A stretch of DNA of 64,000 nt from Micromonospora gifhornensis (GTDB lineage: Bacteria > Actinomycetota > Actinomycetes > Mycobacteriales > Micromonosporaceae): contig NZ_BOPA01000010.1 of assembly GCF_016863515.1 (NCBI RefSeq), forward strand, positions 124,001-188,000, in the 5' to 3' direction. The position numbers were made by a program, and so were the translations under genes. The notes under the pieces were generated by a model that was given only the letters and a program-made list of their open reading frames with translations, made no database searches and was not told where the DNA came from. Positions 1 to 64,000 of this stretch are shown here, one piece after another; position 1 is the first letter of the stretch, and the number at the start of each line of letters is the position of its first letter.

Positions 1-250
1 GCAATGAGGTACTTGATCTCTGGCGTGGGCGGAAATCGCTGACGTAGAGGTATTGGTCTGCAGACGTATTGATCATTGGTGGGTTGATCATTGACGGGCA
101 CGCCGAGGATCACGGCCTTTTCGTCGGCCATGCCCGATGGGTCATCTTCGGATTACAGAGCGTGCTCGAATCATCGGATCGGTCATATGTCAAGCCGAAG
201 AAAGACCTCTCACAGGGCCCCTGAGCTGCGCCAACGGTCAGGACAGCGGT
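1..250. other. intergenic region upstream of carD, no gene seen
   Basis: I see no convincing gene here. The stretch is less GC-rich than the rest and holds two direct copies of TTGATCATTG (starting near 69 and 84, 15 bp apart), each containing the palindrome TGATCA. These could be binding sites for a regulator of carD or of a gene left of the window. The upstream gene lies outside the window. Confidence 0.4.
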
Positions 251-279
251 GAGACATCGGTGCCTGAGCGTGTTACCCT
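251..279 (+). promoter_or_regulatory. predicted carD promoter
   Basis: GAGACA (251-256) and TACCCT (274-279) are separated by 17 bp, a reasonable match to a housekeeping sigma-70-type promoter of actinomycetes. An AAAGGGG ribosome site follows about 11 nt before the carD ATG. This is pattern matching only. Confidence 0.4.
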
Positions 280-306
280 AGACACAGCGAAAGGGGTTTC
301 GAACCT

Positions 307-792
307 ATGGTTTTCAGTGTCGGCGAGACCGTTGTTTACCCCCACCACGGGGCCGCACTCATCGAGGCAATCGAGACTCGGGTCATCAAGGGCGAGCCCA
401 AGCAGTACCTCGTCCTGAGGGTCGCGCAGGGTGACCTGACGGTCCGGGTGCCTGCCGAGAACGCCGAGATCGTGGGTGTGCGCGAGGTGGTGGGCGAAGA
501 GGGCCTGGGCAAGGTCTTCGACGTTCTCCGGGCTCCGCACACCGAGGAGCCGACCAACTGGTCGCGACGTTACAAGGCGAATCTGGAGAAGTTGGCCTCC
601 GGCAATCCGCTGAAGGTGGCCGAGGTCGTCCGCGACCTGTGGCGCCGGGAGCGGGAGCGGGGCCTTTCCGCAGGTGAGAAGCGCATGCTCGCCAAGGCCC
701 GGGACATTCTCGTCGGCGAGGTCGCGTTGGCCGAAAAGAGCACCAAGGACGAGGCGGAGACGTTGCTCGACAAGGTGCTGACCGAGGCCTAG
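307..792 (+). CDS. carD: CarD family transcriptional regulator
   Basis: This 161-residue protein is the CarD/CdnL RNA-polymerase-binding regulator, which stabilises open promoter complexes and is essential in mycobacteria. The N-terminal Tudor-like RNAP-interaction domain begins [13 protein letters not shown], the usual CarD opening. The C-terminal part from about residue 65 is the helical DNA-binding domain rich in basic and leucine residues. Length matches the family (about 160 aa). It starts an apparent unit carD-ispD-ispF, the order seen widely in actinobacteria. The start at ATG 307 fits the family N-terminus exactly. Confidence 0.96.
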
Positions 793-848
793 TCCGCACA
801 GCATCGTCGTACCCACTTCGTAGCGAAGAAACCATCGAGGACCGCGAC

Positions 849-1565
849 GTGACCGCGCAGCTGAATCCGCGCGGTGACGTCGCGGTCCTCGTGCCTGCGG
901 CCGGTGCCGGCGTACGCCTCGGCCCCGGCCGACCCAAGGCGCTGCGGCTGTTGGCCGGGGAGCCGCTGCTGGTGCACGCGGTCCGTCGGCTGGCTGCCGC
1001 CGCGTCGGTGCACACCATCGTGGTGGCTGCCCCGATCGCCGAGGTCGCGGCCGTACGTGACCTGCTCGCCCCGATCGCACCGGTCACCGTGGTACCCGGT
1101 GGGGCCGAACGGCAGGAGTCCGTGGCCGCCGCCCTTGCCGCCGTGCCCGTCGGGCCCGACATCGTCCTGGTGCACGACGCGGCCCGCGCCCTGACCCCGC
1201 CCGCCCTGGTGGAGTCGGTGGCAGCCGCGGTGCGCTCGGGCCACGACGCGGTCATCCCGGTACTCCCGGTGGTCGACACGATCAAGGAAGTCGACGCGGA
1301 TGAGCTGGTGCTCGGCACCGTCGACCGCCGAGCGCTGCGGGCGGTGCAGACCCCGCAGGGGTTCCGCCGGTCGGTACTGGCCGCCGCGCACGCCGCCGCC
1401 GGTGACGCGTTGACCGACGACGCCGGGCTGGTGGAGAAACAGGGCGTACCGGTGTTCTGTGTTCCCGGCTCGGATCACGCCCTGAAGATCACTCGCCCCT
1501 TCGATCTCGCGTTGGCTGAGCACCTGCTGGCGACCGATCTCCGGACGCGTACCCTCGATTCATGA
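849..1565 (+). CDS. ispD: 2-C-methyl-D-erythritol 4-phosphate cytidylyltransferase
   Basis: This 238-residue enzyme transfers CMP from CTP to methylerythritol 4-phosphate, the third step of the non-mevalonate isoprenoid pathway. The CTP-binding loop [17 protein letters not shown] lies at residues 16-32, and the VHDAARAL block near residue 100 carries the conserved aspartate region. Start is GTG 849. Its stop overlaps the ATG of ispF by 4 nt, so the two consecutive-pathway enzymes are translationally coupled. Length is normal for IspD. Confidence 0.95.
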
Positions 1566-2044
1566 TCGTTCCTCGGGTGGCCATCGGCACGGACGTGCAC
1601 GCCTTCGAGGCCGGCCGACCCTGCTGGGTGGCCGGCCTGCACTGGCCGGACCAGGACGGGTTGGCCGGGCACTCCGACGCCGACGTGGCCGCGCACGCGG
1701 CCTGCAACGCGCTGCTCTCCGCCGCCGGGCTGGGTGACCTCGGCGCCAACTTCGGGGTGGGGCAGCCGGAGTGGGCCGGGGCGAGTGGGGTACGCCTGCT
1801 GGTCGAGACCGCGCGCCGGGTCCGCGCCGCAGGCTTCGCCATCGGCAACGTGTCCGTGCAGGTCGTGGGGGTACGACCCAAGATCGGTCCACGCCGGGAG
1901 GAGGCCGAGCAGGTGCTGTCGGAGGCGGTCGGCGCCCCGGTCACGTTGTCCGCCGCGACCACCGACGGGCTGGGTTTCACCGGGCGCGGAGAGGGACTCG
2001 CCGGGATCGCGGTGGCCTTGGTGTACGCCCAGCCGAGCGCCTAG
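1562..2044 (+). CDS. ispF: 2-C-methyl-D-erythritol 2,4-cyclodiphosphate synthase
   Basis: This 160-residue protein cyclises CDP-methylerythritol 2-phosphate with loss of CMP, the fifth MEP-pathway step. Metal ligands are visible as Asp11 and His13 in GTDVHAF and the histidine of [11 protein letters not shown]. The family C-terminal block [21 protein letters not shown] is present. The ATG overlaps the ispD stop codon (ATGA). In mycobacteria cysS follows directly; here a TPR gene follows 9 bp later and cysS lies 28 kb downstream. Confidence 0.95.
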
Positions 2045-2053
2045 GCTCGCGCG

Positions 2054-3466
2054 ATGTCCGCCGACGTACCCGCCGACCCGCCCGCCGCCGACGGCTACCT
2101 GCAGCGCGCCACCCTCCTCGCCGAGCTGGGCCGCTACGACGAAGCGGTCGGTGAACTCGGTTTCGCGCTCGCCCTCGACCCCGCCCACGTGGAAACGCTC
2201 GTCATGCTCGCCCGGGTGCAGCTGGCCGCCGACCGGCCCGTCGAGGCGTTGGCCGCCGCCGAATCCGCCGTTGCCGCCGCGCCGGGGCAGGTTCCCCCGC
2301 TCGTCCTGCGTGGCCTGGCTCTCGGCGACCTGGAACGGTACGGCGAGGCCGCGGGTACCGCCGACGAGATCCTGGCCCTGGGCCCGCAGGACGCGTACGC
2401 CCAACGCAGCGCGGCGGCGATCCTGGCTGGTTCCCGCAACGGCCAGCCGGCCCTGAACGCCGCCTGGCACGCGGTGGAGTTGGCACCCGAGGAACCCCAG
2501 GGGCACCTGGTGCTCGGCCTGGTGGCGGCGAACATGCGGATGTTCGATCTCGCCGAGCGGGCCTACCGGGAGGCGTTGCGACTGGACCCGCGACTGGCCG
2601 AGGTCAGTGAGGACGTCGGCGTGCTGCGGTTGGAACAGCGACGCTGGAGCGCCACCCTGGAGCAACTCGCCGAGGCCGCCGTGCCGACGCTGCCGCCTAC
2701 CGATCCCCGCCGGACCGAGGTGAACCGTCCGGAACAGGCTCCCGACGATCTGCCCCGGCAGGGCCCGTACCCGCCCAGCGGTCCGGGCACCAACCAGCAG
2801 CCCGGCTGGCCGACCGAGGGTCGTACCGAGTCGGGCGGGCCGGCTGAGGGTCGGACCGGGCCGGGCGGGCCGGCTGACGGGGGTACCTGGCCGAGCGGTC
2901 CGCCGGCCGACGGGGGTACCTGGCCGAGCGGACCGCCGGCGGGGTGGGACACGCCTGCTGGCGAGCGCCGCCCGGGGCCTGTTCCCAGCGCGGGTGGGGA
3001 GCAGCCGGGCCACGGTGCAGCCGAGTTCCCTGAGCCGGGCCGGCTCGGCGAGCCGGTGGATGCGGGTCGGGCCGGCACCGGTCCGTTCGTCGCGCGTCGT
3101 CCGGTGCCGGCGGCGCTGCGGCAGTTCGTGCTCTGGGGGGCCGGCTGGTCGATGGTGGCCGCCATCGTGATCGCCTGTTCGGCGACCACCGGTTCCGGGT
3201 TCTCCCGGTTCATGGCGGTGCTGGCGGCCGCCGGCGGGGGCATCGTGCTCTGGCGGCACGCGTCCCGACTGCCAGGCCTGACCCGGACCGTGCTGCCCGT
3301 ACTGCGGCGAACCGACCGTCCGCTGGTCCTGGCCGTGTACGCGGCAGCCGCCGCGCCCGCGCTGATCCTGCTCTACGCCCTGGTCGGCACGCCCTGGCCG
3401 CTGGTGCTCTCCATCGGCATCGCCACCGTCGCCCAGTTGACGATCGTCTCGCGCCCGGTGGCCTGA
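2054..3466 (+). CDS. TPR-repeat membrane protein
   Basis: This 470-residue protein has three parts. Residues 1-215 are tetratricopeptide repeats (for example AELGRYDEAVGELGFALALDP), a protein-interaction scaffold. Residues about 220-340 are a Gly/Pro/Thr-rich low-complexity linker with short tandem repeats. The last 115 residues hold about four hydrophobic segments, so the TPR domain is probably cytoplasmic and membrane-anchored. No catalytic motif is visible and the function is unknown. It starts 9 bp after ispF and may share its transcript. Confidence 0.85.
   Translation: MSADVPADPPAADGYLQRATLLAELGRYDEAVGELGFALALDPAHVETLVMLARVQLAADRPVEALAAAESAVAAAPGQVPPLVLRGLALGDLERYGEAAGTADEILALGPQDAYAQRSAAAILAGSRNGQPALNAAWHAVELAPEEPQGHLVLGLVAANMRMFDLAERAYREALRLDPRLAEVSEDVGVLRLEQRRWSATLEQLAEAAVPTLPPTDPRRTEVNRPEQAPDDLPRQGPYPPSGPGTNQQPGWPTEGRTESGGPAEGRTGPGGPADGGTWPSGPPADGGTWPSGPPAGWDTPAGERRPGPVPSAGGEQPGHGAAEFPEPGRLGEPVDAGRAGTGPFVARRPVPAALRQFVLWGAGWSMVAAIVIACSATTGSGFSRFMAVLAAAGGGIVLWRHASRLPGLTRTVLPVLRRTDRPLVLAVYAAAAAPALILLYALVGTPWPLVLSIGIATVAQLTIVSRPVA
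2817..2941 (+). repeat. in-frame tandem repeats encoding Gly/Pro-rich linker
   Basis: Two units of about 30 bp (EGRTESGGPA-like) are followed by two nearly identical 33-bp units (2876-2908 and 2909-2941, one mismatch) encoding DGGTWPSGPPA. All unit lengths are multiples of three, so copy-number change keeps the TPR protein in frame. Confidence 0.85.
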
Positions 3467-3546
3467 GTCCCGCCGCCGCCGTGCGGCAGGCAACGGGCCT
3501 GGCGTTGGTGCGACGTGCGCAGCTCTGACGCCGACGACCCTGGCGC

Positions 3547-3598
3547 GTTAAGAAGGGGCCCCTTCACCTCGCGAGGCGTTAACAAGGGGCCCTTCCTT
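3547..3598 (+). repeat. twin-palindrome intergenic element, copy 1
   Basis: GTTAAGAAGGGGCCCCTTC, a spacer ending GAGGC, then GTTAACAAGGGGCCCTTCCTT. The first arm contains the perfect palindrome GAAGGGGCCCCTTC (3552-3565). It lies between the convergent TPR and hmgA genes, 2 nt from the hmgA stop. Related copies are at 13500, 15902, 37608 and 61897. The self-complementary arms can form hairpins in either transcript, so a terminator-like role is plausible but unproven. Confidence 0.85.
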
Positions 3599-3600
3599 CG

Positions 3601-4764
3601 TCAGCGGCGGGACCAGGTCCAGGCGTAGGCGTCGTCCTCGCAGTCGGCTGCCGCGTCGCACAGGTCGAGCGGGCGGAAGGTGTCGACCATGACGGCCAAC
3701 TCGTCGAAGAAGTCGACACCGATCGAGCGTTCCGCGGCACCGGGCTGGGGGCCGTGGGTGAAGCCGGACGGGTGCAGCGAGATGGAACCCTGCTCGATGC
3801 CGGAACCGCGTCGCGCCTCGTAGTTGCCGCCGGTGTAGAAGAGCATCTCGTCGGAGTCGACATTGTGGTGGTGGTACGGCACCGGGATGGCGTCCGGGTG
3901 GTAGTCGACCTTGCGGGGGACGAACGAGCAGATCACGAAGTTCGGGCCCTGGAAGGTCTGGTGCACCGGTGGCGGCTGGTGGATCCGGCCGGTGATCGGC
4001 TCGAAGTCGTGGATGGAGAAGGCCCACGGGTACATGTGACCGTCCCAGCCGACCACGTCGAACGGGTGGTTGGCGTAGACGTGGCGGGTCCAACCGCGCC
4101 GGTGGCGTACCAGCACCTCGACGTCGGTGCCGTCGACCAGCAGCGGCGCGTCCGGTCCCCGGACGTCCCGCTCGCAGTACGGCGAGTGTTCCAGGAACTG
4201 GCCGCGCACCGAGAGGTAGCGCTTGGGTGGGCCGATGTGGCCGGTCGCCTCGACGGCCAGCAGCCGGGTCGGCGTGTCCCCGGTGGGCACCAACCGGTGC
4301 ACCGTCGAGGTCGGAATGATCACGTAGTCGCCGGCCACCGCGTCCAGTACGCCGAAGGTCGACTCGACCCGCAGGGTGCCCGCCTCGACGTACAGGCAGT
4401 GGTCGCCGGTGGCGTCGCGGAACAGCGGGGACGGCCGGTCGGCGAGCACGTAGGCGATGCGTACGTCGTCGTTGGCGAGCAGGTAACGCCGACCCAGGAT
4501 GGGGTCGGCCCCGGTGCCGTCGAGCTTGTGGGTGCGCAGGTGCCGGGGCTTGAGCGGCAGGTTGGGCACCCGGGTCACGGCCGGCGGGGTGAACTCCTCG
4601 GCGGCGACGATCGCGGTCGGGGCGTACCGGTGGTAGAGCAGGGACGAGTCGGAGGAGAAGCCCTCCTGGCCCATCAACTCCTCGGTGTAGAGGCTGCCGT
4701 CGGGCTGCCGGAACTGGGTGTGGCGCTTGCGCGGCAGTTCGCCGACGCTGCGGTAGTACGGCAT
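3601..4764 (-). CDS. hmgA: homogentisate 1,2-dioxygenase
   Basis: This 387-residue Fe(II) enzyme opens the ring of homogentisate to maleylacetoacetate in tyrosine and phenylalanine breakdown. Iron-ligand blocks are visible: HHHNVDSDEMLFYTGG (His and Glu ligands) and SLHPSGFTHGPQPG (third His). It is close to the short bacterial form of the family. It is transcribed divergently from the 4849 gene and fahA; a 19-bp perfect palindrome lies between them. The repeat element follows its stop codon. Confidence 0.93.
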   Translation of the reverse strand: MPYYRSVGELPRKRHTQFRQPDGSLYTEELMGQEGFSSDSSLLYHRYAPTAIVAAEEFTPPAVTRVPNLPLKPRHLRTHKLDGTGADPILGRRYLLANDDVRIAYVLADRPSPLFRDATGDHCLYVEAGTLRVESTFGVLDAVAGDYVIIPTSTVHRLVPTGDTPTRLLAVEATGHIGPPKRYLSVRGQFLEHSPYCERDVRGPDAPLLVDGTDVEVLVRHRRGWTRHVYANHPFDVVGWDGHMYPWAFSIHDFEPITGRIHQPPPVHQTFQGPNFVICSFVPRKVDYHPDAIPVPYHHHNVDSDEMLFYTGGNYEARRGSGIEQGSISLHPSGFTHGPQPGAAERSIGVDFFDELAVMVDTFRPLDLCDAAADCEDDAYAWTWSRR

Positions 4765-4789
4765 GTCGCCTCCCGGTCACCAGCTCGAT

Positions 4790-4808
4790 GCGTCCGATTA
4801 TCGGACGC
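4790..4808. promoter_or_regulatory. 19-bp perfect palindrome, probable operator between hmgA and fahA units
   Basis: GCGTCCGATTATCGGACGC is a perfect palindrome around a central T. It sits in the 84-bp divergent promoter region, 26 bp upstream of the hmgA ATG and 41 bp upstream of the GTG at 4849. Length and symmetry suit a dimeric regulator (TetR, IclR or GntR type). No such regulator gene is adjacent. Confidence 0.65.
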
Positions 4809-4848
4809 TGTTGTCCGCTCCTTGTAGCGTCCCGTACATTCTTGTCTC

Positions 4849-5715
4849 GTGTCAACGCAGCTGCCCGCACTCGTCGCCGGCCTGGTCGACGACGCCGCCG
4901 TCTTCCCGCCGGGCAGCGCGTCGCTGCCCGACGCCGTCGCCGCCCACCGGCGACACCGCGCCGACTGGTACGCCGACCTCGTCGGCCCGCTGCTGCTGCC
5001 CGCCTCCAAGGTCGCGGCGGGCGAACTGAGCGGGCTGGTCGACCCGGCCGAGGGCTTCGTGATCGGGCTGATCGGCGACATCGGCCTCGACCGGCTGCCC
5101 TTCGCCCTGTCGTTCCTGCCGCCGCTCGGAGTGGCCGTCCGGCAGCTGGAGGCCCCGGTCGCCAAGCGGGGTGAGGACCCGCAGCCCGGCCTGGCCGAGC
5201 TGATCAACCTCACCGAGCGGCTGGACACCGTCGCCGTCTTCGCGGAGATCCCGTTGACGTTCGGCCTGACCGCCGCCCTGGACACGCTGGCCGAGGCGCG
5301 CTCCCGTGGGCTGTCGGTCGCCGCCAAGTTCCGTACCGGTGGGTTGGCCGCCGAGCTGTTCCCCACGCCCGCCGAGCTGGCCGCGGTCATCTGCGCCTGC
5401 CGGGACCGGCAGCTGCCGTTCAAGCTGACCGCCGGGTTGCACCACGCGGTGCGCCACCTCGACCCGGAAACCGGCATCACCCATCACGGCTTCGCCAACG
5501 TGCTGGCCGCGACGCTGGCCGCCGCCGAGGGCGCTGCGGTGGGGACGGTGACCGAGCTGCTCACCGTCCGCGACGAGCGACCCCTGGTGCAGCAGATCGA
5601 GGGCCGGCACGACCTGGCGCGTCCGCTGTGGATGGGCTTCGGCTCGTGCAGCATCGTGGAACCACTTACCGATCTGATCCGGCTGGGGCTGGTGAACGGG
5701 AGAAATCAGGCATGA
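4849..5715 (+). CDS. conserved protein of unknown function in homogentisate cluster
   Basis: This 288-residue protein starts at GTG 4849 and overlaps the fahA ATG by 4 nt, so it is translationally coupled to fumarylacetoacetase. I recognise no enzyme family. Alternating beta/alpha character and the blocks AAKFRTGG, LPFKLTAGLHHAVRH and FGSCSIVEP suggest a TIM-barrel-like fold with conserved Lys, Arg and His residues; this is an impression, not a domain match. It occupies the place where a maleylacetoacetate isomerase would be expected, and no glutathione- or mycothiol-dependent isomerase is visible in the window. A role in that step is inference only. Confidence 0.8.
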   Translation: MSTQLPALVAGLVDDAAVFPPGSASLPDAVAAHRRHRADWYADLVGPLLLPASKVAAGELSGLVDPAEGFVIGLIGDIGLDRLPFALSFLPPLGVAVRQLEAPVAKRGEDPQPGLAELINLTERLDTVAVFAEIPLTFGLTAALDTLAEARSRGLSVAAKFRTGGLAAELFPTPAELAAVICACRDRQLPFKLTAGLHHAVRHLDPETGITHHGFANVLAATLAAAEGAAVGTVTELLTVRDERPLVQQIEGRHDLARPLWMGFGSCSIVEPLTDLIRLGLVNGRNQA

Positions 5716-6920
5716 GCGAGCGAGTGAGCTGGGTGGCGGGCGCGGAAGGGTCCGGTTTCGGCATCCAGCACCTGCCGTACGGGGTGTTCCGGGTCGGCGA
5801 CGGGGAACCGCGCATCGGCGTACGCATCGCCGACGTGGTCCTGGACCTGGCCGCCGCGGAGGACGCCGGTCTGGTGCTGGCCGGCGGGGCGCTGCGCCGG
5901 CCGACGCTCAACACGTTCCTGGCGCTGGGTCGTCCGCAGTGGACCGCGGTGCGGCAGCGGATCACCGAACTGCTCACCGACCCGGCCCACCGGGTCGCCG
6001 TGGAGCCGCTGCTGGTGCCGCTGGAGCAGGTACGGATGGAACTGCCCATCGAGGTCGCCGACTACGTGGACTTCTACTCCTCGGAGCAGCATGCCTCGAA
6101 CGTCGGCCAGATCTTCCGACCCGGCCAGCCGGCGCTGCTGCCCAACTGGAAGCACCTGCCGATCGGCTACCACGGGAGGGCCGGCACCGTGGTGGTCTCC
6201 GGCACCCCGGTGGTACGCCCGCAGGGCCAGCGGCCGAGCAAGGACGGGCCGGTCTTCGGCCCGTCGGTACGCCTCGACATCGAGGCCGAGGTCGGGTTCG
6301 TGGTCGGCGTACCCAGTCCGCTCGGCGCCCGGGTGGCCGCCGCCGACTTCGACGAGCACGTCTTCGGTGTGGTGCTGGTCAACGACTGGTCGGCCCGGGA
6401 CATCCAGGCGTGGGAGTACCAGCCGCTGGGCCCGTTCCTGGGCAAGTCGTTCGCCACCTCGATCGCCGCCTGGGTGACCCCGCTGGACGCGCTGCGGAGC
6501 GCGTACGTGGCCGCGCCGGAGCAGGATCCGTCGGTCCTGGAATACCTGCGCGACGAGCCGCACGTCGGGCTGGACCTGCGGTTGACCGTGCAGTGGAACG
6601 GCGAGACGGTAAGCGAGCCGCCGTTCGCCGGGATGTACTGGACGCCGGCCCAGCAGTTGGCCCACCTGACCGTCAACGGCGCCTCACTGCGTACCGGTGA
6701 CCTCTACGCTTCCGGCACCGTCTCCGGTGACCGGCGTGACCAGGTCGGCTCCTTCCTGGAACTCACCTGGGGCGGCGCCGAGCCGGTGACCGTGGGCGGG
6801 GCGGAACGCACGTTCCTGCTCGACGGCGACACCGTCACCATCACGGCCACCGCACCCGGACCGGACGGCTCCACCATCACGTTGGCCGAGGTTACGGGGA
6901 TGATCGCGCCAGCCCGCTGA
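5712..6920 (+). CDS. fahA: fumarylacetoacetase
   Basis: This 402-residue hydrolase splits fumarylacetoacetate into fumarate and acetoacetate, the last step of homogentisate breakdown. Family blocks are present: YVDFYSSEQHASNVG, the Glu-containing DIEAEVGFVVG, and VLVNDWSARDIQAWEYQPLGPFLGKSF with the metal-binding Asp and catalytic Lys. Start ATG 5712 was chosen because it overlaps the upstream stop (ATGA) and gives the standard N-terminal domain; an earlier in-frame start would add 28 unrelated residues. Confidence 0.95.
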   Translation: MSERVSWVAGAEGSGFGIQHLPYGVFRVGDGEPRIGVRIADVVLDLAAAEDAGLVLAGGALRRPTLNTFLALGRPQWTAVRQRITELLTDPAHRVAVEPLLVPLEQVRMELPIEVADYVDFYSSEQHASNVGQIFRPGQPALLPNWKHLPIGYHGRAGTVVVSGTPVVRPQGQRPSKDGPVFGPSVRLDIEAEVGFVVGVPSPLGARVAAADFDEHVFGVVLVNDWSARDIQAWEYQPLGPFLGKSFATSIAAWVTPLDALRSAYVAAPEQDPSVLEYLRDEPHVGLDLRLTVQWNGETVSEPPFAGMYWTPAQQLAHLTVNGASLRTGDLYASGTVSGDRRDQVGSFLELTWGGAEPVTVGGAERTFLLDGDTVTITATAPGPDGSTITLAEVTGMIAPAR

Positions 6921-7094
6921 CCCCTATCCGACAGGCCCACGCTGTCGCACCGGCTGTGCGATCAAGGGCCGTCACCGTCTTCGTTGATCGTCTCGGAATT
7001 CCGTCGCCACACCGCGCCGGGCTGACCGGTGCCCCCCGTTCCGGTCGGCCCGGTCGCGGCGGGCGGCATGTCGAACCCGAGGGAGATGACGACG

Positions 7095-7304
7095 ATGCAC
7101 GATCTCGTGGGCGCGGTCTGGCGTACCAGCAGCCGCTCCAATGACCAGGGTCTCTGCGTGGAGGTGGCCGACAACCTGGCCCGCCGCCACGGCGTGGTGG
7201 GTATACGTGACTCCAAGGACCAGGCCGGGCCGGTGCTGACGGTCAGCCCTCGGGGCTGGAGCGCGTTCGTCGGTGCGATCCGCGACGGCGACTTCGCCCG
7301 CTGA
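7095..7304 (+). CDS. DUF397 domain small protein
   Basis: This 69-residue protein has the full DUF397 pattern: W-R-T-SSRS near the N-terminus, C-VEVA, then GVVGIRDSKDQAGPVLTVSPRGWSAFV. DUF397 proteins in actinomycetes usually pair with an XRE/DUF5753 regulator; this copy stands alone between fahA and a propeller protein, while a paired copy is at 23152. The start at 7095 gives a GAGGGAG ribosome site about 9 nt upstream; ATG 7086 is too close to it. Confidence 0.85.
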   Translation: MHDLVGAVWRTSSRSNDQGLCVEVADNLARRHGVVGIRDSKDQAGPVLTVSPRGWSAFVGAIRDGDFAR

Positions 7305-7455
7305 CCGCCCAGGGTCTCCGGGGCGGACGATCTGCCCCGGGGCCCCGCATCATGATCTCGCCGCGTCGGCCGCCGACCTCCGCCGCAGCGCAGCCTGACC
7401 GCAGCCTCCGGGCCGTTCCGACTGGTGGGTAGGGTGCCGGGCGGGGAGGTGCGGC

Positions 7456-8700
7456 ATGGGGTGGACGACGGGGCAGCGGCGGATCGTGGCAGCGGTGGCG
7501 GCGACCGGGGTCGCGGCGGCACTGGCGCTCGTCGCGTACCGCGTCCTGGCGCCGGCCGAGGTCAGCACCACCGCCCGAGGCGACTATCCCGCACGCAGCC
7601 AGCGGGCACCCGGGGTGGTGGGCCGGCTGCCGGTCGCCCCGTTGATCGTGGACGGCCGGCTGCGGGTGTACGCGGCACAGCGCCAGGTCTACGCCGACCA
7701 ACCGGCCGACGGCCGGCACCGGAGTACGCCGTACTGGTCGTACCGCCGGTGGCCGGCGACCGTGGACGCGGTGGTGGCGAGCGGTACGACTGTGGTGAGC
7801 CGGTGGTCCGACGGCATGCTGGTGGCCCTCGACGCGCGTACCGGGCAGGTCGCCTGGCGCGCGGACGGCCCTGAGCCGGACCGGGAACGGGTCACCCGAC
7901 GGACCGGGTCGGCGATCGTCTGGCAGCCTCGTGGCGTCTCCGTGGTCCGGACGGCCGACGGCCGGGATGCGGTGGTGACCTCCGGTGCCGGCGAGGTGCG
8001 GGCTGTGGACCTGGCTGGCGGCGCGCTGCTGTGGCAGGCCGAGGTGGGGCGTGGTTGCCGGGAGCCGGTCGGCGGCAGCGCCGACGGTCAGTTGCTCACC
8101 CTGGACCGCTGCGACGGTCCGACGGTAATCGAGTTCCGGGACGCGGCGACCGGGAAGGTGGGCGACCGGTGGCGTCCTCCGGAGGCCGGTGACGAGCTGA
8201 CGGCGACCCTGATCGGCTGCGCTCCGACGGGCTGCGCGGCGTTGCGTACCGCCGGTCCGGACGACATGTCGGCCCGGGGTTGGTTGATCGGCTCCGGTGA
8301 GCCGGTTGCGGCTCGGGTGCTCGACGCAGCGGACGCCGAACTGCTCGACGGGACGGCCGTGACCCTGACGGACGGGCTGCTCGTCGGCCGCGCGGTGCGT
8401 AACGGCACCGAGCGCTGGCGGGCGTCGGTCGGGCCGGGCCGGTTGATCGCCGTTCAGTCGGGCCGGGCGCATGTGTTGACAGTGGAGAACGAGCTGGTCA
8501 CGGTGGACGCGGCAAGCGGCCGTGAGCTGTCCCGGTTCGTCCTCAACGTGGGCTCCGACGGCACCGGGTGGGTGCCCGGGTCGGTGTACGCCGCTGACGG
8601 ATACGTCGCGGTGGAACGGCTGCGGCGTCCAGTCGACCTCGATGGGGACGACCACGCTTACTACTTCACCGCAGAACCGTTGATCGTCGCCGCAACCTGA
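7456..8700 (+). CDS. membrane-anchored PQQ-like beta-propeller protein
   Basis: This 414-residue protein begins with a hydrophobic segment (residues about 9-29, IVAAVAATGVAAALALVAYRV) acting as a signal anchor. The rest consists of repeated blades such as GMLVALDARTGQVAWRADG and VRAVDLAGGALLWQAEVGRG, the D-x-TG-x-W pattern of quinoprotein-like propellers. No PQQ or metal ligands are evident, so a binding or scaffold role outside the membrane is more likely than enzyme activity. A second protein of similar design is at 16011. Confidence 0.8.
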   Translation: MGWTTGQRRIVAAVAATGVAAALALVAYRVLAPAEVSTTARGDYPARSQRAPGVVGRLPVAPLIVDGRLRVYAAQRQVYADQPADGRHRSTPYWSYRRWPATVDAVVASGTTVVSRWSDGMLVALDARTGQVAWRADGPEPDRERVTRRTGSAIVWQPRGVSVVRTADGRDAVVTSGAGEVRAVDLAGGALLWQAEVGRGCREPVGGSADGQLLTLDRCDGPTVIEFRDAATGKVGDRWRPPEAGDELTATLIGCAPTGCAALRTAGPDDMSARGWLIGSGEPVAARVLDAADAELLDGTAVTLTDGLLVGRAVRNGTERWRASVGPGRLIAVQSGRAHVLTVENELVTVDAASGRELSRFVLNVGSDGTGWVPGSVYAADGYVAVERLRRPVDLDGDDHAYYFTAEPLIVAAT

Positions 8701-8758
8701 TCAGCCCGAATATCCGCAAAGCGGACAAAGAAGACATATGCTGCTGGTTGTAGGTTGC

Positions 8759-8791
8759 GGGCCGGTCCGCTGGGGGATGGCGGACCGGCCC
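8759..8791. terminator. bidirectional hairpin between convergent genes
   Basis: GGGCCGGTCCGC pairs perfectly with GCGGACCGGCCC across a 9-nt loop, between the propeller gene and the convergent aminotransferase gene. A smaller hairpin, TCCGC-aaa-GCGGA, lies at 8713-8725. There is no U-tract, as is common for actinomycete terminators. Confidence 0.75.
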
Positions 8792-8813
8792 GGTACTGCG
8801 TGGGGAGCCGGGC

Positions 8814-9914
8814 TCAGCTCAGCGCGGCCTCGGCGGCGGCCAGGAAGGCGTCGTTCTCGGCCGGGGTGCCGATGGTGACCCGGACCCCGTCACCCGGGAA
8901 CGGCCGGACGATCACGCCCCGAGCCTCACACGCCTTGCCGAACTCCAGCGCCCTGTCGCCCAGCGGCAGCCAGACGAAGTTCGCCTGGCTGGCGGGCACG
9001 TCCGGGATCAGCTTGCTCAGCGCCTCGGTGACCCGCTCCCGCTCGGCGATCACCAGCGCGCACCGCCGCTGCATCTCGTCGGCCTGGGCCAGCGCGGCCA
9101 GCGCCCCGGCCTGCGCCGCCATGCTGCTGGAGAACGGCGTGACGACCTTGCGTACCGCTGCCGCCACCTGCGGCTGCGCGACCAGGAACCCGATCCGTAG
9201 ACCGGCCAGACCCCACGCCTTGGACAGGGTGCGCAGCACCGCCACGTTGGGCCGGTCGGCGTAGGTCAGGCCGTCGGGCACCTCCGGGTCGGTGACGAAC
9301 TCCCGGTACGCCTCGTCGATCACCACCAGCACGTCGTCCGGCACGTCGTCCAGGAAACGGTCCAGTTCGGCGCGGCGGATGGCGGTGCCGGTCGGGTTGT
9401 TGGGGTTGCAGACCAGGATCATCCGCGTCCGGTCGGTCACCGCCGCGGCCATCGCCGCCAGGTCGTGCCCGTGCCCGGCGTCGTTGGGCACCTTCACGCT
9501 CGTCGCGCCGCTGGTCGCCGCGATGATCGGGTACGCCTCGAACGACCGCCACGCGTAGACCAGCTCGTCACCCGGCAGGCAGGTGGCGCGTACCAGGTGC
9601 TCGGCCAGCGCGACCGAGCCGCAGCCGGTGGCGATCCGGTCGGCGTCCACCCCGTACCGGTCGGCGAGCGCCTGGCGCAGCGCCACCACGCCCATGTCCG
9701 GGTAGCGGTGCACCCCGGCGGCGGCCTCGGCGACCGCCTCCACCACACCGGGCAGCGGGCCGTACGGCACCTCGTTGCTGGCCAGCTTGATGGCCTCCGG
9801 CAGACCCAGTTCGCGAGCCAGGTCGGCCGGGCTGCGGCCGGGCACGTAGTTGGGCAGCGCGTCGAGGTCGGCACGGGTCAGCCGCACTGTCGGCTGGCGT
9901 CCGGTGTCGGTCAT
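8814..9914 (-). CDS. pat: aromatic amino acid / histidinol-phosphate-type aminotransferase
   Basis: This 366-residue PLP enzyme is a fold-type I class II aminotransferase of the HisC/Pat group. Visible motifs are [11 protein letters not shown], the NPNNPTG loop, IDEAYREF, and the PLP lysine in [16 protein letters not shown]. Its ATG overlaps the stop of the upstream RDD gene, and the unit starts with hppD. In this setting it very likely makes 4-hydroxyphenylpyruvate from tyrosine, the substrate of HppD, rather than acting in histidine synthesis. Substrate choice is inferred from context. Confidence 0.85.
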
Positions 9915-10849
9915 GGGGCATCTCCGGGTGGGTTGGCGCCGTCGGCGGGGGTACGGGGAACCTTGACCACCACGGTCTGCGCCCGCTTGTCGTGCAGCGC
10001 CTGTCGCAGCGGGTGGTCGAAGAGCGGGGAGAGTGCGTCGATCAACTGGAGCAGCAGACCGAGGCCGCAGCAGTACCAGAGCAGGGTGGGCAGACCGAGG
10101 GTGTTCCATCGACGCAGCGCGCGGCCGAACCCGAGCGGGGCGTCGGCCTCGACCGGTACCGCCCGGATGCCCATCAGCCGCTTGCCGAAGCTCTGCCCGC
10201 TGGCCGCCATCGACGGCACCTCGTACGCCAGCCAGAGCATCGTGGCGATCAGCAGAATCACCACGATCAACGACCCGGTCTGGTCGCCGGCCTGCGGCAG
10301 CGGTTCGGTGTTGCGTTCCGGGTTCTGCAGGCGGCGGCCGAACTCGTTGAGCGGCACCGAGACCTCGTCCAGCAGGCGCGCGACGAACCAGCCGTTGACC
10401 AGCACGTTGAGCAGGAACACGATGCCGAAGTCGATGAGTCTGGCACCGAGCCGAGCGCCGAAGCCGGCCAGCGGCATACCGTGCGGCCGGGGCTCCGGTG
10501 GCCGTCCGGGCCAGGTCGGGTACGGCCAGCCGGGCGGTGGCCCGTGCCGCGGATCGCCGGCCGGCGGCCACTGCTGCCAGCCGGCGGGCGGGGGATGCCC
10601 CGGGGGTGGGCCCCCGACCGGTGTGCCCGGCGGGGTGATCTGTGTGCCGGGCGGGGTGGTTGGTGTGCCGGGCGGGGTGGCCGATGTCACCGGCTCGGGT
10701 TCCGGTGTCGGTTCGGGCTCGGGCGGGGGCGGGCCTTCGGGTGGGGTGGCGTCGACCGGGATGGGCGCGCCGATCCAGCCCTCGCCGTCCCAGTATCTGC
10801 GGGTTTGCGGGTCGGCGGGGTCGACGTACCAGCCGGGTGCCACGCTCAC
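9911..10849 (-). CDS. DUF2510 and RDD domain membrane protein
   Basis: This 312-residue protein starts at GTG 10849 with [19 protein letters not shown], the DUF2510 motif. A long Pro-rich linker follows ([17 protein letters not shown]-like repeats), then an RDD domain: [18 protein letters not shown], several hydrophobic segments and [17 protein letters not shown] proteins are integral membrane proteins of mostly unknown or transporter-related function. It sits 22 bp after a second RDD gene and overlaps the aminotransferase start, so it is embedded in the tyrosine-catabolic unit. Confidence 0.88.
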
Positions 10850-10871
10850 GGCGCGGCCTTGCTGTGCTCGG

Positions 10872-11657
10872 TCACCTGGCCACCTTAACGACGACGGTCC
10901 CGGCGAACTTGTCGTGGAGGCACTGCTGCCAGGGCTTGTCCCACAGCTGCCAGAGGCCGTCGACGTAGCTTCCGCCCGGCACCAGCGACCCGCCCACGAA
11001 CTGCACGAGGTACCGCTTCCCGGCCATCCGCCGATCAAGGGTCTGGGTCGGGTCGAGCGGAACCACCCGCAGTTTCATCACCCTCTTGCCGAAGGTCTGC
11101 CCGGTCCGCTTCATGTACTCGACGTGATACAGCCAGTAGAACCCGAACATCACCACGAACAGCGCGCCCTGGAGGAGCAGCATCGGCAGCATGATCTCCG
11201 TGATGAGGTCGCTGGGGTCCGCCAGGCTGCCGTCCGGGTTGGTCTCCGGAGTCACGGAGAGGATCCGGAAAGCGAATGTCAGGAAGAACGGCATGAACAA
11301 CAGCAGCAGGGCGGCGGAAGACATCGCGACGTCGATCAGGTACGCCAGCAGCCGGTCACCGAAGCTGGCCAGCGGCTGCCCACCCGGCCCCAGCACCGGC
11401 GGTGGCGGTCCGCCCGCCCACTTCGGTGGCGGCTGACCAGGCGGCCAGCCCGGTGGCGGCTGACCCGGATGCCAGCCGGGCGGCGGGCCACCGGGGACGC
11501 CAGGTGGGGGTGGTGAGCCGGCCCAACCCGCGGGGGGTGGGGCGTACTGGGGCGGGGGGCCGGTGGGCGGCAGGGCGTCACCGGCGACGGGCGGCGGCCC
11601 ACCGATCGGTGGGCCGCCGCCGGCCGGCGACGTGGGGTGGGGTGAGGGCTGGGTCAC
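10872..11657 (-). CDS. RDD family membrane protein
   Basis: This 261-residue protein has a Pro/Gly-rich first 90 residues (PPPGWHPGQPPPGWPPGQ-like) predicted to be disordered. The RDD domain follows: LASFGDRLLAYLIDVAMSSAALLLLF, a central hydrophobic pair, and GQTFGKRVMKLRVV. It begins at GTG 11657, 11 bp after the hppD stop, and precedes the second RDD gene by 22 bp. The two RDD proteins may work as a pair, but no function is visible in the sequence. Confidence 0.88.
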   Translation of the reverse strand: MTQPSPHPTSPAGGGPPIGGPPPVAGDALPPTGPPPQYAPPPAGWAGSPPPPGVPGGPPPGWHPGQPPPGWPPGQPPPKWAGGPPPPVLGPGGQPLASFGDRLLAYLIDVAMSSAALLLLFMPFFLTFAFRILSVTPETNPDGSLADPSDLITEIMLPMLLLQGALFVVMFGFYWLYHVEYMKRTGQTFGKRVMKLRVVPLDPTQTLDRRMAGKRYLVQFVGGSLVPGGSYVDGLWQLWDKPWQQCLHDKFAGTVVVKVAR

Positions 11658-11668
11658 GCTCGACAGTG

Positions 11669-12973
<1,305 letters not shown>

Positions 12974-13012
12974 ATCGCTGGTCAGGTTGCACAACAAGTA
13001 GGGTGATCAGTC

Positions 13013-13519
13013 GTGAACCCTGGACAGGATGTACAGCTCGACGCGCTGGATGTCAGCCTGATCGAACTGCTCGCCGCGGAACCGCGGATCGGTGTACTGG
13101 AGTGCTCCCGTCGCCTGGGGGTGGCTCGCGGCACCGTCCAGGCGCGGCTCGACAAGCTTGTCGACCGGAAGGTGATCGGCGGATTCGGGCCGGAGGTGTC
13201 GCCCGCCGCGATCGGGTTCACGGTGACCAGCTTCGTCACCCTGGAAATCAGTCAACGGCACGGGCACGACCCGGTGGCCAGCCACCTGGCCGGGATTCCC
13301 GAGGTGCTGGAGGCACACACCATCACCGGCTCCAGCGACCTGCTCTGCCGGATCGTGGCCCGCTCCAACGCCGACCTGCAACGGGTGATCGACCAGATCG
13401 TCGCGTACGAGGGCATCCGCCGCGCCTCCACCATCATCGCCCTGGACGAGCAGATCCCGTACCGCGTCCTGCCCCTCGTCCGCTCCGCCGTCCGGGGCGA
13501 AGGAAGGGCACCTTCTTAA
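13013..13519 (+). CDS. Lrp/AsnC family transcriptional regulator
   Basis: This 168-residue protein has the AsnC helix-turn-helix at residues about 6-55 (LDALDVSLIELLAAEPRIGVLECSRRLG and VARGTVQARLDKL) and a RAM effector domain after residue 65 (HTITGSSDLLCRIVARSNADLQ). It diverges from hppD, and in related actinomycetes such neighbours control hppD in response to tyrosine-related metabolites. The start is GTG 13013. The last codons and the TAA stop lie inside the twin-palindrome repeat, so its C-terminus EGRAPS is repeat-encoded. Confidence 0.9.
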   Translation: MNPGQDVQLDALDVSLIELLAAEPRIGVLECSRRLGVARGTVQARLDKLVDRKVIGGFGPEVSPAAIGFTVTSFVTLEISQRHGHDPVASHLAGIPEVLEAHTITGSSDLLCRIVARSNADLQRVIDQIVAYEGIRRASTIIALDEQIPYRVLPLVRSAVRGEGRAPS

Positions 13520-13552
13520 CGTCTCCGGTAGAGCAGGGGTCCCCTTTTAACA
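13500..13552 (-). repeat. twin-palindrome intergenic element, copy 2
   Basis: On the minus strand it reads GTTAAAAGGGGACCCCTGCTC, a TACCGGAGAC spacer, then GTTAAGAAGGTGCCCTTCCTT. It overlaps the last 20 nt of the lrp gene, including its TAA, and ends 5 nt before the convergent ArsR-like gene stop. It probably serves both genes. Confidence 0.85.
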
Positions 13553-13556
13553 CGGA

Positions 13557-14543
13557 TCAGTCGGCGACCAGCGCGTCACCGAGCGGAGTGCGCCGGTAGC
13601 GCACGGCCCGACCGGTGCGGATCCGGCTGACCAGCCCGGCCTCCCGCAGGACCGTGAGGTGGTCGCCGACACCGCCGAGGCTGAGCCCGAGTTGAGCGAC
13701 GAGTTGGCTGGTGGTGGCGGGCAGGGCGAGCGCCCGCAGCACCGCCGCCCGCGAGCGGCCGACCAGCCGATCCAGGGCGTCGTCGGGCCGGGCCGGGTCG
13801 GGCGGCCCGAGCAACTCGGCCACCCCGGAGGCCCGGTAGACGATCGCGTACGGCCAGGGCTGCTCGACGTACGCGATCAGGGTGCCGAAGACGGTGGGCA
13901 CGAAGAGCAGGCCCCGACCGGCCAGCGAGTGGGTGTCGGGGTCGTTGCTGTCGATCTCGATGACGCCGACGTCACCGGGGATCCAGCGCAGCCGGGGATC
14001 CAGGTCGGCGACGGCCGCACCCCAGCCGTAGGCGAGCAGGCGACCCGCCCGACGGACCAGGTCGCGCTCCAGGATCGCGCGCAGACGCGGCCAGTCCGGC
14101 TCGACAAGCGCCTGCCAGGCCGCCTCGATGGCGTCCGCGATCAGGTCGACCACGTTCGGCGCAGCGTAGATCCGGCGGGCGTACGCCGGTGGGGTGGCCC
14201 GGGGCCCGGCGAGGTTGCGGGCCAGCTCGTCGCGGGCCTGCGCCAACGGGGTGGCCCGGACCACGGCCAGTTCGCCGTGGAAGTCCCGGGCCGTGCCGTC
14301 CGGCGGAGGCTGGATGAAGTCGGCGTTGTAGCCGCCGCGACGCAGCAGCGCCAGTAGCGCCCCGACCGCCGGCACCTCCCGGCGCAGCCGCTCGTACGCG
14401 GGCCGGGTCCGGGCCACCCACGGCCCCAGCCCGTCGGAGGCCCGTTGACCGGCGTGCAGCCGCAACGCGGACACCGTCTCGCCCAGCGGAGAGACGGCGT
14501 ACCGACTGGCGGCCACGTCGGCCGGGGTGACCTCGATCCGCAT
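13557..14543 (-). CDS. ArsR-like winged-helix transcriptional regulator with DUF5937-type N-terminus
   Basis: This 328-residue protein has a long N-terminal region without catalytic motifs and a C-terminal ArsR-type winged helix at about residues 265-325: TSQLVAQLGLSLGGVGDHLTVLREAGLVSRIRTGRAVRYRRTPLG. The arrangement matches the large ArsR-like regulators of actinomycetes. It diverges from an MFS transporter gene with a perfect inverted repeat between them, so it most likely represses itself and the exporter. The ligand is unknown. Confidence 0.85.
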   Translation of the reverse strand: MRIEVTPADVAASRYAVSPLGETVSALRLHAGQRASDGLGPWVARTRPAYERLRREVPAVGALLALLRRGGYNADFIQPPPDGTARDFHGELAVVRATPLAQARDELARNLAGPRATPPAYARRIYAAPNVVDLIADAIEAAWQALVEPDWPRLRAILERDLVRRAGRLLAYGWGAAVADLDPRLRWIPGDVGVIEIDSNDPDTHSLAGRGLLFVPTVFGTLIAYVEQPWPYAIVYRASGVAELLGPPDPARPDDALDRLVGRSRAAVLRALALPATTSQLVAQLGLSLGGVGDHLTVLREAGLVSRIRTGRAVRYRRTPLGDALVAD

Positions 14544-14549
14544 GCCGCA

Positions 14550-14571
14550 CCTTTCGCTTGACAGCGAAAGG
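14550..14571. promoter_or_regulatory. perfect inverted repeat, probable operator of the ArsR-like regulator
   Basis: CCTTTCGCT-TGAC-AGCGAAAGG has 9-bp perfect arms. It begins 7 nt upstream of the regulator ATG, so its AAAGG arm is also the ribosome site; the mRNA hairpin could additionally hide that site. It is 37 bp upstream of the divergent MFS start. Confidence 0.65.
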
Positions 14572-14608
14572 ATAGAGCGGACCGGAGCCTTCGACCAGGC
14601 TGATCACC

Positions 14609-15907
14609 GTGACCGACACGCGTACGCCCACCGCCGAGCGGCCGGCGACCTTCGGCGACGTCTTCGCCGTCGCCGAGTTCCGGGTGATCTTCGGCAGCTT
14701 CGGCATCTTCATGATCGGCGAGACGGTGAAGATGCTCGCCCTCTCCGTCCTGGTCTACGAGCGCACCGGCTCCGGCTTGCTGGCCGCGCTGGCGTACGTG
14801 ACCGGGTTCCTGCCGCACGCGCTCGGCGGGGTGTTCCTGCTGGCCCTGGCGGACCGGATGCCGGCCCGCGCGCTGATCGTCGGGTACGACCTGTTGCGGC
14901 TGGCGGTGGTCGTGGTGCTCGCCACCGGCGTGCTGTCGCCGCCGCTGATGCTCGGCCTGGTCGCCGTCGTGGCGCTGTTCGGCCCGGTCAGCAGTGCCGC
15001 GCGGACCGCGCTGCTGCCCGAGGTGCTGCACGGCGACGCGTACGTGTTGGGACGGTCGCTGCTCTCGGTGGCCGCCGGGGGCACCCAGGTGGCCGGCTTC
15101 GCCGTCGGTGGTCTGCTGCTCGGGCTGGTCGGGCCCTACGGCGCGCTCTGGCTGACCGCGCTGACCTGCGGCCTGTCCGCGCTGCTGGTACGCGTCGGCC
15201 TGACCCGCCGGCCCGCCCGGATCCGCACCGCCCCTGCCACCGATGCCGTAAGCACTGGTGCCGTGGGCCCGGCCAGCGGTGCCGGGGGCACAGCCGTGGG
15301 GCGCGGCAGGGGTGGCGCCGTTCGGGAGACGCTGCGGGTCAACCGGCAACTGCTCGCCGATCGCCGGATCCGGGGACTGCTGCTCGCCCAGTGGCTGCCC
15401 GGCTCGCTGCTCGTCGGTGCCGAAGGCGTGGCGGTGCCGTACGCGGCGCAGTTGGGGCCGGGCGCCAGTGCCGGCGTACTGCTGATGGCCGGTGCGGGCG
15501 GGATGCTGGTCGGTGACCTGGTGGTGGGTCGGTTCGTGGCGCCGGCGCGCCGGGAGCGGTGGACGCCCTGGCTCGCGCTGCTGCTCGGCGTACCGATGCT
15601 GGCGTTCCTGGCCGGTCCGGGGCTGCTGCCGGCGGCGGCGCTCTTCGCGGTGGCCACCGCGGGCTTCGCCTACCAGCTCGGGCTGGCCCGGCGCTTCCTC
15701 GACGCGGTGCCCGAGTTGCGCCGGGGGCAGGCGTTCGGGCTGGTCAACACGGGGATGATGGCGATGCAGGGGCTGGCGGCGGCGAGCGCGGGCGGGCTGA
15801 GCGAGTGGCTCGCGCCGGGCGTGGTGATGGCGGTGGCCGGTGCCGCGTCGATCGCCGCGACGCTGACACTGTGGCCGGTGCTGAAGCCTGCCGCTCACCC
15901 GCGTTAA
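14609..15907 (+). CDS. MFS transporter
   Basis: This 432-residue protein has about 12 hydrophobic segments, typical of the major facilitator superfamily (for example FLPHALGGVFLLALADRMPARALIVGYDLLRL, the loop 2-3 type signature with D-R). It resembles actinomycete drug or metabolite exporters paired with ArsR-like regulators. Start is GTG 14609. The final CGT-TAA is formed by the twin-palindrome repeat, so the repeat supplies the stop codon. Substrate unknown. Confidence 0.87.
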   Translation: MTDTRTPTAERPATFGDVFAVAEFRVIFGSFGIFMIGETVKMLALSVLVYERTGSGLLAALAYVTGFLPHALGGVFLLALADRMPARALIVGYDLLRLAVVVVLATGVLSPPLMLGLVAVVALFGPVSSAARTALLPEVLHGDAYVLGRSLLSVAAGGTQVAGFAVGGLLLGLVGPYGALWLTALTCGLSALLVRVGLTRRPARIRTAPATDAVSTGAVGPASGAGGTAVGRGRGGAVRETLRVNRQLLADRRIRGLLLAQWLPGSLLVGAEGVAVPYAAQLGPGASAGVLLMAGAGGMLVGDLVVGRFVAPARRERWTPWLALLLGVPMLAFLAGPGLLPAAALFAVATAGFAYQLGLARRFLDAVPELRRGQAFGLVNTGMMAMQGLAAASAGGLSEWLAPGVVMAVAGAASIAATLTLWPVLKPAAHPR

Positions 15908-15955
15908 CAAGGGGCCCTTCTACTACCGGAGGCGTTAATAAGGTGCCCTTCCTTT
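15902..15955 (+). repeat. twin-palindrome intergenic element, copy 3
   Basis: GTTAACAAGGGGCCCTTC, a TACTACCGGAGGC spacer, then GTTAATAAGGTGCCCTTCCTT. The MFS gene ends with the TAA of the first GTTAAC. Relative to the gene it terminates, this copy is inverted compared with the other four. Confidence 0.85.
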
Positions 15956-16010
15956 CACGACACGCGGTGGGGTGCGCGCAGTGGGAGGTGCGGGTGGCTA
16001 CCGTGTTCCG

Positions 16011-17465
16011 GTGGCGAAGGGCAGCGGCCTCGGCGTGCGTGGCTGGCTGCTGCTTGGCCTGACCACGGTCGTCGCGCTGGCCGCCACCGGAGTCTGGAAT
16101 CCGTTTCCTGGCATGTGGGACTGGGTGAACAGGCGGTCGCCCATCTCCGAGCCGGACCTCGTCTGGCAGCAGCGCATCGGTGGCACCCCGCGCAGCGTCA
16201 CCATCGCCGGGGAGACGGTGGTGGTCGAACAACGCACCCGGGTCGAGGCCCGCAGCCTGGCCACCGGCAGCCAGCTCTGGGAGCGCAAGGCCGACTGGAG
16301 CGCGGTGGCCGGCGGCGGTGCCGAAGCCGTGGTCGCCGTCGGTCGCCTGCTGGTCAAAGGGTACGAGGTCCTCGACCCGACCACCGGCGTGACCCGTCGG
16401 CGCGACAACGACGCGGTGGCCGTGTGGACCTACCGCAACCTGCTGCTCGACGCGCGTTGCGTGGAGGCGACCGACTGCACCCTGAGCGCCTGGGAGCCGC
16501 GCGGGGTCGCCCCGCTGTGGACCGCCTTCCTCCCCGGGGTCAGCAGCGGCCTGCTCGCCGACAACCCGAATCTGCTCGACAGTCGTCGGCTGTCCAGCCC
16601 TCGGATCCACGGTGAGGTGGCGGGCCCGGAGACCGTACCGGCGCTGCTCGGCTTCCCGGTCGACGGGCGGGTGCACGTGGTGGACACCGCCACCGGTCGG
16701 GTGTTGCAGAACGTGGAACCGGAACGTGACGAGCGGCTCGCGGTGATCGGGGGCCGGCTGCTGCGCATCGTCGCCCGCTCCCAGGACGGCAACTGCTACT
16801 TCACCATCTCCGGCCGGGACGCGGCCACCGGCCAGGAGACCTGGCAGCGTTCCGGGCTCAACCTGCGTACCGCCGACAGCGCCGGGTGCGTGCAGCGGGA
16901 GGACCCGTACGGCGCCCGCAACGTGCTGGTCGGGGTCGCCCCGGACGGGCGGGAGGCGATCCTCGACGGGTACGACGGGCGGCTGCTGCTGGCCACCGAG
17001 AACTCCGAACGGGTGCTCGCCGTGGACGACCGGTACGCGGTGGTGCGCACCGCCGGCCGGGACGGGATCTCCGGCCGGGAACTCAGCTCAGGTCAGGTGC
17101 GGTGGAACCGGCCGAGCGGCGAGAAGGCGGGTGCGGCACTGACCCCGTACGCGGCCGTCGTCGCCGACGAGAAGCCGAACCGGCTGGTGGCCCTGGACCC
17201 GCGTACCGGCCGGGAACTGGTCGCGCTGCGCACCTCCGCCAACGCGCTGGCGGTCGGCCCGGCCGGCATGGTGATCGGTGAGGGCCGTGAGATCGGGTAC
17301 ATCCGCTTCGGTGCGGCGAGCGGCGACCCGGCCCGTAATGGTGATCCGGGTCGCAACGGCGACGGGAGTGTGCCGGGGCCGGCGGGCAGTCCCGGCGCGC
17401 CGGGGCCGCAGGGCAGCTGCGGGCCGAAGAACGAGCTGTGCAGCGACCCTGATTCCGGCAAGTGA
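16011..17465 (+). CDS. membrane-anchored PQQ-like beta-propeller protein
   Basis: This 484-residue protein has an N-terminal anchor (WLLLGLTTVVALAATGVW) and repeated propeller blades such as TRVEARSLATGSQLWERKADW and VDTATGRVLQNVEPE. Cysteines recur in extracytoplasmic blades and may form disulfides. The C-terminus is a Gly/Pro-rich tail ending in NELCSDPDSGK. It resembles the 7456 protein in design. The GTG at 16011 is preferred because it places the anchor near the N-terminus; an in-frame GTG-type start at 15972 is possible. Confidence 0.78.
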   Translation: MAKGSGLGVRGWLLLGLTTVVALAATGVWNPFPGMWDWVNRRSPISEPDLVWQQRIGGTPRSVTIAGETVVVEQRTRVEARSLATGSQLWERKADWSAVAGGGAEAVVAVGRLLVKGYEVLDPTTGVTRRRDNDAVAVWTYRNLLLDARCVEATDCTLSAWEPRGVAPLWTAFLPGVSSGLLADNPNLLDSRRLSSPRIHGEVAGPETVPALLGFPVDGRVHVVDTATGRVLQNVEPERDERLAVIGGRLLRIVARSQDGNCYFTISGRDAATGQETWQRSGLNLRTADSAGCVQREDPYGARNVLVGVAPDGREAILDGYDGRLLLATENSERVLAVDDRYAVVRTAGRDGISGRELSSGQVRWNRPSGEKAGAALTPYAAVVADEKPNRLVALDPRTGRELVALRTSANALAVGPAGMVIGEGREIGYIRFGAASGDPARNGDPGRNGDGSVPGPAGSPGAPGPQGSCGPKNELCSDPDSGK

Positions 17466-17634
17466 CGCCGTCCGCCGGGCCGGACGAGGGTGAGCGGCAC
17501 CACCCCACCCGGTGGGTAGGAGTGATCGAACCTTCTGCCCTAGGCTTTGCCGTCATGGGCGAGCGTCAGCGAGCGAATCACGGGTGTAGTGCGGTGGTGC
17601 CCCACGGCGGCACGGAGCGCAGTGGAGTGGCGGC

Positions 17635-19296
<1,662 letters not shown>

Positions 19297-19330
19297 TCCT
19301 GCTGGCCACTTGATCGATTGCAGCGCGACG

Positions 19331-19360
19331 ACGGAGCCCCGACGCAGGTCGGGGCTCCGT
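19331..19360 (+). terminator. hairpin terminator after class I fumarase
   Basis: A 13-bp perfect stem, ACGGAGCCCCGAC / GTCGGGGCTCCGT, with a 4-nt GCAG loop, 34 nt after the fumarase stop. There is no U-tract. The rest of 19361-19590 holds no gene I can support; it contains a short GGAGAG-N8-CTCTCC inverted repeat (19443-19462). Confidence 0.8.
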
Positions 19361-19590
19361 GCGCTGGGTTTCAGTAGCGTGTTTCGTACGCTGGCCAGTG
19401 GGGGGCTACTGCCGGCGGCGGATGGAAATCACCTCTGATCGAGGAGAGCAACGTACCTCTCCAAACCCTTCGGCACCGCTAAGGTCGGCGTCGGCGCACA
19501 TCTTCGTAGATGAGGTCCAAGAACGAGGCTTGGCCGCAGCCGAGGTAAGTCCATGATCAGCTCGCTGCTTGGTGCGTCAGACCATCACCC

Positions 19591-19619
19591 GCAAAAAAAC
19601 GGCCCCCGAAGGGGCCGTT
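19591..19619 (-). terminator. intrinsic terminator oriented on the minus strand
   Basis: AACGGCCCC and GGGGCCGTT flank a 4-nt loop. On the minus strand the stem is followed by seven Us, giving a classic rho-independent terminator; on the plus strand no U-run follows. No minus-strand gene runs into it from the right, so it may mark an antisense transcript or a relic of an insertion. Confidence 0.7.
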
Positions 19620-19685
19620 CCTGCCGTATCTCTCGGCGTCGTATAGAGCCACCATACACGGTCCAGGGAACCAAGAGGGGTGAAC

Positions 19686-20339
19686 GTGGGCACAGTCGCC
19701 GCCTACATCGACGGCTTCAACCTGTACTACGGCATGAAGAGCAAGTACGGCCGCAAGCACATGTGGCTCGACGTCGTCGAACTCGTCCGCCAGCTCAGGC
19801 CCAAAGACACCGTCGCTTCGGTGCGCTACTTCACGGCCATTGTCAAGAACGAGCCCGCCGCTGCTCAGAACCAGACCAGCTACATCGAAGCCCTGAAGAT
19901 CAGGAACGGGACAGTGCTCACGGTGCACCTCGGTCGCTTCAAGGAACGCACCATCCGGGACTGTCGGCGTTGCGGCCAGGGCTACATCTGCGGCTGCGGC
20001 CGACCTTACAAGAGCTACGAGGAGAAGGGCACCGATGTGGCGCTTGGCGCCATGATGGTTGCTGACGCGGCCCTCCGCGTCGCTGACACCACCCTGTTGA
20101 TCAGCGCTGACACTGATCTCGCTCCTGCCTTGGCCACCGTCAAGCAGGTCAACCCTGCGCAACTGATCTACCTTGCGATGCCACCCGGGAACACCAGGGC
20201 GTCCAGCCACCTCACCAGCATCGGCAACCTGGGACAGTTCTTCATCAGGGAACGAGCCCTCCGCAGCGCTCAACTACCCGGCATCGTGGCCGACCCCGCG
20301 ACCGGGCGAAGCTACAACCGCCCCAGCAAGTGGATCTAG
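19686..20339 (+). CDS. NYN domain (PIN-like) ribonuclease family protein
   Basis: This 217-residue protein has the NYN/LabA pattern: [13 protein letters not shown] with the first acidic residue, [16 protein letters not shown] with the second, and [17 protein letters not shown] with the third acidic pair. The metal-binding acidic set of PIN-like nucleases therefore looks complete, suggesting RNA cleavage. A cysteine cluster at about residues 98-110 ([12 protein letters not shown]) could bind zinc. The GTG at 19686 is chosen because AGAGGGG ends 5 nt upstream; the GTG at 19680 overlaps that site. It is inserted between two fumarase genes and its base composition is slightly less GC-rich. Confidence 0.85.
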
Positions 20340-20401
20340 CTGCCTCCGCTTTCTGCCGCGGCCTGCTGCGAGAGACTCCGGTGCGCGGCAGGATGGTAGG
20401 C

Positions 20402-21802
20402 GTGACGACTGCAGAGACGACGGGTTACCGGATCGAACGCGACTCGATGGGTGAGGTGGAGGTGCCCGCCGATGCGCTGTGGCGGGCCCAGACACAGCGG
20501 GCGGTGCAGAACTTCCCGATCTCGGGTCGGGGCATCGAGCCCGCCCAGATCCGGGCGCTGGCCCAGATCAAGGGGGCGGCGGCCGAGGTCAACGGCGATC
20601 TGGGGGTGATCGACGCGAACGTGGCCGCGTCGATCGCCGCCGCCGCCGCGCACGTGGCCGACGGCGGGTACGACGACCAGTTCCCGATCGACGTGTTCCA
20701 GACCGGCTCCGGCACCTCGTCGAACATGAACACCAACGAGGTGATCGCCACGCTGGCCAGCCGGGAGCTGGGCCGCGACGTGCACCCCAACGACGACGTC
20801 AACGCCTCCCAGTCGAGCAACGACGTCTTCCCGTCCTCGATCCACTTGGCCGCCACCGAGGCCGTCGTCCGTGACCTGCTGCCGGCGCTGGACCACCTGG
20901 CCGGCGCGCTGGAAGCCAAGGCCACGGAGTTCGAGACGGTGGTCAAGGCGGGGCGTACCCACCTGATGGACGCCACGCCGGTGACCCTGGGGCAGGAGTT
21001 CGGCGGGTACGCCGCACAGATCCGCTACGGCATCGAGCGGCTGGACGGGGTGCTGCCCCGGCTGGCCGAGCTGCCGTTGGGCGGTACGGCGGTGGGCACC
21101 GGCATCAACACTCCGCTCGGCTTCGCCGCCGCCGTGATCGAGAAGCTGCGCGACTCCACCGGGCTGCCGTTGACCGAGGCGCGCAACCACTTCGAGGCGC
21201 AGGGCGCGCGGGACGCGCTGGTGGAGGCGTCGGGTCAGCTGCGTACCGTCGCGGTTGGTCTTTACAAGATCGCCAACGACATCCGGTGGATGGGCTCGGG
21301 CCCCCGCGCCGGCCTGCGTGAGCTGCGCATCCCCGACCTGCAGCCCGGCTCGTCGATCATGCCCGGCAAGGTCAACCCGGTGGTCTGCGAGGCGGTCCGG
21401 CAGGTCTGCGCGCAGGTGATCGGCAACGACGCCACGGTGGCGTTCGCCGGCTCGCAGGGCGACTTCGAACTCAACGTGATGCTCCCGGTGATGGGCCGCA
21501 ACCTGCTCGAATCGATCCGGCTGCTGGCCGCGTCGAGCCGCTTGCTCGCCGACCGCTGCGTGGTCGGCCTGGTCGCGGACGCCGAGGTCTGCCTGTCGTA
21601 CGCCGAAGGCTCGCCGTCGATCGTCACCCCCCTCAACCGCTACCTGGGGTACGACGAGGCCGCCTCGATCGCCAAGGAGGCACTGGCCAAGCAGACCTCG
21701 ATCCGGGAGGTGGTGATCTCCCGTGGCCATGTCGACTCCGGCAAGCTCACCGAGGTCCAGTTGGACGAGGCCCTGGACCTGCTCCGGATGACCCACCCCT
21801 GA
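20402..21802 (+). CDS. fumC: fumarate hydratase, class II
   Basis: This 466-residue tetrameric, cofactor-free fumarase interconverts fumarate and malate. Key blocks are [54 protein letters not shown] and the signature [12 protein letters not shown]. Length is typical. The GTG at 20402 is chosen from homologue-like N-terminus [21 protein letters not shown] and an AGGA 8 nt upstream; ATG 20393 is an alternative. The genome thus carries both fumarase classes in near tandem. Confidence 0.95.
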
Positions 21803-21808
21803 CCGACG

Positions 21809-22093
21809 TCACGGCTGCGCCTCGGGGCGCGGTACCCAGGCCAGGAAGCGGGCGAAGAGGGCGGCCGGGGCAGGACCCTCGTCCGGGTCCAGGCGGTAGA
21901 GGTCGGCTGCCGCCTCGTGCAGTACGGCGCAGAGGTAGACGCTGAGGGCGATCCGGTCGTGGGCGTACTCGGCGATCAGCGTCAGTCGTGCCGTCGCGCA
22001 GGGCCAGGGTGCCGCGCAGGCCCGACACAGCCACAGTGGGCGCAAGGGCAGGTGAGGACGCGTCACCGGTCCCTCGGCGGATGAGGTCGGCAT
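21809..22093 (-). CDS. conserved actinomycete small protein, unknown function
   Basis: This 94-residue protein reads RPLWLCRACAAPWPCATARLTLIAEYAHDRIALSVYL in its first half, with paired cysteines (CRAC, PWPC) that may bind a metal, followed by a helical region. Similar short proteins commonly sit next to XRE/DUF5753 and DUF397 genes in Streptomyces and Micromonospora. It is divergent from the XRE regulator at 22349. Function unknown. The ATG at 22093 is chosen because upstream sequence in the frame is low-complexity and unlike the family. Confidence 0.65.
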   Translation of the reverse strand: MPTSSAEGPVTRPHLPLRPLWLCRACAAPWPCATARLTLIAEYAHDRIALSVYLCAVLHEAAADLYRLDPDEGPAPAALFARFLAWVPRPEAQP

Positions 22094-22348
22094 GGCGCAG
22101 CCTTCCGGTAGAGCGGACTCGTCACGGCCCCCGGCGATGGGACCGCCCGGCCGGGGGAGCGGGGCGGTCCCATCTCGACGCCGCCCCTTGGGGGAATGAG
22201 CGGCGAGCGTCGCTGCGCACAGTCTGCTGAGCACACCGTTACGGTCGGAAGGGTTTGGCCGTGCTGTCCGAGGCCCACTGTGGCCGGGCCGGGTTGCCGG
22301 TGGCGGTGCGCTGTAGTCGATCGACCGGTTCCTGGAGGGCGGCTGGAA

Positions 22349-23161
22349 ATGGCGAGTGGACAGCTGACAGCGGCGGCCTTCCTGGTCGCGGAGTTACGTT
22401 GGGCGCGGGCTCGGCAGGGCTGGAGTCAGGAGGATCTGGCCAAGGCCGTGAACTACTCGCCGTCGATGGTCAGCGCGGTGGAGTTGGGTCAACAGCCGCC
22501 CACCCCGAAGTACCTGGAACAGTTCGACAAGGCCCTGGACACCGGCGGCCTCTACGGCCGAATGCTCACCCACCTGGTAGCCCTCGACAAAGCCCAGGTC
22601 TGGCTTCGAGGATGGCGTGCCATCCTCGAAGGTGCCGACGAATTGCGGTGGTTTGAACCACTGCACGTGCCAGGTCTACTTCAGACCGAGCCCTATGCTC
22701 GCGCGGTCTTCGAGGCCGACGACTCGCTGGCCCGCGCGGAGCGCGAGGAACGCCTCGCTGACCGCCTGGCGAGCCAGGGTGTTGTCTGCCAGGAGGAGCC
22801 GCCCCGCATGGTGGTGGTGATAGACGAGGCCGCTCTGCGACGTCGAGTCGGTGGCCGCAAGATCATGTTGGAGCAGACGCAGCACCTGGCTCGGCTGGCC
22901 AGTGATCATCCGTCGCTCCGGCTGCTTGTGGTGCCGCAGTCCGCCGATGAGTATCCGGGGCTCAACGGACCGTTCATGCTCGCCACCCTGAAAGACCGGA
23001 CGGTCGTGGCCTACCTGGGTGGCCAGATCGGTGGCCGTGAACTTGATCGGCCGTCGGATCTGTCGATGCTGCAACGGGTTTGGGAAGCTACCCTGGGCGC
23101 GGCCCTACCAGCACAGGAGTCGATCGAATTGCTGAAGGAGATTGCCGAGTCATGGAGCTGA
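22349..23161 (+). CDS. XRE family regulator with DUF5753 domain
   Basis: This 270-residue protein has an N-terminal Cro/C1-type helix-turn-helix (ELRWARARQGWSQEDLAKAV and YSPSMVSAVELGQQPPTP, residues about 11-60) and a DUF5753 domain (WFEPLHVPGLLQTEPYARAVF through VVPQSADEYPGLNGPFMLATL). It belongs to the WhiJ-like regulators of actinomycete development. Its 3' end overlaps the DUF397 gene by 10 nt. The ATG at 22349 has a GGAGGG ribosome site upstream. Confidence 0.92.
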   Translation: MASGQLTAAAFLVAELRWARARQGWSQEDLAKAVNYSPSMVSAVELGQQPPTPKYLEQFDKALDTGGLYGRMLTHLVALDKAQVWLRGWRAILEGADELRWFEPLHVPGLLQTEPYARAVFEADDSLARAEREERLADRLASQGVVCQEEPPRMVVVIDEAALRRRVGGRKIMLEQTQHLARLASDHPSLRLLVVPQSADEYPGLNGPFMLATLKDRTVVAYLGGQIGGRELDRPSDLSMLQRVWEATLGAALPAQESIELLKEIAESWS

Positions 23162-23340
23162 GCGGTGCGCGGTGGCGCAAGAGCAGCCGCAGCGGCTCCA
23201 GCGACCAGTGTGTCGAGGTGGCTACGAACCTGCCCGGGGTGGTGGGGGTGCGGGACAGCAAGGATGCGGCGGGGGCGGTGCTGACCTTTGACGCGTACGC
23301 CTGGCGGGTTTTCGTTGCCGCGCCGCCGCGCCTGACGTGA
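23152..23340 (+). CDS. DUF397 domain small protein, partner of XRE regulator
   Basis: This 62-residue protein shows W-RKSSRSG, CVEVATNLPGVVGVRDSKDAAGAVLTFDAYAWRVFV, the DUF397 pattern. It overlaps the upstream XRE/DUF5753 gene by 10 nt and its stop overlaps the next GTG. In Streptomyces such XRE-DUF397 pairs form the WhiJ/BldB-associated regulatory families and have been proposed to behave like toxin-antitoxin pairs; the biochemical role is not settled. Confidence 0.88.
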   Translation: MELSGARWRKSSRSGSSDQCVEVATNLPGVVGVRDSKDAAGAVLTFDAYAWRVFVAAPPRLT

Positions 23341-23733
23341 TCAGCGCTCCCGGCGCGGAGGTGTTGGAGCGGCTGGATCGGGAGCGCGTGGTCTGGCTCT
23401 GCACGTTGCGGCCGGACGGGTCGCCGCACCTGACACCGGTCTGGTTCCTGTATCTCGACGGTGAGTGGTGGATCGGCACCGCCGAGCGCAACCGGAAGGT
23501 CCCGCAACATCGCCGCCGATCCCCGGGTCTCGCTGGCGCTGCCGGACGGGGATGCGCCGGTCGTCGCCGAGGGCGTGGCGAGCATCGTGCGCCAGCCGTT
23601 CCCGGCCGCCGTCGTGGACGGCCTGCGGCACCGGTACGACGGGTGGGACGTCACAGTGGACGGCCCGGACGGACGGTACGTGCTGCTGCGGATCGTGATG
23701 ACCCGCTGGCTGATGGCCGGACGCGCCCACTGA
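23337..23733 (+). pseudogene. frameshifted pyridoxamine-5'-phosphate-oxidase-like (F420/FMN split-barrel) protein
   Basis: The N-terminal half (from GTG 23337, overlapping the DUF397 stop) reads ERLDRERVVWLCTLRPDGSPHLTPVWF, the split-barrel family start. After GTAERNRKV the frame goes wrong, while the expected continuation RNIAADPRVSLALPDGD appears in another frame down to the stop at 23733. One extra C in the CCC run at 23501-23503 explains the break. Joined, the product would be about 131 residues, a normal length. It is either a recent pseudogene or a sequencing error. Confidence 0.8.
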
Positions 23734-23806
23734 TCGCCCAATGCGGGGTCTCTGGGTGCGTTTCCTGTTGCTCTGGCGACAACAAACGCACCCAAAGAGC
23801 GTGGGC

Positions 23807-24352
23807 TCAGCTGCGAGCGGCGGCCTTGCGGGCGCGGTAGGCGTTGACGGCGGCCCGGTTGCCGCAGCCGGCCTCGCAGAATCGGCGGGAGCGGTTCTTC
23901 GACAGGTCGACAAGCACGTTGTCGCAGTCGGGGTACTCGCAGGTGCGTAGCCTGCGCAGCTCGCCGCCGCGCACCACGTCGGCGATCGCCATCGCCGCCT
24001 CGACCGCCATCCTGGTGGCCAGCGGGGCATCCCGAGGCACGGCGTGCAGGTGGTACGGCTCGTCGTCGTGGGTGATGAGCTGGGGCAGGGCGCGGTGTTC
24101 GCGGAGCAGTCCGTTGACGATCGAGACGATCTCGTCGACGTCGGCGTACCAGATCCGGCGCAGCCGGGGGCGCAGGGCGCGTACGGCCCGCAGTTCGGTT
24201 TCGGTGTGTTCGTGTCTTCCGGTGTAGGCATGGGCGGTGAAGAAGGCGCTCAGGGCCTCCACGTCGGGTAGCCCTTCGTCGCCTTGGCCGGCGGTGTTGA
24301 CCAGCGCGGCGACGGCGATCAGGGAACACTCGGTGTCATGAGCGAAGAGCAA
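23807..24352 (-). CDS. CGNR zinc-finger / ABATE domain protein
   Basis: This 181-residue protein has an N-terminal ABATE-like region and a C-terminal CGNR zinc finger: RTCEYPDCDNVLVDLSKNRSRRFCEAGCGNRAAVNAYRARK, with the four cysteines in place. Such proteins are putative stress-induced transcription regulators. The gene starts at TTG 24352 with AGGAG 5 nt upstream and diverges from an EamA transporter. An inverted repeat lies in the shared promoter region, which suggests it controls the transporter and itself. Confidence 0.87.
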   Translation of the reverse strand: MLFAHDTECSLIAVAALVNTAGQGDEGLPDVEALSAFFTAHAYTGRHEHTETELRAVRALRPRLRRIWYADVDEIVSIVNGLLREHRALPQLITHDDEPYHLHAVPRDAPLATRMAVEAAMAIADVVRGGELRRLRTCEYPDCDNVLVDLSKNRSRRFCEAGCGNRAAVNAYRARKAAARS

Positions 24353-24383
24353 CTTGACTCCTGTCGTGGCCCGACTCTAGCGT

Positions 24384-24410
24384 CATCGGTGTAACCCTAG
24401 TTTGCCGATG
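24384..24410. promoter_or_regulatory. inverted repeat between CGNR regulator and EamA transporter
   Basis: CATCGG and CCGATG are separated by 15 bp, with partly symmetric inner bases (GTAAC...GTTTGC). It lies in the middle of the divergent 83-bp promoter region. Candidate operator for the CGNR protein. Confidence 0.4.
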
Positions 24411-24435
24411 TCGCGGTGCCGTGCCAAGGAGAGCC

Positions 24436-25395
24436 ATGCGTCAATCACCCGTCGCCGGTGCCGGCCTCGCGCTGGCCCTGCTCTCCGCGGTCACCTTCGC
24501 CACCTCGGGCACCTTCGCCCGATCCCTGATCAACGCCGGTTGGTCCGCCGAGTCGGTGGTCATCGCCCGCGTCGGCCTCGCCGCCCTGGTGCTGGCGGCA
24601 CCCGCCTTGCTCGTCATGCGGGGCCAGTGGCCGGTGCTGCGCCGCAACCTTGCCTCGATCGGTGTCTTCGGGCTGCTGGGAGTGGCGGTCGCCCAGGTCT
24701 GCTTCTTCAACGCGGTGCGCTACCTGCCCGTCGGCGTCGCGTTGCTGCTGGAGTACCTCGGCATCATCCTCGTCGTCGGGTGGACCTGGCTGGTGCAGGG
24801 GCAGCGCCCGCGTCGGCTGACCGTGGCCGGGTCGGTGGCAGCCCTGGCCGGCCTGTTCTTCGTGCTCGACATGGCCGGTGCGGGTCGACTCGACCCGATC
24901 GGGGTGCTCTGGGGGCTGGGCGCGGCGGTCGGGCTCGCCGGCTACTTCGTACTAGCCGGGCGGGTCGACTCCGCGCTGCCGTCGGTGGTCATGGCCAGTG
25001 GCGGCATGGCGGTCGGTGCCGCGGTGCTGCTGGCGCTCGGCCTGGTCGGCGCGCTGCCGCTGCGGGCCAGCTTCGGCGCGGTGGAGTTCGGCGGGCAGGA
25101 GACGAGCTGGTTGGTGCCGATCGCCGGTCTGGTGCTGGTGGCTGCGGTGATCGCCTACCTGGCCGGGATCGCCGCTACCCGTGTGCTCGGCGCGCGGATG
25201 GCCTCCTTCGTGGGGCTGACCGAGGTGATGTTCGCGGTGCTGATCGCCTGGCTGGTGCTGGGCGAACTGCCCACGGTGGTGCAACTGTTCGGCGGGGCGT
25301 TGATCGTCGCCGGAGTGGCACTGGTCCGCATCGACGAACTACGCGCACCCGCCCTCCCCGAGCAGCCGAAGGCGGCGGAGCCGGCCCTCACGTGA
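24436..25395 (+). CDS. EamA/DMT family transporter
   Basis: This 319-residue protein has ten hydrophobic segments arranged as two EamA repeats (residues about 10-140 and 155-290), the drug/metabolite transporter layout (RhaT/YdcZ-like). The opening ALALLSAVTFATSGTFARSLINAGWS and the second-half RVLGARMASFVGLTEVMFAVLIAWLVLGE are typical. Start ATG 24436 has AAGGAGAG upstream. Substrate unknown; likely exporter of an amino acid or metabolite. Confidence 0.88.
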   Translation: MRQSPVAGAGLALALLSAVTFATSGTFARSLINAGWSAESVVIARVGLAALVLAAPALLVMRGQWPVLRRNLASIGVFGLLGVAVAQVCFFNAVRYLPVGVALLLEYLGIILVVGWTWLVQGQRPRRLTVAGSVAALAGLFFVLDMAGAGRLDPIGVLWGLGAAVGLAGYFVLAGRVDSALPSVVMASGGMAVGAAVLLALGLVGALPLRASFGAVEFGGQETSWLVPIAGLVLVAAVIAYLAGIAATRVLGARMASFVGLTEVMFAVLIAWLVLGELPTVVQLFGGALIVAGVALVRIDELRAPALPEQPKAAEPALT

Positions 25396-25408
25396 CACTC
25401 TGGTCGGC

Positions 25409-26149
25409 ATGCTGAGCGCGGTGGTGTTCGACGCCGACGAGACGCTGCTCGATCTGCGCCCGGCCGTCACCGGTGGGTTGGCGACCGTACTCGACGAGAT
25501 GCGGCGGCTGACCCCGGCGGCGGCCGAGGTGTCGCTCGCCGACCTCGAATCGGACTGGGGTGCCGTCTTCGGTGACATGGCCGCGGCGCCGGTGATGGAG
25601 ATCCGTCGGGCGGCACTGGCCCGTTCGCTGGCCCGGGCGGGCCTCGGCGACCACCTGGACGAGTTGGCAGAGGTCTTCTTCGCCCGCCGGTTCGCGCTCA
25701 CCCGGCCTTTCCCTGACGTGCTGCCCGCGCTCGCCGACCTGCGGCCTCGGTGGAAGCTCGGCTTCGCGACCAACGGCAACAGCCGCGCGGAACGCTGCGG
25801 GTTGGCCGGCGAGTTCGCCTTCGAGGTGTACGCACACGAGAACGGCCTGCCGAAGAAGCCCGCACCGGAGTTCTACGCCGCGGTGTGCGAGGCGGCCGGG
25901 GTGGCACCTTCGCAGGTGGTGTACGTCGGGGACAACCTGGCGCTCGACGTGGTCGCCGCACAGCGGGCCGGGTTGCGGGCGGTCTGGCTGAACCGGCGGG
26001 GCGAGTCGCTTCCCCCTGATGTGCTGCCGGATGCGGCAGTTTGCTCTCTTGCCGAGCTGCCCGCTGTCCTGGTCGGCCTTTCCGGCGAAGCAGACTTTTT
26101 GCTTCCTAGTGGACGCCGGTCTGGCGAAACGTCATGCGTTGATGTCTGA
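25409..26149 (+). CDS. HAD family hydrolase
   Basis: This 246-residue protein has the haloacid dehalogenase motifs: motif I FDADETLLD (nucleophile Asp and acid Asp), motif II LGFATNGNS, motif III lysine in GLPKKPAPEFY and motif IV VVYVGDNLALDVVAAQRAG. It is a subfamily IA (class 1) phosphatase, probably acting on a small phosphorylated metabolite. It starts 13 bp after the EamA gene and its stop region abuts the protease gene. Confidence 0.88.
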   Translation: MLSAVVFDADETLLDLRPAVTGGLATVLDEMRRLTPAAAEVSLADLESDWGAVFGDMAAAPVMEIRRAALARSLARAGLGDHLDELAEVFFARRFALTRPFPDVLPALADLRPRWKLGFATNGNSRAERCGLAGEFAFEVYAHENGLPKKPAPEFYAAVCEAAGVAPSQVVYVGDNLALDVVAAQRAGLRAVWLNRRGESLPPDVLPDAAVCSLAELPAVLVGLSGEADFLLPSGRRSGETSCVDV

Positions 26150-26181
26150 TGACGCCACGTCCCTCAACGAGAGGATTCGAT

Positions 26182-27861
26182 GTGGTGAGCAAGCGCTTCA
26201 CCGTCGGTGTCGTCGCGACCGCGGCGGCACTGGCACTCACGGTGACCGGCCTGGGCGTGCCCGCTGGTGCCGAGCCGTCCGGCGTCGCCCGGACCTTCAC
26301 CGTGGTGGCGGAGGACGGGGTCTCCGCCGATGCCGCCATCGCCGCGATCCGGTCGGCCGGCGGGACCGTGGTGTCCCGTACCGACGAGGTCGGTGTGTTC
26401 CAGGTGACCAGCGACCGGGCCGACTTCGCGACGAAGGCGACCGCTGCCGCCGCCCTGATCGGCGCCGCCGAGGAGAAGGCCATCGGCCGTAAGCCCAAGC
26501 TGGACCGGGTCGAGCAGGAGCACCTGCTGGCAGCCGCCGCCAAGGGGGCCGGCAAGCAGCGGGGCAAGAAGATGGACCCGCTGGACGACAAGCTCTGGGG
26601 CCTGGAGATGATCCGGGCCGACAAGGCGCGCAAGATCGAGCCGGGCGACCGCCGGGTCACCGTCGGCGTCCTGGACACCGGCGTCGACGCCAGCCACCCG
26701 GACATCGCGCCGAACTTCAACTGGGCGCTGTCGCGCAACTTCGCGCCCGACATCCCCGAGATCGACGGGCCGTGCGAGGTGCCGAGCTGCCTCGACCCGG
26801 CCGGCACCGACGACGGCGGACACGGTACGCACGTCGCCGGCACCATCGGTGCTGCCGCCAACGGCTTCGGCCTCTCCGGCGTCGCCCCGAAGGTCTCGCT
26901 GGTCAACCTCAAGGGCGGCCAGGACTCCGGCTACTTCTTCCTGAACCCGGTGGTCAACGCACTGCTGCACGCCGGCAGGTCGGGCCTGGACGTGGTCAAC
27001 ATGTCCTTCTACGTGGACCCGTGGCTCTACAACTGCACGGCCAACCCGGCTGACTCGCCGGAGGCGCAGGCCGCGCAGCGGGCCACCATCCGGGCCATGA
27101 AGCGGGCGCTGACCTACGCCCACGACCGGGGCGTCACCCTGGTCGGTGCGCTCGGCAACAACCACGAAGACCTGGGCGACCCGCGTACGGACTTCTCCAG
27201 CCCGAACTACGGGGATGTCGCGCCGTACCCCCGCGAGATCGACAACAACAGCTGCTGGGACCTGCCCACCGAGGGGCCGCACGTCATCAGCGTCTCGTCG
27301 GTCGGGCCGTCGGGTAAGAAGGCGGACTACTCCAACTACGGCACCGAGCAGACCGCCATCGCCGCGCCGGGCGGTTGGTTCCGGGACGGCTTCGGCACCG
27401 ACACGTTCCGTACCGACGCCAACATGATCCTGTCCACGTACCCGCTGAAGGTCCTCCAGGAGGAGGGCTCGGTGGACGAGGACGGCAACATCGTGCCGGG
27501 CGCGGAGACCTTCGTGTTCAAGGAGTGCAAGGCCAACCGGCAGTGCGCCTACTACACGTACCTCCAGGGCACCTCGATGGCCGCTCCGCACGCCTCGGGC
27601 GTCGCCGCGCTCATCGTGAGCCGGTACGGCAAGCCGCAGGGCCGGGGTGGCTTCGGCCTGGACCCGGACGTGGTCGAGCGGCACCTGCTCCGCACGGCCG
27701 CCGAGCGGGCCTGCCCGGAGCCCAGGTTGCAGACCTACACCAACGAGGGCCGCTCACCCGAGTTCGACGCCTACTGCGCCGGCTCGCGCGACTTCAACGG
27801 TTTCTACGGCCACGGCATCATCGACGCCTACGCCGCAGTGACCACCCCGCTGCGCCGCTAG
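26182..27861 (+). CDS. secreted S8 family serine peptidase (subtilase)
   Basis: This protease of about 559 residues has a signal peptide (KRFTVGVVATAAALALTVTGLGVPAGA), an N-terminal I9-like propeptide region and a subtilisin catalytic domain. The triad is visible: Asp in VGVLDTGVDASHPDI, His in GGHGTHVAGTIG, Ser in LQGTSMAAPHASG. The oxyanion Asn lies in GALGNNHED. Start GTG 26182 (or 26185) follows GAGAGG; ATG 26149, overlapping the HAD stop, would add 11 residues before the signal peptide. Several Cys pairs fit an extracellular enzyme. Confidence 0.93.
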   Translation: MVSKRFTVGVVATAAALALTVTGLGVPAGAEPSGVARTFTVVAEDGVSADAAIAAIRSAGGTVVSRTDEVGVFQVTSDRADFATKATAAAALIGAAEEKAIGRKPKLDRVEQEHLLAAAAKGAGKQRGKKMDPLDDKLWGLEMIRADKARKIEPGDRRVTVGVLDTGVDASHPDIAPNFNWALSRNFAPDIPEIDGPCEVPSCLDPAGTDDGGHGTHVAGTIGAAANGFGLSGVAPKVSLVNLKGGQDSGYFFLNPVVNALLHAGRSGLDVVNMSFYVDPWLYNCTANPADSPEAQAAQRATIRAMKRALTYAHDRGVTLVGALGNNHEDLGDPRTDFSSPNYGDVAPYPREIDNNSCWDLPTEGPHVISVSSVGPSGKKADYSNYGTEQTAIAAPGGWFRDGFGTDTFRTDANMILSTYPLKVLQEEGSVDEDGNIVPGAETFVFKECKANRQCAYYTYLQGTSMAAPHASGVAALIVSRYGKPQGRGGFGLDPDVVERHLLRTAAERACPEPRLQTYTNEGRSPEFDAYCAGSRDFNGFYGHGIIDAYAAVTTPLRR

Positions 27862-27924
27862 CCTCGCGGGCCCGCGCGTCCGCCGCGCGGGTTCGTGCGG
27901 CCTGTCTGCGCGGCCCCGTCCGCA

Positions 27925-27979
27925 GTTACGCCGAAGTGGCGGTTACCCGAGTACTGGGTGACCGCCACTTCGGCGTAAC
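27925..27979. repeat. 24-bp-stem hairpin, left member of twin pair
   Basis: GTTACGCCGAAGTGGCGGT and its exact complement extend through TACCC/GGGTG to a 24-bp stem with one G-T pair and a 7-nt loop. It lies 63 nt after the protease stop and 41 nt beyond the 3' end of the DUF559-type gene. A diverged version is at 29164-29220. It could terminate both genes or belong to a mobile palindromic repeat family. Confidence 0.85.
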
Positions 27980-28020
27980 GGAGTGGATCAGCCCCTCCGC
28001 GCGGCGCGGGCGGCGGGTGG

Positions 28021-28992
28021 TCAGCGGTGCCAGCCGGCGGCGGCGAGGGCGGTACGGACCTCCCGCACGAGTCCCGGGAAGTCGCGGTGCAGGCGTCGAC
28101 TGGTCACGTGCAGCACTCGCCAGCCGGCCGCCATCAACTGGTTGAGCCGCTGCCGGTCGAGGTGAAGCTGGTCGGGATCGCTGTGCCAGAGCCCGTCGTA
28201 CTCGACGGCCACCCGGTATTCGGGCCACGACAGGTCAGGGTGCAGGATCTGACCGTTGGCCAGCCGCACCGGATGTTGGGTGACCGGTCGGGGCAGCCCG
28301 GCCAGTATCAGCCGGACCCGTAGCTGCGACTCGGGCGGCGACTGCGCACCCCCATCGGCCAGGCCGAACACCCACTCGGCCCGCCGACCCCCGGGCCGGC
28401 CCACGTTTGCCCTGGCCATGGCGTCCAGCCGGGTGTGGTCGACCAACTTCTGCCGGAGCATGGCGTCGATGATGCCGACCGCCTGTACCGGCTCCAGCCA
28501 CACCGCGCACTCCCAGGCCGAGCAGATGACATCCGATCGGGGCAAGGGCTGCGAGCCCACCGGCCCCGCGATGGCGGCTGGCCGGCAGGTGTGCTCGGCG
28601 GACTCGGGCCACTGCTGGGCTTCCGAGGTGGGCTGCGGCGGCTGGCGTGGACCGAGGGTGTGCACTCGGATGCCGCGCTGGGAGCCGAGCCGGAACTGCA
28701 TCGGTGCCAGGACGTGAACCTCGTCGGTGAAGGTTGCAGCGTGCTCGATGCCGTGCAGGTAGGCCGCTGACGGTCCGGCCATCAGCACGCCGGATGGTAA
28801 TCGCAGCGAGGCCGCTCGGCAGAGCAACTCGTGATCGCGGTCGAGGCGGGCGTCGGCGTACACGTCGTGCATCAGGCGGACCCAGGACGCACCGCGAAGC
28901 TGGTGCCGGGTGATCAGGCGGTCGCGGATCGCCTCGGAACCGCGGAACACCTGCCACGCAAGAGCGGCCGGCCGGTACGGGGAAGGAGGCAT
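28021..28992 (-). CDS. AbiEi-antitoxin-like N-terminus with DUF559 nuclease-like C-terminus
   Basis: This 323-residue protein begins with a winged-helix-like region (IRDRLITRHQLRGASWVRLMHDVYAD) typical of AbiEi-type proteins that open with a type IV antitoxin-like segment. The C-terminal 100 residues fit DUF559/Vsr-like endonuclease fold: LSWPEYRVAVEYDGLWH (acidic, E-x-DG) then RQRLNQLMAAGWRVLHVTSRRL. Actual nuclease activity is unproven. It is bracketed by two related hairpins. Start ATG 28992 has GGAGG close upstream; earlier starts add unlikely sequence. Confidence 0.8.
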   Translation of the reverse strand: MPPSPYRPAALAWQVFRGSEAIRDRLITRHQLRGASWVRLMHDVYADARLDRDHELLCRAASLRLPSGVLMAGPSAAYLHGIEHAATFTDEVHVLAPMQFRLGSQRGIRVHTLGPRQPPQPTSEAQQWPESAEHTCRPAAIAGPVGSQPLPRSDVICSAWECAVWLEPVQAVGIIDAMLRQKLVDHTRLDAMARANVGRPGGRRAEWVFGLADGGAQSPPESQLRVRLILAGLPRPVTQHPVRLANGQILHPDLSWPEYRVAVEYDGLWHSDPDQLHLDRQRLNQLMAAGWRVLHVTSRRLHRDFPGLVREVRTALAAAGWHR

Positions 28993-29163
28993 GCCTCCAC
29001 CGTGCGGCCTACCGTGAGCCCTGCGGCACCCCTGTGGACAACGGTCGGCCTCATGATCGACCACCCCTGTGGACAACACACACGCCACAGCCCGGAAGTG
29101 GTATGGGCCCGCGCCACCCCGTCATGGACGTCCGCGCGCCACGCTGAGGTAGGGAGGCTTCGC

Positions 29164-29220
29164 CATTACGCCGGAATTGCGGTTTCCGTCGCTCCCGGTT
29201 ACCGCCATTCCGCCGTAACG
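29164..29220. repeat. imperfect hairpin, right member of twin pair
   Basis: CATTACGCCGGAATTGCGGTTT pairs imperfectly with TTACCGCCATTCCGCCGTAACG. The arms are recognisably the same sequence family as the hairpin at 27925-27979 (consensus GTTACGCCGRARTGGCGGT). It lies upstream of the DUF559-type gene and downstream of the IclR-type gene. Confidence 0.75.
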
Positions 29221-29272
29221 GTGCCTGCCTGCCAGCCCGGCCGGGGCAGGTGGCGGCGGGGATGAGGTGGTG

Positions 29273-30055
29273 TCAGCGGAGGGCGGCGGCGATCGCGGTG
29301 GCGGCGGCGAGGACCTGGGCGCCGACCGCGTCGGCGTCGAGTGGGGCGAGTGCGACCACGCCGACGCTCGCCTCCAGGCCGGGCACACCGAGGACCGGGG
29401 CTGCCACCCCGTACGCACCGGGTTGCAACTCGCCGACGGTGCTCACCGGGCCGGCGGCGCCGGAGCGCCCGGCGAGGATGGCCTGCCCGGCCGCGCCTCG
29501 TTCCAGCGGGTGCCGGGCTCCGGTGCGGTACGCCACGTGGAACGAGGTCCAGCTTGGCTCGACCACCGCCAGCGCGACCCCCTCGCCGCCCTCGACCACG
29601 GTCAGGTGCGCGGTCGCGCCGGCCTGCTCGGCGAGGCGTCGCAGGGCCGGCAGCGCGCCCTCGGCGAGCAGTGGTTGCGCGCGCCGGGCCAGGTGCAGCA
29701 CCCCGGCGCCCAGGCGCAGCCGACCGTCGGCGTCCCGGCGAAGCATGCCGTGCCCGGCCAATGGTGTGACCAGGCGGTAGACCGCTGCCCGGCCGATGCC
29801 CAGCCGGTTCGCCGCCTCGGTGACGGTGAGCCCGCCGGGCGCGTCGGCGACGAGGTGCAGCAGCCGTAGCCCCCGGTCCAGCGTCTGCGAGGTCTCCCCG
29901 CCCGGCACGCCCACCCCGCTCCCGCCCGGACCGCCGGTAGCGCCCGTGCCACCGGTAGCGCCCGGACCGCGGGTAGCGCCCGGACCGCCTGCCGTGCCGC
30001 GGTCGGGCGTGGCAGGGGTGGGCGGGTCGGTGCCGGGGGCCGCGGGGGAAGTCAC
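29273..30055 (-). CDS. IclR family transcriptional regulator
   Basis: This protein of about 260 residues has a Gly/Pro-rich N-terminal leader of some 50 residues, then an IclR helix-turn-helix (TLDRGLRLLHLVADAPGGLTVTEAANRLGIGRAAVYRLVTPLAG) and an effector domain (residues about 130-255, AYRTGARHPLERGAAGQAILAG). IclR proteins often control aromatic-compound catabolism, so this is one candidate for the hmgA/fahA palindrome although it lies 24 kb away. Start GTG 30055 is the longest sensible one; the true start could lie closer to the helix-turn-helix. Confidence 0.85.
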   Translation of the reverse strand: MTSPAAPGTDPPTPATPDRGTAGGPGATRGPGATGGTGATGGPGGSGVGVPGGETSQTLDRGLRLLHLVADAPGGLTVTEAANRLGIGRAAVYRLVTPLAGHGMLRRDADGRLRLGAGVLHLARRAQPLLAEGALPALRRLAEQAGATAHLTVVEGGEGVALAVVEPSWTSFHVAYRTGARHPLERGAAGQAILAGRSGAAGPVSTVGELQPGAYGVAAPVLGVPGLEASVGVVALAPLDADAVGAQVLAAATAIAAALR

Positions 30056-30118
30056 GATCAGCAGCGTACGACCCGGCTCCGGCGGACCGGGAAAACGACG
30101 GACGGCTACCCTTGTACG

Positions 30119-31534
30119 GTGACGCTTCGCCTGTATGACACCGCCACCCGATCGGTGCGGGACTTCGTCCCGCGGGAAGCCGGCAAGGTGGGGGTCTACC
30201 TGTGTGGGCTCACCCTTCAGGCACCGCCGCACATCGGCCATCTTCGTTCCGGTGTGAACTATGACGTGCTGCGTCGGTGGCTGCTGGCCGCCGGTTTCGA
30301 GGTCACGTTCATCCGGAACGTCACCGACATCGACGACAAGATCCTGGTCAAGGCGCAGGAGCAGGAGCGGCCGTTCTGGTCGATCGCGTACGCCAACGAA
30401 TTGAAGCTCGCCGAGGCGTACCGGGCGTTGAACGTGTTGCCACCGACCTATGAGCCGCGGGCCACCGGGCACATTCCGGAGATGCACCAGCTGATCGCGC
30501 AGTTGATCGAGCGGGGGCACGCCTACCCGGCCACCGACGACTCCGGCGACGTGTACTTCGACGTGCGTTCGTGGCCGGCGTACGGTGCGCTGTCCAACCA
30601 GTCGCCGGACGAGATGCAGTCCGCCGCCGACGCCCCCGAGCGTGGTAAGCGCGACCCGCGTGACTTCGCGCTCTGGAAGGGCGTCAAGCCCGGCGAGCCG
30701 GCCGATGCCTACTGGCCGTCGCCGTGGGGGCGGGGCCGGCCCGGTTGGCACATCGAGTGCTCGGCGATGTGCCGGCGGTACCTGGGTGCCGAGTTCGACA
30801 TCCACGGTGGCGGGCTCGACCTCATTTTTCCACACCATGAGAACGAACTGGCCCAGTCGCAGGCCGCCGACCTGCCCTTCGCCCGCTACTGGGTGCATCA
30901 CGGTCTGCTCGGCATCGGCGGCACCAAGATGGGCAAGTCCCTGGGCAACGCCCTCGACCTGGCGTACGTCGCCGGGCTCGGGGTACGCCCGGTCGAACTG
31001 CGTTACTACTACGTCGCCGCGCACTACCGCTCCCGGATCGACTACTCCGAGGAGGCACTGCGCGAGGCGGCCGTGGCGTACCGGCGGATCGAGGGTTTCG
31101 TGCAGCGCTCCGTCGAGCGGGTGGGCGTCGGGCAGCTCGGCGAGGTGCCGGCCGCGTTCGCCGCGGCGATGGACGACGACCTGAACACCTCGGCCGCGTT
31201 GGCGGTGCTGCACGACGTACTGCGGGACGGCAACAACGCGTTGGCCGGCGGTGACGATGTGACCGTACGCACGGCGCTCGCCAGTGTCCGCGCGATGCTG
31301 GATATCCTCGGCGTCGACCCCCTCGACCCGGCCTGGACCGGCGGTGCCCGGGCGAGTGACCTCCGCGGTGTGGTCGACTCCCTGGTCGCCCTCGCTCTGG
31401 AACAGCGTGCGCAGGCCCGTGTCCGCAAGGACTGGGCCGCCGCCGACGCGCTGCGGGACCAGCTCAAGCGGGCCGGAGTGGTGGTCGAGGACACCCCACA
31501 GGGCCCGCGTTGGACAATTGGAGAGCATGACTGA
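30119..31534 (+). CDS. cysS: cysteinyl-tRNA synthetase
   Basis: This 471-residue class I synthetase charges tRNA-Cys. The HIGH motif appears in [20 protein letters not shown], the KMSKS motif as KMGKSLGN, and zinc-site residues in [21 protein letters not shown] and [15 protein letters not shown]. Start is GTG 30119. Its TGA overlaps the rlmB ATG, as in many actinobacteria where the pair follows ispF directly. Confidence 0.96.
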
Positions 31535-32655
31535 TGGCCGGCAATTCGCAGCGCCGTGGCCGGCGGGTGGCGTCGAAGGCGAGCGCACCCAAGGGCTCCG
31601 GCGGCAAGAACAAGGATTCCCTCGCCGGTCGGGGCCGTACCCTGCCCGCCGACGAGCGGCCGTGGCACAAGGGGTACTCCGGCACGGAGAAGGTGCCCCA
31701 GCGCACCGCCTGGAAGCAGGAGAAGGAACGCCGCGCGGCGGCCGAGGAGGGGCGCGCCCCGAAGATCGGCAAGCCGGGCACCAAGGACACCACCTGGGGT
31801 CGGGGCGGTGGCCGGGGTACGCCCACCCCGAAGCCCGCTCGCGGCAAGCAGCCCGCCGGACGTGGTGGTCCCCGGGTCGCGCCCGGGCGTAAGTCGAACC
31901 CGGCCAAGGACACGCCGGAGCTGCTGGTCGGTCGTAACCCGGTGCTGGAGGCGTTGCGCGCTCAGGTGCCGGCCACGGCGCTCTACACCGCCCAGGGCAT
32001 CGACATGGATGACCGGGTCAACGAGATCATCCGCACCGCCGCCGACCGGGGCATCGCCATCCTCGAGATCAGCCGCGCCGAACTGGACCGGATGACCGGG
32101 GGCGTGCTGCACCAGGGCGTCGGCCTTCAGGTGCCGCCGTTCGCGTACGAGCCGTTCGAGGATCTGGTCGCCGCCGCGTTGGAACAGTCGGCACCGCTGC
32201 TGGTGGCGTTGGACGGGGTCACCGACCCGCGCAACCTCGGCGCGGTGATCCGGTCGGCTGCCGCGTTCGGCGCGCAGGGGGTCTTCGTACCGGAGCGGCG
32301 GGCGGCCGGGATCACCGCGACCGCCTGGCGGACCAGTGCCGGTGCGGCCGCGCGGGTGCCGGTGGCCCAGGTCACCAACCTGACCCGGTCGTTGAAGGCG
32401 TGTCGGGACGCCGGCTTCATGGTGGTCGGCCTGGACGCCGACGGCGAGACCGACCTGTACGACCTGGAGGCCGCGGTCGGCCCGCTGGTCGTGGTGGTCG
32501 GCTCGGAGGGACGCGGGCTGTCCCGGCTGGTCGGGCAGACCTGTGACCTGACCGTCAGCATCCCGATGATCTCCGAGGTGGAGTCGCTGAACGCGAGCGT
32601 GGCCGCCGCGGTCACCCTCGCCGAGGTGGCGCGTCGCCGGGCCGTCGAGAGCTGA
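31534..32655 (+). CDS. rlmB: 23S rRNA (guanosine-2'-O-)-methyltransferase RlmB
   Basis: This 373-residue SpoU/TrmH-family methyltransferase has a basic, low-complexity N-terminal extension of about 120 residues ([19 protein letters not shown]), common in actinobacterial RlmB and probably RNA-binding. The substrate-binding domain starts at [13 protein letters not shown], and the knotted SAM domain shows [35 protein letters not shown] and [19 protein letters not shown]. It modifies G2251 of 23S rRNA in E. coli. Start overlaps the cysS stop. Confidence 0.94.
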
Positions 32656-32685
32656 CAGCGGGCTGCCGCAGGGAGACGAACGACG

Positions 32686-32714
32686 AAAGGGGCGGCCCGA
32701 CGGGCCGCCCCTTT
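32686..32714. terminator. bidirectional terminator between rlmB and msiK
   Basis: AAAGGGGCGGCCC-GAC-GGGCCGCCCCTTT, a perfect 13-bp stem. It has A-rich and T-rich flanks on both strands and lies between convergent genes. Confidence 0.88.
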
Positions 32715-32727
32715 GTCAGTTGCTACT

Positions 32728-33819
<1,092 letters not shown>

Positions 33820-33941
33820 GAGGGGGTGCATCCTTTCACCGGCAGGAACGTGCCGGACGATCCGAGTGAAGGAGCGACCGGTGCTTGGCGCACCGGCGCC
33901 ACGGCCGTCAGGGGACGAGCCCATGTCGGCCGTGTCACTGC

Positions 33942-33970
33942 ACGGTAAACGGCTTTTGCCACGCTGCCAA
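33942..33970 (-). promoter_or_regulatory. predicted msiK promoter
   Basis: On the minus strand TTGGCA (33970-33965) and TACCGT (33947-33942) are separated by 17 bp, about 120 bp upstream of the msiK ATG. The 315-bp region 33820-34134 holds no gene; its right part should also carry the tRNA promoter (a TATGCT at 34116-34121 is a possible -10). Confidence 0.45.
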
Positions 33971-34134
33971 GATGCGGAACAGTGGATGGGACGGACGGCA
34001 TACGCATACCGGTCACTCGGGCACGGTCGGACACGAATCGACGTTCGCAGGTCGGGATGTCGACGTTTCCCGTGCTGGGGACCCCTGCCGGGCGGGAAAA
34101 GCGGACGCCGGTCGCTATGCTGGCCTCGGACACT

Positions 34135-34211
34135 GCCCCTGTAGCTCAGCTGGCCAGAGCACCCGCCTTGTAAGCGGGATGTCGCCGGTTCGATCCCGGC
34201 CGGGGGCTCCA
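34135..34211 (+). tRNA. tRNA-Thr (anticodon TGT)
   Basis: A complete cloverleaf can be drawn. The acceptor stem is GCCCCTG/CGGGGGC (one G-T pair) and the D arm is GCTCAGCTGGCCAGAGC. The anticodon stem CCCGC/GCGGG has loop CTTGTAA, giving anticodon TGT. The T arm is GCCGG-TTCGATC-CCGGC. The 3' end TCCA is encoded, with U73 then CCA. It reads ACA threonine codons, which are rare in this GC-rich genome. Confidence 0.95.
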
Positions 34212-34388
34212 TCCGCACCACGTACGCGGCCCACCGAGCTGACACCTCGGTGGCCCGGCCGCGAACGCTCCCCGCCCGGCGGCGACGCTCCCTGCCCGGC
34301 GGGGCGGTCGGGCGGCACCGCTATCGTCGCCGTACCCGGGCAGACGCCCTTTTGGCAGGACCGAGCCCGGCCAGAGGGGCGGTGGACA

Positions 34389-35156
34389 GTGGTGGACGCA
34401 GAGCTGACCGTGGCGGTTTCGGGTCAGGTGGCCACGGTGGTCATCCGTAATCCGGGCAGGCGCAACGCCATGACCCTGGCCATGTGGCGGCAACTGCCCG
34501 TACTGCTGGATCACCTGGAGGCGGAACCGGCGGTACGCGCGCTGGTGCTCACCGGGGCGGACGGCACGTTCTGCGCCGGTGCCGACCTCGGTGACCTGGA
34601 TGAGCAGTTGTCCACCGGCGACGCCGGCATAGCAGTGGCCGCCGAGGAACGCCTGGCCGCCTTCGCCAAGCCCACCGTGGCGGCCGTCCAGGGTGCCTGC
34701 GTCGGTGGTGGCTGTCAGCTCGCGGTCGCCTGTGACCTGCGCATCGCCGCCGACGACGCCAGATTCGGGGTGCCCCCGGCCCGACTCGGCCTGGTCTACC
34801 CGGCACCCACCACCCGCCGGCTGGCCCGGTTGGTGGGTCCGGCGGCGGCCAAGCACCTGCTGTTCACAAGCGAACTGATCGACGCCGAGCGGGCGCAGCG
34901 GATCGGCCTGGTCGACGAGGTGCTGCCCGGCGACCGCCTGGCCGCCCGCATCGACCAGCTCACCGCCACGATCGTGGAACGCTCGCAGCTCAGCGTGGTG
35001 GCCGCGAAGGAGATCATCGACGGGCGGGCCGACGACGCCCGGGTGGACTGGTGGTACGGGCAGGTGCGGGCCAGCGGTGAGGCCCGCGAGGGCATCACCG
35101 CCTTCCACGAACGCCGCCCGCCCCGGTTCACCTGGAGCCCCCCGCCCACAGGCTGA
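34389..35156 (+). CDS. enoyl-CoA hydratase/isomerase (crotonase) family protein
   Basis: This 255-residue protein has the crotonase fold: RNPGRRNAMTLAMWRQL, the oxyanion-hole block LTGADGTFCAGADLGDL and the second oxyanion block GACVGGGCQLAVACDLRIAADDARFGVP. Where classical hydratases have the catalytic glutamates (PE-x-LGL and the following helix), this protein shows VPPARLGLVYPAPTTRRLARLVG and GPAAAKHLLF, so both acidic residues appear to be missing. It may catalyse another crotonase reaction. GTG 34389 is chosen with GAGGGG 9 nt upstream. Confidence 0.88.
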   Translation: MVDAELTVAVSGQVATVVIRNPGRRNAMTLAMWRQLPVLLDHLEAEPAVRALVLTGADGTFCAGADLGDLDEQLSTGDAGIAVAAEERLAAFAKPTVAAVQGACVGGGCQLAVACDLRIAADDARFGVPPARLGLVYPAPTTRRLARLVGPAAAKHLLFTSELIDAERAQRIGLVDEVLPGDRLAARIDQLTATIVERSQLSVVAAKEIIDGRADDARVDWWYGQVRASGEAREGITAFHERRPPRFTWSPPPTG

Positions 35157-35225
35157 CCGGACCGGGGGCCGGCGGGTGCCGCGCCGGATTCCGACGCCGC
35201 CCCCCGTTCCCGCCGGCCCGGCCCG

Positions 35226-35669
35226 TCACCGCCCGGCCAGCGCCGCCCAGCTCGGCGCGACCGGTACGCGCCGCAGCGGCATGCCCGCCTCGGCCGGCGT
35301 ACGGTCGCCCTTGCGCTGGTTGCAGGCGTAGCAGGCGGCTGTCGTGTTCTTCCAGGTGTTCCGGCCACCGCGCGAGCGGGGCAGGATGTGGTCGATGGTG
35401 CTCGCCGGGCCGTCGCAGTACGCGCAGCACCGCCCGTTGCGGGCCAGCACTCCGGCGCGGGACCAGGCCGGGCCGGACGTGAAGCGCCAGCGGGTCACCA
35501 CGTACCGGACGAGCCGGACCACCCGGGGCACCGGGAAGACCCCGATGACCTGGTCGGGTACGGCCTCGTGGATCTCGGCGACCCGACGGCAGAGCATCCG
35601 GATCGCGTGTTGGACGGTGACCCGGTGCAGCGGGCCGAGGTCGGCGTTGACAACGAGGACGGCGTACAC
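35226..35669 (-). CDS. HNH endonuclease domain protein
   Basis: This 147-residue protein has an N-terminal region (MYAVLVVNADLGPLHRVTVQHAIRMLCRRVAEI) seen in small actinobacterial HNH proteins and a C-terminal HNH motif: CAYCDGPASTIDHILPRSRGGRNTWKNTTAACYACNQRKGDRT. It has two CxxC zinc pairs and the DH...N...N/H catalytic pattern. The role of these stand-alone chromosomal HNH genes is not known. GTG 35669 has GGAGGGAGA upstream. Confidence 0.9.
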   Translation of the reverse strand: MYAVLVVNADLGPLHRVTVQHAIRMLCRRVAEIHEAVPDQVIGVFPVPRVVRLVRYVVTRWRFTSGPAWSRAGVLARNGRCCAYCDGPASTIDHILPRSRGGRNTWKNTTAACYACNQRKGDRTPAEAGMPLRRVPVAPSWAALAGR

Positions 35670-35771
35670 CGGTGTCTCCCTCCAGGACGGTGACGGGCGT
35701 AGCGGGCCGGACAGCGACGAGCCGCCCGGCCCCAGGGCGGGTGGGCGGCTCGACGGGTACGGGTACGCGCG

Positions 35772-35861
35772 TCAGCCGGGCCGGCCACCTCGGGGGTGTT
35801 CCGTCAGACAACCGCCGCCGAGCAGCCACGACGGCACAGCCGAGTAGTGCTGCTTCGACAT
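35772..35861 (-). CDS. possible 29-residue small protein
   Basis: In the 359-bp gap between the FAD protein and HNH genes, a minus-strand ATG at 35861 is preceded by GGGAG with 6-nt spacing and opens a 29-codon frame (MSKQHYSAVPSWLLGGGCLTEHPRGGRPG, given here as two parts: MSKQHYSAVPSWLL and GGGCLTEHPRGGRPG). The ribosome site is good but the length proves nothing. The remainder of the gap (35862-36028) contains loosely repeated GTGGTCAGCG units and no other gene. Confidence 0.25.
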   Translation of the reverse strand: MSKQHYSAVPSWLLGGGCLTEHPRGGRPG

Positions 35862-36028
35862 GGCTTGCTCCCGGAACGGTGGTTGACCTTGCGCGATCAC
35901 GGTAGGTGTCGCCCGAGTGCGGCGGCAACGCATTTCGATGCGCCCAGCCGGGGTCGTGGTCAGTGCGCCCAGCCCGGGTTGCGGTCAGCGCACTGCCGGG
36001 GTGTGGTCAGCGTCGGCTGTCTCGTGGG

Positions 36029-37555
36029 TCAGCGTCGGGCGAGCAGGCCACGGGGGCGGACCGACCAGAGCGGTTCGGTGGCCGCACCCGCCGAGCGCAG
36101 GATGTGGTTGGCCGCGAGGATGCCGGTCGCCGAGGCCCGTTCCATCAGGGCGCTGGGAAAGTCGGTGTGGATGCCGTCGCCGGCCAGGTAGAGCCCGTCG
36201 ACGTCGGTGCGTACCCCGGGCCTGCGGGCATGGCTGCCCGGCGCGAAGGCGGGCGCCTTCGCCTCCACCCGGGCGTGCAGCTCGCGCACCCGCAGCCGGC
36301 CCACCTCCGGCCACAGCGTGGTCAGCTCGGCCCACATCCGCGCCGCCAGCTCCGTCGCGGGCACGTCCGGTTCGCAGGCGTACGCGTGCAGTTCGAGCAC
36401 GCAACCGCCGGTCTGCTCGGCCCACCGTCGACTGCCGTGCTCCAGCCGGTGGTACAACGTCACCGAGTCCAGGGTGGACTGCCGGGTCACTCCGCTGAAG
36501 ACCGCTCGCTGTGCGGCGACGTCCCCGTCGCACCAGTACCGTGCCACCGCGTACGGCGGACCGGGCCTGCCGTACGCGGGCATCGCCGCCACCAGTTCCG
36601 GCGCGGCGTCGGCCAGGCCGGGGGAGGCCGTGACCAGCGCGGCGAGCGCGGGCGGGTCGAGGGCGAGCACGACGTGCCCGGCCCGGTACGCCCCGTCGGC
36701 GGTCGTCACCCGCCAGCCGGCCTCCTCCCGGCGCAGCCCGGTCGCCGCGACGCCGGTCACCACCCGGCCGCCGTGCCGCTGCACGTGTCGGGTCAGCGGC
36801 CCCCAGATGGTGGTGGCGTAGTCGTCCTCCGGGCAGTCGAAGGCCAGCCCTTCCGGGTTGCCGAGCAGATAGAAGTGGAACTGGGCGATCATTTCGGCGG
36901 CCGACATCTGCGCCTCGTGGTTGAAGAACGAGTGCGAGAAGACCTCGAACAGCATCGCGCGGGCCCGGTCCGGCAGCCGCAGCGAGGTGAGCAGGTCGTC
37001 GGCGGTGCGCTCGTCGAACTCGGCGTAGGTGCGGACCGGGTCGTAGGTCAGCAGCGGCAGGGCGGCGTCCCGGTCCATCCCGCGCAGGTCCCGCAGTCGT
37101 ACGCTGGGACTGCGGGCCAACAGGGTGAGCAGGTTCGCCGGTGGGGCGGGTGGCAGCCGGCCGAACTCCTCGGTCGGCCATTCGGCGCTGAGCACCGGAT
37201 AGCTCGGCACGGGCCGCAGGAACCGCAGCTTCGGGTCGATCCGGCGCAGGATGTTGCGCCAGTTGTAGTACTGCCGGAAGAACGCGTGGAAGCCGTGTTC
37301 GTTGACCTGCCGGCTGCCGTCGTCGAGCGGCTGCGGCCAGGCGCCCAGTCGGCCGCCGAGGGTGGGCGCGGCCTCCAGCACGGTCACCTCGACGCCCCGC
37401 TCGGCGAGCACCACCGCGGCGGACATGCCGGCGATCCCGCCACCGACGACCAGCGCACTCACCGGCTGCGGTACGCGGGGCAGACCACCGCCGCCCGACG
37501 CCACTTCGTGCCGGCGTACGCCGAGGAGCCGACCCACCATCTGCGACAGCGCCAC
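36029..37555 (-). CDS. FAD-dependent oxidoreductase, carotenoid desaturase/isorenieratene-synthase-like
   Basis: This 508-residue flavoprotein has the dinucleotide-binding motif ALVVGGGIAGMSAAVVLAERG followed by E-AAPTLGGRLG, and the C-terminal FAD block GLYLAGDGIHTDFPSALMERA, as in amine oxidase/phytoene desaturase relatives. NEHGFHAFFRQYYNWRNILRR resembles the N-terminal part of CrtU-type enzymes. There are no other carotenoid genes nearby, so the substrate is uncertain. Start GTG 37555 is preferred; ATG 37540 is also possible. The repeat element lies 53 nt upstream. Confidence 0.82.
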   Translation of the reverse strand: MALSQMVGRLLGVRRHEVASGGGGLPRVPQPVSALVVGGGIAGMSAAVVLAERGVEVTVLEAAPTLGGRLGAWPQPLDDGSRQVNEHGFHAFFRQYYNWRNILRRIDPKLRFLRPVPSYPVLSAEWPTEEFGRLPPAPPANLLTLLARSPSVRLRDLRGMDRDAALPLLTYDPVRTYAEFDERTADDLLTSLRLPDRARAMLFEVFSHSFFNHEAQMSAAEMIAQFHFYLLGNPEGLAFDCPEDDYATTIWGPLTRHVQRHGGRVVTGVAATGLRREEAGWRVTTADGAYRAGHVVLALDPPALAALVTASPGLADAAPELVAAMPAYGRPGPPYAVARYWCDGDVAAQRAVFSGVTRQSTLDSVTLYHRLEHGSRRWAEQTGGCVLELHAYACEPDVPATELAARMWAELTTLWPEVGRLRVRELHARVEAKAPAFAPGSHARRPGVRTDVDGLYLAGDGIHTDFPSALMERASATGILAANHILRSAGAATEPLWSVRPRGLLARR

Positions 37556-37607
37556 CCGCCACCCCCTGACCCCCTCAGTCTGCCCGAGATGCCGGGAACA
37601 GTCGCGT

Positions 37608-37659
37608 GTTAACAAGGGGCCCTTTCACCTCGCCAGGCGTTAACAGGGTGCCCTTCCTT
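37608..37659 (+). repeat. twin-palindrome intergenic element, copy 4
   Basis: GTTAACAAGGGGCCCTTTC, an ACCTCGCCAGGC spacer, then GTTAACAGGGTGCCCTTCCTT. It lies between two minus-strand genes, 5 nt after the stop of the MSMEG_6728-type gene and upstream of the FAD protein gene. Confidence 0.85.
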
Positions 37660-37664
37660 GCACC

Positions 37665-38144
37665 TCAAAGGCAGCGGCGGGGGCGGTCGGAGGGTGGCCA
37701 GACGTATTCGAGGTCGGGGGGAACGTCGTCGCCGAAGATCGGGCGGTAGTGGGCGGGGTCCTTGCGGATCAGCGACGAGCGGTGGCTCAGGTGCAGATCG
37801 GTGCGGCCCAGCCAGGGTGGCAGTTCCCCGGCCACCGCCAACTCCTGCTGGGATCGGATCTGCTCGATGCCGCAGGCGGTGGCCAGGTCGGCGGCGAGTG
37901 TGCCGGCGCAGGTGTCGGCCCGGCCGGCGGCACACCAGACCTCGCAGACGTCCAGCCCGTAGCGGGTCAGGGCCTCCTCGTACCCGGCCCACATCTTCAC
38001 CGCCGGGTGGTTGCGCCAGCCGTAGTCGGGCCGGGTCAGCCCGCGCAGCACCTGGATCGCCTCGACCCGCTGCTTGCCCAGCCGGCGTTGGTCCAGGGCC
38101 CGGGCGCTGGCCAGGAAGTCCGGATACGGCAGGAACGTCTGCAT
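37665..38144 (-). CDS. MSMEG_6728 family protein
   Basis: This 159-residue protein opens MQTFLPYPDFLASARALDQRRLGKQRVEAIQVLRGL and contains YGWRNHPAVKMWAGYEEALTRYG and HLSHRSSLIRKDPAHYRPIFG, the blocks of a widespread bacterial family that resembles pyrimidine-dimer DNA glycosylases in its N-terminal part. The function of the actinobacterial branch is not established. Length is complete. Start ATG 38144. Confidence 0.85.
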   Translation of the reverse strand: MQTFLPYPDFLASARALDQRRLGKQRVEAIQVLRGLTRPDYGWRNHPAVKMWAGYEEALTRYGLDVCEVWCAAGRADTCAGTLAADLATACGIEQIRSQQELAVAGELPPWLGRTDLHLSHRSSLIRKDPAHYRPIFGDDVPPDLEYVWPPSDRPRRCL

Positions 38145-38235
38145 TCGGATGGCCTACCCGCCACGGGCCGAGCCATGCCGACGCCGGCAATCATGATCAT
38201 TGCGGGGCTGCGCGGGTTTCGACCGGCTGACTACC

Positions 38236-40035
38236 ATGCCGGACATGGCGGAGCCGCTGCTCGATCGGGCCCTGCGGGCCAGCCGCCGGTTGCGGGTCAA
38301 CGGGGAGCCCCGGGCCCACTATGTGATCTGCGGTCAGGATCCCCTCGCCTACTGGGTGGTGCGGGCGTTGCGGGGCAGCGAACCGCAGGCCGGTCGGCTG
38401 CGCATCACCCTGATCGTGCCGGGGCGGCAGCGTTCCCCCGCACCGGACGGCCGGGACCTGCCCGGCGTCGAGGTGATCCGGGCCGACCGGCTCGACGAGC
38501 ACACCTTCCGCCGGGCCAACCTGGCCGGGGCGGCCGGGCTGGCCCTGCTGCACCAGGACGACGTGGGCAACATGCACGCCGCGCTCTGCGCCCAGGAGGT
38601 CGAGCCCGGGTTGCGTCTGGTGGTGCGGATGTTCAACACCGGCCTGGCCAACGGGGTACGGCAGATCTTCCCCGACTCGGCGGTGCTGTCGGACGCCTCG
38701 ATCGCCGCCCCGGCCTTCGTGGCCGCCGCGCTCGGCGAGGTCGCGCCGACCCACTTCCGGCACGGCGGTCGCACCCTCTACCTGGCCCGCCGGGAGGACG
38801 TACGCCCCAACGAGGTCGTCTGCGGGGTGGCCGACACCCGTGATCCGCAGCAGGACCTGGTGTTGCCGACCGACGACCGGGCCGCCGACGTGGTGCTCGC
38901 CGAGGCCGCCGGCCGGCCCGTCGGCACCGAGTTGGCCGCCCGCAAGCTGGCGCGGGCGCGGCGACGACGCCGACCGGTGGCCATGGTGCTCCGGGCGATC
39001 CGCAGCTTCGCCACCCGCAAGATCGGCATCACGGTCATCCTGCTGCTCGCGGTGGTGGGGCTGCTCGGCGGGTTGTACGCCAACGCGGCACACGTCAGCC
39101 TGGCCGACGCGTTCTACCTGACCCTGGTCACCACCCTCACCGGGCAGGACCCGGACACCGCCAAAGGCGCTGCCGAGCAGGTCGTGCAGGTGATCCTCAA
39201 CCTCGCCGGACTGGCCCTGATCCCGTTGATCACGGCGGTGGTCGTCGACGGCGTGGTCAACGCCCGGCTGGCCCTGCACACCGGGCGGATCCTGCCCGAG
39301 CGGTCCGGGCACGTCGTGGTGGTGGGCCTGGGCAACATCGGCACCCGGGTGATGGCCCAGCTCAACGACTTCGGCGTCGAGGTGGTGGCGATCGACAAGA
39401 ACCGGGACGCGCGCGGCGCCGGGCTGGCCCGCCGGCTCGGCGTACCGCTGGTGGTGGGGGACGCCGCCGAGGAGGAGACACTGCGGGCCGCCTCGGTGGC
39501 CACCTGCCAGGCGCTGGTGGTGGTCTCCACCGACGACGGGGCCAACCTGCGGGCCGCCCTCAACGGCCGGGCCATCAACGACGAGCTTCGCGTGGTGCTG
39601 CGGCTGTTCGACGGCCACTTCGCCGAGCGGGTCCAGCGCGCCTTCGGCATCGGCACCTCCCGCAGCGTCTCCTACCTGGCCGCCCCGTCGTTCGCCGCCG
39701 CCCTGCTCGACCGGGCGGTGATCGCCACCATCCCGGTCGGCCGGCACGCCCTGCTGGTCACCGAGGTCGCGGTGGCGGCCGGTTCGGCCCTCGACGGCCG
39801 CCCACTCGCCGCGGTCGGCAGGACCGGCAGCGTACGGCTGCTCGCGCACGCCCGCCCCGGCCAGCGCTACGACTGGTCACCCGATCACCGCATGGTGATC
39901 GTGGCCGGGGACCGGCTGACCGTGGTGGCCCGGCGCGCCGGCCTGAACGCACTGCTCCGCGAGGCCGCCCCGCCCGAGGAGGAGATCACGCCCCCGGTCG
40001 GGACACCGCCGCTGCCGAGAGAGACCGAGGAGTGA
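38236..40035 (+). CDS. RCK (TrkA-N) double-domain membrane protein, potassium-channel-like
   Basis: This 599-residue protein has a first NAD-binding TrkA-N domain (ICGQDPLAYWVVRALRG), a two-helix membrane unit near residues 255-340 (GITVILLLAVVGLLGGLYANAA and VILNLAGLALIPLITAVVVDGVV), and a second RCK domain with GLGNIGTRVMAQLNDFGVEVVAID. The layout resembles bacterial K+ channel/CASTOR-like proteins. The expected TVGYG selectivity filter between the helices is absent; the loop reads YLTLVTTLTGQDPDTA. Ion selectivity is therefore unknown. ATG 38245 is an alternative start. Confidence 0.83.
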   Translation: MPDMAEPLLDRALRASRRLRVNGEPRAHYVICGQDPLAYWVVRALRGSEPQAGRLRITLIVPGRQRSPAPDGRDLPGVEVIRADRLDEHTFRRANLAGAAGLALLHQDDVGNMHAALCAQEVEPGLRLVVRMFNTGLANGVRQIFPDSAVLSDASIAAPAFVAAALGEVAPTHFRHGGRTLYLARREDVRPNEVVCGVADTRDPQQDLVLPTDDRAADVVLAEAAGRPVGTELAARKLARARRRRRPVAMVLRAIRSFATRKIGITVILLLAVVGLLGGLYANAAHVSLADAFYLTLVTTLTGQDPDTAKGAAEQVVQVILNLAGLALIPLITAVVVDGVVNARLALHTGRILPERSGHVVVVGLGNIGTRVMAQLNDFGVEVVAIDKNRDARGAGLARRLGVPLVVGDAAEEETLRAASVATCQALVVVSTDDGANLRAALNGRAINDELRVVLRLFDGHFAERVQRAFGIGTSRSVSYLAAPSFAAALLDRAVIATIPVGRHALLVTEVAVAAGSALDGRPLAAVGRTGSVRLLAHARPGQRYDWSPDHRMVIVAGDRLTVVARRAGLNALLREAAPPEEEITPPVGTPPLPRETEE

Positions 40036-40106
40036 GGTCCCACCTGTCCCGGCGGGCGCGTGAGCCGGTGCGCTCGCGGCTGCCGGGCGCGGAGTAAGGT
40101 GCGGCC

Positions 40107-40682
40107 GTGCTTGGTGGTGGGGTCGGACGGCGAGCCCGGGTGCGGCAGGTGCCCCGCCGGGGCGGGCCGCCATGGGGGGGCGTGCCGCGTCCGGTGTTGC
40201 GGTGGGCCCTGGTGGCGGCCGGTCTCGTGGTGGTGCTGACGGCCGGTTGGCTGCTCTGGCCGGACGACGAACCGCCGCCGCGTCAGCGGGAGTACCGAGC
40301 TGAGACCGCCTGCCTGCTCACCGGCGCTCAGGGAGTTGCCTCCCCGGAGGCCGGTCCGGTGTGGAGCGGGATGCAGGAGGCGTCCCTCGCCACGCAGGTG
40401 AAGGTGCAGTATCTGGAAGTGGATGGTCCGCAGACCGGGGCGCAGGCGGAGACCTTTCTGGCCGGTCTGGTGCAGAACCGCTGCGATGTGATCTTCGCGG
40501 TCGGCGCGGCCCCGGTCGCCGGAGTGCCGAAGATCGCTGCCCGCTATCCCCAGGCGCGTTTTGTTGCGTTCGGTGCCATCGAGCCGGGTCGGAATGTGTC
40601 GGTTGTGGACGATAGCGACCCGGAAGTGGTGCGGCAGCAAGCACATGACCTGGTTGTGGCGCTGACCCGAACGCCCTCCTGA
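40107..40682 (+). CDS. short BMP/PnrA-like substrate-binding protein, membrane-anchored
   Basis: This 191-residue protein has an N-terminal anchor (WALVAAGLVVVLTAGWLLW) and a domain like the N-terminal lobe of basic membrane proteins: CLLTGAQGVASPEAGPVWSGMQEASL and FLAGLVQNRCDVIFAVGAAPVAGVPKIAARYPQARFVAFG. Full BMP binding proteins have about 330 residues, so this one holds only part of the two-lobe fold and may not bind nucleosides as they do. It lies 109 bp before the RHS gene; a terminator separates them. Confidence 0.65.
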   Translation: MLGGGVGRRARVRQVPRRGGPPWGGVPRPVLRWALVAAGLVVVLTAGWLLWPDDEPPPRQREYRAETACLLTGAQGVASPEAGPVWSGMQEASLATQVKVQYLEVDGPQTGAQAETFLAGLVQNRCDVIFAVGAAPVAGVPKIAARYPQARFVAFGAIEPGRNVSVVDDSDPEVVRQQAHDLVVALTRTPS

Positions 40683-40698
40683 GCTCTCAGGTTTTTTT
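40678..40698 (+). terminator. intrinsic terminator with T7 tract
   Basis: CCTGA-GCTC-TCAGG followed by seven Ts. The stem overlaps the stop codon of the BMP-like gene. It separates that gene from the RHS gene. Confidence 0.75.
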
Positions 40699-40790
40699 CA
40701 GGATCTGTTCGTTCGGACAGCTTGTCGCGTGATCAGCTAGCCACAAAAATCCCCCGAGGATCATCAATATTCACGGGGGAGTGAGCGGCC

Positions 40791-43700
40791 ATGGGCCGAT
40801 CCTTGGGCAAGGCCGGTCGCCGCTCGGCGCTGGTCGTCGCTGTGGTCTTCGGGCTGACCGTCGCGGTGCCGCCTGATGTGGTGCGGCCCGGTGGGGAGTT
40901 TCCGCTCACCTGGCTGAGTTGGTTCAGGCAGTATCCGGCATGGTCCGCCTCCGCGGCCTTCCTCGGGCTGCCGGTGCAGCAGGCGGGTCGGCCGGTGCAG
41001 GTGGATCCCCAGGCGCCGGCTGCGGCGACCGATGCGCGACGTGGCGCCGGGCGAGCACCGAAGCCGGCCGCCGGCACGCTCGACTCGTACCAGCCGCATC
41101 AGATCGAGTCCACCCCGGACGAGACCGGAGTCGCCGAGCCCGGGTTCGACGCCCGCACCAGCAAGCGGGACGCGCGTCGGTCCAGCGCCCGCTCCGACGT
41201 CTACGTCAACGCGGACGGGTCGCTCACCAAGCGCACCCACAACCGTCCGGTCAACTATCAGGCCGCCGACGGCACCTGGCAGAAGATCGACTCCGACCTG
41301 ACCCGCCGCTCCGACGGACGCCTGCACGTCAAGGCGAACCGGCTGAAGCTCTCCGTGGCCGGGGAGCCATCCGTTGATGCCAACCGCAGCGCCGCCTCCG
41401 GCACCGGGAGCGGTGCTACCGCTCAGGAAGCGGAACTGGCCCGGCTCACCCTGCCGACCGGTGAGTCCGTCGCCTACCGGCTGGAGGGCAGCGCCATCGG
41501 TGCTCCCGAGGTGACCGGAGCCACCGCCTTCTACCGCGACGTCCTGCCGCACACCGACCTGGAGCTGACGACCTTCGACGCCGGGATCAAGGAAACCCTG
41601 ATCCTGCGGTCGCCGGAGGCGGCCTCGACCTGGGTGTTCCCCCTGGAATTGGACGGGCTGACGCCACGCCCGACGTCTGAGGGATCGGTGGAGCTGCTCA
41701 ACGGCGAAGGCAAGGCCGTCGCCTGGTTCCCGCACGGATCCATGCAGGACTCCAAGGTCGACCCGCAGTCCGGGGCACCGGCGGAGTCCTCGGCCGTCAG
41801 CTTCGAACTGGTGACCGTCGACGGCCAGCTGGCTCTGAAGGTCGTCGCCGACCCGGCCTGGCTCAACGACCCGGCGCGGGAGTACCCGGTCCGGGTGGAC
41901 CCGACCACCACCACCGGTACGACCGGCGATGTCTACGTCGACAACGACTCCAGCACGACCAACCACAACGGTGACAACCTGCCGGTCGGCACCTACAACG
42001 GCGGCACTGTCAAGGCTCGCTCATTCATCCACTTCGACGAGTTCGACGACGACGGCTTGATGGGCAAGCGGATCACCGCCGCGAAGCTGAAGCTCTTCCA
42101 CACCTGGTCGTACGACTGCACGTCACACAAGCCGTTCAACGTCCACCGGGTCAACGAGGCGTGGACGGTGGCGAACCTGACCACGGGAAGCTACCCCGGT
42201 CCGGCGATCTCATCGTCGATCGGTTCGCTGACGATCGCCGACAACTACCCGGCCTGCACGAACACCAACGCGGTCCGCAGCACCGGCAAGTGGGTCACCG
42301 TGCCGCTCGCCGTCGACACCTTCAACGACTGGTCGACGGGCGGGATGAACGAGGGCCTGGCGTTGACCGCGTCGGTGAGCGACTCGACCGCCTGGAAGCG
42401 CTTCACCGCCGCCAACTACTCGGCCGGAGCGTACAAGCCGTACCTGGAGTTGACGTACTCCAACAACGTCGCGCCCCAGATCAACCTGCGCTACCCGGGC
42501 AACAACGCGGTGGTCAACACGCTCACGCCGCAACTGCTGTCGCGGGCGGTCGACTCGGACAACTGGCCCAACAAGGGCTTCACCTACAACTACGTGATCA
42601 CTGACGCCGCGACCAACGCCGCCGTGGTGAACTCCGGCTGGGTGAGCTCTCCCACCTGGACCGTTCCGGCTGGCAAGCTGGCCTGGAACAAGACCTACCT
42701 GTACACCGTCCGGGTGTACGACAAGGTCAGCTACAGCGCGGTCTATCCCGCGTACGCGTTCACCACCTCCGTACCGCAGCCGTTGCTCACCACGAACCTC
42801 GCGCAGAACGCCGGTAAGGGCTTCGACCCGAGCGTCGGCAACTACACGACCTCGGCAACCGACGCGAGCGTCAGCACCGTCGGGCCCTCGCTGTCGGTGA
42901 CCCGCAGCTACAACAGCCTGGACACCCGCCGCGACAACGCCTTTGGCGCCGGCTGGTCGAGCCTGGTCGACGTGCGGGCGACCCAGGTCAAGGACGTCGC
43001 CGGCAGCGTGCAGTCGGTGCTTGTCACCTATCCCACCGGCCAGGACGTCGCCTTCGGTCGCAACGCCAACGGCACCTTCAGTCCGCCGTCCGGCCGGTTC
43101 GCCACCTTCATCGAGACCAAGGATTCCGGCGGCACGGTCACCGGCTACACGCTTACCGACAAGGACGCCACGGTCTACACCTTCGGTCGGGCGACCGGCA
43201 CCGGGGTATTCAAGGTCACCCGGATCGCCGACGCCAACGGCCGGGCGATGACCTTCTCGTACGACACGTCCGCGAAGCTGACGACAGCGACGTCGGCCTC
43301 CGGCCGCTCGTTGCACTTCACCTGGTCCACCCCGGCCGGGTCGACCAAGCCGCACGTCGCCACGGTCTACACCGATCCGGCCGTGCCCGGCGCCCCGAAC
43401 ACGGTCGCCACCTGGACGTACAGCTACGGCGCCAACGATCAGCTGACCAAGGTGTGCCCGCCGACCGATCACACCAAGTGCACCACTTATCAGCAGGACA
43501 CCACCTCGCAGTACGCCAACGCGGTGCTCAACGCCGGCCCGTACTCGTACTGGCGACTGGACGAGGGTGCCGGGGCGACCACCGCGGTCAGCGAGGTGCT
43601 GAGCAACGCGGGGGTCGACAACGCCCGGTACAACAACGTGACCCTCGGGCAGCCGGCCGCGCTGCCCGGCTCGACCGCGACCACGGCGACCTTCAACGGC

Positions 43701-46700
43701 ACCAGCTCACACGTCCAGTTGCCGGGGAAGCTGGTCGCCGACGGCCAGTACCAGTCGATCAGCATGTGGTTCAAGACGAGCACCCCGAACGGTGTGCTCT
43801 TCAGCTACCAGGCCGACGCGATCAGCAAGGGCACCACCGCCGGCAACTACACCCCGTCGCTCTACATCGGCAGTGACGGCAAGCTGCGCGGCGGATTCTG
43901 GACCGGCAGCGTCGCGACGATCACCACGGACGTCGCGGTCACCGACGGCGCCTGGCATCACGTGGTGCTGGCCGGTGCCGGTAACGTGCAGCGGCTCTAT
44001 CTCGACGGCGTGCTCAAGGGCACCCTGAACGGGACGATCGCCCAGATCGCCGGCGGGTCGGCGAACGTGCTTGTCGGCGCGGGCTTCGTCGGCGGCTCGT
44101 GGCCGACGCACGTCAACTCCGGTGCCAACCCGGCCAAGGCGACCTACTTCAACGGCTCCATCGCCGAGGTCGCGTTCTTCAACCAGGCCCTGACCGCCAC
44201 CACCGCCGCCGAGCTCAACAGCGTCGGTCGGACCAGTCATCCGGTCCTCAAGAAGGTGGTCCGCCCGTCGGGCGGGGTCACGGCCGAGATCGGCTACGAC
44301 AAGGTCAGCGGCCGGGTCGCCACGGTCACCGACGAGAACGGCGGGGTGTGGCAGCTGGGCAGCCCGACCGTCTCCGGCAGCAGCGACGTCTACGCGGCCT
44401 CGGTGCTCGGCGCCAAGCCGGCGGACTACTGGCGCCTCGGCGAGATCGAGGTGACCGACGCCGTCAACGAGGTGCAGGGCGGTACGGCCACCTACAACCA
44501 GGTCACCCTCGGGGTGGCCGGTCCGTTCAGCGACAGCAAGGCCGGATCGTTCAACGGCACCTCCTCGCATCTGGTCCTGCCGCCCGAGGACATGCCCACC
44601 ACCGGGCCCAACTCGGTCGAGATGTGGTTCAAGATGCCGTCCGGCAACAACAAGGGCGGCGTCCTCTACAGCTACCAGGCCAGCCCGATCAACGACCCCG
44701 CAGTGACCGGCAACTGGACCCCCGCGCTCTATGTCGGTACCGACGGGAAGCTGCGAGGTAGTTTCTGGACCGGCAGTTCCACCCGGGTGATCACCAGCCC
44801 GATAGCCGTCAACGACAACAAGTGGCACCACGTGGTGCTCTCCGCCGCCAGTAACACCCAGTCGCTCTACCTGGACGGCATCTCCGTCGGCAAGCTCGAC
44901 CACGCGCTCGTCACCACCGACGCCGTCAACGCGTACGTCGGGGCGGGCAAGTGGGCCGGCAACTGGCCCATGCACGGCACCGGAGACGTCGGCTACTTCC
45001 CCGGCTCGATCGCCGAGGTGGCGTTCTACCGTTCGCAGCTCTCCGCCGAGCAGGTGGCCACGCACTTCCTGGCGTCGAAGCAGACCGCCCCGGTCGCGGT
45101 GACCATGATCTCCGGCGTCGCCACCGCCTTCCCGATGCCGGTCTCCACCATCACCGTGACCGGGCCGACCGGTGAGACCACGTCCTACACGTACGACCTG
45201 GTCAACGGAAACCGGCTGGTGGCGCAGACCGACGGGTTGGGCAACACCACGAAGTTCGGCTACGACGTCGGCGGGTACGGAAACCTCACCTACGACCCGC
45301 GCGGTGTCTGGACCCAGGAACTCCAGGATGCCCGGGGCAACACCAAACAGGTCATCACCTGCCAGGACCAGTCCGCCGGCAGATGCTCGTCGGTCTACTA
45401 CACCTATTTCCCGGACGCGACGACCACCACCCTCACACCGGACGCCCGCAACGACCTGATGTTGACCCTGCGCGACGGTCGGTCGGCGTCGGAGACCGAC
45501 AACACCTACCTGACCAGCTACGGCTACGACACCAAGGGCAACCAGACCACCATCACCGATCCGCTCGGCCGGGTCACCCGCATGACGTACACCGACGGCA
45601 CCACGGTCGCGGCCAAGGACGGCGGGTTCGCGCCGCCCGGCCTGCCGGACACGGTGACCACGCCGGGTGGGCAGATCCAGCGGATCATCTACTACGCCAG
45701 CGGTGACATCGCCGAGGTCGTCGAGCCGGGCGGCAAGATCACCCGCTACGCGTACGACGGGCTCGGTCGGCTGCTCACCGAGACCGAGGTGACCGACACT
45801 CACCCCACCGGGCTCGTCACCAGCCGTACCTACGACCTGCTCGGGCGGGAGATCACCGAAACCGAGCCGGCCGTGACCAACCGGGTCACCGGCGCGGTGC
45901 ACACCGCCCACACCAGCACCACCTACGACGTGGACGGCAACATCACCGAGGTCACGGTCAGCGACCTGACCGGCGGCGACGCGCCGCGTACGACCCGGCA
46001 CACCTTCAACGCGTACGGGCAGGAGGTGTCGGTCACCAACGCGGCGAACCAGACCACCCAGTTCGCGTACGACCTGTACGGCCGGATCGTCACCGAGACC
46101 GAACCCGACGGCGGGGTCACCACCAGCACCTACGACGTCGAGGGCAACCTGCTCACCTCGACGGTGGTCGGCTTCACCGGCGACCCGAACAATCCGTCCG
46201 CGCCCCGCGATCTGGTCACCACCCAGCGGTCGTACGACCCGGCGGGCCGACTGGCCCGCGAGGTCGACTCGATGAACTGGGAGACCCGCTACACCTACAC
46301 CGACAACGGTCTTGAAGCGCGGGTGGTACGCGCCGACAACGCGGGCAACGAGTTCCTGATCGAGGAGAACTTCTACGACGCGGCCGGCAACGTGGTGCGG
46401 GAGGTGACGAACAACGGTCACACCACCACCACGACCACCTACGACGCGGCCGGCCGGACGATCTCCACGACGGTGGACCCGGACGGGCTGAAGCGAACCA
46501 CCACCCTGACCTACGACGCCGACGACAACGTGGTCTCCACCGCCTCCTCGGGCGCGGACGGCACGCCCACCAGCATCTCCGAGGCGATGTACGACAACGC
46601 CGGACGGGCGATCGCCGAAACCGAGTACACCTCCACGGCGCTGACGCCGGTGGCCCGGTGGAAGCTCGCCGAGACCGGGGGTACGAAGGCGGCCGACTCC

Positions 46701-49700
46701 GTCGGCAACAGCCCCGCTACCGCGCTCGGTGGCGTCACCTGGTCCACCGAGCGTGGTGGCTCCGCCGTGCTCGACGGCACCACCGGGTACCTCAAGTCGG
46801 GCCCGGTCGTGGACACCACCCGGGCGTACTCGGTCTCCGCCTGGGTGAAGCTCGCCACGAAGAACGCCGCCCTGGGGGACGAACAACTCGTCTTCTCCGC
46901 GCCGGGTGCGATCGGCAACTCCGCACTCAAGGTCTTCTACTCGCCGGTCAGTGACCGGTGGTATGCCGCCATGTCGGTTCGCAAGGCCGACGGCACCATC
47001 ACCTGGTTCGGCGGCGGCGGTCCACACGGATCCGCGGTGACGGGTACCTGGACGCACCTGACCCTCGCGGTGGATTCCGTCGGCAAGACGATGCGGCTCT
47101 ACGCCGACGGTGTGCTGCAAACCACGGTGAACGTCACCGAGAGCCTCAACAACGTGTCGACCGGCTTCACCATCGGTGGCGCCGACGGCTTCGGTTGGTT
47201 CCCCGGCTCGATCAGCGATGTGCAGGCGTACCAGAAGGCGCTCTCCGCCGCCGAGATCGGGCAGGTCAGGACCGGTGCCGTGCCCGCGGCGGACGCGCAG
47301 GTCATCCGGACCTCGCAGACCCTGGACTTCGACGGCCTGCCCACCTCCGTCACCGACCCGAACGGCAACACCACCTACTACGGGTACGACGAGGAAGGCC
47401 GGGCGGTGAAGACCACCTCCCCGGCGGCCCTGGTCGAGCAGGCCGGGCAGGTCTCGGCGATGGCCAACGCGGTCAGCTGGGTCGGCTACAACACTTTCGA
47501 CGAGCCGACCGACACCCGCGACGCCAACGGCAACTGGTCGGTGGTGGAGTACGACGCGGTCGGCCGGGTCGTGGCCGAGCAGGCCCCGGCGTACACGCCG
47601 CCGGGCTCGTCGACCCCGATCGTCCCGCGCAGCACCCAGGCGTACGACACGGCCGGGCAGCTCGTCTCCGTGACGGACCCGGCGGGCCGGGTGACCCGCT
47701 ACGAGTACGACCAACTTGGCCGGGTCTCCAAGACGATCGCGCCGAACGACGGTGCGAGCACCTACACCTACGACGACCTGGGCAACATGCTGTCGTCCAC
47801 CGACCCGACCGGAGCGGTCACCACCGCGACGTACGACTACCTGGGTCGGACGGTCACCACGACGGAGGTCGTGCGGCAGCAGGGCACGAACCACACCACC
47901 CTGTACGCCTACAACGCGCAGGGCTGGCCCTCGGTGGTCACCAGCGCGACCGGCGTGACCAGCAGCACCGAGTACAACGTGCTCGGTGAGCCGACCTCGG
48001 TGCTCGACGGCGCCAACAACCGGACCCGCTACGAATACGACGCGGAGGGCCGGACGACCAGGAGCATCCGGCCGGACGGCTCGTACTCCACAGTCGATTA
48101 CGACCTGGCCGGGCGGGCGATCCGCACGACCGAGCGCGCCCCGGGCGGTGCCCTGCTCTCCGAGCAGGTGGCCCGCTACGACCGGGCCGGCAACATGGTG
48201 TCCAGCACGGATGCGCGCGGTACCACCACCACCTTCGAGTACGACGCGACGGGCGTGCTGACGAAGCAGATCCAGCCGATCTCCGCATCGGATTCGATCG
48301 TCACCACATTCGGCTACGACCTGGAAGGCAACCGCACCCGGTTCACCGACGGGCGGGGCAACGCCTTCTACACGACGTACAACTCGTGGGGGCTGCCCGA
48401 GTCGCAGATCGAACCGGCCACCAGCGCCCACCCGAACCCGGCCGACCGCACCTTCACCATCGAGTACGACGACAGCGGTCTGCCGGTGCGGCAGATCCTG
48501 CCCGGCGGGGTCACGGTGACCAACTCGTACGACGAGTCGGGCCAGCTGATCCGGCAGGCAGGTGCCGGTGCCGAGGTGCAGACCGAGGAGCGGGAGTTCG
48601 GCTACGACCTGGCCGGTCGGATGACCTCGCTGTCCGGTCCCGGTGGCACCAACACGATCAGCTACGACGACCGTGATCTACCGGTGTCGGTGACCGGCCC
48701 CTCCGGGAACTCGGCGTTCGGTTACGACGCCGACGGGCGCCTCGCCTCCCGGCAGGACGCGGCCGGCACCACCTCCTACGGGTACGACGTGGCGGGACGG
48801 CTGTCGACGCTGGCCAACCCGACGGCCGGCGTGCAGATGGCCTACACCTACAACACGCTGTCCCAGGTCACGAAGATCACGTACGGCTCGAACGGCAACA
48901 CCCGCAACTTCACCTTCGACCCGCTGCGCCGGCTCAACGGCGACGAACTCAAGTCGCCGTCCGGGGCCTCGCTGGCGAAGATCTCGTACGACTGGGATCT
49001 CAACGGCAACATCATCGCCAAGACCACGACCGGCTTCGCCGGTTCGGCGGCGAACACCTACACCTACGACCTCGCTGACCGGCTGACCTCGTGGAACAAC
49101 GGCAGCACGATCACCGCGTACGCGTACGACAAGTCCGGTAACCGGGTGCAGAACGGCAGCAAGCTGTTCAACTACGACCAGCGCAACCGGCTGATCAACG
49201 CCGACGGCGTCGGGTACACCTACACCGCACGCGGCACCCTGGCCCAGGCCGGCGCCAACATCACCCGCACCGATGCGTTCGGGCAGGTGATCGAGCAGCA
49301 GTCCACCAACGGCACGCAGACCTACACGTACGACGGTCTCGGTCGGGCGATGCGGCCCGGGCACTCGTACACCGGGCTCGGCAACGACCTGGCCGCCGAC
49401 GCCTCCGCGAGTTACGTGCGTGGGCCGTCCGGTGAGGTGGTCGGTGCCGCCTCCGGCGGTGACAAGCGGTTGGTCTGGACCGACCTGCACAGCGACGTGG
49501 TCGGCCAGTTCAGCCCGACCGGTACGGCGCTGACCGGCTCGGTCACCTACGACCCGCTCGGCAAGGTGCTGAACACGGTCGGCCTGCTGGGGCAGCTCGG
49601 CTACCAGTCGGAGTGGACGGACGCGCTGACCAACCGGGTGAACATGCACGCCCGCTGGTACAACACCGACACCGGGCAGTTCGACACCCGGGACACGGCC

Positions 49701-51632
49701 AACAACAGTCCCGTCCCGGATTCGATCAACGCCAACCGCTACCAGTACGGTGACGCGAACCCGCTGATCGTCACCGACCCCACCGGGCACTGGGGCTGGG
49801 GCAGCGTCAAGAAGTCCTTCTCTCGGGCGGTCAGTTCGGTCTCCTCGACGGTCCGCTCGGCGTACTCGTACACCTCGTCGTACGCCTCCAGCGCCTACTC
49901 GTACGCCTCGTCCTACGCCTCGTCGGCGTACCGGTCGGCCAAGTCGACGGTGACCAAGACGGTGACGAAGGCCAAGACCACCGTCAAGAAGAAGGTCCAA
50001 CAGGCGAAACGCAAATACACCCAGGTCAAACAGCAGGTCAAGAAGAAGTACAACCAGGTCAAACGCACCGTCAAGAAGAAGTACGAGGCGGCCAAGAAAC
50101 ACGTCACCAAGAAGGTCGCCCAGGTCAAGAAGAAGGCCAAGCAAGCGGTCGCCAAGGCGAAACAGGCCGGCAAGAAGGTCGCGGCCAAGGCGCAGCGGAC
50201 CGTCAAGAAGGCCGTCAGTCAGGTACGTGATGCCACGAACGCGGCCAAGAAATGGGTCAAGGACCACAAGGACGTCCTGTTGGAGGTCGCCGCGATCAGT
50301 GGCGCGATCCTCGCCGGCATCGCCTGCACCGCGGTGACCGCCGGAGCCGGCGCGGTGGCCTGCATGGTCGGTGCCGGGGCGTTGATCAACCTGGCCAAGG
50401 ACGCGGCGCAGGGCGACATCCACAGCATCGGTGACGCGTTGGGTTCGTTGGGCACGGGCGCGGTCACCGGCCTGGTCGGTGGTGCTGGTGGTGCGATCGC
50501 GGCCAGGGTCGGTGCGGCGGTGGCGAAGAAGGCCGGTACGGGCCTGTTGGGCCGGTTGGCGACCGAGTCGGCCGAGGCCGGTGCCGAGGACGCGATGTCG
50601 CAGCTGGCGATGACGGGCAGCTACAACCCGCGTACGGCGGCGGAGAACATGGTGCCGGGCCTGGGCGCGTTGAACCGCAAGAGCGGTGGTGGCGCGCGCA
50701 GTGGTGGTGCAGTCGCCGGCGGCTCCGGCGGTGGCGGGTTCGGTATTTCGGTCGGTGGGGCTGGTGCGTCGTGTTCGACGTCGGGGCGTCGGCACAGTTT
50801 CGATCCGAAGACGCCGGTGTTGATGGCTGATGGCAGTAGTCGGCCGATCGAGGATGTCAACGTCGGTGACCGGGTCATGGCCACCGATCCGGTGGCGGGT
50901 GGGTCGGTGCCCAAGCAGGTCACCCAGTTGCACCGCAACCTCGACGAGGACCTGACCGACCTGACCGTGAAGGACCAGGACGGGAAGGTGACGAAGGTCG
51001 AGACGACCTGGCATCACCCGTTCTGGAACGCCTCGGAGCGCAAGTGGACCGACGCGAAGGACCTGAAGCCGGGTACGAAGCTGCTGGTCAAGGGCCAGGG
51101 CGCGGTCACGGTCGTGGCGGTGCTCAACAAGCTCGGCCTCGAAGAGATGCGCGACCTCACCGTCGCCGACATCCACACCTACTACATTGTCATCGACGAC
51201 GAACCAGTTTTGGTGCACAACTGTGGCGGGGGTGTCGCGCCGAATGGAAATGCATGCGCCTGTAACGGGTCTACCAACCCCTCCAATGCAGACCTAATCC
51301 AGGAGATCGCAAGACGGGCTGAGCGTAAGATTGGCGGAAGCGGTTCTGTCGCAGGAACGGCAAAGCACGCCTACGCGGACAAGTTGCTTCAGCGATACCA
51401 GGATATCTATGGAAGCCGCGGTCTGGTCACTGAACAAAGCTACCTGAGCGGCGCTCTGGTGCCTCGGGGGACGGCAGGCAGTGCCCGCCCAGATGTCTAC
51501 GATCCTGCCAGTGGTATTATCTATGATTACAAGTTCGTGTCTAAGCCGGGACGAGGGATCGGGAAAGCGCAGGCGGACAAGAATGCAAATAATGTTCCGG
51601 GCGCGTGGCTCACAATTGAGGTAAACCCATGA
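40791..51632 (+). CDS. secreted RHS/YD-repeat polymorphic toxin with HINT and nuclease-like tip
   Basis: This 3613-residue protein has the modular plan of a polymorphic toxin. In order: signal segment (residues about 11-27); DNRLRE-like stalk domain (about 379-560); Ig/FN3-like stretch; DUF6531-like entry (about 677-840); LamG-like domains (about 907-1142, 1200-1430, 1950-2157) between long runs of YD repeats; RHS core end RYQYGDANPLIVTDPTGHWGW (about 2980-3003); Ser/Tyr-rich then Lys-rich segment (3012-3157); hydrophobic segment (about 3164-3202); HINT domain (Cys3328 to VLVHNC, Cys3478). The last 135 residues, after the HINT site, form the toxin, with KHAYADKLL and PDVYDPASGIIYDYKF as a likely H..D..DxK nuclease centre. 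Its stop overlaps the next gene. GGGGGAG precedes ATG 40791. The toxin assignment is by family knowledge; activity is inferred. Confidence 0.92.
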   Translation: MGRSLGKAGRRSALVVAVVFGLTVAVPPDVVRPGGEFPLTWLSWFRQYPAWSASAAFLGLPVQQAGRPVQVDPQAPAAATDARRGAGRAPKPAAGTLDSYQPHQIESTPDETGVAEPGFDARTSKRDARRSSARSDVYVNADGSLTKRTHNRPVNYQAADGTWQKIDSDLTRRSDGRLHVKANRLKLSVAGEPSVDANRSAASGTGSGATAQEAELARLTLPTGESVAYRLEGSAIGAPEVTGATAFYRDVLPHTDLELTTFDAGIKETLILRSPEAASTWVFPLELDGLTPRPTSEGSVELLNGEGKAVAWFPHGSMQDSKVDPQSGAPAESSAVSFELVTVDGQLALKVVADPAWLNDPAREYPVRVDPTTTTGTTGDVYVDNDSSTTNHNGDNLPVGTYNGGTVKARSFIHFDEFDDDGLMGKRITAAKLKLFHTWSYDCTSHKPFNVHRVNEAWTVANLTTGSYPGPAISSSIGSLTIADNYPACTNTNAVRSTGKWVTVPLAVDTFNDWSTGGMNEGLALTASVSDSTAWKRFTAANYSAGAYKPYLELTYSNNVAPQINLRYPGNNAVVNTLTPQLLSRAVDSDNWPNKGFTYNYVITDAATNAAVVNSGWVSSPTWTVPAGKLAWNKTYLYTVRVYDKVSYSAVYPAYAFTTSVPQPLLTTNLAQNAGKGFDPSVGNYTTSATDASVSTVGPSLSVTRSYNSLDTRRDNAFGAGWSSLVDVRATQVKDVAGSVQSVLVTYPTGQDVAFGRNANGTFSPPSGRFATFIETKDSGGTVTGYTLTDKDATVYTFGRATGTGVFKVTRIADANGRAMTFSYDTSAKLTTATSASGRSLHFTWSTPAGSTKPHVATVYTDPAVPGAPNTVATWTYSYGANDQLTKVCPPTDHTKCTTYQQDTTSQYANAVLNAGPYSYWRLDEGAGATTAVSEVLSNAGVDNARYNNVTLGQPAALPGSTATTATFNGTSSHVQLPGKLVADGQYQSISMWFKTSTPNGVLFSYQADAISKGTTAGNYTPSLYIGSDGKLRGGFWTGSVATITTDVAVTDGAWHHVVLAGAGNVQRLYLDGVLKGTLNGTIAQIAGGSANVLVGAGFVGGSWPTHVNSGANPAKATYFNGSIAEVAFFNQALTATTAAELNSVGRTSHPVLKKVVRPSGGVTAEIGYDKVSGRVATVTDENGGVWQLGSPTVSGSSDVYAASVLGAKPADYWRLGEIEVTDAVNEVQGGTATYNQVTLGVAGPFSDSKAGSFNGTSSHLVLPPEDMPTTGPNSVEMWFKMPSGNNKGGVLYSYQASPINDPAVTGNWTPALYVGTDGKLRGSFWTGSSTRVITSPIAVNDNKWHHVVLSAASNTQSLYLDGISVGKLDHALVTTDAVNAYVGAGKWAGNWPMHGTGDVGYFPGSIAEVAFYRSQLSAEQVATHFLASKQTAPVAVTMISGVATAFPMPVSTITVTGPTGETTSYTYDLVNGNRLVAQTDGLGNTTKFGYDVGGYGNLTYDPRGVWTQELQDARGNTKQVITCQDQSAGRCSSVYYTYFPDATTTTLTPDARNDLMLTLRDGRSASETDNTYLTSYGYDTKGNQTTITDPLGRVTRMTYTDGTTVAAKDGGFAPPGLPDTVTTPGGQIQRIIYYASGDIAEVVEPGGKITRYAYDGLGRLLTETEVTDTHPTGLVTSRTYDLLGREITETEPAVTNRVTGAVHTAHTSTTYDVDGNITEVTVSDLTGGDAPRTTRHTFNAYGQEVSVTNAANQTTQFAYDLYGRIVTETEPDGGVTTSTYDVEGNLLTSTVVGFTGDPNNPSAPRDLVTTQRSYDPAGRLAREVDSMNWETRYTYTDNGLEARVVRADNAGNEFLIEENFYDAAGNVVREVTNNGHTTTTTTYDAAGRTISTTVDPDGLKRTTTLTYDADDNVVSTASSGADGTPTSISEAMYDNAGRAIAETEYTSTALTPVARWKLAETGGTKAADSVGNSPATALGGVTWSTERGGSAVLDGTTGYLKSGPVVDTTRAYSVSAWVKLATKNAALGDEQLVFSAPGAIGNSALKVFYSPVSDRWYAAMSVRKADGTITWFGGGGPHGSAVTGTWTHLTLAVDSVGKTMRLYADGVLQTTVNVTESLNNVSTGFTIGGADGFGWFPGSISDVQAYQKALSAAEIGQVRTGAVPAADAQVIRTSQTLDFDGLPTSVTDPNGNTTYYGYDEEGRAVKTTSPAALVEQAGQVSAMANAVSWVGYNTFDEPTDTRDANGNWSVVEYDAVGRVVAEQAPAYTPPGSSTPIVPRSTQAYDTAGQLVSVTDPAGRVTRYEYDQLGRVSKTIAPNDGASTYTYDDLGNMLSSTDPTGAVTTATYDYLGRTVTTTEVVRQQGTNHTTLYAYNAQGWPSVVTSATGVTSSTEYNVLGEPTSVLDGANNRTRYEYDAEGRTTRSIRPDGSYSTVDYDLAGRAIRTTERAPGGALLSEQVARYDRAGNMVSSTDARGTTTTFEYDATGVLTKQIQPISASDSIVTTFGYDLEGNRTRFTDGRGNAFYTTYNSWGLPESQIEPATSAHPNPADRTFTIEYDDSGLPVRQILPGGVTVTNSYDESGQLIRQAGAGAEVQTEEREFGYDLAGRMTSLSGPGGTNTISYDDRDLPVSVTGPSGNSAFGYDADGRLASRQDAAGTTSYGYDVAGRLSTLANPTAGVQMAYTYNTLSQVTKITYGSNGNTRNFTFDPLRRLNGDELKSPSGASLAKISYDWDLNGNIIAKTTTGFAGSAANTYTYDLADRLTSWNNGSTITAYAYDKSGNRVQNGSKLFNYDQRNRLINADGVGYTYTARGTLAQAGANITRTDAFGQVIEQQSTNGTQTYTYDGLGRAMRPGHSYTGLGNDLAADASASYVRGPSGEVVGAASGGDKRLVWTDLHSDVVGQFSPTGTALTGSVTYDPLGKVLNTVGLLGQLGYQSEWTDALTNRVNMHARWYNTDTGQFDTRDTANNSPVPDSINANRYQYGDANPLIVTDPTGHWGWGSVKKSFSRAVSSVSSTVRSAYSYTSSYASSAYSYASSYASSAYRSAKSTVTKTVTKAKTTVKKKVQQAKRKYTQVKQQVKKKYNQVKRTVKKKYEAAKKHVTKKVAQVKKKAKQAVAKAKQAGKKVAAKAQRTVKKAVSQVRDATNAAKKWVKDHKDVLLEVAAISGAILAGIACTAVTAGAGAVACMVGAGALINLAKDAAQGDIHSIGDALGSLGTGAVTGLVGGAGGAIAARVGAAVAKKAGTGLLGRLATESAEAGAEDAMSQLAMTGSYNPRTAAENMVPGLGALNRKSGGGARSGGAVAGGSGGGGFGISVGGAGASCSTSGRRHSFDPKTPVLMADGSSRPIEDVNVGDRVMATDPVAGGSVPKQVTQLHRNLDEDLTDLTVKDQDGKVTKVETTWHHPFWNASERKWTDAKDLKPGTKLLVKGQGAVTVVAVLNKLGLEEMRDLTVADIHTYYIVIDDEPVLVHNCGGGVAPNGNACACNGSTNPSNADLIQEIARRAERKIGGSGSVAGTAKHAYADKLLQRYQDIYGSRGLVTEQSYLSGALVPRGTAGSARPDVYDPASGIIYDYKFVSKPGRGIGKAQADKNANNVPGAWLTIEVNP

Positions 51633-52300
51633 GCAAGGTTGATGCGGTCTCCACCAAGCGTGTAACGTCGGATTGGGGGAGAGCGTTTCCCGGGTTCAGT
51701 CAGTGGCGACCACTGCGCCTCGTGCGTCGTGTCGGCCCTGTGGTCCAGGGAATAACCTTGGATGTGTCCACTGCAGGAGACTCGTACTTTCCAACCGCAC
51801 ATGTGCACGCCTTGACGCGGGAGTTTCCGGTCGTCACGATGACGATGTCTCATCGACTTCAGGGGAGTTCCGGGGTTCAGGAGTCGATAAGATTTGCGCA
51901 GCATGACGAGGTGTGCCAAGACGCTTTCCGGCGGATTTCTGTGCAGAGTCCGCTGTCTCTTGGTGATCCTCCGTCAATTGAAGAAATTGTCGGAGAATAC
52001 CACCGTTTCGCGCGGGCGCAGGCTGAAGATGGTTTGCCGCCTGCCGTAATAGAAGTCGAGGACAGCATCCTCATTCCGGCTGTGGTCGGCAGGCTCGATC
52101 TGACCGAAAGAGGTTTCAGTCTAGCTGAAGAGCTGTCGGCGATATGGCCGACGTCGCGCCTGCCCTTGAGCTGGGCTGGGCGGGATGGGTGGTTACAGGG
52201 GTTGCGGCGCGTCGCAGGCGATGCCAAGACCCTCCAGTTGATCGTCGATGGTCAAATCGGCAAGCACAAGCTGGCGAAGGTGAAGAGTTGCCCGTTGTGA
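51629..52300 (+). CDS. probable immunity protein for the RHS toxin
   Basis: This 223-residue protein starts in a 4-nt ATGA overlap with the RHS gene, the usual place for the cognate immunity gene. It has no signal peptide, as expected for a cytoplasmic inhibitor. I do not recognise an immunity family. Composition is clearly less GC-rich than the RHS body and matches the toxin tip, so the two probably travelled as one cassette. Sequence such as IEEIVGEYHRFARAQAEDGLPPAVIEVEDSI is acidic and helical. The immunity role is inference from position. Confidence 0.75.
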   Translation: MSKVDAVSTKRVTSDWGRAFPGFSQWRPLRLVRRVGPVVQGITLDVSTAGDSYFPTAHVHALTREFPVVTMTMSHRLQGSSGVQESIRFAQHDEVCQDAFRRISVQSPLSLGDPPSIEEIVGEYHRFARAQAEDGLPPAVIEVEDSILIPAVVGRLDLTERGFSLAEELSAIWPTSRLPLSWAGRDGWLQGLRRVAGDAKTLQLIVDGQIGKHKLAKVKSCPL

Positions 52301-52383
52301 CAGACCTGCGTAACAGACCTAGTGTCTCGCAATGCAGTCCTTGAAGGGGTAATCAAGGTGGCTGGATCCGCGTTGCAGGTCCG

Positions 52384-52607
52384 GGCAGACTTTATTACGT
52401 CACGACCAAGGGGATGCGTGGAGCAATACGAAGTTTCCGCCAGATGTGACACGCCCAGAAGTTATTGACCGGTACCACCAGAATGGTGGGGCAGAGTGCA
52501 TACCCTGCAACTGCGGTGCTGGCGCAGACTGGTTGGTTGGCAATGTCCTTGCTTATCGCGCACCTAGAGAGTCGACTCGGCAAGATCCAGTCGGGTTGGA
52601 CGCGTGA
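52384..52607 (+). pseudogene. broken orphan cassette fragment
   Basis: One frame reads GRLYYVTTKGMR, then after a one-base shift another frame reads WSNTKFPPDVTRPEVIDRYHQ and continues with a cysteine-rich CIPCNCGAGADW to a stop at about 52605-52607. The two parts look like one former protein, perhaps an orphan RHS toxin tip or its partner. The family is not recognised. Composition is low-GC like the neighbouring cassette DNA. Confidence 0.35.
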
Positions 52608-52951
52608 TCCAGAAGGTGTTGAGCTGCCATTCCAGGTGGCAGAGTTCGGGGAGGTGGGCAACTCGTTGGATCCACGTCGTACGCGACTGTGAGACTTAGC
52701 CGGCACTACCTGCCCTCTCCTTCTGGTGGCAGGGAGATGTCGATGGAACTTATTATGTCGACGCATTCTGCACTGATGAAGACTTTGATTCTGTCGATCT
52801 CGAGGACCGTGGCGTCGCCATTGTTTGGATGGTGCCGATCAGCGATCTAGAAAAAGACTACGTGCTTGATCGCGGATGGGAAGCGTTCGAACGCGAGTTG
52901 GTTGAAAAGGACCCAGATCTCTTGGATCCCCGTCGACCGTCTATCTGCTGA
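52543..52951 (+). pseudogene. degraded SUFU-domain-like immunity gene
   Basis: Pieces that resemble bacterial suppressor-of-fused (SUFU) immunity proteins occur in order but in different frames. These are HLESRLGKIQSGWTRDPEG and ELPFQVAEF (52543-52671), then SYATVRLSRHYLPSPSGGRE and MELIMS (about 52670-52770), then VAIVWMVPISDLEKDYV and GWEAFERELVEKDPDLLD to the stop at 52949-52951. At least two frameshifts and probably an internal deletion are needed to explain this. SUFU proteins are known immunity partners in polymorphic toxin loci, which fits the location. The family call is from memory of the pattern. Confidence 0.5.
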
Positions 52952-53012
52952 ATTGGTTTCGAATCCTGCACCCCGGGCGTAGTGCTACTCCGTTCTGCAC
53001 CTACGGTGGTGG

Positions 53013-53258
53013 ATGTTTGGGCGGCTGCTGGTCTGGGCCCGCACCGTCCTGCACCTGAGCGTCCAGATCGTCAAACGCAGCGAGCCGGGTTTCGTCGTCC
53101 TGCCCCGCCGGTGGGTGGTGGAGAGGACGTTCGCCTGGATCAGCAAGCATCGCCGCTGCGTACGCGATTACGAGACCCGACCTGCACACCACGAAGCCAT
53201 GATCCACATCGCCATGATCATGGTCATGTCACGCCGCCTCGCCCGCACCGGCAACTGA
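53013..53258 (+). mobile_element. C-terminal remnant of an IS5-type transposase
   Basis: An 81-residue frame reads LVWARTVLHLSVQIVKRSEPGFVVLPRRWVVERTFAWISKHRRCVRDYE, followed by HHEAMIHIAMIMVMSRRLAR. This is the C-terminal end of IS5/IS1182-like DDE transposases, containing the VERTFAW block with the last catalytic acid. The N-terminal two thirds, including the first two catalytic residues, are missing, so the element is dead. Its downstream edge is probably near 53280. Confidence 0.8.
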
Positions 53259-53280
53259 TGACCGGAGTTTCCGGACGCAC

Positions 53281-53430
53281 ACTTAGGTAGATCTCGTAGC
53301 GTTGCTCGGCCAGGGGGATCGCTTCGGTGACCACTGCTGCCAGCGTCCGGCCTTGTCTCCATCGACGAGCAGGATGCTGGAGCGCCAGGGGTCGAAGGCG
53401 AACAGGGCCAGAAGGCCACGGAAACCGTGT
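53281..53430 (-). pseudogene. remnant of a Gp49/HigB-like RelE-family toxin
   Basis: On the minus strand the sequence reads HGFRGLLALFAFDPWRSSILL and VDGDKAGRWQQW, and after a one-base shift TEAIPLAEQRYEIYL. Joined, this is the middle and end of a phage-derived Gp49-like (HigB-type) toxin. The N-terminus is missing and the IS remnant lies directly at its other end. It is a decayed toxin gene. Confidence 0.6.
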
Positions 53431-53433
53431 GGC

Positions 53434-53676
53434 TTAGGTGTAGACGTCCTTGCGGTGCCCGACGGCGTGGATGGTCAACTCGTCACCGTCGAGACAGTAG
53501 AGGATCCGGTAGTCACCGACGCGCAGCCGACGCCCGGATCCGTCGCGCATCTCGGTCGAGTTCTGTGGCGCAGAGTCGGAGACCAAGCCGAGGATTGCGC
53601 TCAGGACGGTCAGGAACACGTTGCGTGGCTGCTTGTGCGGCCAGACCAGCACGTCCCGATCGATCTGAACCTTCAC
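53434..53676 (-). CDS. RelE/ParE family toxin
   Basis: This 80-residue protein ends RLRVGDYRILYCLDGDELTIHAVGHRKDVYT, the classic RelE C-terminal pattern with R-x-GDYR-x-x-Y and GHR-x-x-VY. The N-terminal half is less typical of the family, so the start of the original gene may have been altered. RelE toxins cleave mRNA on the ribosome. It starts at GTG 53676 with a 4-nt overlap of the upstream antitoxin stop. Confidence 0.82.
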   Translation of the reverse strand: MKVQIDRDVLVWPHKQPRNVFLTVLSAILGLVSDSAPQNSTEMRDGSGRRLRVGDYRILYCLDGDELTIHAVGHRKDVYT

Positions 53677-53972
53677 GCCGCCTCACCGTTGGCCCGGTCA
53701 GCCAGCAGCGCCTCCGCCTCACGAGGATCGACTCCGAGCGACTCCAGGGCCGCCGACAGGGGCACGAACTGTCCCTCGGCACGGGAACGAGCGATCACCG
53801 CAGCGTCCCTACGGTCCCGGAACGCCTCAATCTCCTCCCACTCGTCGATGCCGACCAGCACGGCGACAGGCCGTTCGTACTTCGTGATGATGACCGGCTC
53901 ACCGGTGCGCTCGACCCCGTCCAGTACCCGACCCGCGCCATCACGGAACTCCCGCAGGGTAATCCTCATCAT
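53673..53972 (-). CDS. Phd/YefM family antitoxin
   Basis: This 99-residue protein begins MMRITLREFRDGAGRVLDGVERTGEPVIITKYERPVAVLVGIDEW, the Phd/YefM DNA-binding N-terminal domain, followed by a variable C-terminal segment that should neutralise the toxin. It precedes the RelE-type toxin and overlaps it by 4 nt. Three 10-bp-spaced GTACC repeats lie directly upstream of its start, a likely autoregulatory operator. ATG 53969 is an alternative start. Confidence 0.87.
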   Translation of the reverse strand: MMRITLREFRDGAGRVLDGVERTGEPVIITKYERPVAVLVGIDEWEEIEAFRDRRDAAVIARSRAEGQFVPLSAALESLGVDPREAEALLADRANGEAA

Positions 53973-53997
53973 GTACCTCACTGTACCACGCGGTACC
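53973..53997 (-). promoter_or_regulatory. three phased GTACC repeats, antitoxin operator
   Basis: GTACC starts at 53973, 53983 and 53993, exactly 10 bp apart, so all face the same side of the helix. The third lies within the palindrome GGTACC. The array abuts the antitoxin start codon. YefM-type antitoxins bind TGTACA-like sites, so autoregulation is likely. Confidence 0.6.
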
Positions 53998-54139
53998 ATG
54001 TCGCCTCCGTCACGGAAGAAGCAGCACAGTTCCCCAGGCGTAACCCAGCAGCCCGCCACGGGCCTGTCTCCAGGCCCACAGATCCGTACGCAGTGGCGGG
54101 GTGTTGCTCCGGATAGGACGAAGCATTTGTGGTCAGCCG

Positions 54140-54400
54140 ATGGCTGACGACCATGGCGAGCATGTGGATAGAAGTGGGGTTGGAGGGAGGGTCGAGTATG
54201 TCGTGGTTGGTAAACGTGGCGGGATCGCGGAATTCCGTGAGGTGGGCGACTCCAGAATCCGGAAGACAGACGCTGAAGTTCTGGCGTATCAATTGGGGGT
54301 AGAGCAGTCGAGCCTGCTCGGACGCCGCTTCAGTTGCTGGGTGGAACCTGCGGAATATGGCGTCATTCGGAGTGATTTTCAGTTGGTTGAAGATGCCTGA
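54140..54400 (+). CDS. hypothetical protein
   Basis: This frame encodes 86 residues from ATG 54140 (longer versions start further upstream). It includes GGRVEYVVVGKRGGIAEFREVG and VLAYQLGVEQSSLLGRRFSCWVEP. I do not recognise it. Its base composition is clearly lower in GC than the core genome, like the surrounding island. It is followed at once by a toxin fragment, so it could be an antitoxin or an immunity protein, but no DNA-binding motif is visible. The ribosome site is weak. Confidence 0.4.
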   Translation: MADDHGEHVDRSGVGGRVEYVVVGKRGGIAEFREVGDSRIRKTDAEVLAYQLGVEQSSLLGRRFSCWVEPAEYGVIRSDFQLVEDA

Positions 54401-54411
54401 GGCGAATAGGT

Positions 54412-54537
54412 AGCGGGACCTGGGAACAGCAGTACGAGGTGGCTGGCGGTGGTCGGATCTGGTACCTCGTCGACGACGAGCGCCGTACGGTCTGGCTCAC
54501 GTATGTCGGCACCGGCCATCCGCGTCAGACGGAGTGA
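54412..54537 (+). pseudogene. C-terminal fragment of a RelE-family toxin
   Basis: The frame SGTWEQQYEVAGGGRIWYL then VDDERRTVWLTYVGTGHPRQTE ends at a TGA (54535-54537). It has the GGRIWY-VDD-RRTVWL-GHP pattern of a RelE/ParE-like actinobacterial toxin, but the N-terminal half is missing and the frame has a stop shortly upstream. It marks another decayed toxin-antitoxin locus. It ends 10 nt before the stop of the permease gene. Confidence 0.6.
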
Positions 54538-54547
54538 CCGGGCTGGT

Positions 54548-55780
54548 TCAGCGGCGTGCTGCGCGTAGGGCGTACCAGGCTGAGCCGAGGGCGAGCACGC
54601 CGAAGCCGGCGAGCACGCTACCCAGCGGCAGGTTGACCGCGAGCAGGATGCAGCCGACCAGCCCGGCCCCGGCGAGCGCCTGCACCGGCAGTTTCCGGTC
54701 CCGGTCCCGGCCCAGGGTCAGTGCCGCCGCGTTGGTGATCGCGTAGTAGACCAGCACGGTGACGCTGGAGAAGCCGATCGCGCCGCGTACGTCGGCCAGC
54801 GTGACGACCAGGATCACCACGGCTGCCACGGCCAACTCGGCGCGGTGCGGCACCTGGTGTACGGGGTGCACAGCGGCCAGGGCGGCGGGCAGGTCGCGGC
54901 GGCGGGCCATCGCCAGGGTGGTGCGGCCGACCCCGGCCACCAGGGAGAGCAGCACGCCGGTCACCGCGACGGTGGCTCCGGCACGGACCACCCAGGCCAG
55001 GCCGGGCAGCCCGGCGGCGGTCACCACCTCGGCCAGCGGTGCGGTCGAGGCGGCGAGCCGATCCGGGCCGAGTACCCCGAGGGCGATCACGGCCACCACC
55101 AGGTAGATGACCAGCACCAGGCCGAGGGCCAGCGGCACCGCGCGGGGGATGGTGCGTTCGGGATCGCGTACCTCCTCGCCGAGGGTGGCGATGCGGGCGT
55201 ACCCGGCGAAGGCGAAGAAGAGCAGGCCGGCGGCGGTGAGGATGCCCCGGGCGGAGCCGCCGGGCGCGTCGATCCGGGCGATCGAGACGTCGGTCGCGCC
55301 GGCCACCGCGACCAGGGCCAGCACCGCCAGCACGACCAGCACCAGGATGCGGGTCGCGGTGGCGGTCTTGGCGATGCCGCGCAGGTTCACGGCGGTCACC
55401 GCGACGACGGCGGCGACGGCGACGAGCCGGGCCTGCCCGGGCCAGAGGTACGCCCCGATGGTCAGCGCCATCGCTGCGCAACTGGCCGTCTTGCCGACCA
55501 CGAACCCCCAGCCGGCGACGAAACCGGCGAACGGGCCGAGCCGCTCCCGGCCGTACACGTAGGTGCCGCCGGATTCGGGGTAGCGGGCCGCGAGCCGCGC
55601 CGAACTTGTCGCGTTGCAGTAGGCGATGAAGCCGGCCAGTGCCAACGCGGCCAGCAGGCCGACCCCACCGGCCGCCGCCGCGGCCGGGGCGAAGACCACG
55701 AAGACGCCCGCACCCAGCATCGACCCCAGACCGATGACCACGGCATCGGGTACGCCCAACCGGCGTGCCAGCTGATTCAC
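54548..55780 (-). CDS. APC family amino acid permease
   Basis: This 410-residue protein has about 12 hydrophobic segments. The N-terminal block VVIGLGSMLGAGVFVVFAPAA is the substrate-binding unwound helix of amino acid-polyamine-organocation transporters, and ARYPESGGTYVYGRERLGPFAGFVAGW and FFAFAGYARIATLGEEVRDPERTIPRA are further family blocks. Start GTG 55780 lies 9 nt after the PAP2 gene stop, so both are probably one transcript. The substrate is unknown. Confidence 0.9.
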   Translation of the reverse strand: MNQLARRLGVPDAVVIGLGSMLGAGVFVVFAPAAAAAGGVGLLAALALAGFIAYCNATSSARLAARYPESGGTYVYGRERLGPFAGFVAGWGFVVGKTASCAAMALTIGAYLWPGQARLVAVAAVVAVTAVNLRGIAKTATATRILVLVVLAVLALVAVAGATDVSIARIDAPGGSARGILTAAGLLFFAFAGYARIATLGEEVRDPERTIPRAVPLALGLVLVIYLVVAVIALGVLGPDRLAASTAPLAEVVTAAGLPGLAWVVRAGATVAVTGVLLSLVAGVGRTTLAMARRRDLPAALAAVHPVHQVPHRAELAVAAVVILVVTLADVRGAIGFSSVTVLVYYAITNAAALTLGRDRDRKLPVQALAGAGLVGCILLAVNLPLGSVLAGFGVLALGSAWYALRAARR

Positions 55781-55789
55781 GGCGGCAGC

Positions 55790-56557
55790 CTAGACAGGCT
55801 CGGTGAACGGCCGGTCCCAACTTCGTAACCGGGCGGGCAGCGGCAGTTCGTCCCAGGGCACCCGGTGCAGGATCCGGTCCAGCAGCAGTCCCAGCATCAG
55901 CCCGGCCACCGAGTCGCTGAGCCAGTGCCAGCCCAGGTAGGTGGTGGTGCACAGCACCACGGCCGGCGGGACGATCCGGATCTCCAGCACCACCCGGCGC
56001 GGCAGCCTCCGGCCGAGGGTCGCCAGCAGGGGTGCGAGCAGCAGCGCGATGACGCCGTACCAGACGATCGCATTGGCCACGTGCCCGGACGGGTACGACT
56101 GGGCGAAGCGGACCGGCAGGTCCTCCTGGAACAGCGGAAGGGTCTGCTCGGGCGGCAGGAACGGTTCCTTGATGCTGGCGCTCGGTGCCGGCCGGGCGGT
56201 CCACACCTTCAGCGGGCCGATGGTGAACAGCGTGAGTACGAAGGCGGCGACCGGGACGAACAGCGGGCGCACCGAGCGTAGTCGGATCGCCAACAGCACC
56301 GACAGGCCGGCGGCGATCAGGGTCAGCGGGGTGCCCTGACCGAGGTAGTTGAGGATGATCGCGACCCACCGGGCGGCGGTGGGCCGGTGCGCGTCGGCCC
56401 AGTCGGCGACCGACCTGTCGATGCCGAAGAACCAGCCGGCGGCGAGTGCCACGGTCAGTCCGACGAGGGCGGCCAGCAGCAGTGCGTCGAACCACCAGCC
56501 GGCCGGTCGGACCGGTGCCAGGCGTACGCGTCCGCGTACCGTCGTGGTTTCTCGCAC
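55790..56557 (-). CDS. PAP2 family membrane phosphatase
   Basis: This 255-residue protein has about six hydrophobic segments and the three PAP2 motifs: KVWTARPAP (motif 1), SYPSGHVA (motif 2) and YLGWHWLSD (motif 3, His and Asp in place; the usual SR is replaced by YLG). It probably dephosphorylates a lipid phosphate such as phosphatidic acid or undecaprenyl pyrophosphate on the outer membrane face. Divergent from the DUF4032 gene. Confidence 0.88.
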   Translation of the reverse strand: MRETTTVRGRVRLAPVRPAGWWFDALLLAALVGLTVALAAGWFFGIDRSVADWADAHRPTAARWVAIILNYLGQGTPLTLIAAGLSVLLAIRLRSVRPLFVPVAAFVLTLFTIGPLKVWTARPAPSASIKEPFLPPEQTLPLFQEDLPVRFAQSYPSGHVANAIVWYGVIALLLAPLLATLGRRLPRRVVLEIRIVPPAVVLCTTTYLGWHWLSDSVAGLMLGLLLDRILHRVPWDELPLPARLRSWDRPFTEPV

Positions 56558-56670
56558 CCGATCACGCTACCGGCCGCGCGCGGCGGCCGGGTTCGGGCGG
56601 TGATCGTGGTGACTGTGTGCCGAGCCACGCGGGGAGGCGTTCCGGCGGGGAAAGCGTCAGACTTGACTGC

Positions 56671-57882
56671 GTGCGGATCACTTCGGCCCTCGTGGACCCG
56701 GCGCTGCTCGACCTGCCCTGGTCGACACCGCTGGAGCAGTGGCCGGCCGAGCATCTGGTCGCCCTGCCGCAGGGCATCTCCCGGCACGTGGTGCGCTTCG
56801 TGCGCCTCGGCGGGTACGTCTACGCGGTCAAGGAGACCGGGGAGCGGGTCGCCGAGCGGGAGTACGACCTGCTGCGCGCCCTGGAGCGGATCGACTTCCC
56901 GTCGGTGCAGGCGGTGGCGATCGTCGCCGACCGGGAGTCCGACTCGGGTGAGCCGCTCGACCCGGTGCTGATCACCCGGCATCTCCAGTTCTCCCTGCCG
57001 TACCGGGCGTTGTTCTCGCACACGCTGCGACCGGAGACCATGGGCCGGCTGCTGGACGCGCTGGCCGCGCTGCTGGTCCGGATGCACCTCACCGGCTTCT
57101 TCTGGGGCGACTGCTCGCTGTCGAACACGCTGTTCCGGCGTGACGCGGGTGCCTTCGCCGCCTACCTGGTCGATGCCGAGACCGGGGCGCTGCGCAACGG
57201 TCTCTCCAACGGTCAACGTGGTGAAGACCTGGAGATCGCCCGGGTCAACATCTTCGGCGAGGCACTCGACCTGCAGGCCGCCGGTCTGCTGCACGACTCG
57301 ATCGACCCGGAGGTGGTCTGCGAGGAGGTCGTGCAGCGCTATGAGCGGCTGTGGCACGAGATCACCTACGAGCAGCAGGTCGAACGGGACGCCCGACACG
57401 ACATCGAGGGCCGCATCCGCCGGCTCAACGAGATGGGCTTCGACGTGGCCGAGGTGGCCATGTCGACGATCGGCAACGGGCGTTACCTGATCCGGCCGAA
57501 GGTGGTCGACGCCGGCTACCACCACCGGCGACTGCTCCGGCTGACCGGTCTGGACGCCGAGGAGAATCAGGCCCGCAAGCTGCTCAACGACCTCGACGCG
57601 TACCGGGCGGAGAGCGACCTGACCGACGAGCAGCAGGCCGCCCACCGCTGGCTGACCGAGGTGTTCGAGCCGGTGGTCCGGGCCGTCCCCGCGCACCTGC
57701 GCCGCAAGTTGGAGCCGCAGGAGTTGTTCGCCCAGATCATCGAGCACAAGTGGCTGCTCTCCGAGCGGGCCGCCCGGGACGTCGGGATGCGTCACGCCGT
57801 GCAGTCGTTCCTCACCGAGGAGCTGGTGCACCGCCCCGACGAGCAGGCGGTGCTCGGCGTGGAGATCCCCTCACCCCGCTGA
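56671..57882 (+). CDS. DUF4032 / kinase-like family protein
   Basis: This 403-residue protein starts at GTG 56671. An N-terminal kinase-like region carries KETGERVAEREYDLLRALE and MHLTGFFWGDCSLSNTLFRRDAGAFAAYLVDAETG, which looks like the catalytic loop (GD-x-S-x-x-N) and metal Asp of lipopolysaccharide/aminoglycoside-type kinases. The C-terminal DUF4032 region includes MGFDVAEVAMSTIGNGRYLIRPKVVDAGYHHRRLL. Substrate unknown. It ends 7 nt from the convergent nagA stop. Confidence 0.85.
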   Translation: MRITSALVDPALLDLPWSTPLEQWPAEHLVALPQGISRHVVRFVRLGGYVYAVKETGERVAEREYDLLRALERIDFPSVQAVAIVADRESDSGEPLDPVLITRHLQFSLPYRALFSHTLRPETMGRLLDALAALLVRMHLTGFFWGDCSLSNTLFRRDAGAFAAYLVDAETGALRNGLSNGQRGEDLEIARVNIFGEALDLQAAGLLHDSIDPEVVCEEVVQRYERLWHEITYEQQVERDARHDIEGRIRRLNEMGFDVAEVAMSTIGNGRYLIRPKVVDAGYHHRRLLRLTGLDAEENQARKLLNDLDAYRAESDLTDEQQAAHRWLTEVFEPVVRAVPAHLRRKLEPQELFAQIIEHKWLLSERAARDVGMRHAVQSFLTEELVHRPDEQAVLGVEIPSPR

Positions 57883-57889
57883 TGCGGGG

Positions 57890-58999
57890 TCACTCCACCC
57901 AGGTGCCGCCGCGCATCACCCGGACGACGTTCAGGTCGTTGTCGAGCACCACCAGGTCGGCGCGCAGACCGGGCTGGAGGGCGCCGACCTGGTCGCCGAG
58001 GCCGATGGCGAGCGCCGGGGTGGTGGAGACCATGCGTACCGCGTCGGGCACCGGGATGCCGGCGGCCACCGCGTGCCGCAGGGCCGCGTCCATGGTGAGG
58101 GTGCTGCCGGCGATCGCACCGTCGCCGGCCAGTCGGGCCACCCCGTCGGCGACGGTCACGGCCTGGCCGCCGAGTTCGTACTCGCCGTCGGGCATGCCGG
58201 CAGCGGCCATCGCGTCGGTGATCAGCGCGCAGCGTTCCGGCCCGGCGGTGGAGGTGGCGAAGGTGAGCGTCCCGTCGTGCAGGTGCACCCCGTCGGCGAC
58301 CAGTTCGCAGATCACGTTCGGGGTGCTCAGCAGCGCCACGACCGGCCCCGGCTCGCGGTGGTGCACCGGACGCATGCCGTTGAACACGTGCGTGCCGACG
58401 CTCGCGCCCGCCGCGATGGCGGCGCGGGTCTGCTCGTACGTGGCGTCGGTGTGACCGACCGCGGCCACCACGCCGTGGCCGGTGAGCAGTTCGATGGCGG
58501 CCAGTGCCCCGGCCCGCTCCGGCGCAAGGGTGACCATCCGCACCGCCCCGTCACCCAGCTTGATCAACTCGGTCAGCTCGTCGGTGGACGGGTCGCGGAG
58601 GAACTGCGGGTTCTGCGCGCCGCAGCGGGCGGCGGACAGGTACGGCCCTTCGAAGTGGAGGCCGGCCAGCACCCCCTCGTGGACCAGCGGCGCGAAGGCC
58701 GAGGTGGCCGAGCGCATCAGCTCGAAGGGAGCGCTGACCAGGCTGGCCAGCAGGCTGGTCGTACCGTGGCCCAGGTGGAACGCGGCGGCGGCCCGGGCGG
58801 AGTCGGCGTCGCCGGTGGTGAAGGTGTGTCCACCGCCGCCGTGGGTGTGGATGTCCACGAAGCCCGGCACGACCCAGTGCCCGTCGCGCACCGACGGGTA
58901 CTCGGCGACCGCGGTGATCCGGTCGCCTCTGACCTCGACGCAGCCCTGCCGGACGACCCCGGTCGGGGTCACCACCTTGCCGTTCACCCGTACGGTCAT
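57890..58999 (-). CDS. nagA: N-acetylglucosamine-6-phosphate deacetylase
   Basis: This 369-residue amidohydrolase removes acetate from GlcNAc-6-phosphate. Metal and substrate blocks are FVDIHTHGGGGHTFTTGD, HFEGPYLSAARCGAQNPQFL, VGHTDATYEQTRAAIAAG with His, and THVFNGMRPVHHREPG. The catalytic Asp lies in ALITDAMAAAGMPDGEY. It overlaps the upstream ROK kinase by 4 nt, the third gene of the SIS-ROK-nagA unit. Confidence 0.93.
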   Translation of the reverse strand: MTVRVNGKVVTPTGVVRQGCVEVRGDRITAVAEYPSVRDGHWVVPGFVDIHTHGGGGHTFTTGDADSARAAAAFHLGHGTTSLLASLVSAPFELMRSATSAFAPLVHEGVLAGLHFEGPYLSAARCGAQNPQFLRDPSTDELTELIKLGDGAVRMVTLAPERAGALAAIELLTGHGVVAAVGHTDATYEQTRAAIAAGASVGTHVFNGMRPVHHREPGPVVALLSTPNVICELVADGVHLHDGTLTFATSTAGPERCALITDAMAAAGMPDGEYELGGQAVTVADGVARLAGDGAIAGSTLTMDAALRHAVAAGIPVPDAVRMVSTTPALAIGLGDQVGALQPGLRADLVVLDNDLNVVRVMRGGTWVE

Positions 59000-59991
59000 G
59001 AATCCTCCAACTGGTCGAGGGCGAGCAGGGCGGCGCCGAGGCAACCGGCCTCGTCACCGAGGGCGGCCGGGACGAGTCGTGGCTCCCGGTGAAAGGTCAG
59101 GCGCTCGCGCAGGGCGGTGCGCAGCGGGTCGAACAACCCGGGACCGGCCTGGGCGAGGCCGCCGCCCAGCACGATCGTCTGCACGTCGTACAACGCCTGT
59201 CCGGTCGCGAGGCCGTCGGCCAGCGCCTCGACGGCCTCCCGCCAGACCCGGGTGGCCAGTTCCTCACCGGCTGCCGCCCGGTCGGCGACCTCGGCGGCGG
59301 TGACCACTGTCGGTCCCGGCGTCGACCCGGCAGCGGACCCGCCGTCCGACGTGGTGTCGGCGTCGCCGGTCGTGCCGGCGGCGAGTGCGGTGTAGCGGCG
59401 GGCCACGGCGGAGGCGGAGGCGATCGCCTCCAGGCAGCCGGAGCGTCCGCAGCCACAGCGCGGACCGCCCGGGCGGACCAGGATGTGGCCGAGTTCTCCG
59501 GCGGCACCGTGTGCGCCGGTGGCCGCCGCTCCGGCGACCACGTGCGCGGCGGCGATGCCGGTACCGATCGCCACGAACAGCACGTGCCCGGCGTCGCGGC
59601 CGGCACCGAGGCGCGCCTCGGCGAGGCCGCCGGCGCGTACGTCGTGGCCGAGCGCCGTGGGCAGGCCGAGCCGGTCGGTGGCCAGGTCCCGCAGCGGTAC
59701 GTTCCGGAAGCCGATGTTCGCCGACCAGACGGCGACGCCACGGGTCTGGTCCACGATGCCCGGCACCACGATGCCGAGCGCGGTCGGGGTGAGCCCTGCC
59801 GTCCGCGCCGTGCCGACCAGCCCGTCAGCCACCGCGAGGATCGTGTCGACCACGGCCTCGGCCCCACGGTCGGCACCGGTGCGGTGCCGTTCGGCGTGCA
59901 CCACGGCACCGTCCGGACGGATCAGCGCGCACTTCATCCCGGTGCCGCCCACGTCCAGCGCGACGACGACCCTGCCGTCGCGCTCGCTCAC
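58996..59991 (-). CDS. ROK family sugar kinase, probable N-acetylglucosamine kinase
   Basis: This 331-residue protein has the ATP-binding ALDVGGTGMKCALI, the zinc motif CGCGRSGCLEAIASASA, and GELGHILVRPGGP with the substrate Glu-His pair. ROK kinases act on glucose or GlcNAc; the overlap with nagA and with the SIS gene supports an amino sugar substrate. An Asp/Gly/Ser-rich insertion lies around residues 215-240. Start GTG 59991 overlaps the stop of the SIS gene. Confidence 0.9.
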   Translation of the reverse strand: MSERDGRVVVALDVGGTGMKCALIRPDGAVVHAERHRTGADRGAEAVVDTILAVADGLVGTARTAGLTPTALGIVVPGIVDQTRGVAVWSANIGFRNVPLRDLATDRLGLPTALGHDVRAGGLAEARLGAGRDAGHVLFVAIGTGIAAAHVVAGAAATGAHGAAGELGHILVRPGGPRCGCGRSGCLEAIASASAVARRYTALAAGTTGDADTTSDGGSAAGSTPGPTVVTAAEVADRAAAGEELATRVWREAVEALADGLATGQALYDVQTIVLGGGLAQAGPGLFDPLRTALRERLTFHREPRLVPAALGDEAGCLGAALLALDQLEDS

Positions 59992-60917
59992 GCGAGCACC
60001 ACGGACCGGCTCAGGTGCCGGGGCGCGTCGGGGTCGAGCCCGCGACTTGTCGCCAGTGCGACGGCGAAGCGCTGCGCCAGGATCAGGTCCGCCATCGGGT
60101 CGACCGGGGTGCGTCCGGCGGCCCAACGACCCAGCACGGTACGGACCCCGTGGGTGCGGCTGTGCACGAAGGCCGCGCCGGTGGCGGCGACGTCCTCGGG
60201 CAGCCCGTCGGGCAACTCACCGAAGGCCCAGACCAGCCGCCCGGGAGCGGCCACCGAGATGGGGCCGTGCCGGTAGTCCATCGCCGGGTACGCCTCGGCC
60301 CAGAAGGTGGCCGCCTCCCGGCACTTCAGTGCCGCCTCCAGAGCCAGGCCGATCGTCCAACCGCGGCCCAGGAAGGTGACCTGCTCGATCAGAGTCGGGT
60401 CGATCGGCAGCGGGGCGCGGACGGCGACCTCCGCGTCGGCGACCAGCGCGCCGATGTTGTCGCCGAGTTGCGCGCGCAGCAGCGCCAGCGCGGTGGTGGC
60501 GAAGCGGGTCTGCACCACCGACCGTTCGTCGGCGAACGGCAGGGGCACCGCGGCGTCGGCGAGGCTCACAGCCGGGGAGGTGGGGTCACCGACCAGCACC
60601 GTGGTCGGGATTCGCCCGCGCAGCGCGGCGAGCAGGTCGAGCACCTCGGTGGTGGTGCCGGAGCGGGTGATCACCAGCAACCGGTCGTAGCGGCGGCCGA
60701 TCGGGAACTCGCTGGCCTGGAAGGCGTCCGTCTCGCCGTGGCCGGTGGCCTCGCGGCGGGCCGCGTACGCCATCGCCATGAACCACGACGTGCCGCAGCC
60801 GACGACGGCGACCCGTTCACCGTCGCGTGGTAGCCGGTCGAGGACCGTCGGAGCGAGGTCTGCTGCCTGGTGCCAACAGTCCGGCTGACTAGCGATCTCC
60901 GCGTGGACGTGCGCCAT
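59988..60917 (-). CDS. SIS domain sugar isomerase/deaminase
   Basis: This 309-residue protein has two SIS domains: AVVGCGTSWFMAMAYAARREATG and ITRSGTTTEVLDLLAALRG in the first, FLGRGWTIGLALEAALKCREAATFWAEAYPAMDYRHGPI in the second. It resembles the isomerase half of GlmS and AgaS-type deaminases. With ROK and NagA it would complete conversion of an amino sugar to fructose-6-phosphate, replacing NagB, which is not seen here. Start ATG 60917 has GGAG upstream. Confidence 0.88.
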   Translation of the reverse strand: MAHVHAEIASQPDCWHQAADLAPTVLDRLPRDGERVAVVGCGTSWFMAMAYAARREATGHGETDAFQASEFPIGRRYDRLLVITRSGTTTEVLDLLAALRGRIPTTVLVGDPTSPAVSLADAAVPLPFADERSVVQTRFATTALALLRAQLGDNIGALVADAEVAVRAPLPIDPTLIEQVTFLGRGWTIGLALEAALKCREAATFWAEAYPAMDYRHGPISVAAPGRLVWAFGELPDGLPEDVAATGAAFVHSRTHGVRTVLGRWAAGRTPVDPMADLILAQRFAVALATSRGLDPDAPRHLSRSVVLA

Positions 60918-60963
60918 GAGAACTCCTCGCAGCGGCTGCGCAATACGGCTCGTTTGACCCGTC

Positions 60964-60987
60964 TTTCGCGCGTTATTCTGCGCGAAA
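60964..60987. promoter_or_regulatory. perfect inverted repeat, probable DeoR operator
   Basis: TTTCGCGC-N8-GCGCGAAA has 8-bp perfect arms. It is 46 bp upstream of the SIS start, in the 188-bp divergent region with the DeoR gene. Candidate binding site of that regulator. Confidence 0.6.
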
Positions 60988-61105
60988 CTCGATGGAAATA
61001 GCAACCGCCTGGTTGATCGAGCAGCATCAGGTTTTGCTGTTTCCTAGTTTTGAGCACTAGTGTGCACGCAACCAATCACATTCGTGCAGACACGGAGGTC
61101 CCGGG

Positions 61106-61891
61106 GTGGACCGTTACGCGAGATGGAACGCCCTGCTCGAGATGCTGACCGAGTCCGGTCGGGTCACCGTCGAGGAGGCCGCCGGCCGGCTGGACGTTTC
61201 CCAGGCCACCATCCGCCGGGACTTCGACCAGCTCGCCCAGCAGCAGATGATCACCCGTACCCGGGGTGGCGCGGTCGCGAACGGGGTCTCCTACGACCTG
61301 CCCCTGCGCTACAAGACGGCCAAGAACTCCGCGGAGAAGCAGCGCATCGGCGCCGCCGCCGCAGCGCTTGTCACGCCGGGCACGGTGGTCGGCCTCAACG
61401 GCGGCACCACAAGCACCGAGGTGGCCCGGGCGCTGGCCGTCCGGCCGGATCTCAACACCAACGCCGAGGGCGCCCAGCTGACCGTGGTCACCAACGCCCT
61501 CAACATCGCCAACGAGCTGCTGGTCCGCTCCCGGATGAAGGTCGTGGTCGCCGGCGGGGTGGTGCGACCCAAGTCGTTCGAGCTGGTGGGGCCCCTGGGT
61601 GGGGCGCTGCTGCGCGAGGTGACCCTGGACGTCGCGCTGCTCGGCGTGGACGCCATCGACCCGCAGCTCGGTGCCGCCGCCCACCACGAGGGCGAGGCCG
61701 CGATGAACAACCTCATGGTGGCTCGGGCCAAGCGAGTGGTGATAATCGCTGATTCGTCCAAGCTGGGCGGTCACGCCTTCGCCCGGATCTGCCCGGTCGA
61801 CCGGGTCGAGACGCTTGTCACCGACTCGGGCGCCACGCCCGACGTGGTCGATGCCTTCCGCGCCGCCGGCGTGCACGTCATCTGCGCCTGA
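61106..61891 (+). CDS. DeoR/GlpR family transcriptional regulator
   Basis: This 261-residue protein has the DeoR helix-turn-helix SGRVTVEEAAGRLDVSQATIRRDFDQLAQQQMITRTRGGAV at residues about 17-55 and a DeoR C-terminal sugar-phosphate sensor (VGLNGGTTSTEVARAL, VVTNALNIANELLVR, ALLGVDAIDPQLGAA, VVIIADSSKLGGHAFA). It diverges from the amino-sugar operon and most likely represses it until a sugar phosphate binds. Start GTG 61106. The repeat element begins 6 nt after its stop. Confidence 0.92.
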   Translation: MDRYARWNALLEMLTESGRVTVEEAAGRLDVSQATIRRDFDQLAQQQMITRTRGGAVANGVSYDLPLRYKTAKNSAEKQRIGAAAAALVTPGTVVGLNGGTTSTEVARALAVRPDLNTNAEGAQLTVVTNALNIANELLVRSRMKVVVAGGVVRPKSFELVGPLGGALLREVTLDVALLGVDAIDPQLGAAAHHEGEAAMNNLMVARAKRVVIIADSSKLGGHAFARICPVDRVETLVTDSGATPDVVDAFRAAGVHVICA

Positions 61892-61896
61892 GGTGT

Positions 61897-61949
61897 AAGG
61901 AAGGGCCCCCTCTTAACGCCTCCGGTAGAGCAGGGGGCCCCTTTTAACA
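61897..61949 (-). repeat. twin-palindrome intergenic element, copy 5
   Basis: On the minus strand GTTAAAAGGGGCCCCCTGCTC, a TACCGGAGGC spacer, then GTTAAGAGGGGGCCCTTCCTT. It sits 5 nt after the deoR stop, upstream of the ABC exporter promoter. Confidence 0.85.
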
Positions 61950-61966
61950 GGGTCTCGGCGTGGCGC

Positions 61967-62007
61967 TGCATACCGGGTATTGCCTTCGGGTGCATACCAA
62001 GTATGGT
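61967..62007 (+). promoter_or_regulatory. promoter with two TGCATACC operator-like repeats
   Basis: TGCATACCGGGTAT (61967-61980) and TGCATACCAAGTAT (61991-62004) are direct repeats 24 bp apart, and each is also an inverted repeat (ATACC-g-GGTAT; CATAC-caa-GTATG). A promoter-like TTGCCT (61980-61985) and TATGGT (62002-62007) with 16-bp spacing overlaps the second site, so binding there should repress. GntR/YtrA-type regulators control similar ABC exporters. Confidence 0.55.
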
Positions 62008-62061
62008 GTCGTGGTCGCCCCCGCAACGGAGGCGCCCCACACCCAACGGGGGAGGTGCAGC

Positions 62062-63072
62062 TTGCCAGCTGTCCTGGAAATCGAAGGTCTACGAAAGACG
62101 TACCGCAGTCGACGACGCGGCACCCGCAATGCCCTGGACGGCTTCGACATGCGGGTCGAGGCGGGGGAGGTGCACGGCTTCCTCGGCCCCAACGGGTCGG
62201 GCAAGACCACCACTCTGCGTACGCTGCTCGGGCTCATCCGCTCCGACGGCGGCCGAATGTCCATTCTCGGCCAGGAAGTGCCGGCGGCGTTGCCCCAGAT
62301 TGCCCGTCAGGTCGGCGCGATCGTGGAGAGCCCGCAGTTCTTCCCGCACTTCAGCGCCCGCGACACGCTCTCCCTGCTGGCCGGCGCCGGTGAGGTGCCT
62401 CAGCAGCGGGTCGACGAGGTGCTGGAACTGGTCGGCCTGCGCGACCGGGCCGGCGAGCGGGTCAAGACGTACTCGCTGGGCATGAAGCAGCGGCTCGCTG
62501 TCGCCTCGGCCCTGCTCAAGAACCCCAAGCTGCTGATCCTGGACGAGCCGGCCAACGGCCTCGACCCGGGCGGCATCCGGGAGATGCGTACGTTGGTGCG
62601 CAACCTCGCCGAGTCGGGGATGACTGTGGTGCTCTCCAGCCACATCCTCGGCGAGATCCAGCTGATCTGTGACTCGGTCACCATCATCTCGCTGGGGCGT
62701 CGGGTCGCCTACGGCCCGGTCGACGAGGTGCTGGCGCAGCACTCCGGCGGCGGGGTACGGGTCCGGCTGGAAGCCGTCATGGACCTGCCGCTCGCCGCGA
62801 ACGCGCTGCACGGCAACGGTTACCGGGTGACCGCGAACCAGGACCACCTGATGGTCGCCGGGGTGGACAAGCCGGCCACGATCACCCGGCTCCTGGCCGA
62901 ACAGGGCCTCTACGTCAGCGAACTCGCCCCGGTCACGGTCGACCTGGAGAGCGTCTTCCTCGAGTTGACCAACACCGCGCCGGTTCCCGGCCAGCACCGG
63001 CAGGTCGACCAGTCCGTACGAGTCGATGGGGCGGCACCGTCCGCGCCCACCGGGGGAGGTTGGGGCGCGTGA
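62062..63072 (+). CDS. ABC exporter ATP-binding protein
   Basis: This protein of about 336 residues has Walker A GPNGSGKTTTLRTLLGL, signature YSLGMKQRLAVASALL, Walker B LLILDEPANGLDP and an H-loop histidine in VVLSSHILGEI. It is of the DrrA/CcmA-like group, often for antibiotic or lipid export. The TTG at 62062 is preferred because GGGGGAGG ends 6 nt upstream and the N-terminus AVLEIEGLRKTY fits. The C-terminal tail is Gly/Pro-rich. The stop overlaps the permease GTG. Confidence 0.9.
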   Translation: MPAVLEIEGLRKTYRSRRRGTRNALDGFDMRVEAGEVHGFLGPNGSGKTTTLRTLLGLIRSDGGRMSILGQEVPAALPQIARQVGAIVESPQFFPHFSARDTLSLLAGAGEVPQQRVDEVLELVGLRDRAGERVKTYSLGMKQRLAVASALLKNPKLLILDEPANGLDPGGIREMRTLVRNLAESGMTVVLSSHILGEIQLICDSVTIISLGRRVAYGPVDEVLAQHSGGGVRVRLEAVMDLPLAANALHGNGYRVTANQDHLMVAGVDKPATITRLLAEQGLYVSELAPVTVDLESVFLELTNTAPVPGQHRQVDQSVRVDGAAPSAPTGGGWGA

Positions 63073-64000
63073 GTCTCTTCCGTACCGAACTGCGCCGGCT
63101 GGCCAAGCGGCGCTTCACCCGCTGGATGACCGCCGGTGGCCTGCTGATCCTGGCCCTCGTCGTGGTGGGCCTGTTCGCCACCAACGAGAAGATCGGCCCC
63201 GAACAGTGGGCCGAGGCCACGCGGGCCGCCGACCGAAGCCATGCCGAGCAGGTGCGGTGGGCCGAGCAGGAGCGTGCCAGCTGCGAGCGCGCGAAGGCGG
63301 CAGGCGAGGACGTCGAGTACTACCCGGCCGACTGTGCGGAGATCGCCCCACCGGCACGGGAGGACATCCAGGCGGAGTGGTACCTCCCGTCGACCTTCAT
63401 CTTCAAGGCCAACGCCCCGGACATGCTCGTCACACTCGCGGGCATCCTGGCCATGGTCGGCTTCGTGGTGGGTGCCTCCTTCATCGGTGCCGAGTGGAAC
63501 ACCGGCGGGATGATGAACCTGCTGTTGTGGCGACCGAAGCGGCTGAACGTCCTGCTGACGAAGCTGGGAGCGTTGCTCACCGGGATGCTCGCCCTGGCGC
63601 TGTCCGCCTCCGTGGCGTGGTTCGGCATTCTCTGGCTGATTGGCAGCTGGCGCGGGACCACCGAGGGGATGACCTCCGGTGTCTGGCAGTCGTTCCTGCT
63701 CACCGGGCTGCGCGGGGTCGTGTTGGTGCTGGTCGCGGCGACCGTGGGCTTCGCCCTGGCTTCGCTCGGCCGGCACACCGCGATGGCACTGGGCGGGGCG
63801 ATCGCGGTCATGGTGGTCGGCCAGGCCGGGCTCGCCATCCTGCTGGACCTGGCCCAGGTCCGGTTCGGCGAGGCATGGCTGCTGCCCACGTACGTGTACG
63901 CCTGGATGACCAAGACGCTGACGCTTGAGGACTGGCGGTCCTGCAACGCCTCCTACACCGGTGAGTGCAACCCGGCCACCCTGGACATCACCTGGCAGCA
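63069..64000 (+). CDS. ABC exporter permease (truncated by window end)
   Basis: From GTG 63069 an open frame of 310 codons runs off the window. It has an N-terminal TM (WMTAGGLLILALVVVGLFA), an extracytoplasmic loop with two Cys, and further membrane segments (MLVTLAGILAMVGFVVGASFIGAEW, LLTGMLALALSASVAWFGILWL, VVLVLVAATVGFALASLG, AVMVVGQAGLAILLD). The block SFIGAEWNTGGMMNLLLWRPKR matches ABC-2 type permeases of the YtrF/NatB-like group. It overlaps the ATPase gene by 4 nt. Confidence 0.87.
   Translation, partial: MSLFRTELRRLAKRRFTRWMTAGGLLILALVVVGLFATNEKIGPEQWAEATRAADRSHAEQVRWAEQERASCERAKAAGEDVEYYPADCAEIAPPAREDIQAEWYLPSTFIFKANAPDMLVTLAGILAMVGFVVGASFIGAEWNTGGMMNLLLWRPKRLNVLLTKLGALLTGMLALALSASVAWFGILWLIGSWRGTTEGMTSGVWQSFLLTGLRGVVLVLVAATVGFALASLGRHTAMALGGAIAVMVVGQAGLAILLDLAQVRFGEAWLLPTYVYAWMTKTLTLEDWRSCNASYTGECNPATLDITWQ

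Follow-up and report, generated by a model that had tools for sequence, protein, structure and literature searches.

The window, which is the whole 64-kb stretch of DNA that was analysed, carries genes of the homogentisate pathway, and their features are collected in Table 1. One of these genes, given together with its protein the working name MID, lies between fahA, which it overlaps by 4 nt (ATGA, 5712-5715), and a divergent hmgA, from which it is separated by a gap of 84 bp. Between hmgA and fahA there is room for no gene besides MID. An earlier sequence-only reading of this DNA had described a 288-residue gene between hmgA and fahA with a 4-nt overlap, and the ORF coordinates confirm it. 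That the ORF is a real gene is shown by its conservation at this position across many genomes. MID is single-copy in its own genome, where the sole other match is unconvincing (E 0.45).

Isomerisation of maleylacetoacetate is a textbook step of the pathway, for which the cluster otherwise holds no gene. The same reading had stated that a GST-type MaiA or a mycothiol-dependent isomerase is missing from the cluster; this agrees with the space between hmgA and fahA, into which only MID fits, and with a whole-genome search using the maiA model TIGR01262 (E<=1e-5), which returned no match. The domain MDMPI_N (PF11716) has ten matches elsewhere in the genome, two of which are overlapping places on one contig, and these ten could include another isomerase. 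The HmgA of the window reaches only 48.6 bits against TIGR01015, with a cut-off of 510.75. An HmgA resembling this low-scoring type adjoins fahA in many genomes. The identity of hppD, which encodes an earlier step of the same pathway as hmgA and fahA, was also taken from plasmid-cluster relatives annotated hppD.

Table 1. Features of the locus in window coordinates; the predicted strands are given in MID residues.
Feature	Position	Strand	Description
hmgA-like homogentisate 1,2-dioxygenase gene, distant subfamily	3601-4764	-	Pfam HgmA_C and HgmA_N above cut-offs
Candidate operator	4790-4808		Perfect 9-bp inverted repeat with 1-base spacer, GCGTCCGAT T ATCGGACGC; in the hmgA-MID gap, front of cluster
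MID	4849-5715	+	GTG start, 288 codons, 288 aa; predicted aldolase-like TIM barrel, candidate maleylacetoacetate isomerase
Lys160 codon	5326-5328	+	Strand 6 (157-162); 97/99; proposed Schiff-base lysine
Lys192 codon	5422-5424	+	Strand 7 (191-194); 98/99; proposed pKa-lowering lysine
Cys267 codon	5647-5649	+	Just after strand 8 (261-266); 97/99; proposed internal thiol
MID predicted strands 1-8	residues 13-15, 45-51, 70-75, 95-103, 129-133, 157-162, 191-194, 261-266		AlphaFold2
fahA, fumarylacetoacetase	5712-6920	+	TIGR01266, 433.9 bits against a cut-off of 375.3
hppD, 4-hydroxyphenylpyruvate dioxygenase	11669-12955	-	Pfam Glyoxalase and Glyoxalase_5 (HPPD N-terminal) domains

Gene company and the candidate operator

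Scanning of 84,980 species genomes gave at least 553 confirmed stretches of the MID family, from which the best 80 were retained by score and not at random. Nearly all of these 80 belong to the Actinomycetota by title, and they include MAGs labelled Eremiobacterota (L076) and Acidobacteria (L093). The survey of gene neighbourhoods, which had been suggested with the sequence-only reading, places fahA next downstream of MID, on the same strand and within 800 bp, in 73 of the 80 best relatives, and hmgA nearby in 68 (36 on the same strand and 32 on the opposite one). In L044, hmgA sits between MID and fahA. Six loci have no fahA near MID (L031, L055, L062, L074, L087, and L092); in all of these genomes, and in G279 from the phylum sample described below, FahA is found above its cut-off elsewhere in the genome (7/7). 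MID and FahA form one ORF in a Sphaerisporangium MAG (L026, 7059-9173), which could also reflect a lost stop or an assembly error. In two Streptomyces, an ORF lies beside the unlinked MID copies (L062, 10859-11878, and L087, 10859-12154, both on the minus strand). By eye, and perhaps by chance, its N-terminal stretch resembles an ArsR/DUF5937-type protein encoded near hppD in the window (13557-14543, minus strand), the only protein of this comparison to which the domain scan was applied.

MID is also carried by plasmids, with 24 records at E<=1e-3 distributed over Streptomyces (11), Priestia (6), Pseudonocardia (2), Rhodococcus (2), Nonomuraea (1), Kovacikia (1), and Tsukamurella (1). In Priestia (Bacillota) the order is hppD-MID-fahA-hisC-hmgA, plus a permease, where hisC encodes an aminotransferase. 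On the plasmid of Tsukamurella tyrosinosolvens the order is hppD-hmgA-MID-fahA, with 4-nt overlaps on either side of MID. In the cyanobacterium Kovacikia all four genes are present, and MID-fahA points away from hppD and hmgA. FahA itself was found in 119 plasmid records (E<=1e-40), many of them from Pseudomonadota (Paracoccus 16, Sphingobium 14, Acinetobacter 8, and others), a phylum absent from the 24 MID plasmid records. Six Pseudomonadota regions were opened: maiA lies within 4 kb of fahA in three, and the other three have no maiA in the stretch examined, for which the gene table is incomplete. The public annotation of MID is hypothetical protein in all five annotated plasmid regions opened.

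The inverted repeat in the hmgA-MID gap is a candidate operator. An equally good repeat was obtained in 8 of 20,000 shuffles of the 84-bp gap, and the site is the only one with at most two mismatches in the window. In 41 of the 80 loci (22/30 divergent, 18/37 co-directional, and 1/13 others), a site of this quality occupies the gap or immediately precedes the first gene, against a background of 13 operator-like sites in the remaining 1,440,360 bases of these loci; the 41 loci are not independent, because the pattern was taken from the window itself and closely related loci have a common origin. In co-directional operons the operator precedes hmgA, which puts MID inside the regulated unit. Outside the window, the genome holds four places with one or two mismatches, on contigs C32, C22, C11, and C19. 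The one-mismatch site on C32 lies inside a reading frame resembling a short-chain dehydrogenase and was taken for chance.

Family, predicted fold, and conserved residues

The MID protein has no family match in Pfam, NCBIfam (E<=1), or PHROGs. Searches of PDB sequences gave a best E of 1.7 with MID alone and of 0.37 with a profile of 14 relatives, and none of these hits is credible. Pfam scans of 14 relatives returned three unrelated families in one member each (best E 0.088), and NCBIfam scans of 36 relatives returned six unrelated families, again in one member each, the best being an aspartate dehydrogenase model (E 0.0006). The MDMPI_N domain is absent from MID and the 14 relatives in Pfam, no GST domain was found in MID or the relatives scanned with Pfam and NCBIfam, MID does not belong to TIGR01262, and the DeoC models of Pfam and NCBIfam match neither MID nor the scanned relatives. 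MID is a conserved family outside the named families of Pfam, NCBIfam, PHROGs, and PDB sequences. It shares 67-74% identity with three Micromonospora proteins and one Salinispora protein, which makes Micromonospora or a close relative the probable source. Nothing describing the MID family or a glutathione-free maleylacetoacetate isomerase was found in the open full-text literature.

The AlphaFold2 model of MID, built from 43 sequences, has eight strands, a pLDDT of 95.3, and a pTM of 0.92. A second model, of the distant member L076 (36 sequences), has a pLDDT of 92.4 and a pTM of 0.91. Foldseek against the PDB gave 1406 matches at E<=10 and none at E<=0.001, and the candidates were aligned with VIA-align. 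For the MID model, rows 1-29 are deoxyribose-phosphate aldolases (DERA) or DERA-derived proteins (best Z 14.3, rmsd 3.8, 216 residues aligned), and the last of them (Z 12.6) rank level with what follows, homocitrate synthase at 12.2. For the L076 model, DERA or DERA-derived proteins take up rows 1-47 (best Z 16.4, rmsd 3.5, 228 aligned), with DERA rows at 14.2 and more and pyruvate kinase following at 13.2. These counts include the KE70 designs, QR15, EC1535, 1jcj, and a Thermus aldolase, which we take to be DERA or DERA-derived, though their titles are silent on this. As modelled, MID is a TIM barrel whose nearest structures are the deoxyribose-phosphate aldolases, with no sign of a GST fold, both models being confident eight-strand barrels.

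The hhalign comparison of MID with DERA profiles (17 of 30 DERA loci) was not significant (probability 0.4), and the segment of strands 6 and 7 reached a probability of 8.3. When this segment was aligned pairwise, the two lysines were matched together in just 108 of 731 sequence pairs, though the mean score for 15 of the 43 rows exceeded that of shuffles (14.6 against 12.0, sd 0.7). No sequence homology to DERA is claimed, because the profile comparison failed, and from these results the kinship with aldolases is drawn from the predicted fold.

Conservation was counted in a set of 99 proteins that contains near-copies. All 99 have Asp14 and Arg162; Lys192 is present in 98, and Lys160, His198, and Cys267 in 97. 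In the model, strand 6 also carries Arg162, strand 7 Thr194, and strand 4 Glu101, and strand 5 ends with Glu133; the lysines of strands 6 and 7 and the cysteine after strand 8 hold in both models. Lys160 is lost in two proteins, L015 (genome G057) and L175 (G258), both of which also lack His198 and Cys267, and L175 lacks Lys192 in addition. Both genes still precede fahA and look like decaying copies. Genome G247, which has the same genus label as G258, shows a marginal MID match only, far from its fahA.

Co-occurrence with FahA in Actinomycetota

Co-occurrence was studied in 296 genomes of the phylum Actinomycetota. FahA is present in 34 of them (E<=1e-40), 29 of which are above the curated cut-off. 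MaiA is above its cut-off in none of the 296, and weaker GST-like matches occur in 41. MID was detected in 18 genomes (E<=0.01), or 16 after dropping two marginal matches (G247 and G021, E 0.001 and 0.006), in a first pass that scored at most eight candidates per genome and may miss very weak copies. Fifteen of the 16 MID genomes have FahA, always above the cut-off, and in 14 MID is adjacent to fahA; in the exception, G269, whose assembly consists of about 590 contigs, the MID match sits at the end of a contig. The association of MID with FahA has a Fisher p of 4.4e-15, uncorrected for the relatedness of genomes.

FahA occurs in the absence of MID in 19 of the 34 genomes (14 of the 29 above the FahA cut-off), G247 being counted among the 19, and none of these has MaiA above its cut-off. 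Eight of the 19 share one genus (label f4 g7), which is probably Streptomyces, as they stand beside a Streptomyces on the FahA tree. Locus L158 (G235) has hmgA and fahA together with no room between them, and its genome shares a genus label with the MID-bearing G050. The FahA tree comprises 65 rows, 46 with MID, selected among many, and all 19 without it. MID presence requires 10 changes on this tree (at least 9 by well-supported branches) against a mean of 16.8 in shuffles, of which 0 or 1 of 500 were as low. MID presence is thus clustered, yet it has been gained or lost many times. Both the 19 genomes and the approximately 10 gains or losses imply that MID is dispensable for organisms with the pathway. 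In FahA genomes without MID, the isomerisation may be carried out by mycothiol chemistry, by MDMPI enzymes, or by FahA itself.

Proposed function and competing explanations

The open full-text literature gave no answer to how maleylacetoacetate is isomerised in glutathione-free bacteria. The MID family is widespread and unnamed and has a clear candidate active site, which makes the question testable, and a function for MID would name hundreds of hypothetical proteins, given at least 553 confirmed stretches. A proteome study of Rhodococcus globerulus reported HmgA and HmgB on phenylalanine and 2-hydroxyphenylacetate, and the passages of it considered here do not mention detection of HmgC (PMC11889516).

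Because of its adjacency to fahA and hmgA, the common operator, and co-occurrence, MID almost certainly belongs to the homogentisate (tyrosine) pathway or regulon, which is where a gene for the isomerase would be expected. On balance, the view that MID is the maleylacetoacetate cis-trans isomerase of bacteria without a glutathione-dependent MaiA is slightly favoured. The sequence-only reading had already proposed that MID does this isomerisation; the lines of evidence above add membership of the pathway, and the activity itself, with its substrate and reaction and the lysine iminium and cysteine chemistry, is what we infer. The same reading had left the choice between a thiol-free and a mycothiol-dependent mechanism. 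A mechanism free of a thiol cofactor fits the barrel, the two lysines, and the cysteine better, and the mycothiol half of the proposal fits less well, since members are found in Priestia and in a cyanobacterium too, neither of which is known to make mycothiol.

The zeta-class GST isomerase (MaiA/HmgC, TIGR01262) serves the same step as is proposed for MID, next to the same neighbours, hmgA and fahA. It has a GST fold and uses glutathione, whereas MID is a predicted TIM barrel without a match to TIGR01262. In zeta GST catalysis the thiol is added at C2, rotation about C2-C3 follows, and the thiol is then expelled. Zeta GSTs isomerise maleylacetoacetate when glutathione is present, according to passages of PMC10950700.

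The closest structural comparison is with DERA (DeoC, TIGR00126). Its residues Lys167, Lys201, and Asp102 lie on strands 6, 7, and 4, and in MID, whose predicted fold is alike, strands 6 and 7 also carry lysines and strand 4 an acidic residue. The correspondence of residues between MID and DERA is deduced from strand order, since sequence profiles failed to align the two families. In E. coli DERA, Lys167 forms the Schiff base, Lys201 lowers its pKa, and Asp102 takes part in a proton relay, as described in parts of PMC6016325. The same parts describe a side reaction that resembles the chemistry proposed for MID, in which the Lys167-bound enal is attacked by Cys47 in a Michael addition, leading to an inactivation that is partly reversed by heat (PMC6016325). 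DERA has also been evolved into a Michael-addition catalyst acting through an iminium (passages of PMC9400869). Unlike MID, DERA has different gene company and, by our reading of the sequences, a G-x-S motif where MID has a cysteine at the end of strand 8; it lacks the stretch of helices that MID has between strands 7 and 8, and there is no detectable sequence homology between the two.

A conserved cysteine at the end of strand 8 of a DERA-like barrel suggests that lysine activation and an internal thiol could replace the cofactor of MaiA, which would be the most economical hypothesis for the residues. More tentatively, MID might represent a class of cofactor-free isomerases with an aldolase-type barrel, in which a lysine iminium is combined with reversible Michael addition of the enzyme's own cysteine. 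In such a mechanism, Lys160, its pKa lowered by Lys192, would react with the C4 ketone of maleylacetoacetate to give an iminium, the carboxylates being held by Arg162, His198, and other conserved residues. Reversible attack of the Cys267 thiolate on C2 of the activated double bond would be followed by rotation about C2-C3 and departure of the thiol. Hydrolysis would release fumarylacetoacetate to FahA. If this is true, MID would show in nature the iminium catalysis that has been engineered into DERA, and would use productively what in DERA is a suicide side reaction.

Maleate isomerase, a member of the Asp/Glu racemase superfamily, catalyses a cofactor-free cis-trans isomerisation by means of an active-site cysteine. 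It would be alike in its working, and has a fold different from that predicted for MID, two cysteines, and no known lysine iminium.

A different role in the same pathway is rather unlikely. MID might tautomerise fumaryl- or maleylacetoacetate or clear a cyclised, thiol-adducted, or reduced side product, with isomerisation being spontaneous or thiol-driven. This would suit the 19 of 34 FahA genomes that manage without MID, and a glutathione-dependent non-enzymatic bypass reported in mice points the same way (title of Fernandez-Canon 2002, as cited in PMC10970868). Such a bypass would help explain the FahA genomes without MID if mycothiol acted alike. Against this role, the isomerase alone is otherwise missing from the compact tyrosine clusters of Priestia and Tsukamurella, and the conserved pocket residues suit the main substrate equally well.

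An isomerase that depends on mycothiol or another low-molecular-weight thiol as cofactor, with Cys267 in a structural role, is improbable. Most of the best 80 loci belong to the Actinomycetota, which make mycothiol, and the mycothiol-dependent maleylpyruvate isomerase (MDMPI, PF11716) is an actinobacterial answer to a similar cis-trans isomerisation. MID, however, is a predicted TIM barrel with neither an MDMPI nor a GST domain, and it occurs also in bacteria not known to make mycothiol, namely Priestia and a cyanobacterium. These have other thiols, and 97 of the 99 proteins retain Cys267.

Little probability is given to a metal-dependent lyase or hydrolase that would share work with FahA and bind a metal through Asp14, Glu101, Glu133, and His198. 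These acidic and histidine residues are conserved, and the structure list for the MID model also holds metal-dependent barrels, homocitrate synthase among them, with a best Z of 12.2, level with the weakest DERA rows at 12.6. The best DERA row is nevertheless 2.1 Z higher for the MID model, homocitrate synthase is absent from the 50 rows listed for L076, where DERA or DERA-derived proteins fill rows 1-47, and the two lysines and arginine on strands 6 and 7 would suit Schiff-base chemistry better.

A non-catalytic role for MID, as partner or stabiliser of FahA, would agree with the adjacency of fahA in 73 of 80 loci and the one fusion, but is very improbable, as MID stands apart from fahA in the six genomes named above and in G279 and its conserved polar residues lie at or near the C-terminal ends of the barrel strands, where the active site of a TIM barrel is usually found.
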